NCBI GenBank assembly: GCA_018433765.1
Contig: JAHDQO010000014.1
Span: forward strand, 1-55,690
Direction of reading: 5' to 3'
Length of the DNA stretch: 55,690 bases
Source: Tissierellales bacterium
GTDB lineage: Bacteria > Bacillota > Clostridia > Tissierellales > Sedimentibacteraceae
The notes below the pieces were generated by a model. That model ran no database searches and was not told where the DNA came from. It worked only from the letters and a program-made list of their open reading frames with translations. Made by a program: the position numbers and the translations under genes. Within the stretch, counting starts at the first letter, position 1; the number at the start of each line of letters is the position of its first letter. Of the stretch, positions 1 to 55,690 are shown piece by piece.

Positions 1-85
1 TATTTGCTAAAAACTGTTTACTTCCTTCACCATTTATGTATGCATTTACAATTTTTTTCTTGAATTCATAGCTATATTTTGCCAT
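1..85 (-). CDS. IS3-family transposase OrfA, N-terminal 28 residues only
   Basis: Reading leftwards from ATG at 85-83 gives a basic peptide that opens MAKYSYEFKKKIV and continues NAYINGEGSKQFLAN. This is the usual start of the helix-turn-helix OrfA protein of IS3/IS150-type elements, which binds the element ends. The frame runs off the window edge. It starts just inside the terminal inverted repeat, as expected for these elements. Family membership rests on only 28 residues, but the flanking terminal repeat supports it. Confidence 0.7.
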   Translation of the reverse strand, partial: MAKYSYEFKKKIVNAYINGEGSKQFLAN

Positions 86-141
86 AAAAAACCGACCTCC
101 AATTGTTAGATTTTTAGGTCTAACTTTTGGGGGTCGGTTCA
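1..141 (-). mobile_element. IS3-family insertion sequence, one end (partial)
   Basis: The terminal sequence read on the minus strand begins TGAACCGACCCCC at 141 and is followed by the start of an OrfA-like transposase. It holds a nested hairpin: ACCGACC (91-97) pairs with GGTCGGT (132-138), and inside it GTTAGA (105-110) pairs with TCTAAC (119-124). Such end hairpins upstream of the transposase are typical of IS150-group elements. The rest of the element lies outside the window, so target duplication and intactness cannot be judged. Confidence 0.75.
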
Positions 142-166
142 CTAATCTTAAAACCTTTATTATCTA

Positions 167-2431
167 CTAATAAACTTTAGCTAATGTTGATGATATATCT
201 TCAAATGTAAATGGTTTTTCTATAAAAGCAAGTGCACCATCTTTAAGTACTTGTTCTTTATTGTCCTGTAAACTAAATCCAGAAATAAATATAGCTTTAA
301 TATTTGGATTTATTTTTCTTATTTCACTATATAATCTTCTTCCGCTCATTTGAGGCATAATCATATCTAGTACTATGAAATCTATTTGCTGCCATTCATC
401 TTCATAATAAGTTAAAGCTTCTTTAGGACAGCTAAATTTCTCAACTTCATAACCTAAATCTTCAAATAACTCTGCCTCTATATCCAGTACATTTCTGTCA
501 TCATCGACAAGCATTATTCTATTACCAACTCTGTTTAGTCTAATTACATTTCTAGTGTGCTCGTTTTTATATCTATCTTTTGCAGGTAAAAAGATTTCAA
601 ATACTGTTCCTTGATTTTCTTTACTTTTTACATTTATGTAACCTGAATGAGATTTTATTGTTCCAAATACTACTGATAGTCCTAATCCTGTACCTTTTGT
701 TTTACTTTTGGTTGAAAAATATGGTTCAAATATACGGCTAAGTGTTTCTTGACTCATACCTTCACCATTGTCTTTTATAGAAATCTTCAAATATTCTCCG
801 GGAATTATAACTTCTCCATGACTTAATATTTTATCATTATTATACTCTGCATCTTCAACTTTTATTTCTATTGCACCTCCACTTTCAAGTGCATCTCTTG
901 AATTTAAAGCTAAATTTATTATAACATTTTCAATTTGAGATTCTTCACCTTTAATCCATATATTTGAAGCTTTGTATTTGTACTTTATACTTATTCTTTT
1001 ATCTAGTATTGACTCAATAATTGTCAGTGTATTATCAAAAACTGTTTTCATATTTATGTATTTATCTACATTACTACTTTTTCTTGAAAACATAAGTATT
1101 TTTTTTGTTAGGTTAGCTGAACTTTGAGATATATGAACTATCCTTTCTGCATATTCCTTTATTTTTACTATATTTTCTGATTTTTGTATCATCATAGAAT
1201 TACCAATTATACTCATCAATTGATTATTAAAGTCGTGTGCTACACCACCTGCTAATTGACCTAATGCTGCCATTTTTTCTCTTTGCTTTTCATTTTCATT
1301 AATTTTGTTTAACTCAGTAACATCTTCTACCATTTTAATTAAATATACTATCTCTTCTTTATTATTCTTTACAGCTAAGCATGTACATTTTACTAAATTA
1401 CCTTTTATAATATATTCATATTCTCTTATCTCTTTTATATCCTTAATATCATTGCTAACATAATAATCATCTTTTTCACTTATACGCTTAATCATTTCTT
1501 CGTCAAATATATCTTTTGTTTTTCTTCCTATAAGTTCTATTTCTACTTCAATTCCTAATGTTTTTTTAGCAGATTTATTGAAGTATACATATCTAAAGTC
1601 ATTTTTAACATCTTTAACAATTATTCCTTTAGGCATATTATTTATTACACACTGCATAAGCTTATTTTGCTGAGTTATTTTATTTTCATATTCTTTAGCC
1701 TTTGAAATATCTTTTATTTGTACAAAAAAACCTTCAATCTTTTCATTCTGTCTTATTATATCAAAGTTAATTTCAATATATTTTATACCTAATTTTTTAA
1801 GCTGTTCGCTTACTTTAGGCATTTTCAAATCATATAAATTAACTTCTTTTTTTAATCCTTCATTATCTAATAAGACTTTTGGATTTATATTAAATATATT
1901 TAAAAACTTTTGACAAATAACTTCATCCACATTAAACATTTCTTTAAAATAATCATTGCTATCTAGTATGTTTCCATCAATATCAAGAAATGCTATAGCA
2001 ACAACTGATTTTTCATATAATGATTTAAAATTAGACTTTAGTTTTTTAAATACATTTTCTTCTGATTTCTTTTTAGTTATATCTTCTATCACTGTATAAA
2101 AATAATTTTCATCATTTTTATCAATGCTAATTACTCTAAAAAGTGTAAACATTTTTTCATTTTTTTCTTTATAAAGAATTTTTTCAAATTCTCCGTATCC
2201 TTTTCTTTTAATTTCATCAAACTTTTCTTGAATCTTTTTCTTCATTTCTTCATTGACTTCAATACTTAATGGTTTAAAAAACTCAAAAAAATTACTATTA
2301 ATTATCTCCTCCCTAGGCTTTTTTAAAAATTTTTCTGCTTGCTTATTACAATCAATAATTTCATAATCTTTAATTATAATTTGACTATCTTTTGAAAAAT
2401 CAAAGAATGTTTTATAATCAATTTTTTTCAT
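167..2431 (-). CDS. PAS-containing hybrid sensor histidine kinase with C-terminal receiver
   Basis: This 754-residue protein should sense a signal through PAS domains, autophosphorylate on His and pass the phosphate to its own receiver. About three PAS-like segments occupy residues 1-120, 130-250 and 255-375. The His box GGVAHDFNN places the phospho-His at residue 399. ATPase boxes follow: an N box near 501-515, DNGEGM near 554 and GTGLGL near 580. The receiver starts near 637 with an acidic triad at 643-645, phospho-acceptor Asp689 and Lys739. There is no membrane segment, so the kinase is probably cytosolic. The start is fixed by AGGAG just upstream. No partner regulator with an output domain lies beside it, so it is an orphan whose target is unknown. 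Confidence 0.9.
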   Translation of the reverse strand: MKKIDYKTFFDFSKDSQIIIKDYEIIDCNKQAEKFLKKPREEIINSNFFEFFKPLSIEVNEEMKKKIQEKFDEIKRKGYGEFEKILYKEKNEKMFTLFRVISIDKNDENYFYTVIEDITKKKSEENVFKKLKSNFKSLYEKSVVAIAFLDIDGNILDSNDYFKEMFNVDEVICQKFLNIFNINPKVLLDNEGLKKEVNLYDLKMPKVSEQLKKLGIKYIEINFDIIRQNEKIEGFFVQIKDISKAKEYENKITQQNKLMQCVINNMPKGIIVKDVKNDFRYVYFNKSAKKTLGIEVEIELIGRKTKDIFDEEMIKRISEKDDYYVSNDIKDIKEIREYEYIIKGNLVKCTCLAVKNNKEEIVYLIKMVEDVTELNKINENEKQREKMAALGQLAGGVAHDFNNQLMSIIGNSMMIQKSENIVKIKEYAERIVHISQSSANLTKKILMFSRKSSNVDKYINMKTVFDNTLTIIESILDKRISIKYKYKASNIWIKGEESQIENVIINLALNSRDALESGGAIEIKVEDAEYNNDKILSHGEVIIPGEYLKISIKDNGEGMSQETLSRIFEPYFSTKSKTKGTGLGLSVVFGTIKSHSGYINVKSKENQGTVFEIFLPAKDRYKNEHTRNVIRLNRVGNRIMLVDDDRNVLDIEAELFEDLGYEVEKFSCPKEALTYYEDEWQQIDFIVLDMIMPQMSGRRLYSEIRKINPNIKAIFISGFSLQDNKEQVLKDGALAFIEKPFTFEDISSTLAKVY

Positions 2432-2544
2432 ATTTTTACAACTCCTAATGTTATTACCTATATTTTACCACTTTTTTATAAAGTTTTTGTTGTAATTTGT
2501 AGAAATTGTATAATTTTTTTCAAAAATTTTTTTCTAATTTAAAA

Positions 2545-2573
2545 AAGCACTTAATTATAGAAATTAAGTGCTT
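2545..2573 (-). terminator. Hairpin with T-run upstream of the kinase gene
   Basis: A 12-bp perfect stem (AAGCACTTAATT with its complement) and a 5-nt loop are followed on the minus strand by TTTTTT. It lies between the AOR-MoaD operon terminator and the kinase gene. It may be a second terminator, or an attenuator if the kinase transcript starts further upstream. Confidence 0.6.
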
Positions 2574-2688
2574 CTATATAATATTTATTATTTAATTGTA
2601 TTAATACCTTGCTTGATAATTTATATTTAACATATTGATTTGTCAAGATTATTTATTTCCAATAATTATTTCAAAGTTATATATAAAT

Positions 2689-2726
2689 AAAGAAGCACCT
2701 AGCTTTTACAAGCTAGATGCTTCTTT
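2689..2726 (-). terminator. Terminator of the AOR-MoaD operon
   Basis: A 17-bp stem with one mismatch and a TTAC loop (plus-strand 2706-2709) begins 11 bp past the stop codon of the MoaD-like gene. T-rich sequence follows on the minus strand. Position and strength fit a Rho-independent terminator. Confidence 0.8.
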
Positions 2727-2736
2727 ACATGAGTTC

Positions 2737-2964
2737 TCAACCTCCACCAACTGGTGGAAATAATGAAATTATATCACCATCTTTAAGCGGCATATTAATT
2801 TTGGAATGTATTCCATTTACTAACAAAATTGCAACACTGCTTTCTTTAATACCCAAATCTGCTAGAATTTCTTTAGGAGTTGTAATGCCGCTGCTAATTT
2901 CAAAAGACTTTTTCTTAAATCTTTCATTTCTAAATGTTGCAAAAAGTCTTACTTCAACTTTCAT
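2737..2964 (-). CDS. MoaD/ThiS-family small sulfur carrier
   Basis: This 75-residue beta-grasp protein ends in Gly-Gly-Gly, the C-terminal tail that MoaD/ThiS proteins use to carry sulfur as a thiocarboxylate. MoaD supplies sulfur to molybdopterin, the ligand of tungsten or molybdenum in AOR enzymes. The gene starts 4 bp after the AOR stop codon, so the two are co-transcribed and probably translationally coupled. Proteins of this kind next to AOR genes are common in anaerobes and are thought to serve tungstopterin synthesis. The conserved motif SLFPPVGGG supports the call. Whether it replaces or supplements a housekeeping MoaD cannot be seen here. Confidence 0.85.
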   Translation of the reverse strand: MKVEVRLFATFRNERFKKKSFEISSGITTPKEILADLGIKESSVAILLVNGIHSKINMPLKDGDIISLFPPVGGG

Positions 2965-2968
2965 TTTA

Positions 2969-4759
2969 TTATAACCCTAATTCTTCAAGCTTCTCTTCTT
3001 TAGGTATGCCGTCTTTGTTCCATCCTCTTAAAGAATAATATTCAGGAAGTAGTTCAGATAATTTGTGAACCCAGCCCTTTGATGGACCATCAGGTATTTT
3101 TTCTTCTAAAAGCCGCTTTGGAAGTTTGTCTTCTCCCGGGGCTATTCCAGCATCAAGGTTGAATTGTTTTTCTAAGTTCCATATTCTATCACCTGTTTCA
3201 AGTATGCTATCAGCAGTGTGATTTGTTCCACATATTGCATTTACCATGTTTGCATAATCTTCTGCCCCAAAGGCAAATGATGTAAACAAACATAATCCCA
3301 GTGAATCTATTGACGCAGTTAAATCCTGAAATGTTTTAGCCCACATTGCCTTACCTTCAATTTTAAACCTGTCCAACTGTTCGGGTAAGCCTAATATCTC
3401 TGGTGAGATTAGATATCCTCTGACATGGCATCCACCTCTATTTGATGTAGCATACTGCAGTCCTTGCCCTTGTATCCCTCTAGGATCATATGCTGGTATT
3501 TCAAGTTTCTTAACAGTCATTGATAACTCTGGTGCACCATAACTCTCAGCAAGTCTGTATGAACCTTCTGCCATTTTTCTGCCTAAGCCTTCACTTCTAC
3601 CAATTCTCTTTGTCCATTCAACTATATCAGTTCCATTGCCAAACTCTAACGATAATCCATCTAATTCTTCATCTTTTATATATCCCTCTTGATGTAATTC
3701 AATAGCTGCTGCAATAGTAGCACCTGCAGAGATTGTATCAAGTCCCATTTCATTACACCAATAATTAGCTTTTATTATTGCATCTAAATCATCTATTCCG
3801 CAATCTGAGCCAAACGACCACAATGTCTCATATTCTGGTCCTCCCCCTTCACCATCACCTATTCTAACATGTCTGCCACAGCCTATAGGACATCTAAAAC
3901 AAGCTGTTTTTTTAATAAGAAACTTTTCTGCCATTGTTTCTCCACTGATTTCATCTGCATTTTCAAAATATGATTTTTGAAAATTGTTTGTTGGATGACA
4001 GCCAATTTCATTAAGTATATTAACCAGCACAGCTGTTCCATAAGTTGGAAGCCCTTGACCTGTAACTCCATTTTCCTTGATTTTAACTAACAATTCCTTG
4101 GATAACTTCTTTAATGCATCACTATCATATACCTGAGGCTTATTACTTCCTTTTATAGTTATAGCTTTGAGATTTTTTGATCCCATTACTGCTCCAACAC
4201 CAGATCGCCCTGCTGCCCTATCATTATCGTTCATAATTGCAGCCATTTTTGATAGATTTTCTCCCGCTGGGCCTATTGTCATAATCTTAGCTCCTTGAAC
4301 ACTACTGTCTTCAAGTATTTTAGTAGTCTCTGAAACAACTTTTCCCCATAAATAAGATGCATCTTTAAATTCAATTTTATCATCTACAATTTCTATATAA
4401 ATAGGTTTATCGGCCTTTTCTTCTATGATAATTACATCGTATCCTGCAAATTTTAGTTCTGCGCCCCATTTACCGCCAGAATTTGATGATGCTATTGTAC
4501 CTGAAAGAGGTGATTTTGTAACTACCATATATCTACCGCTAGTAAAAATAGGTGTACCCGTCAATGGTCCAGAAACTATCAATAGTTTATTTTCTGGACT
4601 AAAAGCATCTACCTTTGGGTTTACTTCATCTTTAAATATTTTAGTACCCAAGCCTCTTCCACCAATAAATTTTTTTGCCATGTCAGTATCTAACTTTTCT
4701 ATATTATAACTTTTGTTTTTTAAATTTATTCTAAGTATTTTTCCATTATATCCGTACAT
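2969..4759 (-). CDS. aor: Aldehyde:ferredoxin oxidoreductase (tungsten enzyme)
   Basis: The enzyme oxidises aldehydes to carboxylic acids with ferredoxin as electron acceptor, or reduces acids in the reverse sense. It is cytosolic and needs a tungsten (or molybdenum) bis-pyranopterin and one [4Fe-4S] cluster. The protein has 596 residues, close to the usual 605. Cluster cysteines appear as CFRCPIGC (Cys287, 290, 294) plus a distal Cys490 in SLGLCLF, the family pattern. Other family segments are GGRGLGTKIF near the N-terminus and NDRAAGRSGVGAVMGSKN. I chose ATG 4759 because GGAGG lies just upstream. A longer frame to 4813 would run through the sigma-54 promoter. It heads an operon with the MoaD-like gene. 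In amino-acid fermenters AORs handle aldehydes derived from 2-oxo acids; the substrate here is not known. Confidence 0.93.
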   Translation of the reverse strand: MYGYNGKILRINLKNKSYNIEKLDTDMAKKFIGGRGLGTKIFKDEVNPKVDAFSPENKLLIVSGPLTGTPIFTSGRYMVVTKSPLSGTIASSNSGGKWGAELKFAGYDVIIIEEKADKPIYIEIVDDKIEFKDASYLWGKVVSETTKILEDSSVQGAKIMTIGPAGENLSKMAAIMNDNDRAAGRSGVGAVMGSKNLKAITIKGSNKPQVYDSDALKKLSKELLVKIKENGVTGQGLPTYGTAVLVNILNEIGCHPTNNFQKSYFENADEISGETMAEKFLIKKTACFRCPIGCGRHVRIGDGEGGGPEYETLWSFGSDCGIDDLDAIIKANYWCNEMGLDTISAGATIAAAIELHQEGYIKDEELDGLSLEFGNGTDIVEWTKRIGRSEGLGRKMAEGSYRLAESYGAPELSMTVKKLEIPAYDPRGIQGQGLQYATSNRGGCHVRGYLISPEILGLPEQLDRFKIEGKAMWAKTFQDLTASIDSLGLCLFTSFAFGAEDYANMVNAICGTNHTADSILETGDRIWNLEKQFNLDAGIAPGEDKLPKRLLEEKIPDGPSKGWVHKLSELLPEYYSLRGWNKDGIPKEEKLEELGL

Positions 4760-4792
4760 AAATATACCTCCATTCTTTATAGAGGTATATTT

Positions 4793-4808
4793 TGCAACAA
4801 CTATGCCA
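4793..4808 (-). promoter_or_regulatory. Sigma-54 (-24/-12) promoter of the AOR operon
   Basis: The minus strand reads TGGCATA-GTTG-TTGCA, a near-perfect match to the sigma-54 consensus TGGCAYR-N4-TTGCW with the invariant GG-N10-GC spacing. Transcription should start near 4782, 23 bp before the AOR start codon, leaving room for the GGAGG ribosome binding site. Confidence 0.9.
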
Positions 4809-4912
4809 ATCATATATGAATTTTCTGTTAATTCAGTAACTAAAGTAACTTATTGATTTTATAACATAAATTAAATTTATCATCATATACATATTATCAA
4901 TGTTTAGTTTAC

Positions 4913-4964
4913 TGTCTCATTTTTGAACAATAACGCTATTAAAATAGTGTGTCATAATTGAACA
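4913..4964 (-). promoter_or_regulatory. Two upstream activator sites for the sigma-54 activator
   Basis: Two related 17-bp elements, TGTCTCATTTTTGAACA (4913-4929) and TGTGTCATAATTGAACA (4948-4964), match at 14 of 17 positions. They lie 35 bp apart, about 120-150 bp upstream of the sigma-54 promoter. Each has TGT...ACA ends like the inverted sites bound by enhancer-binding proteins. Binding by the adjacent activator is inference. Confidence 0.65.
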
Positions 4965-4976
4965 CTGTTATGTTTT

Positions 4977-6866
4977 TTAACAGTCTATGTTGTATTTTTC
5001 CATTTTTCTATACAGAGTATTTCTGCTTATTCCCAATATATTAGCGGTCATAGAAATATTGCAATTGTATTTCTTTAAAATTCTTTTAATATGCATATGT
5101 TCCATATTCTCAAGACTAAGGTTTTCTCCTTCATCATAATATGAATCCATAGAATTTTTTCTATCATTTATGCTTATATTAGCAGGAATACTCTCTGTAT
5201 TTATAATTAACTCAATTAAATTCTCAAGTTCTCTAATATTTCCCGGCCAATCATAATTCATTAAATAATCCATATATTCTTTTGGTATTTGTACCATACG
5301 TTTATTCAATCTTCTTGATATTCTTTTCATAAAATATTCAACAAGCAGTGGAATATCTTGTTTACGCTCTCGTAACGGTGGTAATCTAACAGGCAGTACA
5401 TTTAATCTATAAAACAAGTCTGTTCTGAAATTTCCTTTTTTAACTTCTTCTTTTAAACTTCTATTAGTAGCTGCTATTATTCTAACATTTATGGGAATTT
5501 CTTCAGTTGCGCCTATTCTACTAACTGTCCCTTCTTCTATTACTCTTAACAGCCTAGTTTGAAGGTCAACAGGCATTTCTCCAATTTCATCAAGAAATAT
5601 AGTTCCGCCATCTGCAATTTCGAATTTGCCTGGATGTCCACCTCGTTTTGCTCCTGTGAATGCTCCTTCTTCATATCCAAATAGTTCTGATTCAATTAAA
5701 TTCTTAGGAATAGCTCCACAATTTATTGCAATAAATGGTTCTTCTCTTCTATTGCTGTGATTCTGTATTGCTTGTGCAAAGATTTCTTTTCCTGTCCCGC
5801 TTTCTCCTAATATTAAAACTGTTGATTTACTGTCAGACACTTTCTTTGCAAAATTTACTGCTTTGATAAAATTCTCATCTTTTCCTATTATTTTGTCAAA
5901 TGTATATATAGCTTTTCTTCCAATAATATTGTTTGCAAGTTTCCTAACTTTTTTCACATCATTAAATACAAATACAATTTCATAAGCCTGCTGTTTATTA
6001 TCGAAAACAGGATATGCGCTCATATTTAATTGTAATTTGTTAACCTTAAGGTTAACGAATATATCTTTCTGATATATGCTGTCTTTTACTTTTATTATAT
6101 TTTTTATTTCTTTCCAATCTTTTATTATTTCCCATATTTTTATATTTTTCAATTCTGCTTCTGTATATCCAAGTATAGATTCACAATTTTGATTAACTGC
6201 ATTAATGTTTCCATTGAAATCCGCCGAAAATATAGCAGCAGGAAATGAATTAATTATTGTTTCAATATACTTTTTGTTTCTTGACAGTTCTTCATTATAT
6301 TTATTTATTCTAAGCATATTTTCAATTGCATTCGCAGCAGCCGCTACCATTCCTAACGTATGAGAATGAACTGCATTTTTATCTCCAGTTAAATCTATAC
6401 ATCCTATGATTTTTCCGTTAGTATCTCTTATAGGAGCACCAGAACATGTCCATTGATAAAAAGTTTCTATATAATGCTCTTTACCTGATACTTGAAGTGG
6501 TTTTCCTTCGTAGAGAGCAGTGCCCATTCCATTAGTTCCTATATATTCTTCTCCCATATATGCACCCGGAGCTAAAGCACCTTCAAATGCTCTTTTTAAT
6601 ATTTTTTCGTCTCCTAGTATAGTAAGAATACACCCTTCTTCATCAGTTAATATAGATATAAAATTTGAACTTTTAACAAAATCATAAATTTGATTCATAA
6701 AAGGTCTTGCAGTTAAAATCAACTCACTTTTTTCATATATTTTCTTATTCAATTTTTCCCCTGACAAAACTTTATTGCTGCAAATTTGTGTATGTTTGAT
6801 TTTGAAGTTCTTACTTCTAATATGGGATTGTTTAATAAAGTTTCTATCTATATCTTTTTCACTCAT
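4977..6866 (-). CDS. AcoR-like sigma-54-dependent transcriptional activator
   Basis: This 629-residue enhancer-binding protein should switch on the AOR operon just downstream. The N-terminal third (about 70-195) resembles the GAF sensor of AcoR-type regulators. A PAS domain sits at about 205-310. The AAA+ domain has Walker A GESGTGKE at 354-361, the sigma-54 contact loop GAFTGA at 401-406 and Walker B IFLDEI near 423. A Fis-type helix-turn-helix ends the protein ([14 protein letters not shown]). It is encoded upstream and in the same direction as its likely target, with two candidate binding sites directly after its stop codon. The inducer is unknown; AcoR-family sensors often respond to small metabolites such as ketones or aldehydes. 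Confidence 0.92.
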
Positions 6867-6952
6867 AATAAGGGATTTTCCTTTCTCCTAGCTTAAACAT
6901 AAGCTGTATTTGTTTCATATTATACCATAAGATTTATTACTTATTATATCTT

Positions 6953-8134
6953 TCACTGTTTAACTAACAATTTTTCAGAAGACATCTTTATTCCTATAGC
7001 TCCTAATGGCGCCGTAATGAGTATTGATAATACTGCTATTGCCAGCATAACATCTCCTGATGCCACTCCCTTTGATAGTGGTATAGCACCAATAGCAGCT
7101 TGAACTGTAGCTTTTGGAGTATATGATATGACACAGAACAATCTCTCTTTCCAATTTAAATTTGTACCCATTGTAGATAAAATAACTCCTATACTTCTTC
7201 CCAATAAACCTATAAATATAATTAATATTCCTTTTAATCCTGCATCTACAGCAACATTGACATTAACTTTTGCTCCAACTAAAACAAAAAGTATTATTTC
7301 AGCAAATACCCATATTTTATTGAATTTATTTGATAATCTCACTGCTGCGTCTGAATTCTTTTCAAGTATAATAAACCCTATAGCCATAACACCTAAAAGA
7401 GTTGCTATTTCAATTTTATTTTTTATAGTTTCTCCAAATATATTAAGAAAAATAGCTGCACATAAAATTAATAAAACTTTTTCTGTATCACGCATGCTAT
7501 ATTTTCGAAAAATTCTAACCATCACTAAACCTATTAGAATACCTGATGCTGTTCCCAAAATAATTGATAATGGTATACTCAATACTGTAATACCTATATT
7601 AACATGTCCTCCGCTATATAACCCTAAAAAAGTAGTGAAAATGGTAATTGCTAAGACGTCATCAATAGATGCGCCCGCTAATATTAAAGTAGGTATACCT
7701 TTATTTGTACCAATTCTATTGTCTGTTAAATCCAGCATTAAAGGTACAACAACTGCAGGTGAAACTGCTGCAATAATGAATCCCAATATTCCTCCCTCAA
7801 TAAAAGTAAATCCTAAGATTTTAGTTGATATATATGCAATAATACTTCCTTCTATCAAACCTGGTAAACAGCTTAATTTTATAGCTGCACTACCAACTCT
7901 TTTTAAATCATCTCTGCTAATTCCCAAACCTGCTCTAAGTAATATTACAATTAAAGCTATCTGAGTGAAATCAGATGAAAATTCTAAAAAATCGGGATCA
8001 AGTAAATTTAAATAATATGGTCCTATAATTATTCCTAATATTAGCATACCCAAAAGTCCGGGTAAATTTAACTTTTTAAATACTTTGCTTGCTAACAACC
8101 CAAAAAATACAATTGTCGCTAAACTTGCTGCCAT
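6953..8134 (-). CDS. Monovalent cation:proton antiporter (CPA family), fluoride-riboswitch controlled
   Basis: A 393-residue integral membrane protein with about 12 hydrophobic segments and the CPA signature GASIDDVLAITIF, which carries the paired Asp residues used for ion exchange. Proteins of this group swap Na+ or K+ for H+. The start at 8134 has GGAGATGAT upstream. The gene lies downstream of a fluoride riboswitch and its terminator. CPA antiporters are a known minority class of genes under crcB-motif riboswitches, where they are thought to help cells survive fluoride, by moving fluoride or by correcting ion or pH imbalance. It is the only fluoride-related gene seen in the window. Confidence 0.88.
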   Translation of the reverse strand: MAASLATIVFFGLLASKVFKKLNLPGLLGMLILGIIIGPYYLNLLDPDFLEFSSDFTQIALIVILLRAGLGISRDDLKRVGSAAIKLSCLPGLIEGSIIAYISTKILGFTFIEGGILGFIIAAVSPAVVVPLMLDLTDNRIGTNKGIPTLILAGASIDDVLAITIFTTFLGLYSGGHVNIGITVLSIPLSIILGTASGILIGLVMVRIFRKYSMRDTEKVLLILCAAIFLNIFGETIKNKIEIATLLGVMAIGFIILEKNSDAAVRLSNKFNKIWVFAEIILFVLVGAKVNVNVAVDAGLKGILIIFIGLLGRSIGVILSTMGTNLNWKERLFCVISYTPKATVQAAIGAIPLSKGVASGDVMLAIAVLSILITAPLGAIGIKMSSEKLLVKQ

Positions 8135-8406
8135 TTTATCATCTCCTTAATTATTTCTAGCTGTATAATACTTTTAATCTCTATAAGAGAGATGTTTTTT
8201 ACCCTCCTTTTATTATTTTTAATAGTGTTTATCATAACCATAAATACCTTACTGTAGTCAAGCTCAAAATTAATTTTATTTTACTAATTATCAAAAACAC
8301 TTTTTATTAAAAATTATCAATAAGAGTTGTTAGCACTTAAATATTTATGGTGAACTCCTCTACTTTCTTATTATTCAATAAAAATAACAAAGTTGTTTTT
8401 TGGCAT

Positions 8407-8447
8407 AAAAAAATCCTACTGACAATTTCTTGTTATTTTCAGTAGGA
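8407..8447 (-). terminator. Expression-platform terminator of the fluoride riboswitch
   Basis: TCCTACTGA (read on the minus strand, 8447-8439) pairs with TCAGTAGGA (8422-8414), and seven T follow. The 5' arm is shared with the 3' end of the aptamer (CTCCTACTG), so ligand binding and termination are mutually exclusive. Confidence 0.88.
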
Positions 8448-8490
8448 GTCATTAGCTTGAATGCATTTAAAGGCGAACTCCATCACCTAT
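8439..8490 (-). promoter_or_regulatory. Fluoride riboswitch (crcB motif) aptamer
   Basis: The minus strand carries GGTGATGGAGTTCGCC, then an AT-rich joining segment, then GCTAATGACTCCTACTG. These are the two conserved blocks of the crcB-motif RNA, in the right order and spacing for the pseudoknotted aptamer. The terminator arm overlaps the last block. It should allow read-through to the antiporter when fluoride is bound. Confidence 0.92.
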
Positions 8491-8509
8491 GTACTTTTAA
8501 TTATCAAAT

Positions 8510-8538
8510 AGTATACTATACATTTAACAATATTACAA
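8510..8538 (-). promoter_or_regulatory. Sigma-A promoter of the fluoride riboswitch
   Basis: TTGTAA (8538-8533), a 17-bp spacer and TATACT (8515-8510) precede the aptamer by about 20 bp, which puts the transcript start near 8503. The leader from terminator to antiporter start is about 270 nt. That leader contains a further possible promoter (TTGACT, 19 bp, TATGAT) and a GGAGGG not followed by a start codon. Confidence 0.75.
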
Positions 8539-8593
8539 CACCCAATAATAACTAATTTTTTTATTTTGGTGTTTATTGATACAGAGTACTAAT

Positions 8594-8697
8594 TTAGTGT
8601 TATTAACTTACTTGCTTATCCCAGAATGACGATAATGAGTCATTCTGAGCGACAAAGTAAGTTAAAGAATATTATATTATTCTTTAACTTACACTAA
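8594..8697. repeat. Nested inverted-repeat element of about 104 bp
   Basis: Ends TTAGTGT (8594-8600) and ACACTAA (8691-8697) are inverted. Inside, TTAACTTACTT (8603-8613) pairs with AAGTAAGTTAA (8655-8665), enclosing AGAATGAC/GTCATTCT (8623-8630/8639-8646). A 15-bp perfect hairpin (8657-8671/8678-8692) reuses the same AAGTAAGTTAA arm, so two folds compete. The inner GTCATTCTGAGCGA resembles a dispersed palindromic repeat common in bacterial genomes. No gene is inside. Confidence 0.75.
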
Positions 8698-8726
8698 CAT
8701 GTAATTTACTAAAGAAGTATATCTTT

Positions 8727-9929
8727 TTATTTATCTTTTCTCTGTTTTAGCAATTCTCCATTTTCCCATTTTTGTTTGTAGTATTCACTCTTATTGCATC
8801 CTGTATTTTTACTATTCTTAACATATGTACCATACTCTTTGTAGTCTTCATCGTCATCTTCATCTAAAGTATGTTTCACATCATTCTTCCACATTCCATA
8901 AAAATAATTTCCATTTGCTTCTGTATATCTTCCATATCCTTCTTTTTTGCTTAGCTTCCATGCACCATCGTAAACATCGCCATTTACATAATACATTTTA
9001 CCTTGGCCATCATATTGTCCATTTAAGAAATAACCTTTATACATGCTGCCATCTGCATATGTAATAGTTCCGTTACCTGATTTCTTATTCATAATCCAAT
9101 TTCCTTTATAAGTTGAACCATCTTGGCTAATTAATGTTCCATTTCCATTGTAGCAGTCATCAGTTAATGCTCCATCATAATGATCGCCATTAGCATATAT
9201 CAAATCTGCTGTTCCGTTATATTTATGTAAATCAAAAGCTTTGCTGCTGATGTCCATTGTTTCTACATGTGAAGTCCAATCATATCCACCCATTTGTCTT
9301 GCTTCATCTTCACCGCTAATTTTAACACGAGCATATCCTTTAATTTTACTACTTTCAAATTTACCTTCTATAGAATTGCCATTTAAACATGTATATTTAC
9401 CATGTCCGCAGTAATCGTTATTTACAAATTGACCAACATATACATCACCATTTGATGCAGTGTATTCTCCTTCTCCTTCTATAACACCATTTACAAAATT
9501 ACCTTCATACATAGACCCATCTGGATAATTTATTGTTCCATCTCCATTAAACTGACCGTTTCTATATCCACCTTCGTATATTGTACCATTACTATATACA
9601 AATTTTACATTACCATGAAATAATTCTTTATCATTTTCTTGACTGCTGTTAATTTCTATAGTCCTGTTTTCATCATCGTATGAAAATTCTATTTCTAGAA
9701 GCTCACACATTTTTTCTAAAGGTAAGTAGCTTTTTCCATCAATAACTACTGTTTCATCTAAAACTTTACTGCCATTTAGTTTTACTTTTAAATCTGTTAA
9801 TACTGCTTCAAGATTATCTTCTACATTTTTGTCTTCATTAGGTTCATCTGCATAAACTATTCCTACAGAACTAATTATTAATACTAATGATAATATCAAA
9901 GACATAGATTTTTTACCTAAATTTTTCAT
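8727..9929 (-). CDS. Secreted MORN-repeat protein with copper-amine-oxidase-N-like domain
   Basis: A signal peptide (residues 1-28, ending VGIVYA) is followed by a segment near 55-95 resembling the copper amine oxidase N-terminal domain found in clostridial cell-surface proteins (DGKSYLPLEKMCELL). From about 105 onward there are some nine MORN-type repeats (pattern Y-x-G-x-x-x-x-G-x-x-x-G-x-G), interrupted by an irregular stretch near 205-245. An acidic DEDDDED patch lies near the C-terminus. I start at ATG 9929, which has GGAG eight bases upstream, not at the longer frame (9962). It should act outside the membrane, probably in protein or envelope binding. Function is unknown. It follows the Leu-x-x-Gly protein gene on the same strand. 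Confidence 0.8.
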   Translation of the reverse strand: MKNLGKKSMSLILSLVLIISSVGIVYADEPNEDKNVEDNLEAVLTDLKVKLNGSKVLDETVVIDGKSYLPLEKMCELLEIEFSYDDENRTIEINSSQENDKELFHGNVKFVYSNGTIYEGGYRNGQFNGDGTINYPDGSMYEGNFVNGVIEGEGEYTASNGDVYVGQFVNNDYCGHGKYTCLNGNSIEGKFESSKIKGYARVKISGEDEARQMGGYDWTSHVETMDISSKAFDLHKYNGTADLIYANGDHYDGALTDDCYNGNGTLISQDGSTYKGNWIMNKKSGNGTITYADGSMYKGYFLNGQYDGQGKMYYVNGDVYDGAWKLSKKEGYGRYTEANGNYFYGMWKNDVKHTLDEDDDEDYKEYGTYVKNSKNTGCNKSEYYKQKWENGELLKQRKDK

Positions 9930-10215
9930 TTTAATATCTCCTTTTCTTTTTTTATTAACCACGAAAACACACTATTAAAACGAGTAATTAGTAACGAAAA
10001 TACAGTTAATAATTGATAGTGTATAGTTGATAATTAATGGTTTAAAATTTCTTACAGAAATTTTATTATTATTTATTTTAATTTATATTTTTTACGTAAG
10101 TAAAACTTCCTTAACTATACACTTTTAACTATTAACTTTTATCTTAGAAAGTTTCTCGTTTCTCATCTCTCATTACTTAATGCTTTACATCGGTAAAGCT
10201 TCCTTAACTTTTATC
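9930..10215. other. Gene-free AT-rich spacer with degenerate repeats
   Basis: No open frame is convincing. The segment holds two copies of a CTTCCTTAACT...TTTTATCTTA block (about 10106-10145 and 10198-10218), a short hairpin AAATTTC-TTACA-GAAATTT near 10047 and GCTTTAC-ATCG-GTAAAGC near 10182. None has a T-run typical of a terminator for the upstream gene. Confidence 0.5.
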
Positions 10216-12216
10216 TTATTTAAATATGCTGTTCCATTTTTCTTTTAACCAGTTTATGAAGCCTCCTTCTTTTTCTTCTTTGACTGGTTCTTCTTTCTGT
10301 ACTTCCTCTAATTCTATGCTGTCAATTTTCATAACAAATTTAACTGTACCTTCCATGCTTTCATCTATTCCTGAGTAGTTATTGTAGTTACTAGAAAGCA
10401 CTGCAAGCTGATCTTTGATTTCAAAAACTTCATTATACTCATCTGTTTTCTCAATAACTTTGTCATGAAGTTCTATTACACCATCTTTATCAAATTCATC
10501 GTAACCGTCATTTAATGTCTTTGTTCCATCTTTTAAATCACTTATACCGTCATTGACTAAATTTGAAGCATCTGCTATACCATCAACACCGTCTTTTAAA
10601 GATGAAGTTCCTTGACTTAAAGCTTCTAATCCATCTGATAATTCGTGTGCTCCATCTATTAGAACATCTGCTCCATCTACAAATAAACCTACATTATCGT
10701 CTAATTCATTAATACCATTTTTCAAGTCATTAGCACCATTTGATAATTCTTTCATTCCATCTTCACAAGTATCTAGTCCTGAATAAAGCTTGCCTGCTCC
10801 TGTTGATAACTGTTGTATACCTCCATTCAACAGCATAGTAAAACCGCCTATTTTTTCATCAAGCGCTACTTTTACCCCTTCACCTGCTGCTGCTCCTGCT
10901 GCTTTTCCTGCTGCTGCTCCTGCCTGTTCTAAATAAGGTTTCTGTTCATCTGTAATTATTCCCTGTGCTATTACACCTTTTATTGCCTTATCTACTGCAT
11001 CTTGCACTGCAGATTCTACTGCTGTTTTTATAGGATCTGTGTCTATTGAACTCTGTCCTATTTGCTGCTGAAATTCATCAATTCCATGCACTAAATCTCT
11101 TGAACCTGACTTAAGTTGTGAAACTCCAAAATATGCATCTTTAGTTCCATCGTATAAGTCTTCTGATCCTTCTAGCAATTTTTCTGTTCCGTCTTTTAAT
11201 TCAACTAACTTATCAGCAAATTCATCTGTTCCATCTGTAAGCTCTTTTGTTCCATTTAGAAGTCTGCCGTTTACATTTTCATTTAATAACTCTGCTGCAT
11301 CTTTTAAAGTATATATTCCTCCTTTAAAATCGCCAAAATTATCTAGAAGTTTTTTTGTTCCGTCATCTAAATCTGTTATACCTGATTTTACATCATCGCT
11401 TGCATCTGTTAAGTCATTTACTCCGTCTATAGTTTCATCAATGATACCGCTAGTTTTCTTTATTTCATCTAGTATTGACGAATCCGATTCTGCTGTTATC
11501 AATATATCTCCCATTTCAAAATCTTCAACATCAGCTTCTAATTCAAGCATTTCAGGCATATCAAAGATATCATCAAAATCTTCATCATCTATATCTAAAC
11601 TTTCTTTTAACCCCGGTGACGCTATATAAGTTATTATTGTGTTGTTTCCATCATTTAAAACTTTTCCCGTGTTGACTTCTAAATTTCTACATTTACTTGT
11701 AGGCATATTTATTACTGTTATTACAGCAAATGGTGCATACAGTTTTTTTATCTTACCGTTAATAGTTACATCATGAAATTCATTATTTATCACTTTAACA
11801 GTCATCTTAAGTTTACCTGATTTACCTGCTAATAAATGTGGTTCTATTTTTTTACCATCTAAACTGTATGTTAATTCGAAGCTTAACGGTAATTCTTTGT
11901 CTGTTTTTCCTTGATAATATATTTCTCCTTTATCTGTTTTCCATGTTAATTTTTCATCTTTTTTAACAGGTACTTCATTACCTTTAACATTTTTAATATC
12001 AGTAAGTATTGATTTGTCTTGTATTTCTACATCTTTTTCATTTGAATGAACCCAATCACTTACTGTAATGTCTTTAATCTTTCCTTCACGTGTTAGGTTG
12101 ACATATACTGTTTCATCCTTAATAACATTATCTTGTGCAAATGCAAAGCTAGTAAACACTATGACAAAAACCATTGATAAACTTAGACATCGAGTAAATA
12201 TTCTTTTTTTAGCCAT
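10216..12216 (-). CDS. Secreted Leu-x-x-Gly heptad-repeat protein, partner of MMPL exporter
   Basis: 666 residues with a signal peptide (to about residue 28, FTSFAFAQ). A beta-rich N-terminal region (30-240) is followed by a long helical repeat region (about 265-600) built from x-L-x-x-G heptads such as LKDGTEKLLEGSEDLYDG. An Ala/Gly-rich interruption lies near 425-450 and the C-terminus is basic. Repeats of this kind are found in YhgE/Pip-type proteins, but the terminal membrane anchors of that family are not evident here. The ribosome binding site (GGAAAGGAG) lies inside the last codons of the MMPL gene and the start is 2 bp after its stop, so the two are tightly coupled. A periplasm-like or wall-spanning accessory role for the exporter is inference. 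Confidence 0.8.
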   Translation of the reverse strand: MAKKRIFTRCLSLSMVFVIVFTSFAFAQDNVIKDETVYVNLTREGKIKDITVSDWVHSNEKDVEIQDKSILTDIKNVKGNEVPVKKDEKLTWKTDKGEIYYQGKTDKELPLSFELTYSLDGKKIEPHLLAGKSGKLKMTVKVINNEFHDVTINGKIKKLYAPFAVITVINMPTSKCRNLEVNTGKVLNDGNNTIITYIASPGLKESLDIDDEDFDDIFDMPEMLELEADVEDFEMGDILITAESDSSILDEIKKTSGIIDETIDGVNDLTDASDDVKSGITDLDDGTKKLLDNFGDFKGGIYTLKDAAELLNENVNGRLLNGTKELTDGTDEFADKLVELKDGTEKLLEGSEDLYDGTKDAYFGVSQLKSGSRDLVHGIDEFQQQIGQSSIDTDPIKTAVESAVQDAVDKAIKGVIAQGIITDEQKPYLEQAGAAAGKAAGAAAGEGVKVALDEKIGGFTMLLNGGIQQLSTGAGKLYSGLDTCEDGMKELSNGANDLKNGINELDDNVGLFVDGADVLIDGAHELSDGLEALSQGTSSLKDGVDGIADASNLVNDGISDLKDGTKTLNDGYDEFDKDGVIELHDKVIEKTDEYNEVFEIKDQLAVLSSNYNNYSGIDESMEGTVKFVMKIDSIELEEVQKEEPVKEEKEGGFINWLKEKWNSIFK

Positions 12217-12218
12217 AA

Positions 12219-14321
12219 TTATCTATCTCCTTTCCTTGAGTTTGCAATTTTTAATTTAGGCTTATTCTTCCAATTCCTAGTAGTAACTGAAACAAACTTT
12301 TCTGACACTATTAATAGTGCCGGAAGTATTGTTATTATTACTATCATACTTATAACAGCTCCTCTAGAAATCATCATAGCGAGGCAGCTAATTAAATCCA
12401 TCTTTGCAACAACTGCAACTCCTATAGTAGCAGCAAAGAATGTTAATCCACTAGTTATTATAGATTTTATTGATCCTTGAAGTGCTATCTTCATTGCTTC
12501 ATGTTTTTCATAACCATTTCTTATTTCTTCTCTAAATCTTGTAGATAATAAGATGGCATAATCAACAGTTGCACCTAATTGTATACATCCTATTACTATT
12601 GAAGCAATAAAAGGTATTGTAGTTCCCATATAATACGGCAATGCCATATTAATGAATATAGCCAGTTCTATAGAAGCTACTAAAAATATTGGCAGTGATA
12701 TTGAGAAAAACATCAGCATAATTATTACAAATATTGCAATTATAGAAACAATACTAACATTTTTAAAATCTATATCTGCAATTTGTACTAAGTCTTTTGT
12801 TAGTGCACCTTCACCTGTTATATAACCATTAGGATCGTAGGATTTTACTATTTCATTGATTTCATCTAGCTGATTATTCTGTTCCTCGGTTGCAGCTGCA
12901 TAGTTAGAATTTGCTAATATTAAGTTATATCCATCTTTTTTAAATATTTCTTTTATTTCTTCTGGAATAAAGCTTTCTGGTATTGCTGGACCAATATATT
13001 TGTCATATCCTGCTATGTTGTGTATACCGTTAAGTTTTTCAATTTTCTCTATCATTTCTTTCATCTCATATGAAGGTACATCGTCTTTAACAATTATCAT
13101 ATGAGTAGTAGTCATATTAAATTCTTCTTTTAATTTATCAAGAGCTTCTATAGACTGCATATCTTTTGGAAGTGATTCAGATAAATTATAATAAACTTGT
13201 GTATTGCTCTGTCCGTATAAAGCTGGTAGAAACAATAGTATAAATACTGCAAAAAATACTTTATTATGCTTAATAATAAAATTTGTAGTTTTATTAAAAT
13301 TGGGCAGTATTGTAGGATGTTTAAATCTATGAATCAACTTATCAAATACTAACATCAAAGCTGGCAAAATAGTAACAGTAGATATTACTCCTAGTACTAC
13401 TCCTTTAGCCATTACAAAACCAATGTCTTTACCTAACCCTAACTTCATAACCCCTAAAGCTAAGAAACCTGCTATTGTTGTAAGTGAACTTCCACTGATT
13501 GATGTCATGGTCTTTGATATTGCTTCTGCCATTGCTTCATTTCTATTTTTATTTACTTGTAGTTCCTCTTCATATCGATGTAATAAGAATATGGAATAAT
13601 CCATGGTAACACCAAGTTGAAGAACTGCTGCTAACGCTTTTGTTAAGTGAGATATTTCACCTAAAAAAATATTTGTACCTAAATTATATAGTATGGCAAT
13701 ACCTATTGCTGCTAAAAAAATTATAGGTATTAGTGTTGATGTTAATGTCAAAGATAACACTATAACAGCTAATATCACTGCCCATAATATATAAATAGGT
13801 GTCTCTTTATCAGATAATTCAATAGTATCTTTTATTAGTGTAGAAAGCCCACTTAAGTAACACTGCTTATTCATGATCTTTCTTATTTCACTAATAGCAC
13901 CTTGTGTTTCATCTGCAGCAGGGGCATGCTGAAATTTAACCATGAGTAATGTAAAATCTTTCTGATAAAATACATCTCTTACTTTATCAGGTAAAATTTC
14001 CTTTGGTATACTAATATCTAGTAAACTATTTATCCATAGGACATCATCTACACCTTCAACTTCAGCTATTTTATCTTTAATACTCAGAACGTCTTTATTT
14101 TCCATGTTTTCTATAACAAGCATCCCTGTTCCTGCATTATGAAATACATCGTCAAGTATTTCCTGACCCTTCATTGAATCTAGGTCTTCTGGCAAATAAG
14201 TCAAAATATCATAATTAATCCTAGTCATTGCAATGCCGTATAGAGATGGAAATATTAATAATATAGCAATAATTAATATCAATATTCTTCGTTTTGCTAT
14301 AAACATTCCAAATCTTTTCAT
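12219..14321 (-). CDS. MMPL-type RND transporter
   Basis: 700 residues with the two-fold RND/MMPL layout. One membrane helix at about 10-30 precedes an extracytoplasmic domain (35-175). A bundle of five helices (about 175-330) follows. The arrangement then repeats: helix near 350, domain 370-515, bundle 520-690. The matching sequences AVLQLGVTMDYSIFLLHRYEEE and IQLGATVDYAILLSTRFREE hold the Asp residue expected in the proton relay of each half. Such pumps export lipids or hydrophobic drugs. GGAAGGA precedes the start. It is first in an operon with the Leu-x-x-Gly protein and is controlled by a promoter carrying a TetR-type operator. Confidence 0.9.
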   Translation of the reverse strand: MKRFGMFIAKRRILILIIAILLIFPSLYGIAMTRINYDILTYLPEDLDSMKGQEILDDVFHNAGTGMLVIENMENKDVLSIKDKIAEVEGVDDVLWINSLLDISIPKEILPDKVRDVFYQKDFTLLMVKFQHAPAADETQGAISEIRKIMNKQCYLSGLSTLIKDTIELSDKETPIYILWAVILAVIVLSLTLTSTLIPIIFLAAIGIAILYNLGTNIFLGEISHLTKALAAVLQLGVTMDYSIFLLHRYEEELQVNKNRNEAMAEAISKTMTSISGSSLTTIAGFLALGVMKLGLGKDIGFVMAKGVVLGVISTVTILPALMLVFDKLIHRFKHPTILPNFNKTTNFIIKHNKVFFAVFILLFLPALYGQSNTQVYYNLSESLPKDMQSIEALDKLKEEFNMTTTHMIIVKDDVPSYEMKEMIEKIEKLNGIHNIAGYDKYIGPAIPESFIPEEIKEIFKKDGYNLILANSNYAAATEEQNNQLDEINEIVKSYDPNGYITGEGALTKDLVQIADIDFKNVSIVSIIAIFVIIMLMFFSISLPIFLVASIELAIFINMALPYYMGTTIPFIASIVIGCIQLGATVDYAILLSTRFREEIRNGYEKHEAMKIALQGSIKSIITSGLTFFAATIGVAVVAKMDLISCLAMMISRGAVISMIVIITILPALLIVSEKFVSVTTRNWKNKPKLKIANSRKGDR

Positions 14322-14373
14322 ATATGTCCTTCCTTTCTAAATTAAATACTTAAAAATATTACACTGTTTTTAA

Positions 14374-14429
14374 ACTGACCAGTCAGTATAATTTTTAATT
14401 ATTATAGACCTATAGTAAAAATATTGCAA
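14374..14429 (-). promoter_or_regulatory. Promoter and TetR-type operator of the MMPL operon
   Basis: TTGCAA (14429-14424), a 17-bp spacer and TATAAT (14406-14401) form a consensus promoter. The palindrome ACTGACCAGTCAGT (14374-14387) lies 13 bp downstream of the -10, over the likely start site, where a bound repressor would block initiation. The same palindrome type occurs at the tetR promoter. Confidence 0.85.
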
Positions 14430-14463
14430 CACTTTTTTTAAATTTTTATATTAAAATTGCATT

Positions 14464-14504
14464 AAAAAAACAGTATTTAACTTACAATACCGTTAAATAC
14501 TGTT
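14464..14504 (-). terminator. Terminator after the tetR gene
   Basis: A 13-bp perfect stem AACAGTATTTAAC (14469-14481) with its complement (14492-14504) is followed on the minus strand by seven T. It separates tetR from the MMPL operon, so the two have independent transcripts. Confidence 0.82.
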
Positions 14505-14532
14505 GTATACTGGTTTTTAGCTTACGACAAAT

Positions 14533-15111
14533 TTAGATTTGTTTTTTAAGTCCTATACCATTTAAGATATAATTTATAATTTTTTCTGCATCTTCAATAG
14601 AGTTGATTTCCTTATCATTTAGCAGTTCAAATACAGTTACAGATGTCATAATGCCAAATACTGCATATGCTATTAAATGTGTATCATCAACATTTATAAC
14701 TTTTTCGTCCATAGCTTCTTTAACATATTTTTCAATATAACTTATATAATCTTTAACTACATCTCTTAATTCAGTTTGTCTTATTTCAATTCCCCACAAC
14801 TGACTCATTATAACTTTGAAAAAATCTTTATTATCATAAATAATTTTAAGCTGCATGTAACATAATTTTTCAAACTTATCTATAATATTTTTTTCATTTG
14901 CTACTGCTTCTTCAATATCATTTTTAACTAGATTCATTCCTTCTTTAATAATATAATTGAACAAATCTTCTTTGTTATTAAAATGATAGTACAAGGTACC
15001 TTTTGCGACTCCTGCTTTAACTGCAATACCATCCATAGTTGCACCAAGATAGCCTTTTTCAGAGATCTCTTTTATTGCAGCTTCCATAATTAATTCTTTA
15101 GTATTTTTCAT
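14533..15111 (-). CDS. TetR/AcrR-family repressor
   Basis: 192 residues. The N-terminal helix-turn-helix (about 8-50) has the family sequence GATMDGIAVKAGVAKGTLYYHFNNKEDLF. The C-terminal two thirds is the helical ligand-binding and dimer domain. Its own promoter and that of the MMPL operon carry the same palindrome, so it most likely represses both and is released by a hydrophobic substrate of the pump. The ligand cannot be read from sequence. Confidence 0.9.
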   Translation of the reverse strand: MKNTKELIMEAAIKEISEKGYLGATMDGIAVKAGVAKGTLYYHFNNKEDLFNYIIKEGMNLVKNDIEEAVANEKNIIDKFEKLCYMQLKIIYDNKDFFKVIMSQLWGIEIRQTELRDVVKDYISYIEKYVKEAMDEKVINVDDTHLIAYAVFGIMTSVTVFELLNDKEINSIEDAEKIINYILNGIGLKKQI

Positions 15112-15128
15112 TTTACACCCTCTTAAAA

Positions 15129-15177
15129 TTGACCGGTCAGTACAATTAATTATAGACTTTTAGAAAATTTTATGCAA
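15129..15177 (-). promoter_or_regulatory. Promoter and operator of tetR
   Basis: TTGCAT (15177-15172), 17 bp and TATAAT (15154-15149) precede the palindrome TTGACCGGTCAGTA (15129-15142, core TGACCGGTCA). The layout is nearly identical to that at the MMPL promoter, including the flanking TCTATAAT. This supports autoregulation and shared control. Confidence 0.85.
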
Positions 15178-15233
15178 CATGTTTTTACAATTTTCAATTT
15201 TATTTAAACTCTTAAACTTTTGTTGCTAATAAT

Positions 15234-15274
15234 AAAAAAGCAGCACTCGACGTTTCAACAATCGTCAAATGCTG
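15234..15274 (-). terminator. Terminator of the tRNA-Lys(UUU) transcript
   Basis: On the minus strand CAGCA and GACG arms pair with TGCTG and CGTC across a small internal loop, and six T follow. It begins 11 bp after the encoded CCA end of the tRNA. Confidence 0.7.
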
Positions 15275-15284
15275 TTTTATAAAG

Positions 15285-15360
15285 TGGTGACCCATCGGCG
15301 ACTCGAACGCCGGACACCCTGATTAAAAGTCAGATGCTCTACCAACTGAGCTAATGGGTC
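15285..15360 (-). tRNA. tRNA-Lys: tRNA-Lys (anticodon UUU)
   Basis: A 76-nt cloverleaf with encoded CCA. The acceptor strands GACCCAT/ATGGGTC pair perfectly and the discriminator is A. The D-arm is GCTCAGTTGGTAGAGC. The anticodon loop is CTTTTAA with anticodon TTT, closed by CTGA/TCAG. The T-arm holds GTTCGAGTC. The gene is read after a leader of about 400 nt containing three tRNA-5'-like modules. Confidence 0.95.
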
Positions 15361-15361
15361 A

Positions 15362-15718
15362 GAATATTCAATTTACATACTTTTTTAAAGTTTCATTAGC
15401 ATCTATAGTTAACCACTAAGTGATTCACACGAAATGTAAAATTTCGGTTCTCTACTTATACCAACTGAGCTAATGGGTCATATTATTAATCTTATATGTT
15501 CTATTCAAATTTTGTTAGTTCTTATAGCTTACCACTAAGCGATGTACACGAAATCATAGATTTCGGTCCCCTGCTTATACCAACTGAGCTAATGGGTCAT
15601 ATTATTAATTTTATATGTTCTATTCAAATTTTGCTAGTTATTATAGCTTACCACTAAGCGATGTACACGAAATCATAGATTTCGGTCCCCTGCTTATACC
15701 AACTGAGCTAATGGGTCA
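15362..15718 (-). repeat. Three tandem 119-bp modules, each with a copy of the tRNA-Lys 5' end
   Basis: Units 15362-15480, 15481-15599 and 15600-15718 have an exact 119-bp period, which also matches the step from the tRNA 5' end. Each carries the first 21 nt of the adjacent tRNA (acceptor strand plus D-arm to TTGGTA; minus strand at 15479-15459, 15598-15578 and 15717-15697). The copy continues with TAAGC instead of the tRNA sequence, a GAAATC/GATTTC hairpin, GCTTA and GTGG. The anticodon arm, T-arm and 3' acceptor strand are all missing. The two outer units are almost identical; the unit next to the tRNA has diverged. All lie between promoter and tRNA, so they are transcribed with it. Function is unknown. 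Confidence 0.9.
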
Positions 15719-15763
15719 TGTTATTTTATTTGTATATATTACATGTTTTTTGCGTGCTCATAT

Positions 15764-15792
15764 ATATTACAATAAACGATGTAAGTTGTCAA
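15764..15792 (-). promoter_or_regulatory. Promoter of the tRNA-Lys(UUU) transcript
   Basis: TTGACA (15792-15787), 17 bp and TAATAT (15769-15764) stand upstream of all three modules. I see no comparably good promoter between the modules and the tRNA. The start would be near 15757, which makes the leader about 400 nt. Confidence 0.75.
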
Positions 15793-15839
15793 TATTTTTT
15801 TATAAAAATTTTTGCTTTTTATTTTTTTTATTGATATGT

Positions 15840-15884
15840 TGACATGTCATGTGCGTTGACATATTATGTTTAATATGCTACAAT
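15840..15884 (+). promoter_or_regulatory. Promoter of the aminotransferase gene with adjacent palindrome
   Basis: TTGACA (15856-15861), 17 bp and TACAAT (15879-15884) form a strong promoter. Just upstream lies the palindrome TGACATGTCA (15840-15849), a possible regulator site. Confidence 0.75.
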
Positions 15885-15915
15885 TTAAGAAAATAAGTTA
15901 GTTGAGGTGATTTTT

Positions 15916-17151
15916 ATGAGTATAAATATGACTGCTAAACATGCACGTTGGCCTAAGGCAAATGATGTAATTTTTGGTCTTGCTGGACAAGCTGCTGAGG
16001 CAATAAAGAAATATGGAAAAGAAAACGTTATCAACTCTACTATAGGAGCTTTAATTGATGATAAAGGTGATCTTATAGCAATGAAAACAGTTTATGAACA
16101 GTTTAAAGCTTTACCTAATGCTGAAATAGCTGCGTATTCTGCAATAGCAGGTCAGCCTGATTTTTTAGAAGCTGTACAAACAGCTTGTTTTAGGGATCAC
16201 AGACCAGATGCTTACACAAGAGCTGTAGCTACTCCCGGAGGTACAGGCTCTATAAAACATGCAGTATGGAATTATACAAATCCCGGTGATGAAGTTTTAA
16301 CATCAGATTGGTATTGGTCTCCTTATAATACTATAACTGAAGAAGTAGATAGAAAAATAACTAATTATAAGCTATTTAACGATAAGAATGAATTTAATAT
16401 AGAGTCTTTTAAAGAGAAATTTAATGAATTAATAAAAAAACAAAAAAGACTTTTAACTATTATAAATACTCCTGCACATAATCCTACTGGATACAGTCTT
16501 TCAGATGAAGATTGGAAACAAGTTCTTGATATTATGAAGGAATCTGCAAAAGACAAAGACAATAGGATAATTGTTTTTGTTGACAGCGCTTATATAGATT
16601 TTGCTGGTGAAGGTACTGAAAGGAGAAAATTTTTTGAGCAATTCTCTAATCTTCCGGAAAATATATTAATAATAGTTGGCTTTAGTATGTCTAAAGGCTA
16701 CACTATGTACGGTTTAAGAAGCGGTGCAGCTATTTGTATATCTTCAAAAGAAGAAATTGCTGAAGAATTTTTCTATGCATGTATTCATTCAGGAAGAGCT
16801 AACTGGTCTAATGGTAACAGAGGTGCTATGGCTACCATGACAACTATAGCTAATGACGAAAAACTTCTTAAGGCTTATGAGGATGAAAAGCTCATGTATA
16901 AAACCATGCTTCAAAACAGAGCAAAGGCTTTTGTAGAAGCTGCTGATAAAGTTGGGCTTGAGTTACTTCCTTATAGAGATGGCTTCTTTATAAGCATACC
17001 TTGTGATAATCCTATGGAAGCATGCCAAAAGCTTGTAGATCAAAATGTATTTGTTATACCATTGAAAATGGGACTTAGATTTGCAGTATGTGCTGTTTCA
17101 GAAGAAAAGTGCAAAAAAGCTCCTGCTTTGATTAAAGAAGCTTTGAAATAG
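15916..17151 (+). CDS. Class I/II PLP-dependent aminotransferase
   Basis: 411 residues of the fold-type I aminotransferase family. Visible landmarks are the glycine-rich phosphate-binding loop (ATPGGTGSIKHAV near 105-117), the Asn of NTPAHNPTG, the Asp of VFVDSAYIDF that contacts the pyridine nitrogen, and the Schiff-base Lys in FSMSKGYTMYGLRSGA. The ATG at 15916 has GAGGTGA upstream; the GTG three codons earlier lies within that ribosome binding site. The enzyme should move an amino group between an amino acid and a 2-oxo acid. The overall look is closest to aspartate/aromatic-type enzymes, but the substrate is not certain. It is a single-gene unit with its own promoter and terminator. Confidence 0.85.
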   Translation: MSINMTAKHARWPKANDVIFGLAGQAAEAIKKYGKENVINSTIGALIDDKGDLIAMKTVYEQFKALPNAEIAAYSAIAGQPDFLEAVQTACFRDHRPDAYTRAVATPGGTGSIKHAVWNYTNPGDEVLTSDWYWSPYNTITEEVDRKITNYKLFNDKNEFNIESFKEKFNELIKKQKRLLTIINTPAHNPTGYSLSDEDWKQVLDIMKESAKDKDNRIIVFVDSAYIDFAGEGTERRKFFEQFSNLPENILIIVGFSMSKGYTMYGLRSGAAICISSKEEIAEEFFYACIHSGRANWSNGNRGAMATMTTIANDEKLLKAYEDEKLMYKTMLQNRAKAFVEAADKVGLELLPYRDGFFISIPCDNPMEACQKLVDQNVFVIPLKMGLRFAVCAVSEEKCKKAPALIKEALK

Positions 17152-17183
17152 AATAATATATGAAAATAATAAATAAAATATTC

Positions 17184-17216
17184 AATGGGAGTTTTTTACA
17201 AAACTCCCATTTCTAA
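17184..17216 (+). terminator. Terminator of the aminotransferase gene
   Basis: A 12-bp perfect stem AATGGGAGTTTT/AAAACTCCCATT with a 4-nt loop lies 33 bp after the stop codon. Confidence 0.8.
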
Positions 17217-17220
17217 CTTA

Positions 17221-17355
17221 TTAATACAATTTAATAAGTTTACTTTTTAAATAATCTAATTTTATATCTAGCTTCTTTTCAATTAAGTCTACTCTATCAT
17301 ATTTATTGTCTAAATTGAATTTATGCGAATAGTATGAAGAGAACATATCAAACAT
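17221..17355 (-). CDS. Small protein of 44 residues, unknown
   Basis: ATG at 17355 is preceded by AAGGGGG at a good distance and opens a 44-codon frame (MFDMFSSYYSHKF... ending KLIKLY). The protein is rich in Lys, Asp, Leu and Tyr and looks like a single amphipathic helix without a membrane segment. I do not recognise a family. The strong ribosome binding site in a 460-bp gap is the main support. A second purine-rich AGGGAGGGGG lies about 70 bp upstream without an ATG, GTG or TTG at the right distance, so a further short peptide gene there is doubtful. Confidence 0.5.
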   Translation of the reverse strand: MFDMFSSYYSHKFNLDNKYDRVDLIEKKLDIKLDYLKSKLIKLY

Positions 17356-17568
17356 ATTATTAACCCCCTTGTAGTTTAATTTTTTGCATAGCTAATACTT
17401 CTTCTTTAGTTAGTTTCCCCCTCCCTAAACAATTTTTCCCTTAATCATTATAGTCAAAACATATAGATATTACCACAACTTTTTATAGGTATTTTTAAAT
17501 TCAATAAATTGTTAATTAAAAAGGCTTTTTGCTTATTTTTATTTCCTTATTTAGCAATATATGTAATT

Positions 17569-17606
17569 AAAATAAGAGATTTCAGTTTCCTAAAATCTCT
17601 TATTTT
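17569..17606. terminator. Bidirectional terminator downstream of the CPBP-like gene
   Basis: AATAAGAGATTT (17571-17582) pairs with AAATCTCTTATT (17593-17604). Runs of T on the plus side and A/T-rich sequence on the minus side allow it to act on either strand. It directly follows the stop of the minus-strand membrane gene. Confidence 0.75.
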
Positions 17607-17614
17607 TTCTATAT

Positions 17615-18283
17615 TTATTTCATATAATCTTTAATTATAAATCTCTTTCTAATCCAAAAAGTACAAACTCTTTGTAATCCATGTATTATCATTGTAACTA
17701 TAATATTACCAGTATTCACATATATAATACCTATCCATATGGAAAACCAAAATGAAGCTGTAATCTCATATATTATTTTTGATGTAATTATTTTCTTGCC
17801 ACCTATAACTTCTTGAACAATTATAAATTGAACCCAAATTAAAGCATTTAAAAATATGCTTAATGTTATTTGTCCATAAATAACATCATTAACTCCTAAC
17901 ACAACAAATAAGTTTTGGACTAACAACCTCTGAGGTATTTCCATTGAAGCACCGTTTAAAAAATTCTCTATCTTAAAAACGTCACTCTCGTTATACCTTT
18001 TTCCTATATACGCAATAAAGGAAGTAGGTATTATACAAATTAATATTAATAGAATATTTTTTAAATTCCACAAGTTATTTATTTCTAAGAAAAAGATATT
18101 TGATGGATATATTTTATAAATTATAATAAAGAAAATTAAACTCCAAAACTGAAATAAATAAGAATTTTTAAAATTTTTCTTATAAATTCTTTTAATTATT
18201 AAAGTAGAAAAAATTACTAGACTATACAATAAACAAATTACAAGAGAAACTATGATATATTTTAAAACTATACTTAAAATCAT
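17615..18283 (-). CDS. Divergent CPBP-like integral membrane protein
   Basis: 222 residues with about six to seven hydrophobic helices. The segment ASMEIPQRLLVQNLF looks like a weakened form of the first CPBP motif (EExxxR; only one Glu remains, with R four positions on). VTMIIHGLQRV resembles the last His motif. CPBP proteins include Rce1-type intramembrane proteases and bacteriocin self-immunity proteins. With one of the paired Glu missing, catalytic activity is doubtful. The protein is basic at its C-terminus. It has no clear operon partner. Confidence 0.6.
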   Translation of the reverse strand: MILSIVLKYIIVSLVICLLYSLVIFSTLIIKRIYKKNFKNSYLFQFWSLIFFIIIYKIYPSNIFFLEINNLWNLKNILLILICIIPTSFIAYIGKRYNESDVFKIENFLNGASMEIPQRLLVQNLFVVLGVNDVIYGQITLSIFLNALIWVQFIIVQEVIGGKKIITSKIIYEITASFWFSIWIGIIYVNTGNIIVTMIIHGLQRVCTFWIRKRFIIKDYMK

Positions 18284-18400
18284 ACAATTCTACCCTTCTT
18301 TTATATATACTTAAAAGTATTTATACCTAATTTTAGTTTTGCTGTTTATTTTTGTCAAGTTACATTAAATTAAAGATAGACTATTCAACATTTAAAAATA

Positions 18401-18435
18401 AAAACCTTTCAAATCATTAATATTTGAAAGGTTTT
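18401..18435 (-). terminator. Terminator of the tRNA-Lys(CUU) transcript
   Basis: A 14-bp stem (18401-18414 with 18422-18435) and a 7-nt loop begin 4 bp after the tRNA CCA end. T-rich sequence follows on the minus strand. Confidence 0.85.
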
Positions 18436-18439
18436 TCTA

Positions 18440-18515
18440 TGGTGACCCATCAGGGGCTCGAACCCTGGACACCCTGATTAAGAGTCAGGTGCTCTGCCAA
18501 CTGAGCTAATGAGTC
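18440..18515 (-). tRNA. tRNA-Lys: tRNA-Lys (anticodon CUU)
   Basis: A 76-nt cloverleaf with encoded CCA. Acceptor strands GACTCAT/ATGGGTC include one T-G pair. The D-arm is GCTCAGTTGGCAGAGC. The anticodon is CTT in CTGACTCTTAATCAG. The T-arm holds GGTTCGAGCC. It is preceded by one tRNA-5'-like module in its leader. Confidence 0.95.
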
Positions 18516-18635
18516 GCTTTATTTAATTTTTATGTGTTATTTAAATTTTATTCTTTATCTATAGCGTACCACTAAGCGATATACACGAAATCATAGATTT
18601 CGGTCTCCTGCTTATACCAACTGAGCTAATGAGTC
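18516..18635 (-). repeat. Single 120-bp tRNA-5'-like module upstream of tRNA-Lys(CUU)
   Basis: The module is homologous over its full length to the three units at 15362-15718. Its tRNA-like part (18635-18615) begins GACTCAT, matching the acceptor strand of the local tRNA rather than the GACCCAT of the other locus, but it has the TTGGTA D-loop of the other locus. It then continues TAAGC, GAAATC-TAT-GATTTC, GCTTA and GTGG. It lies within the leader of the tRNA transcript. Confidence 0.88.
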
Positions 18636-18658
18636 GCTTCATTTTTGCCGCCTTTTAT

Positions 18659-18687
18659 ATACTACATCTTTAGGTTAATATTGTCAA
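18659..18687 (-). promoter_or_regulatory. Promoter of the tRNA-Lys(CUU) transcript
   Basis: TTGACA (18687-18682), 17 bp and TAGTAT (18664-18659) stand upstream of the module. The start would be near 18652, giving a leader of about 137 nt. Confidence 0.75.
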
Positions 18688-18707
18688 TATGTAAAGATAT
18701 CATTTTA

Positions 18708-18737
18708 GAAAGGATTTTGATAAATCAAAATCCTTTC
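18708..18737 (-). terminator. Hairpin after dctM, probable operon end
   Basis: A 13-bp perfect stem GAAAGGATTTTGA/TCAAAATCCTTTC with a 4-nt loop follows the dctM stop. There is no good T-run on the minus strand, so it may stabilise the 3' end rather than terminate on its own. Confidence 0.6.
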
Positions 18738-18762
18738 CTTAAAGCTAAATAATAATTAGATA

Positions 18763-20043
18763 TCAGTTAAACATATTTGGTATTGCCATTGTTATGGCAG
18801 GTATATACATTACCATGAGTACAATAGCTACCATAGCTATCATAAAAGGCAGTACTGCTTTTGCGGCCTTTTGTATTGGCACTTCTCCTATGCCGCATGT
18901 TATAAATAACACTGCTCCAACAGGAGGCGTATATAGCCCTATCGCAAGCGACATTATAATAAATATTCCAAACTGAACTGAGTCCATTCCTAATTGATTA
19001 GCTATAGGCAGGAATATTGGAACAAATATTATAAGTGCTGGCGTCAAGTCCATTACAGTTCCTACTATTAAAAATATTAAAAACATCATTAATATAAGTA
19101 AATGTTCATTAGTTGTGATTGAAAACATAAAGTCTGCAATCACTTGAGGAACATGTGCATAAGCTAACAAGAAACCAAATATAGAAGATGCACCTATTAA
19201 AAACAAAACTGCCGCAGTTGTTAATGCACTCTTATACAGCATTTTAGGTATGTCTTTGAATTTAACAGACTTATACAAAAAAACTGATATTATAAATGAA
19301 TAAAATGCAGCAATTACGGCTGACTCTGTCGGTGTAAATATTCCTCCAAGTATACCTCCAAGAATAATTACAAAAGTAAAAAGTGGAATTATACCTTCTA
19401 TTATCGACCTGACAATTTCGTTAAATGGTCTCCCTTTCTCAGCTTTGTAACCTCTTTTTACAGAAATAATATATGCAACTACCATCAAAGATAATCCAAC
19501 TAATATTCCCGGTATTACCCCTGCCAAAAACATACCTGAAATAGATACCGATCCTGCTACCATTGCATACACTATCATTGCATTGCTTGGAGGTATTATT
19601 ATGCCTATTGTTGCACTTGTAGCAGTTACTGCAACAGAAAAATCTTTCTGATATCCCGCCTTATTCATTGTAGGTATTAATATAGTACCTATTGATGATA
19701 CATCCGCTGTAGCTGAACCAGAAACTCCACCAAACAGCATACTCGCAAGAATATTAACGTGAGCTAGTCCTCCTCTTATTCTGCCAACAAAAATGTTTGC
19801 AACATTTATTAACTTTTGTGAAATATTTCCCGCTGACATAAATTCTCCTGCTAAAACAAAGAAAGGTATACACATAAGCGGAAAAGAATCCACTCCATTA
19901 AATATTTTCTGTACTATTAACGTAAGAGGTAAAGGTGAATCAAGTGATAAAATAGCACATACAGATGACAGCACTATAGCATACGCTACTGGCATCTCAA
20001 GTAATATGAAAATAACTAACGAAACAAACAAAACAACTATCAT
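18763..20043 (-). CDS. dctM: TRAP transporter large permease (DctM type)
   Basis: 426 residues and about 12 hydrophobic helices with typical DctM sequences (PFFVLAGEFMSAGNISQKLI; FGGVSGSATADVSSIGTILIP; TPTESAVIAAFYSF). It forms the sodium-coupled transport channel of a TRAP system with DctQ and the lipoprotein DctP. Its ATG overlaps the dctQ stop as ATGA, and the GGAGG lies inside dctQ. Gene order iolC-iolJ-iolB-dctP-dctQ-dctM on one strand suggests that the imported solute feeds the IolB/IolC/IolJ steps. Confidence 0.92.
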   Translation of the reverse strand: MIVVLFVSLVIFILLEMPVAYAIVLSSVCAILSLDSPLPLTLIVQKIFNGVDSFPLMCIPFFVLAGEFMSAGNISQKLINVANIFVGRIRGGLAHVNILASMLFGGVSGSATADVSSIGTILIPTMNKAGYQKDFSVAVTATSATIGIIIPPSNAMIVYAMVAGSVSISGMFLAGVIPGILVGLSLMVVAYIISVKRGYKAEKGRPFNEIVRSIIEGIIPLFTFVIILGGILGGIFTPTESAVIAAFYSFIISVFLYKSVKFKDIPKMLYKSALTTAAVLFLIGASSIFGFLLAYAHVPQVIADFMFSITTNEHLLILMMFLIFLIVGTVMDLTPALIIFVPIFLPIANQLGMDSVQFGIFIIMSLAIGLYTPPVGAVLFITCGIGEVPIQKAAKAVLPFMIAMVAIVLMVMYIPAITMAIPNMFN

Positions 20044-20522
20044 CTTTTACCTCCTATAACTTTTTTGCTAATTGTATAATAAATTTTTTCTATGGAATTT
20101 AATATCATAATTACTCCACTTATAGGAATTATCGCATATACTGGTGTCATAGTAAAAGACATTGATGATGCTGTTTTTAGTTTTCCAGCAAGCATAAACT
20201 TATAACCATATACAGTTATTATTAAACCTGTGATAAAACACAAAATGTAACTTGTACTCCAAATAATTTTTTTTATGTTTGGATTTTCAATACTTTCTGA
20301 TATTAAAGTCAACCCTAAATGTGAGCCTGTTTTTATTCCCATAGCTCCAGCCAAAAAAGCCAGCCATATCATCAAATACTTAGCTAATTCTTCAGACCAA
20401 GTTGAAGGATCGTCTAGAACAAAACGTGTAAAGACTTGCCATAATACTATTAAACTCATTGCAACCAAAACTATAATTATTAAATATTCCATAATTTTAT
20501 CAACTAAACTTTTAATCTTCAA
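20040..20522 (-). CDS. dctQ: TRAP transporter small permease (DctQ type)
   Basis: About 160 residues with four membrane helices and the DctQ signature PSTWSEELAKYLMIWLAFLAGA. I place the start at TTG 20522 because AGGAG lies 7 bases upstream. The longer frame from 20564 would begin inside a strong hairpin and has no ribosome binding site. It helps assemble the DctM channel. It overlaps dctM by 4 bp. Confidence 0.85.
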   Translation of the reverse strand: MKIKSLVDKIMEYLIIIVLVAMSLIVLWQVFTRFVLDDPSTWSEELAKYLMIWLAFLAGAMGIKTGSHLGLTLISESIENPNIKKIIWSTSYILCFITGLIITVYGYKFMLAGKLKTASSMSFTMTPVYAIIPISGVIMILNSIEKIYYTISKKVIGGKR

Positions 20523-20557
20523 TGTCTTACTCCTAAAATAAAATTTAAATAAATTTA

Positions 20558-20597
20558 ATATCAATCAAATAGAATTTGATTCCTATTTGATTGATAT
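20558..20597 (-). terminator. Intercistronic hairpin between dctP and dctQ
   Basis: A 15-bp perfect stem (20558-20572 with 20583-20597) with a 10-nt loop lies 8 bp after the dctP stop. No U-run follows. Hairpins in this place usually protect or partly insulate the upstream message, so that the binding protein is made in excess over its permeases. Confidence 0.6.
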
Positions 20598-20605
20598 ACA
20601 TTATA

Positions 20606-21634
20606 TTATTTAGTATTTATTATCTTATTTACTAAATCCGAACCAACATCTTCATTACATTCCTCATATATAGGTTGTAATTTTTCTATTAATTTAGCTT
20701 TTTCATCATCAGGAAATTCTTTAACGCTTGCACCATCTTCTAATGCTTTTTGTAAATATCCTTCATCAACACTTTTAAAATGTTCTATTTCCCAAGTTTG
20801 AGAAGCATCTGCAGCTTTTTGTACAAATTCCTGCTGCTCTGGATTTAATTTATTCCAAGCTGACATACTCATGATTAACACACTAGGCATTCTATAGTGA
20901 GCAGTTTTTGTAATATAAGGTGCAACCTCATACTGCTTTGATGTATATATAGTTGAATAGTTATTTTCTCCTGCTTCAACAACTCCTTGCTGTAATGATG
21001 TATAAAGTTCTCCAAAGTTCATTGGTGTTGGAGATGCTCCCATAGCTTCAAATGATTTTTGTATAATAGAAGATGTCATAGTCCTAATTTTAACGCCTTG
21101 AAAATCTTCTGCTTTTTCTATGAATTTACTGTTATGATATACGTTTCTAGAACCATCTTCATAGAAAGTAAGTAATTTAAAACCTTTTTCTTCGAATTTT
21201 TGTTTGAAGAAATCTCCTACTTCTCCATTTAAAACATTCCAATAATGCTCATTATCTCTAAATAAGAAAGGTAAATTAAATACTTCTAGTTCTTTTATAA
21301 ATGATGCCATATTAGCTGTGGCAACACGAGTCATTTCAATTGTACCAAGATTTAAGCCTTCAATACTTGCAGGCTCACTACCTAATTGTGCGTCAAAGTA
21401 TACATCAACTTTTACAGAGCCATTTGAGTTTTTACTTACTTCTTCTGAGAAATAAGTCAATCCTTCACTTACTGGATTGGTAGCTGGTGTAGATTGAGAT
21501 AGTTTTAAGACTACTTCTTCAGCTTGCTTTGGTTCTTCTGGATTTGTCTGTGGTTTTGCATCACCTTTTCCAGAACATGCAGTTACAGAAAATATCATTG
21601 TTAAACATAGAATAAAAATTAAACTTTTTTTCAT
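20606..21634 (-). CDS. dctP: TRAP transporter solute-binding lipoprotein (DctP type)
   Basis: 342 residues with a lipoprotein signal peptide (lipobox SVTAC, Cys20), followed by the DctP fold. Family stretches include FNLPFLFRDNEHYWNVL, GVKIRTMTSSIIQKSFEAMGASPTPM and the ligand-stacking region YTSLQQGVVEAGENNYSTIY. The Arg in GVKIRTM is where the carboxylate of acidic ligands normally binds, so an acidic solute is expected. AGGAGG precedes the start. Together with iolB, iolC and iolJ this suggests a uronate- or ketogluconate-like ligand, which is inference. Confidence 0.9.
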   Translation of the reverse strand: MKKSLIFILCLTMIFSVTACSGKGDAKPQTNPEEPKQAEEVVLKLSQSTPATNPVSEGLTYFSEEVSKNSNGSVKVDVYFDAQLGSEPASIEGLNLGTIEMTRVATANMASFIKELEVFNLPFLFRDNEHYWNVLNGEVGDFFKQKFEEKGFKLLTFYEDGSRNVYHNSKFIEKAEDFQGVKIRTMTSSIIQKSFEAMGASPTPMNFGELYTSLQQGVVEAGENNYSTIYTSKQYEVAPYITKTAHYRMPSVLIMSMSAWNKLNPEQQEFVQKAADASQTWEIEHFKSVDEGYLQKALEDGASVKEFPDDEKAKLIEKLQPIYEECNEDVGSDLVNKIINTK

Positions 21635-21690
21635 TTTTAAATTCCTCCTAAGAATGCTTTTATTTTGTTTAAACTTAAATGATAACTTTT

Positions 21691-22482
21691 TTATATTTCA
21701 GGCCAATACTTTGCACCCGGTTTCTCAACCCATAAATGTTCTTCTTCAAATGTAGGTTTTATATAAGGATTTCCTTTTAAATGCCTTATAATCCATAAAA
21801 AGTACATAGCATATCCCGGAGCAGCAACTTGAGGATGTACTAAGTCAGGATCTATTGTCACCGTATCATTATGTTCTAAAAGAACACCATCATCTCCTAG
21901 CTTTAATAAACCAAATCCATTTTCAGGATAAAATTTATAATAGTAAATTTCAGGTTGATTGTGTGAATGTGATGGGAAACCTGCCCATTTTCCTGGATAA
22001 TGCACATCTTCACCAAACATAAAGTTTGATTCTGGAGCAAGAGATTTATCCATTAATGTTTTAACAATTCTAGTACCGGTTCCATTCATTGAACCTTCTC
22101 CTCTTGTTTCGATTACTGAATTATTCTTGTCTCTTACTATTGAATTAAATCTTATATTGTTTTTAGTTCTAAAAACTGCAACTTCACTATCTTCACAAAT
22201 ACCTGTAACTTTAACTTCTACATCATAAGGTACATTAAGTGCTATAAAATCATTGTCTAGAAAACTTTCTCGTTTGAAAATTTTAGTGTTGTTTTCCCAC
22301 TTTATTTCTATTCCACCATAGAGAAGCAAAAAAACCTTTTCCAATTCGTTATTATCTTGATACTTAGTTCCATTAGTTAGTTTAAGTATGCCATAATCCA
22401 TCATCATTTCACTACATCTACCATTAATTTCAGTAATGCTGTTATATCCAATTTTAAATGGTTCTTTTTGTTGTATTTTCAT
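21691..22482 (-). CDS. iolB: 5-deoxy-glucuronate isomerase
   Basis: 263 residues of the IolB cupin family. The enzyme converts 5-deoxy-D-glucuronate to 2-deoxy-5-keto-D-gluconate in inositol breakdown. Conserved segments are GEGSMNGTGTRIV, the metal-binding FPSHSHNQPEIYYYKF and HPQVAAPGYAMYFLWIIRH. The length is close to the usual 270. It lies downstream of iolJ (38 bp gap) and upstream of the TRAP genes (56 bp gap), all on one strand. The preceding pathway steps (IolG, IolE, IolD) are not encoded nearby. Confidence 0.9.
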   Translation of the reverse strand: MKIQQKEPFKIGYNSITEINGRCSEMMMDYGILKLTNGTKYQDNNELEKVFLLLYGGIEIKWENNTKIFKRESFLDNDFIALNVPYDVEVKVTGICEDSEVAVFRTKNNIRFNSIVRDKNNSVIETRGEGSMNGTGTRIVKTLMDKSLAPESNFMFGEDVHYPGKWAGFPSHSHNQPEIYYYKFYPENGFGLLKLGDDGVLLEHNDTVTIDPDLVHPQVAAPGYAMYFLWIIRHLKGNPYIKPTFEEEHLWVEKPGAKYWPEI

Positions 22483-22520
22483 AGTTAACCTTCCTTTTAT
22501 ATTGTTTAAAATTTATTTTA

Positions 22521-23357
22521 TCAATTATTTGAATCTAGAATATTAAACATTTTCTTAGTAACTTCAATAACTGCCTTTGAGGGTTCAGAAAAAAGTTTTA
22601 TTCTATCAAATTCTTCTGGATTTTTAATTACTTGATGCTTTAATTCTTCTCCAAATGCCATTCTTAAAGACGTGCCTACATTAATTTTACCAACTTTATA
22701 TTTAGTCATCTTTATTAAATCTGTTTCCTTAATACCTGAACCTCCGTGAATTACTATAGGCTTAGATATATTATTTTGTATTTCTTTTAATATGTCAAAG
22801 TTAATTTCTGACTTTGTATGCTGTAGACGGTGTACTTGTCCAACTGCTACAGCAACCCAATCAACATTAGTTTCCGTAGTAAATCTTACTGCATCATCAA
22901 CTTTAGTTAATAAATCTTTCGCATGTCCCGGAATATCTGCATATGGGACAGAACCTATTTCTCCTTCTACAGAAACATCAAAAACCTTTGCTACCTTAGT
23001 AATTTCTTTAGTCCTTTTTATATTTTCTTCAATAGGCAATTGAGATCCATCATACATTACTGAACTAAATCCCGATTTTATAGCCCTTATTATTAAATCA
23101 AAATTCTTGCAGTGATCTAAATGAACACTTATTGGTACTTTAGCATCTTCTGCAATTGCTCTAAGAAGTTTTCCCCAATATTCAATTGGCATATAATCAG
23201 CTGCTAGTTTATTAATCATTAATAGTGAAGGCTTATTCAGTTCCTCTGCAGCCCTAACAACTGCAATAGCATCTTCGTATCCGAATACATTAAACCCGGG
23301 AACAATATAATTACTATTTGCTGCTTCCTTTATAATCGTTTTCATGTTGCAAATCAT
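22521..23357 (-). CDS. iolJ: Class II aldolase, probable 6-phospho-5-dehydro-2-deoxy-D-gluconate aldolase
   Basis: 278 residues of the zinc-dependent class II fructose-bisphosphate aldolase family. Zinc ligands lie in SVHLDHCKNF and VIHGGSGI, and the phosphate-binding GSGI and NVGTSLR segments are present. Next to iolC and iolB the expected reaction is cleavage of the phosphorylated deoxy-ketogluconate to dihydroxyacetone phosphate and malonate semialdehyde. Sequence alone would also fit a tagatose- or fructose-bisphosphate aldolase; the context decides. It starts 2 bp after the iolC stop. Confidence 0.82.
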   Translation of the reverse strand: MICNMKTIIKEAANSNYIVPGFNVFGYEDAIAVVRAAEELNKPSLLMINKLAADYMPIEYWGKLLRAIAEDAKVPISVHLDHCKNFDLIIRAIKSGFSSVMYDGSQLPIEENIKRTKEITKVAKVFDVSVEGEIGSVPYADIPGHAKDLLTKVDDAVRFTTETNVDWVAVAVGQVHRLQHTKSEINFDILKEIQNNISKPIVIHGGSGIKETDLIKMTKYKVGKINVGTSLRMAFGEELKHQVIKNPEEFDRIKLFSEPSKAVIEVTKKMFNILDSNN

Positions 23358-23359
23358 AT

Positions 23360-24352
23360 TTATACCCCTGTATTATCTTTTATAAATTTATTTAATTCTT
23401 CAGATGTTGGCATTGCATCTGAACAATTTAAATCTGAAATTACTATAGATGCTGAAGCACTACCCATTTTCATAGCTTCAGAAATTGTACATCCTTTAAT
23501 TAAATGTGAAATAAATGCCGATGCATATGCATCACCTGCTCCAAATGTTTTCTTGAGTTTTGCAGGAAATATTTCAGACTTATACTCGTCACCTTCATTA
23601 GTCCAAGCTGTAGACCCTTCTTTACCTCTTTTTACTACAACTAGCTTAATACCTTTTTTAATCCAATATAATGCACTGTTTTTATCGCTGTTATTATCTT
23701 TGTTATATAAATATTCAACGACGTCAAATTCTTCTCTTGTTCCAATGATAATATCGCATTTACTACATATTATATTGTAATAGATAGATGTTTCTTCTAA
23801 AGAGTTCCATGTGTAAGGTCTATAATCAATATCAAGCACTACAGTAGTATCATGCTTTTTAGCATAATCAACAGCTAAAATCGCCGCTTCTCTAGAAGGA
23901 CACTTAGCTAATGCTGTACCTGAGATTAAAAGGACTTTAGAATTCTTAATTTTTTCTTCATCAATATCTGAATATGTAAGATTTAAATCTGCAACATTGT
24001 CTCTATACAGTATTCCTCCACAATCGTTAGGAGATTTTATTTCTGTAATTGCAAGACAGTTTTGAGCTTCTTTATCAATAACAATACCACTTGTATCTAT
24101 ATTTTTACTTTTGAAATCATTAATAATAAATTTACCTAAGCCATTATTAGCTACTCTACCAATAAATCCAACTTTTAGTCCTTGTTTAGCTATCCCGACT
24201 GCTATATTAGCAGGAGAGCCGCCAACAGTTCTAGTAAAAGTAACTACATTTTCTAAAGGTCTATTAATTTCATTACAATTAAAATCTATACCTAATCTTC
24301 CTAAACAAGTAACATCTGTATCTGTATTTTGTTTAAATATATATTTTTCCAT
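23360..24352 (-). CDS. iolC: 5-dehydro-2-deoxygluconokinase
   Basis: 330 residues of the PfkB/ribokinase family. It phosphorylates 2-deoxy-5-keto-D-gluconate. IolC-type stretches are LGRLGIDFN, EINRPLENVVTFTRTVGGSPANIAVG and DIDYRPYTW. The catalytic GAGDAYASAF holds the base Asp. ATG 24352 is chosen over GTG 24358 because the GTG is part of the AGGAAGGTG ribosome binding site. It is the first gene of the iol-TRAP operon, behind a consensus promoter and a downstream operator. Confidence 0.9.
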   Translation of the reverse strand: MEKYIFKQNTDTDVTCLGRLGIDFNCNEINRPLENVVTFTRTVGGSPANIAVGIAKQGLKVGFIGRVANNGLGKFIINDFKSKNIDTSGIVIDKEAQNCLAITEIKSPNDCGGILYRDNVADLNLTYSDIDEEKIKNSKVLLISGTALAKCPSREAAILAVDYAKKHDTTVVLDIDYRPYTWNSLEETSIYYNIICSKCDIIIGTREEFDVVEYLYNKDNNSDKNSALYWIKKGIKLVVVKRGKEGSTAWTNEGDEYKSEIFPAKLKKTFGAGDAYASAFISHLIKGCTISEAMKMGSASASIVISDLNCSDAMPTSEELNKFIKDNTGV

Positions 24353-24434
24353 ATTCACCTTCCTAACTAATCTTAGTTTAATGATAAATACATTTTTTAA
24401 TCTTGAAATTAACTAATAATTATAAAAGTTATTT

Positions 24435-24680
24435 TTAGTTATGTTTTATTATTTTTTGTTTTTATTTATTCCGATTTTAACATCACTCAAAATAAAAGTC
24501 AAGAAATATATTTAAATTTATATCAACTGTATAATATTTCTAAGTAAAATTACTGTTAGTTTGAATGATTTTATTTGGTTTTACAAACCGGTATTACAAG
24601 TTATAAGCATAATATTAAAATATTTTTTCACTTATATTTGTTGCTTTTAGTTTTATTTAGTTACGTTTTGTTATTTTTTT
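24435..24680. promoter_or_regulatory. Paired operators for the DeoR-type regulator (24435-24458 and 24657-24680)
   Basis: TTAGTTATGTTTTATTATTTTTTG and TTAGTTACGTTTTGTTATTTTTTT match at 21 of 24 bases in the same orientation, one at each side of the divergent intergenic region. The first lies just after the iol start site, where it would block elongation or initiation. The second lies just upstream of the regulator promoter. Repeats of this T-rich type are usual DeoR-family sites. Looping between them is possible. Confidence 0.65.
24474..24502 (-). promoter_or_regulatory. Promoter of the iolCJB-dctPQM operon
   Basis: TTGACT (24502-24497), 17 bp and TAAAAT (24479-24474). The start would be near 24467, leaving an approximately 115-nt leader that contains the operator repeat. 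Confidence 0.78.
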
Positions 24681-24692
24681 ATTTTGTGAATG

Positions 24693-24721
24693 TTGCATTT
24701 GTTAAAGAACTATGTTAATAT
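24693..24721 (+). promoter_or_regulatory. Promoter of the DeoR-type regulator gene
   Basis: TTGCAT (24693-24698), 17 bp and TAATAT (24716-24721), 12 bp downstream of the second operator copy. Confidence 0.65.
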
Positions 24722-24760
24722 TTTATATACAAAAGTAGTAATAAATTGAGAAGGTGGATA

Positions 24761-25546
24761 ATGTTACATTCAGAACGTTTAGAAAATATACGAAATATAA
24801 TAAAAGAAAAGAAAATAATAACCTGTAATGAATTATGCTCTCTTTATAATGTTAGCGATGTAACCATTAGAAAAGATCTTGCTATCATTGAAAAAGAAGG
24901 ATTAATAAAAAAGATACACGGTGGTGCTGCTTTAATTGAAAAGCCAGAAATAAAGCAAAAATATCAACAGCCTTTATCAGATATTGATAATTCTAAAGTT
25001 AGTAACTATGATATTAAAGTCAAAATAGCCCAACTAGCCCTAGATCAAATAGATGATGGAGATATAATATTTTTAGGTTCTGGTGTAACCTGTTATATTT
25101 TAGCTACGCTGCTTAAGCAAAAAAGCAATCTGTTGGTAGTGACAAATAACTTATCAGCAGTTTCAGTTTTAATACAAAATGTAGATAAGGTTTTGCTAAT
25201 AGGAGGAGAAATATCTACAGTTGATAACATGACTTATTTTTCAAGTGTTAGAAATCCTTCACAACAGTTAGAAAGCGTATTTGTTAATAAAGCATTTACA
25301 AGCTGTTCAGGAATAGATTTAAAAGCAGGGATTACAGTTAACTCTATTATAAGCACATATATATATAAAGCTATACCAGATATAAAACGCCAGTGGTTTA
25401 TGATGATTGATGATCAGAAGTATCAAAAAATAGGAATGTATCAAGTTTGCTCAACTAAATCTGTAGACTGTATTATCTCTAATAAAATTCCTAAAGAATA
25501 TTCAGAATATTTCAACTCGAATAATATTCAATATATAACTCTATAA
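24761..25546 (+). CDS. iolR: DeoR-family repressor of the iol-TRAP operon
   Basis: 261 residues. The N-terminal DeoR helix-turn-helix (about 3-58) includes YNVSDVTIRKDLAIIEKEGLIKKIHGGA. The C-terminal sugar-phosphate sensor domain has GSGVTCYILA and a KAFTSCSGID stretch. ATG 24761 is preceded by AGAAGGTGG; a TTG five codons upstream is less likely. Divergent placement from iolC and the shared operators suggest that it represses both. In Bacillus subtilis IolR responds to phosphorylated 2-deoxy-5-ketogluconate, the IolC product; the same is likely here but unproven. Confidence 0.82.
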   Translation: MLHSERLENIRNIIKEKKIITCNELCSLYNVSDVTIRKDLAIIEKEGLIKKIHGGAALIEKPEIKQKYQQPLSDIDNSKVSNYDIKVKIAQLALDQIDDGDIIFLGSGVTCYILATLLKQKSNLLVVTNNLSAVSVLIQNVDKVLLIGGEISTVDNMTYFSSVRNPSQQLESVFVNKAFTSCSGIDLKAGITVNSIISTYIYKAIPDIKRQWFMMIDDQKYQKIGMYQVCSTKSVDCIISNKIPKEYSEYFNSNNIQYITL

Positions 25547-25554
25547 TAACATAA

Positions 25555-25582
25555 AAAAGATTTCGGTTCCCCGAAATCTTTT
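25555..25582. terminator. Bidirectional terminator between regulator and purA
   Basis: A 12-bp perfect stem AAAAGATTTCGG/CCGAAATCTTTT with a TTCC tetraloop lies between convergent genes and can serve both strands. Confidence 0.88.
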
Positions 25583-25618
25583 ATAACTATAAAATTACAA
25601 CTTTTAATTCTTAATTTA

Positions 25619-26905
25619 TTACAATAGTTCTTTTCTCATAAATGTTTGACTTCTTTTTGGTCCAACTGAAACAATATCTGCTGGAACTTTTGTTAACTCT
25701 TCAATTTTTTCAACATATTTTTTAGCATTTTCTGGAAGCTGTTCGTAAGTTTCTGCTTTTTCTATATCTTCTAACTTCCAGCCATCCATTTCAATATATA
25801 TCGGTTTACAATCTGCAAGTGTTTCTAAACTTGCTGGAAAAGTATTTATTTTTTCTCCATTTAGTTCATATGCTACACATATTTTTAATTTATCCATGTC
25901 TGATAATGTATCAAGTTTTGTAATAGCTAAAGATGTTAATCCATTTATATCAGCAGAATAGTTTAACATAACTATATCTAACCATCCGCATCTTCTTGGT
26001 CTTCCTGTTGTTGTACCATATTCAAAACCTTTTTCTCTTATTATATCTCCTGCTTCATCAAACAATTCTGTAGGGAATGGTCCTTTACCTACTCTAGTAG
26101 TATATGCCTTGACAACACCTACCGCTTGTTTTAGATCTAATGGACTTATACCTACACCAATAGGTACACCACCTGAAATTGGATGCGATGATGTAACATA
26201 TGGATATGTTCCAAAATCAATATCAAGCAATGCTCCTTGTGCACCTTCAAATAAAACTTTCTTTCCATCTTTAACAAAAGATTTTACTAATGTATTTGTA
26301 TCTACAATATATTTTTCTATTTGATTTAAGTAATCAATATATTCTTTTACAATTTTATTTTCATCTAAAGGCTCAACACCATAATATTTAACTAACAAGT
26401 CATTTTTTCTATTTATGTTATATCTTAATCTTTTTTCAAAGCTATCTCTGTATTTAAAATCGCACATTCTAAGTCCACATCTCTCAACTTTATCTCTATA
26501 ACATGGACCTATACCTTTTATTGTAGTTCCTATTTTTTTATCTCCTCTAGCTTCTTCTTCAAGTTTATCTATTTCTATATGATAGGGAAATATAATGTGT
26601 GCTCTATCACTTATTTTTAAATTATCTACTGATATTCCAAGTTCATTTAAATATTTTATTTCATTTATTAATGATTTAGGATTTAATACAACCCCATTAC
26701 CAATAATGTTTTGCTTTTCAGGATATAATATTCCAGATGGTATTAAGTGAAGCTTATACTTTTGATCTCCTAATTCAACTGTATGTCCTGCATTGTCTCC
26801 ACCTTGACATCTTACTACAAGGTCTGCTTTTTTTGCTAAAAAGTCTGTTATTTTGCCTTTGCCCTCGTCTCCCCATTGAGCTCCTAATATTACTAAGTTT
26901 GACAT
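25619..26905 (-). CDS. purA: Adenylosuccinate synthetase
   Basis: 428 residues, the normal length. The enzyme joins IMP and aspartate with GTP to form adenylosuccinate, the first committed step to AMP, in the cytosol. Landmarks are the P-loop GAQWGDEGKGK with the catalytic Asp and Lys, GGDNAGHT, the IMP-binding KIGTTIKGIGPCYRDK, and TTTGRPRRCGWLD. It is preceded by AGGAGG and an extended -10 (TGTTATAAT). It stands alone, without other pur genes. In many Firmicutes purA lies near the replication origin, which bears on the DnaA boxes about 1.7 kb upstream. Confidence 0.97.
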   Translation of the reverse strand: MSNLVILGAQWGDEGKGKITDFLAKKADLVVRCQGGDNAGHTVELGDQKYKLHLIPSGILYPEKQNIIGNGVVLNPKSLINEIKYLNELGISVDNLKISDRAHIIFPYHIEIDKLEEEARGDKKIGTTIKGIGPCYRDKVERCGLRMCDFKYRDSFEKRLRYNINRKNDLLVKYYGVEPLDENKIVKEYIDYLNQIEKYIVDTNTLVKSFVKDGKKVLFEGAQGALLDIDFGTYPYVTSSHPISGGVPIGVGISPLDLKQAVGVVKAYTTRVGKGPFPTELFDEAGDIIREKGFEYGTTTGRPRRCGWLDIVMLNYSADINGLTSLAITKLDTLSDMDKLKICVAYELNGEKINTFPASLETLADCKPIYIEMDGWKLEDIEKAETYEQLPENAKKYVEKIEELTKVPADIVSVGPKRSQTFMRKELL

Positions 26906-27003
26906 TTTAACCTCCTGAACACAGCCTATCTGTGTATTTATATTTTAATATTATAACATGCAATCTATTTTAAATTTTTATTTTTTAATTTTGCATTTTA
27001 AAT

Positions 27004-28386
27004 TTAAATTCTTTTTATTATTTCTCTTGCTACAAGAACTCCTGCCGCTGATGCTTGTGCTAATCCTCTAGTAACTCCGGCTCCATCACCTGCTGCAAAT
27101 AAGTTTTCTATTTCAGTTTCTAATTTGTTTGTTAATTTTACTCTAGATGAATAAAATTTAACTTCTACTCCATATAGCAAAGTATGTTTTGAATATACTC
27201 CCGGTGCTATTTTATCCATGGCTTGTAGCATTTCAATTATATCTTGAAGAAATCTATATGGAAGAACAAGGCTTAAATCACCCGGTGTTGCATCAATAAG
27301 TGAAGGATGAAGTAAACTTCTTTCTATTCTTTTTCTAGTTGTACGCCTGCCATCAAGCAAGTCGCCAAGCCTTTGAACTATAACCCCTTCACCTAACATA
27401 TTAGCTAGCGAAGCTATATACTTACCGTATGCTATTGGCGAATTGAAAGGCTCTGTAAATTCCTTAGATACAAGCAGTGCAAAATTTGTTTTGTCTGTTT
27501 TTTTATCTGCATAACTGTGACCATTTACAGTTTTAACTCCTCCATTGTTTTCTACCACTACTTCTCCATATGGATTCATACAAAATGTTCTAACTCTGTC
27601 ATCAAAAGATTTTGTATAATAAAGTAGTTTAGATTCATAAACAACATCTGTAATGTCTTTTAGTACTACAGCAGGTACTTCTACTCTTACGCCTATATCA
27701 ACCGCATTATTTTTTAAATTTAATTCTAGTCTTTCACATTCATGCTTGAACCACTCTGAACCTTCTCTACCCGGTACAACTGCAATAATATCAGCATAAT
27801 ATTTTTCATTATTATATGTTTCAACACCTACAGCTTTATTGTTTTCTACTAATATTTTATTTACTGGACACATAAATTTTATATCTATTAATTCCATTAA
27901 ATAGTTTTGCATTTTTCTTAAGATTTCATAATTTTTATCGGTACCAAGATGTTTAACTAAAGCAGGTACTAATTTTAAATCTGCTGAAGCAGCCTTTTTT
28001 TCTATTTCTAAAACTTTTTGACTTTGAGTACCGTGAACTTCTTTAGTAGCACCAAATTCCATATATATTTTATCTACATATTTTATGTATTCAAGCAGCT
28101 GCTCTCTTGTTATATATTCATGTAAAAACCCTCCAAAATCAGTTGTAAGCGTTAGCTTTCCATCAGAAAAAGCTCCTGCACCACCCCAACCGTTTACTAT
28201 AGAACATGGCTTACACTTAATGCATTTGTTTGAAGTTTTATTTATTGGACAATTTCTTTTTTCTATATTGTTACCTTTTTCTAGAAGTAACACCTTAGTT
28301 TTTGAAGATTTTTTCATTATTTCTAAAGCTGTAAATATTCCCGCTGGTCCGCCTCCTACAATAATAACATCATAATTATTATTCAT
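27004..28386 (-). CDS. FAD-dependent dehydrogenase of the COG2509 type
   Basis: 460 residues. The N-terminal dinucleotide-binding motif is GGGPAGIFTALEI (about 11-23). A cluster of four cysteines follows (CPINKTSNKCIKCKPC), and GWGGAGAFSDGKLTL is characteristic of this uncharacterised dehydrogenase family. A C-terminal FAD-contacting segment is AAGDGAGVTRGLAQASAAGV. The Cys cluster could hold metal or an iron-sulfur centre but this is not established. The substrate is unknown. GGGGAG precedes the start. Confidence 0.85.
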   Translation of the reverse strand: MNNNYDVIIVGGGPAGIFTALEIMKKSSKTKVLLLEKGNNIEKRNCPINKTSNKCIKCKPCSIVNGWGGAGAFSDGKLTLTTDFGGFLHEYITREQLLEYIKYVDKIYMEFGATKEVHGTQSQKVLEIEKKAASADLKLVPALVKHLGTDKNYEILRKMQNYLMELIDIKFMCPVNKILVENNKAVGVETYNNEKYYADIIAVVPGREGSEWFKHECERLELNLKNNAVDIGVRVEVPAVVLKDITDVVYESKLLYYTKSFDDRVRTFCMNPYGEVVVENNGGVKTVNGHSYADKKTDKTNFALLVSKEFTEPFNSPIAYGKYIASLANMLGEGVIVQRLGDLLDGRRTTRKRIERSLLHPSLIDATPGDLSLVLPYRFLQDIIEMLQAMDKIAPGVYSKHTLLYGVEVKFYSSRVKLTNKLETEIENLFAAGDGAGVTRGLAQASAAGVLVAREIIKRI

Positions 28387-28555
28387 AAAACGTATCTCCC
28401 CTGCAATTTTTTTATACTCATTTCTGCCCTATTAATATTAACAAATACTTTCCCCTTAGTCAATAAATTCCGAATATTTTTTTGTTACTTTTAAAAAACA
28501 TTCGTCCTTTACTGCGTCAAAATTTTAAAAAATATTTGTTTTATTAATAATCGCC

Positions 28556-28615
28556 TGTGCATAACATTAAAAAGTTATCCAAAGAAAAGTTCGGTTATCA
28601 ACAGAGTTATCCACA
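28556..28615 (+). promoter_or_regulatory. Cluster of four DnaA-box-like sites
   Basis: TTATCCACA (28607-28615) is a perfect box. TTATCAACA (28595-28603) and TTATCCAAA (28575-28583) each have one mismatch, and TGTGCATAA (28556-28564) is a one-mismatch box in reverse. They lie within 60 bp and are followed by a very AT-rich stretch. It could be an origin subregion or a DnaA titration or control cluster. No dnaA, dnaN or rpmH is in the window, so this is not shown to be oriC. Confidence 0.6.
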
Positions 28616-28710
28616 ATTCCTTGTTTTCTGTTAATAACAGTGGTAAAATTATGATACAAATATACAAATTTATACACAAATAGTAAAAAAACCAAGGTTA
28701 AGGAGGAAGT

Positions 28711-29221
28711 ATGTTGAAACTATTTTAAAAAGCTTTTCCATTTATTTTAATCGTAATTTTACTAACAAATCCTATTACAAGCTGTAATCAGCAGACTAAC
28801 CTGAAGGAAAATAATTTACATGTATCAGCAGAAAATAGTATTTTTAACAACATAAATAAAAATCTTATAGTACAGCAATAATGCTATGGATATTATAAGA
28901 GAATTAAGCTCAGAAAAATATACAGGAAGATTAACTGGAACTGAAAATATACTTGCGGTTAATTATATTGTAAACAATTTTAAAGAAATAGGACTTGATT
29001 ATCCACAGGGCTTAGAAGATTATAAACAATTTTATACACAAAAACAGTAATAAATCAGAGTGCTCCAGTATTAAATATCGTAGATGATAATGGTAATATA
29101 ATAAAAAATTTAATTTCGTAACACATCTATACTAATTTCAGAAGTAGGTGACAAATATCTTCATACTATTAAAGATATAGTTAAAAATTATATTAGTAAA
29201 GAAAGCTTAAAAGAAGTATAA
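28711..29221 (+). pseudogene. Decayed M28-family peptidase lipoprotein gene
   Basis: An AAGGAGG ribosome binding site leads into ATG 28711, then a stop at codon 6. Reading on gives a lipoprotein signal ending in Cys (NPITSC). In the next readable stretches come SEKYTGRLTGTENILAVNYI, typical of the start of the M28 metallopeptidase domain, and APVLNIVDDNGNIIK. At the end stands SEVGDKYLHTIKDIVKNY, the family C-terminal His-containing segment. The catalytic middle is missing and several stops and frame changes are present. It is a dead, internally deleted gene. Confidence 0.8.
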
Positions 29222-29623
29222 AAAAAATATTAAAATTACTTATTTCACTAGCATAAAGTAATTTAATAACTTTAATACAATATATATTTACCTAAGAATG
29301 CTTTATTTAAACCATTCTCAGGTTCAATATTATATATCAATATTTTTTATAAAAATTAGGTTATAAACTGTTTTTATATTGGTATTAATGTAATATTTTA
29401 GAATACTTGCTCTTGTTTATGTATGCATCCCTAGTTAATCTTTAATATGAATAGATATGATTTTATCTAGTTTTTCTTTAACTACATAAAGGAATACAGT
29501 AATAACACCAATACCATAGAGAGTTCAAAATACTAATGTACCAGTATCAGTTTTGCTTAGAAATCCAGTAATTATACATTTTTTCTACTAAATAGAAAAA
29601 ACAAATTATAAGGAGTTGATTTG
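29222..29623. other. Gene-free spacer before the dipeptidase
   Basis: No plausible gene. An imperfect inverted repeat CCTAAGAATG/CATTCTCAGG stands near 29292-29323. I looked for a sigma-54 promoter for the dipeptidase and found none; the start codon is preceded by AAGGAG only. Confidence 0.5.
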
Positions 29624-30790
29624 ATGTCAATAGAACTATTTGATTTTAGTTTATCTAAAAAACAAGAAAAAAGAGCAACTAATTTACACAAAGAAAGCAT
29701 AATTATAGATATGCTTTATCAAGGACCTATGTCACCACCAAACTTTTCAGATGAAATAACTGAAAAATTAAAGAAAAGATGTAAAAAATATAAAATTAAT
29801 CCTGACAAATATATAATTAGAATGATGATTGAATGTTGGGAAATGGCAGCTACTGGGCAACTTGATGAATTTGAAAGATGCTGGAGAGATTCTGGTATTA
29901 CTGCAGGTAACAGACAGATAACCGGTGGAACAGATAGTGGTTCTATGGAAGATTCTATTTTATGGTTAACTATGGCTCAAAGACAGTTTGATTCTTTCGA
30001 CTGGCTTATAAAAGCTACTAAAGCAGAGCATATTAAAAAAGCTAAGAGTGAAGATAAAGTTGCAGGTTTTGTTACAACTCAAAATACGCATTGGATGGGG
30101 ACTAATCTAGAAAATTTAGAAATGATGTACAAATTTGGATTAAGAGTAGCTCAGTTAACTTACAACATGCATAATAATGTTGGCGCTGGTTGTACAGAAA
30201 GAAATGATGCTGGAATTTCTAATTTTGGGGTTAAGTTCATTAAAAAAATGAATGAATTAGGAATAATAGTTGATACAGGACATACGGGTAGACAATCAAC
30301 TCTTGATGCATGTGAAATATCTGATGCTCCTGTTATAGCATCACATACAGTATGTAAAGCAGTTAGTGGACATGCTAGGGGTAAAGATGATTATACTTTA
30401 GAAGCAATAGCCAAAACAGGTGGAGTTATAGGATTAGTAACCTTACCTCAATTTCTAAATCAAGAAAAAGAAAGAGCTGACATGAATGATTTTCTTGATC
30501 ATATGGATTATTTAGTTAAACTTGTTGGTATAGAACATGTTGGCATCGGAACTGATTGGCCTATGAATATGCCGAAATTTATTCAAGCTAAGATAGCTTC
30601 TTACGCTGTTTCTAAAGGAGGTTTCCGTGAAAAAGATAAACTACCTGGAACAGAAGGTCTTTTAGGTTTTGAACAATACATTGAAGCAATAAATATTACT
30701 CGTGGTTTAGTTAGTAGAGGTTATAATGATAAGCAAATAAAACTAATTCTTGGAGAAAATTGGTTAAGAATTATGGAACAAGTTTGGTAA
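29624..30790 (+). CDS. Membrane dipeptidase-like peptidase, family M19
   Basis: 388 residues of the renal-dipeptidase family, zinc enzymes with a TIM-barrel amidohydrolase fold that cleave dipeptides, often with D-residues. Recognisable parts are HKESIIIDMLYQGP near the N-terminus (the usual first His motif IDGHxD is changed to IDMLYQ), GLRVAQLTYNMHNNVGAG, GIIVDTGHTG, ASHTVCKAVSGHARGKDD and HVGIGTDWPMN. The altered first metal motif is typical of a divergent subgroup and may change activity. The ATG at 29624 is favoured over the adjacent TTG. It is monocistronic and ends at a terminator. Confidence 0.82.
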   Translation: MSIELFDFSLSKKQEKRATNLHKESIIIDMLYQGPMSPPNFSDEITEKLKKRCKKYKINPDKYIIRMMIECWEMAATGQLDEFERCWRDSGITAGNRQITGGTDSGSMEDSILWLTMAQRQFDSFDWLIKATKAEHIKKAKSEDKVAGFVTTQNTHWMGTNLENLEMMYKFGLRVAQLTYNMHNNVGAGCTERNDAGISNFGVKFIKKMNELGIIVDTGHTGRQSTLDACEISDAPVIASHTVCKAVSGHARGKDDYTLEAIAKTGGVIGLVTLPQFLNQEKERADMNDFLDHMDYLVKLVGIEHVGIGTDWPMNMPKFIQAKIASYAVSKGGFREKDKLPGTEGLLGFEQYIEAINITRGLVSRGYNDKQIKLILGENWLRIMEQVW

Positions 30791-30874
30791 ATTCAAATAA
30801 TTTATTATATTCAAAGCTAAAATAATAATGAGAAAGATTATCTTAAATGGGGATAAATTTAAGATATTATAGTT

Positions 30875-30907
30875 GCCAAGGCAATTAGCCTTGGCTTAAA
30901 ATTTTTT
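30875..30907 (+). terminator. Terminator of the dipeptidase gene
   Basis: GCCAAGGC-AATTA-GCCTTGGC followed by TTAAAATTTTTT. The remaining part of the 305-bp gap holds only a possible -10 (TACAAT near 31002) for the next gene. Confidence 0.85.
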
Positions 30908-31095
30908 AACTTATCTTTTTTTCTCTGTATCCTCTATTGAATACCTATCTAAGTTGTCAGCACATAGATATGATTCCTTTATCATATTAACTTATTATGT
31001 TACAATAGTAAATATTGTAGCCTACATTTTTATACGAATAATAAATTTATTAATTGGGACATGCTAAAGAAATTTTTTGTAGAAGTAGGTGAGTT

Positions 31096-31626
31096 ATGAA
31101 AAGAATAATGATTATAGGCTCTGCAGGATCTGGCAAATCTACATTAGCTAGGAAACTAGAAGAGATTACAAAGATAAAAGCAATTCATATGGATACGTTA
31201 TTCTGGAAAAAAAATTGGATTTCCGTATCACAAGAAGAATTATTCCAAAAAGTAGAAAAAATTATAGAGAATGATTCTTGGATTATAGATGGAAATTACA
31301 GCAAGTCATTGTTAATTAGATTTGAAAGAGCAGATACAATAATTTTTTTAGATACTCCTCTTTGGTTATGCTTATACAGAGTGATTAAACGCAGAATTGT
31401 CTATGCAAATAAGCATAGACCTGATATGACAAAAGGATGTAAGGAAAAACTAGATTGGGAATTTATTAAGTGGATTATAAATTACAATTTACACAAGAAG
31501 AAAAAAATAAAAAAAACTATAATATCTTATTCTGATAGCAAAATAATTTTTATTATTAAAAATAATAAAGATAAAGAGAAAATATTAAATATATTCAACA
31601 GAAATAATAATTTAAAATATATTTGA
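31096..31626 (+). CDS. FlaR/adenylate-kinase-like P-loop protein
   Basis: 176 residues with Walker A GSAGSGKST at 8-16, a DxxFW pattern (MDTLFWKKNW) and WIIDGNYSKSL. This layout matches the small P-loop family annotated as DNA topology modulation protein FlaR, related to adenylate kinases. Its true substrate is not known. The C-terminus is strongly basic (HKKKKIKK). It is followed 9 bp later by a methyltransferase gene and is probably co-transcribed. Confidence 0.8.
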   Translation: MKRIMIIGSAGSGKSTLARKLEEITKIKAIHMDTLFWKKNWISVSQEELFQKVEKIIENDSWIIDGNYSKSLLIRFERADTIIFLDTPLWLCLYRVIKRRIVYANKHRPDMTKGCKEKLDWEFIKWIINYNLHKKKKIKKTIISYSDSKIIFIIKNNKDKEKILNIFNRNNNLKYI

Positions 31627-31635
31627 GGTGGTTTC

Positions 31636-32295
31636 ATGAATAATAATAATGGATGGAATAAGTATCATCTTATTATTGAAAATATAGATGGAGAATATCA
31701 AATATCATTATCCGATATAATTAAAGATTCGATTAATGTGTTTAATGACAATGGATATAATAAAATACTAGATCTAGGCTGCGGAACAGGAAGAAATTCC
31801 TTTTTTTATGCACAAAATGGATTTGATGTTTTTGCTTCAGATATTTGTAAAAAATCCACGGATGTACTTAATAATAAAATATATAAAAATAATATATCAA
31901 ATATTAAAGTTTATAATTATGACTTTACAGATATTTTATTTAAAGATAGATTTTTTGATGCTGTTGTTTGTACATCAGTATTACATCATGCTAAGCTCAA
32001 AGATATTAAAAAAGGAATAAATGAAATTTATAGAGTATTAAAGCCGAACGGATGTTTAATTTGTGACATATTATCAAAAGAAGATTCTTCCTATGGATTA
32101 GGTAAAACTATTGAGGAAAATACTTTTGTTGGTTCTAGAGAAGGAGAAGAAGGAATTCCTCATCATTATACCGATATGAAAGAATTACAAAATTTAATGG
32201 AGAAATTTTGTGAAGTAAGAATTCATAAAAATGAATATATAATTAATAATAAATATACTTCGAAAGTATTTGATGTTATATCATTTAAAAATTAA
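31636..32295 (+). CDS. Class I SAM-dependent methyltransferase
   Basis: 219 residues. SAM-binding motif I is ILDLGCGTGRNS (about 43-54), motif II includes VFASDICKKS, and VCTSVLHHAK and INEIYRVLKPNGCLICDI are motifs III-IV. The acceptor is not known. GAGGTGG precedes the ATG. It probably forms a two-gene operon with the FlaR-like kinase. Confidence 0.85.
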   Translation: MNNNNGWNKYHLIIENIDGEYQISLSDIIKDSINVFNDNGYNKILDLGCGTGRNSFFYAQNGFDVFASDICKKSTDVLNNKIYKNNISNIKVYNYDFTDILFKDRFFDAVVCTSVLHHAKLKDIKKGINEIYRVLKPNGCLICDILSKEDSSYGLGKTIEENTFVGSREGEEGIPHHYTDMKELQNLMEKFCEVRIHKNEYIINNKYTSKVFDVISFKN

Positions 32296-32463
32296 TTCAA
32301 GGTGTTTATTAATGTAATAAAGGAATTATTCTATTTCAATTTCATATCATAATAAGTGTTATCATTATACAGTAGCCAAGTATAGATATAAGTGTTAAAT
32401 CAAATGATTATCATCCTATTTTTTATGAAAAGGTATTAAAGAAATAAATAGCAAAGAGATTTG

Positions 32464-32492
32464 TTGTATCATTTTAGAAAATTTGTTATAAT
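32464..32492 (+). promoter_or_regulatory. Promoter, member of a recurring promoter family
   Basis: TTGTAT, 17 bp and TATAAT followed by TGTCC. The core CATTTTAGAAAATTTGTTATAA is shared almost exactly with the promoters at 50492 and 52057, about 18-20 kb away. Confidence 0.75.
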
Positions 32493-32545
32493 TGTCCAAG
32501 TAAGAATCAAAAAATAAATAAAAAGTATATACAAAGGATTATAAG

Positions 32546-32815
32546 ATGAAAAAAATTATATTATTAATTATCTCTGTCATTTTAAGTTTTTTATTTGGAA
32601 TTTCAATTTTATTTGTTGCAATGAATGTATTTTTTTACGTTAATGGTTTCGGAATTAGTATCGTAGATATCTTAATTATGATTCCACTTGTCTTTTTATT
32701 AATCGTTCCTAATATACTTATATATAAAAAGGCTTGTGATAATAAAAAATTATTTATAATCATTAATATTATTAGTGTAATTTTAGGATTTATTTTATCT
32801 GTAAGCATCAATTAA
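32546..32815 (+). CDS. Small membrane protein, unknown
   Basis: 89 residues with three hydrophobic helices (about 4-30, 35-57, 68-88) and few charges. It has no recognisable family motif. A weak AAGGA precedes the start. The consensus promoter 50-80 bp upstream supports expression. The following gene also encodes a small membrane protein and starts 42 bp later. Confidence 0.6.
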   Translation: MKKIILLIISVILSFLFGISILFVAMNVFFYVNGFGISIVDILIMIPLVFLLIVPNILIYKKACDNKKLFIIINIISVILGFILSVSIN

Positions 32816-32857
32816 ACAAAACCGACTAATTCTATTTAAGAAAAGGAGGTATATATT

Positions 32858-33196
32858 TTGGTAGACCCAACACTGTATTCAGATGATAAAGAAAAATTAA
32901 AACACTCAGGATTTGGTATTGCGTCTTTTGTTATATCAATTGTAACAGTTTTCATGATATGGGGGTGCTTGATATACGGAGTATATCTTGAAGAAGCGAT
33001 GCCGCAACTATCAGAAGATGCACCAATTATTTTAGCTTTAGCATATTCTGCTATTTTGGGATCAATATTGTGTGTATTTGGAACTATTTTAGGTATTTGT
33101 AGTATTTTTCATAAGAATAGAAGGAGAATTTTTACAGTACTCGGTTTGTGTATAAATCTTACCTCAATAGTATTTATTATTCTTATATTTAGTTAA
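32858..33196 (+). CDS. Small membrane protein, DUF4190-like
   Basis: 112 residues starting at TTG 32858, which has AAGGAGGT 7 bases upstream. After a polar N-terminus it has three hydrophobic helices (about 22-45, 60-82, 90-110) and the stretch HSGFGIASFVISIVTVF. This resembles the short DUF4190/DUF4064-type membrane proteins of Firmicutes. Function is unknown. It probably shares a transcript with the preceding gene. Confidence 0.6.
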   Translation: MVDPTLYSDDKEKLKHSGFGIASFVISIVTVFMIWGCLIYGVYLEEAMPQLSEDAPIILALAYSAILGSILCVFGTILGICSIFHKNRRRIFTVLGLCINLTSIVFIILIFS

Positions 33197-33237
33197 TATA
33201 TTAAAATTGAATTATTACTTATAATAAACTTTATAAA

Positions 33238-33265
33238 AGAGGGCTTCCTTATAAGGAAGCCCTCT
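33238..33265. terminator. Bidirectional terminator between membrane gene and oppA
   Basis: A 28-bp perfect palindrome, AGAGGGCTTCCTTA and its complement, lies between convergent genes, 7 bp from the oppA stop. Confidence 0.82.
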
Positions 33266-33271
33266 ACTTAT

Positions 33272-34942
33272 CTATTTCTGCTCAATATATGCATTTCTAA
33301 AGAATTCCCATCCTAAAGGTGAAATGTGCATACCTTTAACGTGAGATTTAAGCAAATAAGTTTTAGTATAATAGTATATTGGCATTATAGGCATATCTTC
33401 CATTAACTTATCTTCTACTTGATGATAAAGCTCTGCTCTTTTAACTGAATCTTGTTCTTCTCTTGCAGCAAAAACCAATTCATCATACTCAGTACAAGCG
33501 TAATGAGGATAATTGTTTGGACCATCTGTTACCCATAAGTCAAATAATGAGCCTAAATCATTAAAATCTGAAAAATATCCATATCTTGCTATTTCATAGT
33601 CTCCTTGACCTACTGTGTCAATAAATACTTTCCATTCTTGGTTAGTTAAAGAAATATTGATGCCAAGGTTCTTTTTCCACATCGCTTGGATTGCTTCAGC
33701 AACAGCTTTATGGTTTTCGCTAGTATTATATTTAAAAGCAACTTCTGGGAATCCTTCTCCATCTGGATATCCTGCTTCTGCAAGAAGTTTTTTAGCTTTT
33801 TCAATATTTGCATTAATATCTATGTAAGGATCAACTTCTGTTCTAAAATCTTTACTCTTATCAACACCAGTCAAACCATAAGGCAAGAATCCTATTGCAG
33901 GATTTTCTTTACCCTGAGTAATAGTTTTAACCAATGCTTGTCTATCTATAGCTAATGATAATGCCTTTCTTACTCTCGCATCATCAAACGGTTTTTTATC
34001 TACATTAAAGCAATAATAGTAAGTACCTAATTGGTCAACAACTTTTGCATCACCAGATTCTACAAGATTAGGAATCTGAATAGAAGGTATGTTTGCCATA
34101 TAGTCTATCTTGTCAGTTTTGTATGCTGTCAATGAAGTATTTCCATCTGTAATCATAACTAGTTTTACTTGATCTATCTTAACACTGTCTTTGTCCCAGT
34201 AATAAGGATTCTTTTCTAATAAAATATATTCATTATGCTTCCATTCTTTTACTCTAAAAGGCCCATTACTTATGATTGTTTCAGGATCTTGTGACCAACC
34301 ATCAGGATCATTTTCTACTACATCTGCTTTAAGAGGTAGTAATAAATGCCATGCAACTAAATCCATGAAATATGGTACTGGATATTCTAGATTTATTTCT
34401 AGTGTATTTTCATCAATTACATTTACACCAACATCTTCTGCACTTGCATTGCCTTCATAGTAAGCTTTACCATTTTTAATACAATAAGCATGATATGCAT
34501 ATGATGAAGCAGTATTTGGATCCAATACTCTCATTATACCATATTTAACATCTTCAGCTGTAAGCGGAGTACCATCAGACCATTTAAGATTTTCTCTTAA
34601 ATGAAATGTATATTTAGTTCCATCATCAGATATATCCCATTTTTCAGCTATACCTTCTTCTGGTTTATCATTATCAAGATTTATCCTAGCTAATCCTTCA
34701 AAAATATTAAATATAACTGTTGAACCATCTGCAGCATTGTTTATTGCAGGATCAATAGTTCTTGGTTCAGCTGCAAGATTTGCAACTATAATACTTTCTT
34801 CTACTGTATTATTTTCTTCTGCTTGTTTTTCAGGTGCAGGTGTAGGTGTAGTATTAGTTTCTTTATTATTACACCCAACCGCAAGTGTTGCCAGCATAGC
34901 TATTACTAGCAATACTGATAAAATTTGTGATTTTTTTTTCAT
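33272..34942 (-). CDS. oppA: Oligopeptide ABC transporter substrate-binding lipoprotein
   Basis: 556 residues with a lipoprotein signal (lipobox AVGC, Cys24) and the family 5 extracellular solute-binding fold: EPRTIDPAINNAADGS, the KWSDGTPLTAEDVKYG signature, NGPFRVKEWKHNEYI and VRKALSLAIDRQALV. It captures oligopeptides outside the membrane and hands them to OppBC. It is last in the operon, 105 bp after oppF, and could be boosted from a secondary promoter or by differential mRNA stability. Confidence 0.92.
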   Translation of the reverse strand: MKKKSQILSVLLVIAMLATLAVGCNNKETNTTPTPAPEKQAEENNTVEESIIVANLAAEPRTIDPAINNAADGSTVIFNIFEGLARINLDNDKPEEGIAEKWDISDDGTKYTFHLRENLKWSDGTPLTAEDVKYGIMRVLDPNTASSYAYHAYCIKNGKAYYEGNASAEDVGVNVIDENTLEINLEYPVPYFMDLVAWHLLLPLKADVVENDPDGWSQDPETIISNGPFRVKEWKHNEYILLEKNPYYWDKDSVKIDQVKLVMITDGNTSLTAYKTDKIDYMANIPSIQIPNLVESGDAKVVDQLGTYYYCFNVDKKPFDDARVRKALSLAIDRQALVKTITQGKENPAIGFLPYGLTGVDKSKDFRTEVDPYIDINANIEKAKKLLAEAGYPDGEGFPEVAFKYNTSENHKAVAEAIQAMWKKNLGINISLTNQEWKVFIDTVGQGDYEIARYGYFSDFNDLGSLFDLWVTDGPNNYPHYACTEYDELVFAAREEQDSVKRAELYHQVEDKLMEDMPIMPIYYYTKTYLLKSHVKGMHISPLGWEFFRNAYIEQK

Positions 34943-35047
34943 TTTTAAAACTCCTCTCTTAATTATAACATTTTGTATAATTTATATCCTATAGACTAAT
35001 TAACTAATTAATCTACCAGAATCAAATTAATTTAATATAAGATATAC

Positions 35048-36016
35048 TTAAAATAAATGACAAGCAATCTTATGATTATTTCCTAAGTCCTTTAACACCG
35101 GCTGCTCTTCAGTACATATTTTCTTTTTGTATTTACATCTAGGATGAAACTTACATCCTCGTGGAGGTTTAATAGGACTTGGAACCTCGCCTTCCAGCAT
35201 AATTCGTTTCTTTTTCTTAGATTTGTCTGGGTCTGGAATAGGGATAGCTGAAAGTAAAGCTTTAGTATATGGATGCTGAGGGTTCATATACAATTCATTG
35301 CTTTCAGCTACTTCAACCATATTCCCCAAATACATAACTGCAATTTTATTACTTATATGTTTTACCATAGATAAGTCATGCGCTATAAATAAATAAGTTA
35401 AATTATATTTTTTCTGCAAATCCTCTAATGTATTTATTATTTGTGCCTGTATTGATACATCTAAGGCAGATATAGGTTCATCACATATGATAAATTTTGG
35501 TTCAACTGCTAATGCTCTAGCAATACCAACTCTCTGCCTCTGTCCTCCTGAAAATTCATGAGGATATCTATTAGCCTGCTCTGAATTGAGTCCAACAATG
35601 TCCAATAGTTCTTTAATCTTTTCTCTTCTTTCATTTTCATTATACATTTTATGTACTACCATAGACTCTCTAATTATATCTGATACAGTCATTCTAGGAT
35701 TTAACGATGCATAAGGATCTTGGAAAATCATCTGCATCTTCCTTCGTATAGACATCATTTCTCTGTTAGTTAAATTTGTTATATCTTTATCTTCATAGTA
35801 TATTTTACCTTCTGTAGGCTCATATAGTTTAATAACAGTTCTGCCGGTAGTTGTTTTTCCGCATCCGCTTTCACCTACAAGACCTAGTGTCTCACCTGAT
35901 TTAATGCTAAAACTTACATTATCAACAGCTTTAACGTAATTTATTTTTTTACCTAAAATTCCTTTTCGTATAGGAAAGTATTTCTTCAAATTTTCTACTC
36001 TTACCAAATCTCCCAT
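35048..36016 (-). CDS. oppF: Oligopeptide ABC transporter ATP-binding protein
   Basis: 322 residues. Walker A GESGCGKTT, signature FSGGQRQRVGIARAL, Walker B FIICDEPISALD, and a C-terminal Cys-containing extension (GCKFHPRCKYKKKIC) of the oligopeptide_HPY type, which in related proteins can hold an iron-sulfur cluster. The TAG stop of oppD is directly followed by this ATG, so translation is coupled. It powers peptide import with OppD. Confidence 0.93.
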   Translation of the reverse strand: MGDLVRVENLKKYFPIRKGILGKKINYVKAVDNVSFSIKSGETLGLVGESGCGKTTTGRTVIKLYEPTEGKIYYEDKDITNLTNREMMSIRRKMQMIFQDPYASLNPRMTVSDIIRESMVVHKMYNENERREKIKELLDIVGLNSEQANRYPHEFSGGQRQRVGIARALAVEPKFIICDEPISALDVSIQAQIINTLEDLQKKYNLTYLFIAHDLSMVKHISNKIAVMYLGNMVEVAESNELYMNPQHPYTKALLSAIPIPDPDKSKKKKRIMLEGEVPSPIKPPRGCKFHPRCKYKKKICTEEQPVLKDLGNNHKIACHLF

Positions 36017-37012
36017 CTATATCACCTTTCCTTTAGCTCTTGCTTCTTTATTTAAAAGCCAGCATCTAGCTTTCTGTCCATTTTCAAACTCCATTAAATC
36101 TGGATTCTTCATGAGACAAATTTTCATTGTATTTGGACATCTAGGACTAAAAGGACAGCCTTTAGGAAGATTTAAAAGGTCTGGAGGTTGTCCATCAATC
36201 GGGATTAATTTTTCCTTAATCAACTTGTCTGGATTTGGTACAGACCTCAAAAGTCCCTTAGTATACGGATGCTTAGGATTATAAAATATATCTCTAGTAC
36301 TGCCTTTTTCAACCATATTTCCACCATACATTACCATAATTTCATCTGCAATATCTGCTACCACTCCAAGATCATGAGTAATAATAATAATGGATGTATC
36401 TAATTCACTTTGAAGTCTTTTCATTAAATCTAATATTTGTGCTTGTATTGTAACATCTAGTGCTGTAGTAGGTTCATCTGCAATCAGCAGTTGTGGATTA
36501 CAAGAAACTGCTATTGCAATCATAACTCTCTGCCTCATTCCTCCTGAAAATTCATGGGGATAGTTATTTAATCTATTTTTTGGATCTGGAATACCAACTT
36601 CACTAAGAAGCTCTACAGCCTTTTTTTCAGCTTGCCTTCTTGACATGTTTTTATGTTTTATTAAAGATTCACATATTTGATATCCTACAGTTAAAACAGG
36701 ATTTAATGAGGTCATAGGGTCTTGAAATATCATACCAATTTTATTACCTCTTAAAGTCTGCATATAGTCTTCTTTTTTATCTACAACATCTTCACCATTA
36801 AACAATATACTGCCTTCTTTAATTTTCCCATTAGTTCCTAATAACTTTACAATTGACAGCATAGTAACACTTTTACCGCTTCCTGATTCACCTACAATTC
36901 CTAATGTACTGCCTTTTCTTACAGAAAAATCCAACCCATTTACTGCCTTAACTTCTCCTGCCATAGTATAAAAGGAAGTATGAAGATTTGTAACTTCTAA
37001 AATATTATCCAT
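36017..37012 (-). CDS. oppD: Oligopeptide ABC transporter ATP-binding protein
   Basis: 331 residues. Walker [10 protein letters not shown], signature [15 protein letters not shown], Walker [13 protein letters not shown], and the Cys-rich C-terminal extension ([15 protein letters not shown]). AGGTGAT precedes the start. It forms a heterodimer with OppF. Confidence 0.93.
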
Positions 37013-37022
37013 GTAATATCAC

Positions 37023-37952
37023 CTACTTTCTCAATTTAGGATCTAACGCATCTCTCAATCCATCTCCTAGGAAATTAAATCCTAAAATAGTAATACATAT
37101 AGCCGCTGCTGGAAAAAACAGCTGATATGGGAATAGACTCAACGAAGAAATAGAATCATTTACTAATACACCCCAACTAGCTTTAGGAGCAGATACACCC
37201 AATCCTATAAAGCTTAAAAATGCTTCTGTAAATATAGCACTTGGTATTGATAATGTTAAAGTAACTATTATTGGTCCCATTGCATTTGGAAGTATATGTC
37301 TTAACAATATTCTTCTTTGTGATGTTCCCAAAACTTTAGCGGCCAATATAAACTCCTCTTGTTTAATTCTTAATACCTCCGAACGTACTATACGAGCCAT
37401 GCCTACCCAATATGAAATACCTAAAGTAATATAGATACTTTTCAGCCCGGAACCTATAATTACCATAAGTAGAATAACATAAATCATAGTAGGTATACTG
37501 TATAATATGTCAACTATTCTCATCATAATATTATCAACAGCGCCGCCTTTTAAACCTGCTATACCACCGTATATTACTCCGATAGTAAGATTTATAATAC
37601 TTGCTACCAATCCTATACTTAAGGATATTCTGGCACCATACATGACCCTAACAAAAATATCTCTTCCAAATTGGTCAGTTCCAAAAGGATGAGACAATAC
37701 AGGCGCTTGATTTGAAAGATCAAAATTTTGCTCATCATATTCATATGGAGAAATAAGCGGACCAAATATTGCTAAAAGAGTTACTATTATAATAATTACA
37801 AGACCGGCTAAAGCCATTTTATCTTTTTTTAATCTTCGCCATGTATCCTGCCAATAAGTTAGACTTGGCTGTAAACATTCATTTTTTAATTTTTCTTCTT
37901 TATTAACGTCTTCAAAAAGTTCATCATCTAGCTCTAAGTATTTTGTTTCCAT
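37023..37952 (-). CDS. oppC: Oligopeptide ABC transporter permease
   Basis: 309 residues. An acidic cytosolic N-terminus (about 1-45) precedes six membrane helices of the BPD_transp_1 type. The DPP-type motif HPFGTDQFGRDIF is followed by the EAA loop region REFILAAKVLGTSQRRILLRH-like segment (EEFILAAKVLG). Its start has AGGAGTG upstream. It pairs with OppB to form the channel. Confidence 0.92.
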   Translation of the reverse strand: METKYLELDDELFEDVNKEEKLKNECLQPSLTYWQDTWRRLKKDKMALAGLVIIIIVTLLAIFGPLISPYEYDEQNFDLSNQAPVLSHPFGTDQFGRDIFVRVMYGARISLSIGLVASIINLTIGVIYGGIAGLKGGAVDNIMMRIVDILYSIPTMIYVILLMVIIGSGLKSIYITLGISYWVGMARIVRSEVLRIKQEEFILAAKVLGTSQRRILLRHILPNAMGPIIVTLTLSIPSAIFTEAFLSFIGLGVSAPKASWGVLVNDSISSLSLFPYQLFFPAAAICITILGFNFLGDGLRDALDPKLRK

Positions 37953-37964
37953 TATTTCACTCCT

Positions 37965-38885
37965 TTAACTATCAAGCTTTATCCTAGGATCAATAAATCC
38001 ATAGCAAATATCTATTAAAAAATTAATTATTATAAGAAACGTACTATAAAACACAGTAACACCAATAATCATAGTATAATCTCTATTTTGAATACTAGTT
38101 ACAAAATGAGTTCCAAGACCGGGTACTCCAAATATCTGTTCTACAACAAAGCTTCCTGTCAAAATACCTGCTGTTAAAGGTCCTAAATATGTAAGCAGTG
38201 GAATCAAAGTATTTTTTAAAGCATGTATATAAATTACAACTCTCTCAACTAAACCTTTTGACCTAGCTGTTCTTATATAATCCTGTTGTATAACTTCTAG
38301 CATACTTGATCTAACAAGTCGTGAAATAAAAGCCATTGGATATCCTGCTAAAGTCACTGCTGGCAGTATAGAAGTAGAAATTCCTTCCCACAATCCTACT
38401 GTAAATATGCCGAGTTTTAATGCAAAAACATATATGAGGAAAGTAGCTATAACAAAATTTGGTACAGTAACCCCTATTGTAGCAATGAGCATAACTGTAT
38501 TATCCTGCCATTTTCCCCGTCTAAGGGCTGATATTATACCTATAGGTATTCCTATAGCTAGTGAAATTAGAATAGCTAGCACTCCTATAAATGCAGAAAT
38601 TGGAAAACTTTCACCTATTATTTCATTTACTGTTCTACCAGCATATCTGTAAGATGGACCTAAATCTAATCTTGCAAGATTTTTTAAATAATCAAAATAC
38701 TGTTCGTACAGTGGATCATTCATATTATAGCGTTCCATAACTTTTTCCATTACCTCAGGAGGTATTGCCTTTTCATCTGTAAACGGTCCACCAGGTATAG
38801 CCCTTATAAGAAAAAAAGTTATGGTGATAACTACAAATAAAGTAATAACACTTGACTTAAATCTTTTTAAAATGTATCTAGTCAC
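37965..38885 (-). CDS. oppB: Oligopeptide ABC transporter permease
   Basis: 306 residues starting at GTG 38885, which has GGAGAGG at the right distance; the longer ATG frame (38933) has none. The N-terminal helix VTRYILKRFKSSVITLFVV, the IPGGPF segment and the EAA motif region QQDYIRTARSKGL are those of OppB/DppB permeases. It is first in the opp operon, about 175 bp downstream of the sigma-54 start site. Confidence 0.9.
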   Translation of the reverse strand: MTRYILKRFKSSVITLFVVITITFFLIRAIPGGPFTDEKAIPPEVMEKVMERYNMNDPLYEQYFDYLKNLARLDLGPSYRYAGRTVNEIIGESFPISAFIGVLAILISLAIGIPIGIISALRRGKWQDNTVMLIATIGVTVPNFVIATFLIYVFALKLGIFTVGLWEGISTSILPAVTLAGYPMAFISRLVRSSMLEVIQQDYIRTARSKGLVERVVIYIHALKNTLIPLLTYLGPLTAGILTGSFVVEQIFGVPGLGTHFVTSIQNRDYTMIIGVTVFYSTFLIIINFLIDICYGFIDPRIKLDS

Positions 38886-39072
38886 TTTTATCCTCTCCTT
38901 TTGTTTTGTGTAAAATTCTATATGAAAATGCATCTTTTTATGCTTATAATTACTGTCTGTAATGGAAAAATAACAAGTAGTTTTTTAAATATGTATGTTT
39001 CATTAGAAAATCTGCTTATGTAGAATTGTTCGTCAATGAATTTGATTGTATATTATTCCATTCTACTAACTA

Positions 39073-39088
39073 AGCAAAAATCATGCCA
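39073..39088 (-). promoter_or_regulatory. Sigma-54 promoter of the oppBCDFA operon
   Basis: The minus strand reads TGGCATG-ATTT-TTGCT, a full match to TGGCAYR-N4-TTGCW with GG-N10-GC. The start is predicted near 39062. The long leader of about 175 nt may hold further control. Confidence 0.9.
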
Positions 39089-39097
39089 TGCAAAACG

Positions 39098-39180
39098 ACC
39101 TTATATTTAAGTCTTATATAAGGTTTTTTACAGTTTTTAACTGATATTAGGTTGTTTATAATAACCTATAATCACCTAAT
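39098..39180 (-). promoter_or_regulatory. Inverted repeats upstream of the opp sigma-54 promoter (probable activator sites)
   Basis: TAGGTT-N9-AACCTA (39148-39168) plus a third half-site CACCTAAT (39173-39180) lie 60-100 bp upstream of the promoter and overlap the activator stop codon. ACCTTATAT-N9-ATATAAGGT (39098-39124) lies between. It may be a second site or a weak terminator of the activator gene. Confidence 0.55.
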
Positions 39181-41193
39181 AGAGTTATTATCATTTATAT
39201 GATTAAGTATAATTTTGCCTAAATATGTTATTTCACAACCTCCTCTAGTATTATTAATAACAATATATTTATGATTATTTAAATTTTTTAATATAGTTCT
39301 AATTTTATTTTCACTCAAATTTTTCTCTATTGAATTTAAAATTTTACAAATCTTATATCTACCTATTTTTGGATTATCATTTATAATACTTAGTATACTG
39401 TATTCATATTCAGTGATAGTTTGAGCAGACTTTAATCCTGTTTTTATCATGTATTTAGGAAGTTCACATAGTTCTATCTTTTTTGCTCCTTTTATACAAA
39501 AACAATACTCTACTAAATTTTTTATCTCTCTAACATTACCTTTAAAATCATAGTCCATAAGATAATTTATTGTTTCTTCCGTACAAACATCTTCCATTCT
39601 CATATCACAATCATTAAAATAATCTTTAATAAAATAATTAAAAATAACAGGTATATCACTTTTTCTACGTCTTATAGGAATAGTATCTATAGGCATAACA
39701 TTTATTCTATAAAACAAATCCTCTCTAAATAAACCTTTTGACACCATATCATATAGATTTTTATTAGTAGCTGCTATAAATCTAACATCTATAGGTATTC
39801 TTTCAGAACTGCCTATTTTCCTTATTTCTTTTTCCTGTAGTACTCTTAATAACCTAACTTGGAAGTCTAAAGGTGCATCACCTATTTCATCAAAAAATAT
39901 GGTTCCTTTATGAGCCATTTCAAAAAGGCCTTTACTTCCTCCCTTAACAGCACCTGTAAATGATCCTTCTTCATATCCAAATAATTCACTATCTAAAAGA
40001 CTAGGCTGAATAGCTGCAAAATTAACAGGAATAAAAGGATAGTCCTTTCTTAAAGAATTATAATGAATAGATTGTGCTATTATTTCTTTTCCAGTACCAC
40101 TTTCACCTTGAATTAATACGCAGGATTCATTATTAGATATTTTTTTAGCTATTTCTAACATATCTAAAGTGGTTTTATCTTTAGTAATATAATCTTCAAA
40201 TGAATATTTTTTCAGAGTTCCTTTATAATCAAATTTCTTTCTTATGATATATTCTTTCTTATTTATACTTCCAGTATAATTAACATGTATTAAATATGAT
40301 TTTTCTCTAAATTCATATACTTCGTAGCTTATTATAAGAATATCCTTTTTATTTTTATTTTTAATAACTTTACTTTCCTGAATAATCTCATCTAAATCAA
40401 AATTAATATCATTGTCTTCAAAAATATCAAGTAAGTTTTTTTCAATTATATTTGAATCTGATATGCATAAAATTTGTCTAAACTTATCATTAGCCATTTT
40501 GACTATTCCTTTATCATTTATAAGACAGACACCTTCATCAATACATTTGAAAATATTATTAAGTACCTGCTGTGTATTAAATAACTTTTCTACCTGCAAG
40601 TTAAAATTGTTAGCTGCTTTAGTAAAGCTTTTAAGATAATCTTTAGTAAGAGTATTAATTAATTTAATTGGTAAATTAAGTCTGTAAGCAATTTCACTAA
40701 TATCAGAAATATTAGGCACTCTACATCCTAAATCTATAATTTTATCTATATGTTTAGGTGCATATTTAGCTTCTCCAGCAGTAATAGCAACTGTAATATT
40801 GGTATCAACTTTACATCCTGGATAAAAGGGGATTATATTAAAATAGAAAACACCCATTTCCTTTATTTGCTGTAGCGCCTCGTCAACTAAATTATTATCG
40901 TTAACAAAATATACATTTGAATTTGGCTCTATATCAAATATCCTATCTATTTTCTTATAATTAAAAGTTCTATGACAAAATATTATTTTATCATTGTTTA
41001 TGTACTGTTCTGGTGTTCTACTCGTTGGCTGACCCGGCCAAATAATTAACTCGTATTTTTTTTCTTTTTCTTCATCTAATTCTGACATTAGGCAGCTATC
41101 TATATTTACATATTCGTAAAATATATTATGAAGATATTCGTGCATTGCATCTTTTGTAGGATTGTTTGTCGCAACTACTAAAACACTTTTCAT
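39172..41193 (-). CDS. Sigma-54-dependent activator of the peptide-use genes
   Basis: 673 residues. The first 200 form a sensory region I cannot assign. A PAS-like domain follows (about 205-310). The AAA+ domain has Walker A GESGTGKE (363-370), the sigma-54 loop as GSFTGA (410-415) instead of GAFTGA, and Walker B IFFDEI. The C-terminal 75 residues look like a winged helix rather than the usual Fis-type helix-turn-helix. AGGAGG precedes the start. The gene sits between two sigma-54 promoters, for opp on one side and an M42 aminopeptidase on the other, so it probably activates both, sensing a peptide or amino acid signal. Confidence 0.88.
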   Translation of the reverse strand: MKSVLVVATNNPTKDAMHEYLHNIFYEYVNIDSCLMSELDEEKEKKYELIIWPGQPTSRTPEQYINNDKIIFCHRTFNYKKIDRIFDIEPNSNVYFVNDNNLVDEALQQIKEMGVFYFNIIPFYPGCKVDTNITVAITAGEAKYAPKHIDKIIDLGCRVPNISDISEIAYRLNLPIKLINTLTKDYLKSFTKAANNFNLQVEKLFNTQQVLNNIFKCIDEGVCLINDKGIVKMANDKFRQILCISDSNIIEKNLLDIFEDNDINFDLDEIIQESKVIKNKNKKDILIISYEVYEFREKSYLIHVNYTGSINKKEYIIRKKFDYKGTLKKYSFEDYITKDKTTLDMLEIAKKISNNESCVLIQGESGTGKEIIAQSIHYNSLRKDYPFIPVNFAAIQPSLLDSELFGYEEGSFTGAVKGGSKGLFEMAHKGTIFFDEIGDAPLDFQVRLLRVLQEKEIRKIGSSERIPIDVRFIAATNKNLYDMVSKGLFREDLFYRINVMPIDTIPIRRRKSDIPVIFNYFIKDYFNDCDMRMEDVCTEETINYLMDYDFKGNVREIKNLVEYCFCIKGAKKIELCELPKYMIKTGLKSAQTITEYEYSILSIINDNPKIGRYKICKILNSIEKNLSENKIRTILKNLNNHKYIVINNTRGGCEITYLGKIILNHINDNNSIR

Positions 41194-41299
41194 TATGTGT
41201 TCCTCCTATCATATACAATTAGTATTTTTATATTATTTTTATGCATTTTCATATAATACCACTATACAGTAATTAATAAAAGAGCTGAAATTATTATTT

Positions 41300-41315
41300 T
41301 GGCAAGGATTTTGCA
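41300..41315 (+). promoter_or_regulatory. Sigma-54 promoter of the M42 aminopeptidase
   Basis: TGGCAAG-GATT-TTGCA with GG-N10-GC spacing. The start is near 41326, 25 bp before the ATG, with AGGAGG between. It diverges from the activator gene. No copy of the TAGGTT-N9-AACCTA motif is obvious in this short region. Confidence 0.87.
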
Positions 41316-41350
41316 TATAATCTTATAAAAAATCTAATAGGAGGTATAAT

Positions 41351-42415
41351 ATGGATTCATTAAAAATGATAAAAGATTTAAGCAATTGTTACGGTGCTCC
41401 GGGATTTGAAGATAATGTTTTAGAAGTAGTTAATAATTATAAAGGTAATTTATCTTTCAAAAAAGATTCTCTTATGAATTGCTATTTAAATTTAGCTGAG
41501 AAAGAAAATAATAAAATGACAGTAATGCTAGATGCACATTTAGATGAAGTAGCCTTTATGGTTCAATCGATAGCAGAAAACGGACTTATTAACTTTATCC
41601 CTCTAGGCGGTTGGGTTGCACATAATGTACCAGCTCATCTAGTAATGATAAAAACACAAGAAAATAAATATGTAAAAGGAGTTGTAACTTCTAAACCACC
41701 TCACTTTATGACTGCTCAAGAAAGAGAAAAGAAAATTGAAATGTCTGATCTTCAAATAGATGTAGGAGCTACTTCTAGAGACGAAGTAATTAATGAATTT
41801 AAAATAAGTGTTGGTGCACCAATAGTTCCATATGTTAACTTTGAATACAATGAAAGAAATGGAATTATGATGGGTAAAGCATTTGACAATAGATTAGGTT
41901 GTGCAGCTGTTATAGATGCATTGAAAAAACTTGAAAATGAAAATTTACAAGTTAACACAGTAGGAGCATTAGCAGCACAAGAAGAGGTTGGAACAAGAGG
42001 AGCTCAAATAACTTCAAATACCGTAAAACCAGACATAGCCATAGTGTTTGAAGGAAGCCCAGCAGATGATGTATACAGAAATGAATATACTATGCAGTGC
42101 GGACTTAATTATGGACCTCAAATAAGACATAGAGACAGTTCTTACATATCTAATCATAAATTTATAACTTTTGCAAAAAAAATTGCAGCTGAAAATAATA
42201 TAACCTGCCAACATGCCGTTAGACTTTCAGGAGGTACAAATGCAGGTAAAATTCATATCTCAAATGAAGGTGTACCTACATTAGTTCTTGGTATACCTAC
42301 TAGATATGCACATACACATTATTGTTATTCATCTTATAAAGACTTTAATAATACCGTTGATTTAGCTGTAGAAATTATTAAAAACATAGATAATAAAATA
42401 ATTAGCTCATTCTAG
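41351..42415 (+). CDS. M42-family metallo-aminopeptidase
   Basis: 354 residues of the cobalt- or zinc-dependent M42 (PepA/FrvX/TET) family, cytosolic aminopeptidases that often assemble as large tetrahedral dodecamers. Metal and catalytic residues are visible in MLDAHLDEVAFMV (His, Asp), GKAFDNRLGC (bridging Asp), AAQEEVGTRGA (paired Glu), FEGSPADDV (Asp) and RYAHTHYCYSSYKD (His). With the neighbouring peptide importer it would break down imported peptides. It is transcribed from its own sigma-54 promoter and followed by a strong terminator. Confidence 0.92.
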   Translation: MDSLKMIKDLSNCYGAPGFEDNVLEVVNNYKGNLSFKKDSLMNCYLNLAEKENNKMTVMLDAHLDEVAFMVQSIAENGLINFIPLGGWVAHNVPAHLVMIKTQENKYVKGVVTSKPPHFMTAQEREKKIEMSDLQIDVGATSRDEVINEFKISVGAPIVPYVNFEYNERNGIMMGKAFDNRLGCAAVIDALKKLENENLQVNTVGALAAQEEVGTRGAQITSNTVKPDIAIVFEGSPADDVYRNEYTMQCGLNYGPQIRHRDSSYISNHKFITFAKKIAAENNITCQHAVRLSGGTNAGKIHISNEGVPTLVLGIPTRYAHTHYCYSSYKDFNNTVDLAVEIIKNIDNKIISSF

Positions 42416-42428
42416 TAAAAATAAAACT

Positions 42429-42457
42429 AATGGACTTGCTAAAAGCAAGTCCATTTT
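42429..42457 (+). terminator. Terminator of the M42 peptidase gene
   Basis: A 12-bp perfect stem AATGGACTTGCT/AGCAAGTCCATT with a 3-nt loop, followed by TT. Confidence 0.85.
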
Positions 42458-42470
42458 ACACTTTAAGGGA

Positions 42471-42487
42471 CGGTACTTTTTTGATGA
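42471..42487 (+). repeat. Short dispersed motif GGACGGTACTTTTTTG (also at 54304-54319)
   Basis: Sixteen identical bases occur here and again at about 54304, in both cases downstream of a gene. GGGACGGT-type motifs are recurrent intergenic scars in clostridial genomes. No hairpin partner is seen at either copy. Confidence 0.5.
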
Positions 42488-42587
42488 AAATTTATATATG
42501 TAATTTTATCATTACTTCTTAAAAATTAGTTAGAATCTACAATCTGTAACTTAATTATGTATATAATTATAAAAAACTTCAAGAAAT

Positions 42588-43367
42588 CTACTCTTCTGTA
42601 TTAAATATAGATTCACTCCATTTTTCACCAGCAAATTTTAAATAATCTACAATCTCTTTATATTTTATTTCAAATTGTGCATATCCTCCTATTGAATGTT
42701 CTGTTGGAATTGTTAATCCAAGAGAATCCTTAGTCATATAACTAAACACACTCCCCATATTTTCCTCACTGTCAGCATCAATAAAGCTTTTTTCCGCTAC
42801 ATCATAAGTTCTGCAATGACTCAATTCTGACTCTTCTTGTTCCGGCCATATCAGTTTGAAATCTCCATTAACAAACATTTCAATTAGTCCTTCATCAATA
42901 TCAACTATGTCTACTAATCTTAATCTATTACCCGTCTGCATATCAATATTTGTTGTATAAAACAACTTATGAGGGTGCGGCGCCATTTCAAGATCAGCTA
43001 CTCCAACATAATGAATGCTTAAAAAATATTCATTTTCTAAAGAAATACTATATTTAACATCTAAATCTAAATGACCTAAATCCTCATCATTATATTCATT
43101 ATATATTTTTAGAGCTTCAGACTTTATTCTATCATTTATCTTTTTTTCCATTACTTCATTTTCTATTCCTGAAACTTTTGGATACTGGATATTTATATCA
43201 TCATTAACTTCTTCTTTTACATAAGTCATCGTTGAAATTTCATAGCCACCATCAATATGTTGATCTGATTTGTCTTTGGGTTTAGTGCTAATTTCAGTTT
43301 TGCTACAACCACTAAAACAAATTGCAAACATTAAAATACTAATTAAAACAATAATTCTTTTTTTCAT
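42588..43367 (-). CDS. Lipoprotein with DUF4163/RsiV-like domains
   Basis: 259 residues with a lipoprotein signal peptide (lipobox CFSGC, Cys21). The rest matches the DUF4163 plus DUF3298 (RsiV-type) layout: INIQYPKVSGIEN..., and LFYTTNIDMQTGNRLRLVDIV followed by a C-terminal beta-rich domain with GYAQFEIKYKEIVDYL. RsiV is a lysozyme-binding anti-sigma factor in bacilli, but this protein has only the extracellular part and no cytosolic anti-sigma segment or nearby sigma factor. It is probably a surface ligand-binding lipoprotein of unknown role. Confidence 0.75.
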   Translation of the reverse strand: MKKRIIVLISILMFAICFSGCSKTEISTKPKDKSDQHIDGGYEISTMTYVKEEVNDDINIQYPKVSGIENEVMEKKINDRIKSEALKIYNEYNDEDLGHLDLDVKYSISLENEYFLSIHYVGVADLEMAPHPHKLFYTTNIDMQTGNRLRLVDIVDIDEGLIEMFVNGDFKLIWPEQEESELSHCRTYDVAEKSFIDADSEENMGSVFSYMTKDSLGLTIPTEHSIGGYAQFEIKYKEIVDYLKFAGEKWSESIFNTEE

Positions 43368-43842
43368 ATGTCTTTCACCTCATAGTTTGATTTTCTTTAC
43401 TTCATAGTAACCTATTACAGGAAGCTCAGCTCAATTCATTTAAGTACATTTTATTTATTAATAATATGATCTCCCTCTAAGGAGTATATATTATTGTCCA
43501 TATTTTGTAAACTCCTTAGCATTTATACATTGTAGTTTAATATTGCAGAATATTATAAGTCATCATCTAATAGCTTATAATAAAAAGAAATAGAAAAGTA
43601 TTAAATATTTACAGAATCAGATTGCAAATAGAAAGACTGTTAATGTATCTACAAATAAATATGTTACACTTTCTAATATGCGCAAATATATTATAAAAAT
43701 AATGGACTTTTTTTTATAAGCATTACATTTTTGTGTATAACTTATAGAAATCATTTACTTATGTAGTAATTTGTGTTAATATTGATTTGAAATCATACAT
43801 AAGCAGGAATAATTTTATAACCACCTAAAAGGAGAAATAACT
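43368..43842. other. Gene-free AT-rich spacer
   Basis: No convincing gene. It holds the inverted repeat CTAAGGAGT (43477-43485) / ACTCCTTAG (43511-43519) with a 25-nt loop. Near the right end it carries the AAAGGAG ribosome binding site of the next gene. Confidence 0.5.
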
Positions 43843-44346
43843 ATGAATAACAGTAATTGGAAAATAGATATTATCGATGAAATTAAACAATTATCAGCTA
43901 ATTTAAGTGAATCACAAAAAAAGAAATATCAACTAGAATTGCTAGAAAAATTAATAAATAGAATTGAACAATTTTCAAATAAAAACTGTTCTAAATGTGA
44001 AAAACATAAAGAAAATATAGAAAATATAATTAATCAAATTAAAAATAAAAGTTCTAAAAAGGAATACGATAATAATTTAAAATTAATATTAAATCATATG
44101 AAAGAAGACCATGGACTTTATAGAGTAAATGAAAAGCAAAATGAATTAATGCCTATAGGATTAAGCTTAGGTTTAGCATTAGGTGCAGGACTTGCTTTAA
44201 GTTTGTGTTTAGTATTAAGTGCAGCACCACTAGAATTGGGTATACCCATAGGAAGCGGTTTAGGATTGGTTATTGGAATGACTGTAAGTGCAAGTATTGG
44301 TTCAAATATGGATAGAAAAAATAGAGAAGAAGGAAAGCTAATTTAA
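43843..44346 (+). CDS. Unknown protein with helical cytosolic part and Gly-rich membrane hairpin
   Basis: 167 residues. The first 100 are charged and helical, with a CSKCEKHK motif (Cys46 and Cys49) that could bind zinc. The C-terminal part has two hydrophobic Gly/Ala/Leu-rich helices (about 105-128 and 132-153), a pattern like small glycine-zipper membrane proteins. I recognise no family. AAAGGAG precedes the ATG. It is a single gene closed by a terminator. Confidence 0.65.
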   Translation: MNNSNWKIDIIDEIKQLSANLSESQKKKYQLELLEKLINRIEQFSNKNCSKCEKHKENIENIINQIKNKSSKKEYDNNLKLILNHMKEDHGLYRVNEKQNELMPIGLSLGLALGAGLALSLCLVLSAAPLELGIPIGSGLGLVIGMTVSASIGSNMDRKNREEGKLI

Positions 44347-44415
44347 GTTTTACCAATACTCAAATTATTTTAAAAAATTAATATCAAATATAAAAGATAA
44401 AATTAATAGTATTAA

Positions 44416-44444
44416 AAAATCCCATTACGATTTAGTGGGATTTT
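44416..44444. terminator. Bidirectional terminator
   Basis: AAAATCCCA (44416-44424) pairs with TGGGATTTT (44436-44444) between convergent genes. A/T runs stand on both sides. Confidence 0.78.
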
Positions 44445-44461
44445 ATTATTGTGAATAACTA

Positions 44462-45259
44462 TTAAACTTTACTTTCTTTATCAAACTTAAACATTATATC
44501 TATTAAAAACTTTCCTGATTTCATTTCATATTTCTCTATTACAGGCTCTATCAATTTATAATTATTTTGCTTAGCAAAATCGTATAGTTTTGCGTAAGCA
44601 TTTGCTTTATTCTTAATTCCATTACAAGTTGTTCTTAGGAATGTTCCACCATCAAATCTTTTTTTATTAATTGCATTAACCTGTTCAGTTTCCTCAGCAG
44701 GTGCAAAAACCTCTATATCAACAATTTCATTTTCGTCTCTATTATGTACTATCATCATATGCTTATTCTTAAGTTTTACATGAAATTTACTTACCATTTC
44801 GTATAATTTTCCAATTAACTGTCCACTTTCTTCAAACTTAATTTTATCTCTAATATAAATCACTTCACTTGCTTGCATCTCAATTATATCAATAAAGTAA
44901 TCTGTTTTAACGTTATTATCATTCCATAGAGAAGATTCATTAATTTTTTTCTTTATAGATTTCTTCATTTCTTCTAAATCTATAATTTTTTTATTTACAA
45001 TTAACAATTGATTTTCTAACATATTATTAAGAGATTTTTTGTTTTTTGACTTTTTAATTTCCTTTATATCTGATAATGATAAACCATATTTTTTTAATTC
45101 CTTTATAAACATAATTTCGCTTATTTGTTCTTTACTGTAATACCTATAATTATTCAAATCATCTATTTTGAACGGTTTGAACAAATCAATTTCATCATAA
45201 TGTCTTAATGTTTTAGTTGATACTTCAGCAATTAACGCAAATTCTCCAATAGTATACAT
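44462..45259 (-). CDS. MerR-family regulator with GyrI-like effector domain
   Basis: 265 residues. The N-terminal MerR winged helix (1-70) reads IGEFALIAEVSTKTLRHYDEIDLFKP. A coiled dimer helix (about 75-115) and a GyrI-like small-molecule domain (about 125-260) follow. Such regulators bind promoters with long spacers and untwist them when ligand binds. The operon promoter at 46160-46190 has exactly this form, so it probably controls its own operon. It starts 2 bp downstream of the creatininase-family stop. Confidence 0.87.
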   Translation of the reverse strand: MYTIGEFALIAEVSTKTLRHYDEIDLFKPFKIDDLNNYRYYSKEQISEIMFIKELKKYGLSLSDIKEIKKSKNKKSLNNMLENQLLIVNKKIIDLEEMKKSIKKKINESSLWNDNNVKTDYFIDIIEMQASEVIYIRDKIKFEESGQLIGKLYEMVSKFHVKLKNKHMMIVHNRDENEIVDIEVFAPAEETEQVNAINKKRFDGGTFLRTTCNGIKNKANAYAKLYDFAKQNNYKLIEPVIEKYEMKSGKFLIDIMFKFDKESKV

Positions 45260-45261
45260 TA

Positions 45262-46119
45262 TTATTTCACACCTTCATTTTTATTTGTTCTTAAATAAGG
45301 GTTATTATATAGAAAATGATGTTCATATAATTGGTAGTTATCTCTTTTAATAAAAGCATTTACAGCTTCAAATAATATTTGCACCATTTCTTCATTTAAA
45401 AGTTTTCCAAGTTCAGCTTTTGCTATTTTAGGATATCCTATATGTCCAAATTTTTCAATCTTTCTTGATATCTTTTCTGGATATATCATATCTTGAGGGT
45501 TAATATCTACATCTGGTTGCTTAAGATAGTTTGATTTAACCAAACTATTTTCAATATCTAACATATTAGAAGTCTCAATCCATCCTGCATGAAAATCATT
45601 TGAAAATTTATTATATATTTCTTTTATTTTAGGATGATTATTTATGCTTAAACCCTTTTCTTTACTAGAAAAAATTGCTCCCATAGGAGAAAATGCACAT
45701 ACTCCATATTTAGTATTAATTTCTTCACAAGCTTCTTCAATTGCTATAAGGTGTTTTGGATCTGCATGCCCAGATATTATTACTATATTATTGATTCCCC
45801 AATTAACTATATTTTCAATTATTTCATAAGCTACTGCTTTAATTGTTGTTTGTTTTAAATAAAGGTTGCCGGGAAAACCAGACATACTGCCATATCCAAA
45901 AGTCACTGGTGGCATTACTAAAAACTCATAATCAGTATATTTATTCTCTAATAATTTTAATGTTTCTTGTTCCCAATACTTTGATTCGTATACATCAACA
46001 CCTAACGGTAAGTGTCTACCATGCTGTTCTATTGGTGCTAAAGTAATAAACATAACAGTTTTTTTCTTATCCATTTTTTCTAATTCTTCCCATGTAATTT
46101 CCATAACATTTCTACTCAT
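45262..46119 (-). CDS. Creatininase-family amidohydrolase
   Basis: 285 residues of the creatininase/FAPy-deformylase family. These cytosolic metalloenzymes hydrolyse cyclic or formyl amides. The binuclear metal site is visible as PIEQHGRHLPLGVD (Glu, His, Asp) and IISGHADPKHLIAI (His), with a later Glu expected in the C-terminal half. The native substrate is unknown; creatinine is unlikely as there are no partner genes. AGGAGG precedes the ATG. It is co-transcribed with the MerR regulator. Confidence 0.85.
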   Translation of the reverse strand: MSRNVMEITWEELEKMDKKKTVMFITLAPIEQHGRHLPLGVDVYESKYWEQETLKLLENKYTDYEFLVMPPVTFGYGSMSGFPGNLYLKQTTIKAVAYEIIENIVNWGINNIVIISGHADPKHLIAIEEACEEINTKYGVCAFSPMGAIFSSKEKGLSINNHPKIKEIYNKFSNDFHAGWIETSNMLDIENSLVKSNYLKQPDVDINPQDMIYPEKISRKIEKFGHIGYPKIAKAELGKLLNEEMVQILFEAVNAFIKRDNYQLYEHHFLYNNPYLRTNKNEGVK

Positions 46120-46159
46120 TTTAATAATCCTCCTTTTAAAATTATTATCATTTATTTAG

Positions 46160-46190
46160 ATGATAATCCTTCCCGTAAGGGTAATGTCAA
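46160..46190 (-). promoter_or_regulatory. MerR-type promoter with 19-bp spacer
   Basis: TTGACA (46190-46185) and TATCAT (46165-46160) are separated by 19 bp. The spacer contains CCTTACGGGAAGG, an imperfect dyad (CCTT...AAGG) as expected for a MerR-family operator. It drives the creatininase-merR operon. Confidence 0.8.
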
Positions 46191-46346
46191 TAATATTTTA
46201 TAGTATTATTTCTTGAGTAAATAGTGATAACACTAATGATTATATTTAGCAAAATATATATTGTAATTTTTTAAATTTTGTTATACTCTTAAATAGATTT
46301 GCTAACAAACAATTATCTAATATATTTTAAAGGAGGATAAAAGTAG

Positions 46347-46727
46347 TTGAAAAAAATAAATAAAGAAATATATATTTTATTATCAGCAATAATACTAGGA
46401 ATTTCATTAATTGCTTCAAGTTATATTTTCGTTTCATATAATAATTCAAAAGATAAAAAAATTGAAAATATTAATACATCTACTGATGTCATGACATTAG
46501 AACAAACAGCAGCATATATGAAAATGAATAAAAAAGATGTATTAAACATAATCAAGATTGAACAGGAAAGGCTGAATAAATATAACGGATTTTCAGGTGA
46601 AATGTTTCCTTTTTTTAAAGTAGATAATAACTACTACACTTATAAGGAAGATTTAAAAGAATGGCTGCATGATTCGTGTTCTGATCAAAGAGAGTACGAT
46701 ACAAACTTAAACAAAATGCAAAAATAA
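46347..46727 (+). CDS. Membrane-anchored protein with excisionase/HTH_17-like domain
   Basis: 126 residues starting at TTG 46347, with AGGAGG ten bases upstream. One N-terminal membrane helix (about 8-30) is followed by MTLEQTAAYMKMNKKDVLNII and FKVDNNYYTYKEDLKEWL, which together look like a helix-turn-helix of the excisionase/HTH_17 type. Such a DNA-binding fold tied to the membrane is unusual; the domain may instead bind protein. It is probably co-transcribed with the next gene (29-bp gap). Confidence 0.6.
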   Translation: MKKINKEIYILLSAIILGISLIASSYIFVSYNNSKDKKIENINTSTDVMTLEQTAAYMKMNKKDVLNIIKIEQERLNKYNGFSGEMFPFFKVDNNYYTYKEDLKEWLHDSCSDQREYDTNLNKMQK

Positions 46728-46756
46728 CACATCTTATTTTATTTTTGGGAGATTAC

Positions 46757-47728
46757 ATGAAAACTAGATATAAATTAATATTATTTATTAGTTTTGCTTT
46801 TATCATAGGTTCTCTTTCTGACTATTTATTTGAAGGATCTGTAAAAGAAATAAGTCTTTCTGCTGAAAGAACTATTTATAAATTAGAAAAGAAAAAGGAT
46901 GTTATATTTAAATATATAAATGATGAATTTTGTACTTTTATTATTCTAGATGATAATGGTTTACCCCAAACTTTTTCTATGGTTAAAAGATTAGGATTGT
47001 GGGTATATGATTTTCCATCTAATTCTAATATATATGGAATAACTACTATTAAGAATAATTTGTATTATTATAATTTATGTTATTATGAAAATGTAGATGC
47101 AATATATCTAAAATCAAAAAATGGAACTAAAATAGAACCATTAAAACAAACAAAGTTAGAAATAAACAACAGTATTTATTTAGCATATGTATTTGAAATA
47201 AAAAACTACATTAATAATAAAGGTAGCTATCAAATAATTGCACTCGATAAAGATGGTAATGATATTAATGTCAATACAAATGAGTTTGAAGAAATAAGTA
47301 TAGAACTTTCTTTGATAAAAGACAATACACCTAAACTATTAACATACTCTACAGATGACCTTCTAAAATTTAATGATGATAGAGCTAAATTAAAAGAAGT
47401 ATTAATAAAAACTATAAATAACAAAAAACCTATAGAGCCTATAGTTTTTGAAGGGTGTAAATTACCTAATACTCAAAAAGATGTTTTTAGCGAAACAACT
47501 TTAGGTGAATACATTAAAATTGAGGGAAAAAATAAGGTTTTCAAATGGAATCATGAAATTAGTTATCATATTATATTAAATGGTGATTACAAGAACATCT
47601 TAATTAGATCAGATACTAATTATTTTAACAATAGTTTATTTGAAGAAGGAATAAATAATAATTCATTATATTATAAATTAGGTTCAAGTAAAAAATTAGA
47701 TAGATTGTTTGATCTATTTTTTCAATAG
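46757..47728 (+). CDS. Membrane-anchored protein, unknown
   Basis: 323 residues with a single N-terminal membrane helix (about 5-22) and an otherwise polar, beta-rich sequence rich in Asn, Lys, Ile and Tyr. The bulk is probably outside the cell. I recognise no domain. ATG 46757 is chosen because GGGAG lies 6 bases upstream; the frame extends four codons further as TTG. It follows the HTH-like gene and ends at a perfect palindromic terminator. Confidence 0.65.
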   Translation: MKTRYKLILFISFAFIIGSLSDYLFEGSVKEISLSAERTIYKLEKKKDVIFKYINDEFCTFIILDDNGLPQTFSMVKRLGLWVYDFPSNSNIYGITTIKNNLYYYNLCYYENVDAIYLKSKNGTKIEPLKQTKLEINNSIYLAYVFEIKNYINNKGSYQIIALDKDGNDINVNTNEFEEISIELSLIKDNTPKLLTYSTDDLLKFNDDRAKLKEVLIKTINNKKPIEPIVFEGCKLPNTQKDVFSETTLGEYIKIEGKNKVFKWNHEISYHIILNGDYKNILIRSDTNYFNNSLFEEGINNNSLYYKLGSSKKLDRLFDLFFQ

Positions 47729-47741
47729 TTTTTGTAAATAC

Positions 47742-47771
47742 AAATGGACTGCTTAATTAAGCAGTCCATTT
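47742..47771. terminator. Palindromic terminator
   Basis: A 30-bp perfect palindrome (half-site AAATGGACTGCTTAA) lies 13 bp past the stop codon. Confidence 0.82.
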
Positions 47772-47810
47772 ATTAATGTAAAAAGGAACAAGATCTTAAT
47801 GTCTTAATTT

Positions 47811-48260
47811 TTATAATACTGTTGTATCAGTCCTGCCCTTGCCTTTTACTTCTCTAGTAATAGTAGTCCACGTAGTGCAATCAGCAACACCAGTAGGTGT
47901 TAGTCCTCTATCTTCTTGATATTTTTTAAGTGCTGCTTCCGTTCCACTTCCCATGACACCATCTAACCCTCCGCCTGTATAGCCAAGAGTATTTAGAGCA
48001 TCTTGAAGTACAAGTACATTTGTATTTATATCTCCTTTTTTAAGTTTTACATATCCTGCAGCACATGCCGGAGGTAATATTCTCTTATCTACATGTACCC
48101 AAGTAGGAGTTAAATATCCAGGTTCCACATAAACCCAACATCCAATGTCTTCTGCTAATTGTCTTAATTCATTCCTCTCAGCACTAGTTAAAGTCTGCCC
48201 CATATCCATAGCTGAACCAGTATAGTGTTGAGACTGATAACTACATCCATGATAACCGGG
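47811..48260 (-). pseudogene. 5'-truncated M15-type D-Ala-D-Ala peptidase with peptidoglycan-binding domain
   Basis: The open frame runs 150 codons from just after a stop at 48263-48261 and has no start codon of its own before ATG 48209. Reading from 48260 it has GCSYQSQHYTGSAMDMG, the HxxGxAxD zinc motif of M15/VanY peptidases, then WVHVD, the second metal-ligand His. A complete PG_binding_1 domain follows (VLVLQDALNTLGY...YQEDRGLTPTGVAD). The N-terminal half of the peptidase is missing, so this is a fragment. A shorter protein from 48209 would lack part of the active site. Confidence 0.78.
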
Positions 48261-48403
48261 TTAATATTGTAAAAAGTCGTTTGTTTTCGAAAAAACAGAT
48301 TTTTCTTTTGTATAAATTTATCATCTTTTTATCAACACATTTAAAAGGAATCCTTGTCTCTTGTGCATTTGTATTAATTTTTCTAATGTAATTTTCAAGA
48401 CAT

Positions 48404-48556
48404 TTATTCATCCTTATAATATAATTCCACTTTGTAACCTATAATGTTTGATAATACTCTCTCAACTTCTCTTAGATTTTGTCTATTTTCTTCACTATCT
48501 CTCTCAACATTGCAAATAATTTCGTCTCTTGGATCAATTCCCTTTTCTATTTCCAT
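48404..48556 (-). CDS. Small protein of 50 residues, unknown
   Basis: ATG 48556 has AGGTGGTGA at a good distance, which is why I prefer it to the frame-opening ATG at 48595. The product is charged (16 acidic, several basic residues), probably one or two helices, and ends VELYYKDE. I recognise no family. The region just upstream was cut by the truncation of the M15 gene, so it may be part of a transferred segment. Confidence 0.5.
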   Translation of the reverse strand: MEIEKGIDPRDEIICNVERDSEENRQNLREVERVLSNIIGYKVELYYKDE

Positions 48557-48629
48557 TTGTGTCACCACCTGCTTTTTTATCAGTCTATTCAGCACCTAGT
48601 GTAAGTGGGAATCATCTTTATGTTATCTC

Positions 48630-48658
48630 TTGTAACACTTGTAAAAATTTGTTACAAT
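48630..48658 (+). promoter_or_regulatory. Promoter, member of the recurring family
   Basis: TTGTAA, 17 bp and TACAAT, preceded by TGTTATCTC. It resembles the promoters at 50492 and 52057 over about 35 bp. Confidence 0.72.
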
Positions 48659-48707
48659 CTATTTATTATTTTACATAAATGGATTACTCAATGGGAGGAT
48701 TGAATAA

Positions 48708-48935
48708 ATGAATACATTAATATTTTTTATTTTGTTAGTAGGAACACTTGGTAGCATTCTATTAATTTCAAAAGAACAAAAATCAGGAATTAAGTTAATG
48801 CTTCTAGGGATAAGTATAATTTTGTTTGGTGGAATAATAGCTATTGATTCTAATTCTGATCTAGGTGGAATTGAATATCTGATTGCTTTTGCGGGATTAA
48901 TTATATCTATTATTGGTTTTGGTAAAAAAGATTAA
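48708..48935 (+). CDS. Small membrane protein, unknown
   Basis: 75 residues with three short hydrophobic helices (about 2-20, 27-45, 52-71) and a basic end GKKD. GGGAGG stands upstream at a good distance and a promoter 50 bp before that. No family motif. It is the first of a run of small plus-strand genes. Confidence 0.6.
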   Translation: MNTLIFFILLVGTLGSILLISKEQKSGIKLMLLGISIILFGGIIAIDSNSDLGGIEYLIAFAGLIISIIGFGKKD

Positions 48936-49141
48936 TCCTTTGATCCGATAAACATTCATATTTAGCTGTTATATGAACTTGTGTATTGGCTTAGGAATGA
49001 ATATTCATAATTCTATCTTGTTATAATAGAAAAGTTTGTTTACATGTCAATATTATTATAAGGTTTTATCACTTGAATTAAATATATTCTTGCTATAAAC
49101 TTTGTTTAACATAATACTTAGCATGAGAGAGGGGCGTATTT

Positions 49142-49477
49142 GTGAAGAAAAAATATAAATTCTTAATTGCAATTATATGCGTTGTCATGTGTTTGTTTTT
49201 TTGGTTCATACAGCGGAATAAGATTGTTGGAACAATTTATGGTCCTGAAATGGAAAAGATTATAATAGATAATGTTTCCTATGTTTGGGGAGATACACCA
49301 TATAATGGTACTGACAAAAGTTATCATATAGGTAAAGGATCATGGCAAGATGGAACAAGAGTGTTGGATTTGTATAGAATTAAGGGCGATGAAGAATTTA
49401 ACTATCTATATGCTAGGCATGGTTGGGAAGGACAAATGTATGTGCGTGAAAATTTAGAAAACAGAGAGCAACAGTAA
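49142..49477 (+). CDS. Small secreted or membrane-anchored protein, unknown
   Basis: 111 residues starting at GTG 49142 (AGAGAGGGG upstream). After a basic start and one hydrophobic helix (5-22), an exported beta-rich domain of about 85 residues contains YGPEMEKIIIDNVSYVWGD. No lipobox Cys is placed right. Family not recognised. Confidence 0.6.
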   Translation: MKKKYKFLIAIICVVMCLFFWFIQRNKIVGTIYGPEMEKIIIDNVSYVWGDTPYNGTDKSYHIGKGSWQDGTRVLDLYRIKGDEEFNYLYARHGWEGQMYVRENLENREQQ

Positions 49478-49541
49478 AATAAGGAAGAATGTAAAAATAA
49501 ATAAGAAAATTTTTAAATTTATTAAAAGATAGGAGTTTATC

Positions 49542-50354
49542 ATGATATATGAATTAAATAAAGATGAGTATATTAATCTCATTCAATTAGACAAGTATTA
49601 TAACATTGAAATACCAGCTATCATATCAGGATTTAGTGAAGGTAAGATATTTGCTGATTCAAAAACACATCCAAGAACAGCTATGGTATGGACAAAAGAT
49701 GGAACATTTTTCATTGGTGATACTAATAATAGTAAATTTAACACACATATTAATAAGTTTGTAGATTCAACTATTAAAAAACTATCTAAAAGCTTAGGTA
49801 TTGAATGGTTTGAAATATGCAGTGTCTCTGAGGAATGGGACAAAAGAATAGAAGAACTTTTTAAAGATAGAGAATTAAGTAAAAGTAACCAATTTGTATA
49901 TAGAATGAACAATATTGATGAAAAGTATTTGGATTTAAAAGAATTGAAAGGTAACATTAAGATTCATGAAATAAGTAAAGAGTTTTTTGAATATCCATAT
50001 ACTAATAAACAAAATTTTATTGATGATATCTTATTGTTTTGGGATAGTATAGAAGAATTTTGTGATAAAGGATTTGGTTTATTTATAACAAAAGATAAAG
50101 ACATTGTAAGTAGATGTACATTAGATTTTAAATATAAAAATATTTGTACATTAGGGGTTTCAACTAATAAAAACTATAGAAAAAAAGGTTATGCTAAAAG
50201 AGTTGTATCGGAGACATTGATGTACTGTAAACATAAAGGTTTTGATCCATATTGGGATTGTATGGAAAGCAATAAAGGTTCTATTGCATTAGCTGAAAGT
50301 GTAGGTTTTAAGAAAGATTATATCTACTCATTATATGAATTCAAATTTCTGTAG
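49542..50354 (+). CDS. GNAT-family N-acetyltransferase
   Basis: 270 residues. The C-terminal half (about 140-265) is a GNAT fold with the acetyl-CoA-binding segment LGVSTNKNYRKKGYAKRVV (motif A, RxxGxA) and a final GSIALAESVGFK (motif B). The N-terminal half is of the type seen in GNAT_acetyltran (PF12746-like) proteins. The acceptor is unknown. A copy of its last 20 codons lies at 51326-51388, a sign of local duplication. Confidence 0.85.
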   Translation: MIYELNKDEYINLIQLDKYYNIEIPAIISGFSEGKIFADSKTHPRTAMVWTKDGTFFIGDTNNSKFNTHINKFVDSTIKKLSKSLGIEWFEICSVSEEWDKRIEELFKDRELSKSNQFVYRMNNIDEKYLDLKELKGNIKIHEISKEFFEYPYTNKQNFIDDILLFWDSIEEFCDKGFGLFITKDKDIVSRCTLDFKYKNICTLGVSTNKNYRKKGYAKRVVSETLMYCKHKGFDPYWDCMESNKGSIALAESVGFKKDYIYSLYEFKFL

Positions 50355-50415
50355 GGCTATCGTTATCAATAGACTTTCGTTTGCTAAATTATATCGTTTC
50401 AATGTCACAATTGAC

Positions 50416-50452
50416 ACCGTCAGAATGTGGAAAAACAGCCTGACGGTTATTT
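50416..50452 (+). terminator. Terminator of the GNAT gene
   Basis: ACCGTCAG (50416-50423) pairs with CTGACGGT (50440-50447), and TATTTTT follows. Confidence 0.8.
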
Positions 50453-50491
50453 TTATATATTGGTTAATAATTTATAATCTCATGTTATTTC

Positions 50492-50520
50492 TTGTAACAT
50501 TTTAGATTATTTGCTATAAT
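50492..50520 (+). promoter_or_regulatory. Promoter, member of the recurring family
   Basis: TTGTAA, 17 bp and TATAAT. The surrounding 70 bp (from TGTTATTTC to the TGTCCTTTAATGA after the -10) are nearly the same as at 52045-52110. Confidence 0.8.
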
Positions 50521-50622
50521 TGTCCTTTAATGATATGCATTATGTTTTACCTCTTTCCTAATTAATTGATTGATGAGGAAGGATTTAAAAAAATAAATAA
50601 GAAAGTATTGAGGAAAAATTTC

Positions 50623-51315
50623 ATGAAAAAATATTTTACTATTATAGTTGTATCTGTAATGCTGTTTATATTATTATGTGGTTGTTCCACAAAAAGTGAA
50701 AATACAGATACTGTACTTTCCACGAAAGGTGAAAATACAGATATTGTGCTTTACACAAAAGGACTAGAATTGATTCACAGAATGGATATGATGGCAGAAA
50801 ACGAGAATTATATAAATCTCATGTCTGCTTCAGCGGAACTTAAAGAGATTATCAATGGAATAGGAAATAACAATTATTCTGAACCTAATGCTGTATATAA
50901 AATTACGCTTCCTGAAGGAGCAACAGCATCTGTTTTTGAGGACGGCGAGATTACTGAAATGCCAGAGGAAATAAAAACAGAGATAGAAAAAAGATTACTC
51001 ACAGTAATTCCCTCTCAAGTAAATGCTTTGAATGGGTCAACTGTTTTAGCTGCTACTTCTATTATCACATTTGGAGATAGTTTTATAAATGAAGATTTAA
51101 ACAATAATACCATATACATTTATCTTTATGAAGGTGAATATTCTGCAATGGTATCTTTCTTTCCGGGAAATGAAAATATCGTTGGAGCATCTGCATACTT
51201 TGTAATAAATGATTCTCTTAACCAAATTTCCTCAGATTCTGAAATGTCAGAGTGGATTAAGAAATGCCTACCTCTTACCGATTATGAAACAGAGAAGGTT
51301 GAATTAGCTAAATAA
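50623..51315 (+). CDS. Lipoprotein, unknown
   Basis: 230 residues starting at ATG 50623 (GAGGAAA upstream). The signal peptide ends with lipobox LLCGC. Directly after it a 13-residue unit is duplicated (KSENTDTVLSTKG, then ENTDIVLYTKG). The mature part is mixed alpha/beta and I recognise no domain. A frame extension to 50566 lacks a good ribosome binding site. A GNAT-tail fragment follows at once. Confidence 0.7.
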   Translation: MKKYFTIIVVSVMLFILLCGCSTKSENTDTVLSTKGENTDIVLYTKGLELIHRMDMMAENENYINLMSASAELKEIINGIGNNNYSEPNAVYKITLPEGATASVFEDGEITEMPEEIKTEIEKRLLTVIPSQVNALNGSTVLAATSIITFGDSFINEDLNNNTIYIYLYEGEYSAMVSFFPGNENIVGASAYFVINDSLNQISSDSEMSEWIKKCLPLTDYETEKVELAK

Positions 51316-51325
51316 AAAATACAGA

Positions 51326-51388
51326 AAAAGTTCTATTGCATTAGCTGAAAATATAGGTTTTAAGAATGATTATATCTACTCTTTATAG
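51326..51388 (+). pseudogene. Duplicated 3' end of the GNAT gene
   Basis: Twenty codons ending in TAG (KSSIALAENIGFKNDYIYSL) repeat the end of the acetyltransferase at 50273-50340 with a few base changes. No start or upstream domain is present. It is a relic of a duplicated or exchanged gene. Confidence 0.85.
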
Positions 51389-51425
51389 TTATAAGTATCT
51401 GACTTTAATTAAAAATGGAGGGCGT

Positions 51426-52004
51426 ATGAAGAAAAAAGTTTTAATAAGTATTATTATATTTATTTTATTATTAATTCTTTCCCTGCATTATTGGGTATAT
51501 CCTATTGATAATAATTATAGTTGTATTCAATATAGAATTGGTGAAGAAGATTACAAAAAAGTTGAAGTTAAAGTTTACGGTACTATTAACAAGAGCTTGA
51601 TAAGAGATGATATTGCAAAGCTTAAATTCAAGTTTAATGATAAGGAATATCCTGATACATTGATACATCCATATATTTTTCCTATCAATCATAGTGGACT
51701 AATAGAAGCAAATGGTAAAATTAGATTTAATCCAACAGATAGTATAGAGCAAATAATAAGAAACTATGGAAATGATAAATACTATATAATTGATTTAGCA
51801 TATAGCTACTGGGATAACCGAGAAACTGAACACGAAATGTTAGGAGAACTAATTGTATCAAAAGACTTCAAATCTATTATAATAGAAATACTAAATAATT
51901 CTTCTTATGGCTTATCAGAAAGACAAGAAGTAATTGTTTCAGAAAGTAATATAGACGAATGTGCTTTATTAATTAAAGATGTCTTAAAACATTTTAAAGA
52001 CTAG
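51426..52004 (+). CDS. Membrane-anchored protein, unknown
   Basis: 192 residues from ATG 51426, which has GGAGGG upstream; the open frame reaches back into the GNAT relic. One N-terminal membrane helix (about 5-20) precedes a polar, probably extracellular domain with YRIGEEDYKKVEVKVYGTI and a C-terminal helix-rich part. No family recognised. Confidence 0.65.
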   Translation: MKKKVLISIIIFILLLILSLHYWVYPIDNNYSCIQYRIGEEDYKKVEVKVYGTINKSLIRDDIAKLKFKFNDKEYPDTLIHPYIFPINHSGLIEANGKIRFNPTDSIEQIIRNYGNDKYYIIDLAYSYWDNRETEHEMLGELIVSKDFKSIIIEILNNSSYGLSERQEVIVSESNIDECALLIKDVLKHFKD

Positions 52005-52056
52005 GTTAATATATAGTTAAAACTACAATTTAATATTTTATAATTTATGTTGTTTC

Positions 52057-52085
52057 TTGTAACATTTTAGAGTATTTGTTATAAT
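52057..52085 (+). promoter_or_regulatory. Promoter, member of the recurring family
   Basis: TTGTAA, 17 bp and TATAAT in a 70-bp context shared with 50480-50545. Confidence 0.8.
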
Positions 52086-52091
52086 TGTCCT

Positions 52092-52190
52092 GTAATGAAA
52101 TGTATTGTAATGGGAAAAGACAACTTTGTAAGAAATAACTTAATAGATGGCAAATTAATCCCATGAAAGATTTTTCATGGGATTTTATTT
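52092..52190 (+). ncRNA. Possible short transcript (promoter to terminator, about 100 nt)
   Basis: The promoter at 52057-52085 is followed after only about 75 nt by a strong terminator: AATCCCATGAAA (52157-52168) pairs with TTTCATGGGATT (52173-52184), and then TTATTTTATATTTT follows. Between them is only an 18-codon frame (MGKDNFVRNNLIDGKLIP) without a ribosome binding site, ending inside the stem. It is either a small RNA, a leader/attenuator for the CPBP gene, or the stub of a lost gene. Confidence 0.4.
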
Positions 52191-52238
52191 TATATTTTAA
52201 AATAGCATAGTTATTATATTTTTATTTGGAGGTATTAA

Positions 52239-53021
52239 ATGACAAAAAGAGCACAGCAGTATTTATTAGTAACATTATTCATTGTAGTTATTTCATGGGT
52301 AGTATTAGCAATACTAAGCAGTTTAGGAATCGTTAAATATGGAGATATTATTTTTTGGATATTATATTTAACTGGTGGATTCTCTCCTTTGTTTTCAGCA
52401 TTGATAACTAATATGAGAGATAAAAAACTTGGTGAGTTTTCAAAGCTAATTTTTAAATGCAAAGTAAAGTTTAAATGGTACATATTTATTTTAATAATAC
52501 CACTAATAAGTTATATTCTACCTTGGTTATTTAATACTGCAAGTGGTATAGAAACTGACACATTACTTAGAGTACCAATTTATGAAATGATTTTTATATG
52601 TATACAAATGATAGTAGGTGGAGGTCTTGAAGAAGTTGGTTGGAGAGGGGTATTGCTTCCTGAATTCCAAAAAACCATGTCAAGTCTAAAGTCAACGTTA
52701 GCGGTTGGTCTTATATGGAGTATATGGCATTTGCCATTATGGTTTATCGAAGGTACGTCCCAACATAATTTTAATTTTATTATATTTGCACTTTCAACAA
52801 TAGTTCTATCATTTTTATTTACAGTCCTATATAATTCAACTAAAAGTATATTTATGTGTATTATGATGCATAGTCTTATGAATACATACCTTTCTAGTTT
52901 CAATTCATTTTATACCAGTGAAGTCGTTGAATTGATTATTAAAGGAATATTATTTATATCAATATTTGTTATATATGAAGTTGTAGAAAGAAAGAAAAAA
53001 GAAACACCAAAGCACATATAA
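52239..53021 (+). CDS. CPBP-family intramembrane metalloprotease
   Basis: 260 residues and about eight membrane helices. All CPBP motifs are present: EEVGWRG (the paired Glu and Arg), SIWHLPLWF (first His) and MMHSLMNTY (second His). Members cleave within the membrane (Rce1-like), and many bacterial ones serve in bacteriocin immunity or peptide processing. No bacteriocin gene is recognisable beside it. GGAGG precedes the ATG. Confidence 0.88.
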   Translation: MTKRAQQYLLVTLFIVVISWVVLAILSSLGIVKYGDIIFWILYLTGGFSPLFSALITNMRDKKLGEFSKLIFKCKVKFKWYIFILIIPLISYILPWLFNTASGIETDTLLRVPIYEMIFICIQMIVGGGLEEVGWRGVLLPEFQKTMSSLKSTLAVGLIWSIWHLPLWFIEGTSQHNFNFIIFALSTIVLSFLFTVLYNSTKSIFMCIMMHSLMNTYLSSFNSFYTSEVVELIIKGILFISIFVIYEVVERKKKETPKHI

Positions 53022-53239
53022 AAAGCTAACAGTCCTAAATTATATTATTTGTTATAATCGTGCTTTAATGATAATGTATTGTTTTTCATTTCACTGCTAG
53101 CTAACAGATATATTTTATTCTTTAATTTATTATTTGTTAATTGGCTCATGATACATATAAGTATGCTTGTTGTAACAATTATATTATTTATATCAATATC
53201 AAGCAAAAAATAAATTTTTCTAGATTGTAGGGGTACTTA

Positions 53240-53482
53240 ATGAATAGATTTACTAATAATTTGATTATGTGTATAATCGCTTTGATAGTTACAGTAATTA
53301 TCAATAAAATCTTTCTCCAATCAAAGAAAGGAACTGGAGCAATAGGTATAATTGGTAAAATAAATTTTTCGACAATTAAGTTTTTAGTTACTAAGAATTT
53401 TTTATCTATTTTTAAATTCATAGTAGTTTTTGCTGTGGTACTCGTATTGTTAATTTTGTTGAGAAGATTTATAGGTTGGTAG
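53240..53482 (+). CDS. Small membrane protein, unknown
   Basis: 80 residues with two hydrophobic helices (about 8-26 and 57-75) separated by a basic loop. AGGGG precedes the ATG. No family motif. A TATAAT at 53053-53058 with part of the recurring promoter sequence lies upstream, but its -35 is poor. Confidence 0.5.
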   Translation: MNRFTNNLIMCIIALIVTVIINKIFLQSKKGTGAIGIIGKINFSTIKFLVTKNFLSIFKFIVVFAVVLVLLILLRRFIGW

Positions 53483-53595
53483 AAATAAATAGAATAATTA
53501 TAATACTATATATTAATTTTTTTTACTTAATTAGTGATATTTGTGACTTTAAAAAATGTCATAGTTAGGTAAAAAACGAAAAGGTGGAAAAACTA

Positions 53596-54282
53596 TTGGA
53601 TGAGAAGTTATTAAAAGAGTATTTAAATAAGTTAAATCTTAGAATTAGTAGAGTTAAAAGAATAATTAAGTCTGTAGACATGTTTGAATATTATTTGTTA
53701 GACTTAAATAAGACGCTAGATTCAGCAATACCAGATAATTTAGACAATTTTTTAAGTGAATATACTAATAAATATGTGTCTATATATTATATAGAAGATT
53801 TAAAACACTATTATGCACTTAGAAAAAATAAAGTTATGCAAAATGCTGTTGAAAAGATGAAGTATAAATACACTCCACCATATAAATTAACTGATTTTAA
53901 AAACATAAACACTGAATACTTGAATAAATTAATTAAAGTTGGAATAAAAACAAATAATCAGCTTCTTAATGTTTGTAAGTCTAATGATGAAAGAAAGAAA
54001 TTATCGACCAAAATAGATATACCTTTAAAAGAAATAAACAAAATTACAAAGATGTCTGATCTTTGTAGAATATATGCAGTAAAATCAACAAGAGCAGAAT
54101 TATACTATGAAGCTGGAATTGATACTGTAGAGAAAATAGCTAAGTTAAGTCCCGAAAAATTAAGAAATATAGTAGTAAAGTATACAGAGGAAAATGATTT
54201 TTCTGGAACCCCTACATTACCTAAAGAAGCAAAATTCACAGTTGATTTTGCTAAGAAATTACATAAGATAGCCGAATTTTAA
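53596..54282 (+). CDS. DUF4332-like helix-hairpin-helix protein
   Basis: About 228 residues, cytosolic and helical. The second half has repeated helix-hairpin-helix-like units: LNKLIKVGIKTNNQLL and MSDLCRIYAVKSTRAELYYEAGIDTVEKIAKLSPEKLRNIV, as in DUF4332 proteins. Such folds usually bind nucleic acid or partner proteins; the role is unknown. I favour TTG 53596 because AAGGTGG stands 8 bases before it. GTG 53584 is part of that site and would add four residues. Confidence 0.7.
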   Translation: MDEKLLKEYLNKLNLRISRVKRIIKSVDMFEYYLLDLNKTLDSAIPDNLDNFLSEYTNKYVSIYYIEDLKHYYALRKNKVMQNAVEKMKYKYTPPYKLTDFKNINTEYLNKLIKVGIKTNNQLLNVCKSNDERKKLSTKIDIPLKEINKITKMSDLCRIYAVKSTRAELYYEAGIDTVEKIAKLSPEKLRNIVVKYTEENDFSGTPTLPKEAKFTVDFAKKLHKIAEF

Positions 54283-54440
54283 AACTAGTAGTGGCATTCT
54301 TGCGGACGGTACTTTTTTGTGTGCTATCTGCAATTTTATGTTATTTATTGTAATGTTTAGGAATACCATAGTTATATAAAATTATGCATTATTTTAGTTG
54401 CATATAATTTTTTAAAAAAAATTATAAAGGGGTAGTTTAT

Positions 54441-54788
54441 ATGCTTAAACAATTTTTTTCTTTCAGCGGAAGACTAAATAGATTAAGGTTTTTAGGTTAT
54501 GATGTAATAGTTACAGTATTTTTATTATTATTAAAAACTTTCATTGAAAATGTTGATAATACGGTTACAGCAATATTACTTTTAATATTAGTAATAATTT
54601 CTGCTGTTTCTGCATTTAGTATTTGTGTTAGAAGGCTTCATGACATAGAGCTTTCTGGTTGGTTCGCATTATTAAAGCTTTTTCCTATAATTACCTTCAT
54701 ACTTGATTTAATATTGATATTTAAGAAAGGTACAGACGGTCCTAATGAATATGGTGAAGATCCATTAAGCACTTTTTATGAGGTATAG
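54441..54788 (+). CDS. DUF805 family membrane protein
   Basis: 115 residues with four membrane helices. The N-terminal FFSFSGRLNRLRFL and the later CVRRLHDIELSGWFALLKLFP and KKGTDGPNEYGEDP are the DUF805 signature. AAGGGG precedes the ATG. Function of the family is not established; members are often near phage or stress genes. Confidence 0.9.
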   Translation: MLKQFFSFSGRLNRLRFLGYDVIVTVFLLLLKTFIENVDNTVTAILLLILVIISAVSAFSICVRRLHDIELSGWFALLKLFPIITFILDLILIFKKGTDGPNEYGEDPLSTFYEV

Positions 54789-54883
54789 TAATTTTTCTGT
54801 TAGTATATTGTTGCTATGTTGATATTTTATCAAAATATTGATATAATATGAGTATAAAAATCAATTATTTATGGAGGTGTATT

Positions 54884-55138
54884 ATGCCAACAATTAGACC
54901 AAGTTCAGATTTAAGAAACAAGTATAGTGAAATATCCGATTTTTGTCATGAATATCTGGAACCAATATATATCACAAAAAATGGTAAGGGTGATTTAGCT
55001 GTTTTAAGTATTGAAGCGTATGAAAGATTAGTAGGTAAGTATGAGTTAAGAAAACTTTTATTAGATGGAATTAAAGATGAAGAAGAAGGTAGAGTAATGG
55101 AATTTGATGAAACCTTTACAAAACTTAGAGAGTTATAA
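54884..55138 (+). CDS. Phd/YefM-type antitoxin
   Basis: 84 residues from ATG 54884 (GGAGGTG upstream). The N-terminal Phd fold shows IRPSSDLRNKYSEISDFC and the typical YITKNGKGDLAVLSIEAYERL. The acidic C-terminus should wrap and neutralise the toxin encoded 1 bp later. Such antitoxins bind their own promoter and repress the pair. Confidence 0.9.
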   Translation: MPTIRPSSDLRNKYSEISDFCHEYLEPIYITKNGKGDLAVLSIEAYERLVGKYELRKLLLDGIKDEEEGRVMEFDETFTKLREL

Positions 55139-55139
55139 T

Positions 55140-55457
55140 ATGAAGAAATATAAAATACGAGTTACAGATTTAGCATTTGAAGATATGAAAAGTATTAAGC
55201 TATATATTGCTAATGAATTGTGTGATAAACAGGCAGCTGAAAAGCTTATTGAAGAATTTTATGATGTAATTAAAAGTCTTTCAAGTATGCCTAAAAGACA
55301 TAATATAATAAGTGGAGAGGTTATACCAATTTCTATAGGTATCAGAAGAGTACCAGTACGTAATTATAATATTTTTTATAGATACCTAGAGGATGAAGGG
55401 ATAGTAACAATTAATAGAGTCTTATATGGTAAAAGAGAATGGCAGAGTCTAGTATAG
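55140..55457 (+). CDS. RelE/ParE-family toxin
   Basis: 105 residues from ATG 55140, one base after the antitoxin stop. The fold pattern is of the RelE/ParE superfamily: VTDLAFEDMKSIKLYIANEL, a middle LSSMPKRH and the C-terminal RRVPVRNYNIFYRYLED and INRVLYGKREW. The type is closer to ParE/YoeB-like proteins with a terminal Trp. Whether it attacks mRNA or gyrase cannot be told. Confidence 0.9.
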   Translation: MKKYKIRVTDLAFEDMKSIKLYIANELCDKQAAEKLIEEFYDVIKSLSSMPKRHNIISGEVIPISIGIRRVPVRNYNIFYRYLEDEGIVTINRVLYGKREWQSLV

Positions 55458-55507
55458 ACTTTAGAAATGTTGTTTATGATGTCTGCCATGCATTATACCA
55501 AAAATCT

Positions 55508-55683
55508 AATTTTTATAAGAATAACTATTTAATTTTAATAAATGCTAAAAATGAAGCTCAAGCTGATGCTTTTGCTGCATATTTTTTTATGCCTGTTTAT
55601 GTATTACAGTTGAATTTGTGGAGTATAGGAAGGAATTAACGGAAGCGTTATTGTTGGATGGGTACTTTAATGAGTTAGTGTAA
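55508..55683 (+). pseudogene. Fragment of an ImmA/IrrE-type metallopeptidase gene
   Basis: One frame gives NEAQADAFAAYFFMP, the sequence that follows the HExxH site in ImmA/IrrE peptidases. After a one-base shift the next frame gives VEFVEYRKELTEALLLDGYFNELV before a stop at 55681-55683. The HExxH part and N-terminus are absent and the 5' end overlaps the toxin gene. It is debris, typical of mobile-element borders. Confidence 0.65.
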
Positions 55684-55690
55684 TATATAA

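Follow-up and report, generated by a model that had tools for sequence, protein, structure and literature searches.

The analysed window comprises 55,690 nucleotides of contig JAHDQO010000014.1 from the Tissierellales bacterium assembly GCA_018433765.1. Its minus strand carries a tRNA-Lys(UUU) gene at 15285-15360 (ARAGORN; Rfam RF00005 at 15288-15360, 67.7 bits) preceded by three modules of exactly 119 bp each. Every module starts with a perfect 21-nt copy of the tRNA 5' end, followed by a 42-nt hairpin (the core) and a 56-nt linker. In the outermost module 1 these parts occupy 15697-15717, 15655-15696 and 15599-15654, respectively; in module 2 they are found at 15578-15598, 15536-15577 and 15480-15535, and in module 3, which adjoins the tRNA, at 15459-15479, 15417-15458 and 15361-15416 (all on the minus strand). 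The cores are recognized by the covariance model R1, built from 31 hairpins, with E values of 1.2e-15 for modules 1 and 2 and 3.4e-15 for module 3, the last value being not independent of the model as this core is among the sequences used to build it. An earlier note, made from the sequence alone, had described three tandem 119-bp modules with copies of the tRNA 5' end, and the exact 119-nt spacing of the four occurrences of GACCCATTAGCTCAGTTGGTA (the tRNA start and the three upstream copies) bears this out; the array has the highest Tandem Repeats Finder score (540) among the 9 rows obtained for the window. All three upstream copies leave the tRNA sequence at one common base, as the note had also described, and then enter the same hairpin. 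The shared structured sequence had been given as 60 nt; the hairpin is indeed shared, but it is 42 nt long and the next 56 nt have diverged in module 3. Modules 1 and 2 are nearly identical to each other, linkers included; in module 3 both hairpin and linker have diverged and the 21-nt copy is unchanged. Hairpin and linker together make 98 bp, which leaves no room for a gene, and no integrase was recognized by eye among the open reading frames of window positions 11000-22000, in agreement with the note.

A single module of like build, absent from the earlier note, precedes the second tRNA-Lys of the window (anticodon CUU, 18440-18515, minus strand; ARAGORN and Rfam). It spans 18516-18635 (minus strand) and consists of a 57-nt linker (18516-18572), a core hairpin (18573-18614; R1, E 2.6e-15) and a copy of the tRNA 5' end (18615-18635, 20/21 identical). 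The copy follows its own tRNA, reading GACTC and not GACCC, and the sole difference between the two is GGTA versus GGCA. The same genome contains modules with tRNA-Cys copies at two contig ends, at least five in total: three at the end of contig C20 (L003) and two at the start of C25 (L004), where one is cut by the contig start and tRNA-Cys then follows. Apparently, the array of tRNA-Cys modules broke the assembly between C20 and C25. Elsewhere in the window a fluoride riboswitch is found at 8436-8496 (minus strand; Rfam RF01734, 49.3 bits).

Upstream of all modules of tRNA-Lys(UUU) lies a promoter-like site, TTGACA-17-TAATAT, on the minus strand at 15792-15764 (10/12 in a consensus scan). It had been considered the sole good promoter. 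The site is present, but an internal one, TGTACA-16-TATAAT at 15667-15640 in the first module, scores equally (10/12), and the total of such sites on both strands of the region (6 versus a shuffle mean of 4.2, sd 2.3) represents no excess. As the modules lie between promoter and tRNA, they are probably contained in the transcribed leader. The scan detected no terminator-like site in the window.

The constant part of the module is an imperfect hairpin of 42-50 nt with the ends TAAGY...RCTTA; some cores of A. dehalogenans reach ~60 nt. Searching related genomes for the core and building a covariance model, as the earlier note had proposed, recovered the hairpin with compensatory changes in its stem. 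Among the 31 hairpins, 7 of the 17 pairs exhibit double changes, and cells changed on both sides number 47, versus 13.4 in shuffles and 0 to 5 in slid-register controls. TAAGC/GCTTA swaps with TAAGT/ACTTA, and the pair adjoining the AAAT/ATTT helix occurs in all four Watson-Crick forms, while two positions within the stem are mostly non-standard (23/31 and 28/31 sequences). Judged by this covariation the hairpin is a real structured element, and the pattern fits RNA and single-stranded DNA alike. Rfam contains no family matching the module: in the module region of the window only a U6 match with E 4.9 was obtained, T-box RF00230 gave no match at the gathering score in the window, and in 20 loci lacking a tRNA-type module the matches belonged to other RNAs, none to the hairpin. 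In A. dehalogenans loci L189, L215 and L217 the hairpin loop is much enlarged, apparently with a second palindrome inside.

The module is clearly conserved beyond the strain, for which the earlier note had asked. A DNA search of 61 genomes combined with tRNA predictions found the hairpin within tRNA operons in many families of the order. With stricter filters in both scans, R1 detected the hairpin at E <= 1e-7 in 58 genomes among 150 from the order, and at E <= 0.001 in only 3 among 199 from across the phylum, the source genome being one of the three. Among named genomes, 34 stretches carry the pattern of a D-loop end followed by the hairpin; they include the genera Anaerosalibacter (Tissierellales), Acetoanaerobium (Peptostreptococcales) and Acetobacterium (Eubacteriales), the orders having been looked up. 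Viral contigs gave 0 exact matches to the hairpin pattern. None of the titles found by literature searches describes the hairpin module, which is weak evidence of absence; apparently, it has not been described before.

The position of the hairpin relative to tRNA genes is regular. In eight named genomes, chosen for already having matches, 39 of the 40 hairpins lie in or before tRNA genes; the 39 include two in broken tRNA-Phe genes, three whose tRNA is cut by a contig end, and L216, placed by its coordinates 62 nt before tRNA-Lys. The exception lies 324 nt before tRNA-Phe, upstream of another module, and has no copy. In some other genomes the hairpin is also dispersed away from tRNA genes. Of 131 distinct hairpins in the loci surveyed, 88 are followed by a tRNA gene at a distance of at most 400 nt (Lys 26, Gly 19, Thr 17, Phe 13, Cys 11, Arg 1 and Asn 1), with tRNA-Leu(CAA) added as a further module-bearing type by the later search of named genomes. 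The hairpin of the last module ends 51-65 nt before the tRNA gene; the search for copy and linker lengths was bounded at 45-71 nt, and unbounded distances (up to 400 nt) give the same 51-65. Tandem arrays comprise 2-8 modules; in G041, a genome assembled as one contig, two operons carry 8 and 4 modules, respectively, in front of tRNA-Thr (L028 and L029).

The copy at the module start usually covers the first 20-25 letters of the same tRNA. Compared with the next copy or with the tRNA start in 88 modules, 69 copies are identical, 11 are one base off and 8 differ by two to five bases. This set, to which array and contig-end modules of known tRNA type were added, is separate from the 88 hairpins with a downstream tRNA, and the equal size is coincidental. 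Five cores were skipped from its statistics (the third core of L003 at a contig end, and L113, L124, L125 and L132 with degenerate copies), and two more, L131 and the first core of L012, were excluded for having too little sequence upstream of the core. Where tRNAs differ in the D-loop (CAGTTGG, CAGTCGG or CAGGCGG), the copies show the variant of their own tRNA. A minority are degenerate (L113, L124, L132, L125, L082, L094, L201 and the first Lys copy of L107): the Phe copy is lengthened and altered in L124 and L132, the Gly copy is shortened in L125, and the last 8 nt of the Gly copy remain in L113. Six of these degenerate copies (L113, L124, L132, L125, L201 and the first Lys copy of L107) are accompanied by a hairpin with little or no damage, so that the copy would not seem to be essential.

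The junction between copy and hairpin is strict. In the 88 modules the copy ends with GGTA (65), GGCA (21), GCTA (1) or GATA (1), and in 64 of the 66 modules scored GA is the next dinucleotide of the intact tRNA. The two remaining cases, L013 and L114, are Thr modules where the lengths of copy and tRNA differ by one base; the tRNA reads GGTA^GAGC (^ marks the junction). In Lys, Thr, Phe, Gly, Arg and Asn the junction coincides with the D-loop end. In tRNA-Cys it is GGCA^GAGG, past the D-stem, and in tRNA-Leu(CAA) it is GGCA^GACG. Because Cys and Leu(CAA) use other structural positions, the junction is set by the sequence GRYA^GA and not by one position in the tRNA. Among tRNAs having GRYA^GA[AG] in nt 11-30, 45 of 132 bear a module, and among those without the motif 0 of 159 (Fisher p 2.6e-18, which overstates the association since the tRNAs are not independent, although the complete lack of modules in the second group is remarkable). 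This table covers loci L001-L104, not chosen by junction pattern, with tRNAs less than 120 nt from the stretch start left out; in the subset L048-L104, obtained by covariance-model searches, the values are 32/77 versus 0/81. The tRNA-Leu(CAA) junction GGCA^GAC, found after the table was made, fits GRYA^GA and not the narrower GRYA^GA[AG]. A tandem pair of tRNA-Phe pseudogenes in A. fimetarium (L202 and L207, minus strand, hairpins at 1249/1501 and 1501/1753) consists of an altered 5' part and an intact 3' half separated by the hairpin, with the junction variant AGCA^GAGG; they represent an insertion site without a repaired tRNA.

Closely related species differ in the presence of the module. 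In G264 the tRNA-Lys heading a Lys-Glu-Val-Asp operon is preceded by one module located between two copies of TTAATTAAGACCCATTAGCTCAGTTGGTA, i.e. between direct repeats of 29 bp. The syntenic locus of G057, from the same genus, has a single TTAATTAAGACCCATTAGCTCAGTTGGTA copy (one base different) and no insert, and a tRNA-Lys of a third member of the genus, G044, is also without a module. (A different hairpin-like leader, TTAGTGCTTAACTTCTAAACTAATAGCACTAA, is seen upstream of the G044 gene, L154.) In a second genus, G285 has a module at the Lys site whereas G275 and G280 lack one there, and the Phe site shows the reverse. The hairpin and linker of the G264 module are similar to the ones before tRNA-Thr in G057, with a linker identity of 0.72. 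More generally, linkers of different tRNAs have a mean identity of 0.63 in 69 pairs taken within a genome (maximum 0.81) and of 0.65 in 113 pairs taken within a genus (maximum 0.77), as compared to 0.60 between genera and a shuffled baseline of 0.58. Sharing of inserts among different tRNAs of a genus therefore appears clear in the best pairs and modest on average. The direction of the change, gain rather than loss, would follow mainly from this sharing, since loss through the direct repeats would look like an empty site.

The duplicated segment can extend upstream of the tRNA start. Where the preceding tRNA is close, identity of the spacer upstream of the copy is at best 14/15, 11/13, 9/10 and 10/12 and at worst 1/6 and 2/11; it stops at the CCA of the preceding tRNA, whose last 8 nt are identical at the chance level (77/312, 39 modules). 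Over all spacers, long ones included, 391 of 1062 positions are identical. In longer spacers some outer modules match their linker over 22-34 nt; these lengths are unsafe as duplication lengths because remnants of lost modules are seen in longer spacers (L120 and L133). The CCA boundary would be consistent with a duplicated block derived from processed pre-tRNA.

We consider that the module is somewhat more probably than otherwise (about 55%) a small structured element that inserted at tRNA genes, duplicating their 5' end, and was then retained for a function in the leader. Insertion at GRYA^GA would duplicate the stretch that begins just upstream of the tRNA and ends at the insertion point, and this duplication would regenerate a functional tRNA downstream of the insert. 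Unequal exchange between the direct repeats may then give the tandem arrays, and modules, once present, would be kept by selection. In the leader, copy, hairpin and linker could fold as one long hairpin, and the role would most likely be an effect on maturation or amount of that tRNA. Site-specific insertion with duplication is favored because of the strict junction, the polymorphic presence, the long direct repeats and the sharing between tRNAs; the suggestion of the earlier note that this is a tiny element inserting at tRNA 5' ends gains support from the same filled and empty sites, junction motif and shared inserts. Retention for a leader function is proposed because copy and hairpin are conserved, the spacing is held, and modules persist at the same locus in Acetobacterium and Alkalibaculum. 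The two components are compatible. Several observations stand against insertion, however. The 29-bp direct repeats could equally have removed the module from G057; a fixed linker length together with a variable duplicated spacer is unlike a fixed-size insert with target duplication; the strong conservation of most copies is unexpected for a mere insertion scar; the search for a mobilizing gene, which covered the Y1 transposases, gave none linked to the cores; and in some genomes the hairpin is also dispersed away from tRNAs without a copy.

The constraint on the module was estimated from 26 within-genus comparisons at the same tRNA: 26 of 544 positions differ in the copy, 46 of 1116 in the hairpin and 272 of 1544 in the linker, where the pairs overlap and are not independent, and a single degenerate copy (L107) accounts for 20 of the 26 differences counted in the copy. 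Divergence of copy and hairpin is thus about four times below that of the linker. The linker sequence is near the baseline between genera (identity 0.60-0.62 versus 0.58 when shuffled), while its length varies little (51-65 nt; sd 1.5-2.6 per tRNA type). Given the lower divergence of copy and hairpin and the held linker length, the modules seem retained for function, probably in the leader. These facts are also what would be expected if the module were an ancient cis-regulatory leader RNA, with copy, hairpin and linker acting as a switch on tRNA folding, processing or transcription and with the patchy distribution reflecting losses via the direct repeats. We regard this as a tentative possibility. 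It would be in line with copies following the D-loop variants of their own tRNA and with the Gly-Arg-His-Gln-[modules]-Lys locus, where modules are found in several Acetobacterium genomes and in Alkalibaculum.

Pairing between linker and copy bears on the same question. In 47 dereplicated modules the linker pairs best with the copy of its own type: the residual is -1.03 kcal for the own copy, -0.65 for modules of the same type and +0.18 for other types (permutation p 0.0004; p 0.0002 with the hairpin forced in a constrained fold), and an earlier test on 84 modules, not dereplicated, gave a Wilcoxon p of 0.004. On the other hand, the count of copy-linker pairs by itself is not significant (p 0.057), just 6 of the 47 modules beat shuffles of their own linker at 5%, and the reversed-copy control has a mean z of -0.48 versus -0.66 for the actual copies. 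Conserved copies partly complementary to their own linker fit some RNA role. The decoy function put forward in the earlier note, with 5' strands pairing to the tRNA 3' acceptor strand and modulating folding or RNase P processing, is a hypothesis that goes beyond these data. For a leader RNA it is also unfavorable that the four modules of the window fold with z values of -1.65, 0.39, 0.03 and -0.42 relative to shuffles, module 3 (z -1.65; 14/200 as good) being the only one that folds somewhat better, that degenerate copies exist, and that a terminator-like site is absent in the window. A leader RNA leaves unexplained the strict GRYA^GA junction and its differing positions in tRNA-Cys and tRNA-Leu. 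A cloverleaf formed from copy and linker was considered separately and rejected, as no acceptor pairing is seen by eye at the linker ends; pairing, where present, makes a rod around the hairpin.

An unlikely variant is an RNA-mediated mini-element, a bacterial counterpart of SINEs, whose RNA would copy itself into tRNA genes and then serve as a leader switch. Its target may be chosen partly by pairing of the linker with the tRNA 5' sequence, and the duplicated block could be a piece of processed pre-tRNA reaching from the preceding CCA end to the cut at GRYA^GA. This reading is suggested by the CCA boundary, the type-specific linker pairing, the fixed junction and the varied duplication lengths; among the longest of these, some could be traces of modules since lost.

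Dispersed hairpins raise the question whether the core is an ordinary REP- or MITE-type repeat moved by a Y1 transposase (RAYT or IS200/IS605), the tRNA copies being incidental. At least 42-43 hairpins were counted among the matches scored in G012, G043 and G260. In the source genome 13 of the 22 matches at E < 0.01 lie outside tRNA modules, and the 10 of these examined for context have no tRNA within 400 nt. Dispersed hairpins often adjoin other palindromic repeats or terminator-like hairpins, and all 10 core-rich genomes searched have Y1_Tnp genes. Yet no real core was found near 30 inspected Y1_Tnp loci of the 49 matches in these genomes (flanks of ~1.5 kb each where the contig allows), with one terminator-like match at the loosest setting in L167. 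In addition, G035, G042, G052, G057, G261 and G264 have cores and no Y1_Tnp match, nearly all hairpins of the eight named genomes lie at tRNAs, and the Y1 family is not known to make long target duplications. Y1 transposases and RAYTs were hence rejected as mobilizers for want of linkage and for poor co-occurrence, a search that covered the Y1 family, and the explanation as a whole seems very improbable.

The surroundings of the dispersed hairpins are varied. In L033, L043, L044, L090, L091, L098 and L104 the hairpin is part of intergenic composite repeats without tRNA copies; adjacent palindromes include CTCCTAGGAAC... and TCCTGAGCG...AGCGAAGGATC, and in L043, L044 and L080 the hairpin is right behind terminator-like hairpins. 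In L075 (237-284, minus strand), close to the end of a contig, it overlaps a group-II-D1D4-6 intron match at the 3' end of the latter, as is seen on two contigs of that genome; an origin of the hairpin in group II introns would rest on this one case.

Tandem duplication of whole tRNA genes, in which the hairpin split the upstream copy and the linker is what is left of that copy's 3' part, hardly deserves credence: the linker does equal the tRNA remainder plus a few bases in every common type (linker minus remainder is +2 to +7 for Cys, 0 to +6 for Gly, -1 to +6 for Thr, +1 to +9 for Lys and +5 to +10 for Phe), the upstream identity spans the intergenic spacer up to the CCA of the preceding tRNA, and hairpin-broken tRNA-Phe genes exist in A. 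fimetarium, but linker identity to the own remainder is 0.503 versus 0.492 to others (best 0.62, 86 modules), GTTCRA occurs in 0 of 88 linkers, even in G264 with copy and spacer unchanged, and it is difficult to see why the 3' part alone should have decayed.

Despite the strong constraint on tRNA genes, one small hairpin repeatedly occupies one kind of site within them, in eight tRNA types and three bacterial orders, and in nearly every case next to a duplicate of that tRNA's 5' end. As a mobile element, it would belong to an unfamiliar class that has a novel target and spares the host gene in a novel manner; as a leader RNA, it would be a tRNA-linked control device sited on the tRNA genes themselves. 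Cultured strains of Acetobacterium and Eubacterium callanderi make either reading testable.

Among known systems, T-box and other structured leader RNAs share with the module a covarying hairpin in a leader and a connection to tRNA. T-box leaders precede synthetase or amino-acid genes, whereas the module precedes tRNA genes, has no Rfam match and is accompanied by no terminator in the window. REP/RAYT repeats and IS200-IS605 MITEs are similar in being short imperfect palindromes, multi-copy in some genomes and located beside other palindromes. The present hairpin differs from them in having no linked Y1 transposase, in being bound to tRNAs in many genomes and in its long target repeats. Moreover, REPs are defined by a GTAG or GGAG tetranucleotide outside the stem, whereas GYAG of the core falls within the stem, overlapping TAAGY/RCTTA, and is paired in all 31 sequences. 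Integrative elements and prophages that target tRNA genes resemble the module in their target, in the direct repeats of a tRNA part flanking the insert (as with the repeats in G264 and the identical copies in most modules) and in that the tRNA stays functional. Such elements mostly duplicate 3' ends, are kilobases long and carry an integrase, in contrast to the module, which duplicates the 5' end and whose hairpin and linker comprise 93-113 bp without a gene. The eukaryotic retrotransposons Ty3 and TRE5, which insert near tRNA genes, show a similar preference for these genes, an upstream location and direct target repeats; the module differs from them by its lack of coding capacity, its bacterial host and a junction placed inside the tRNA.
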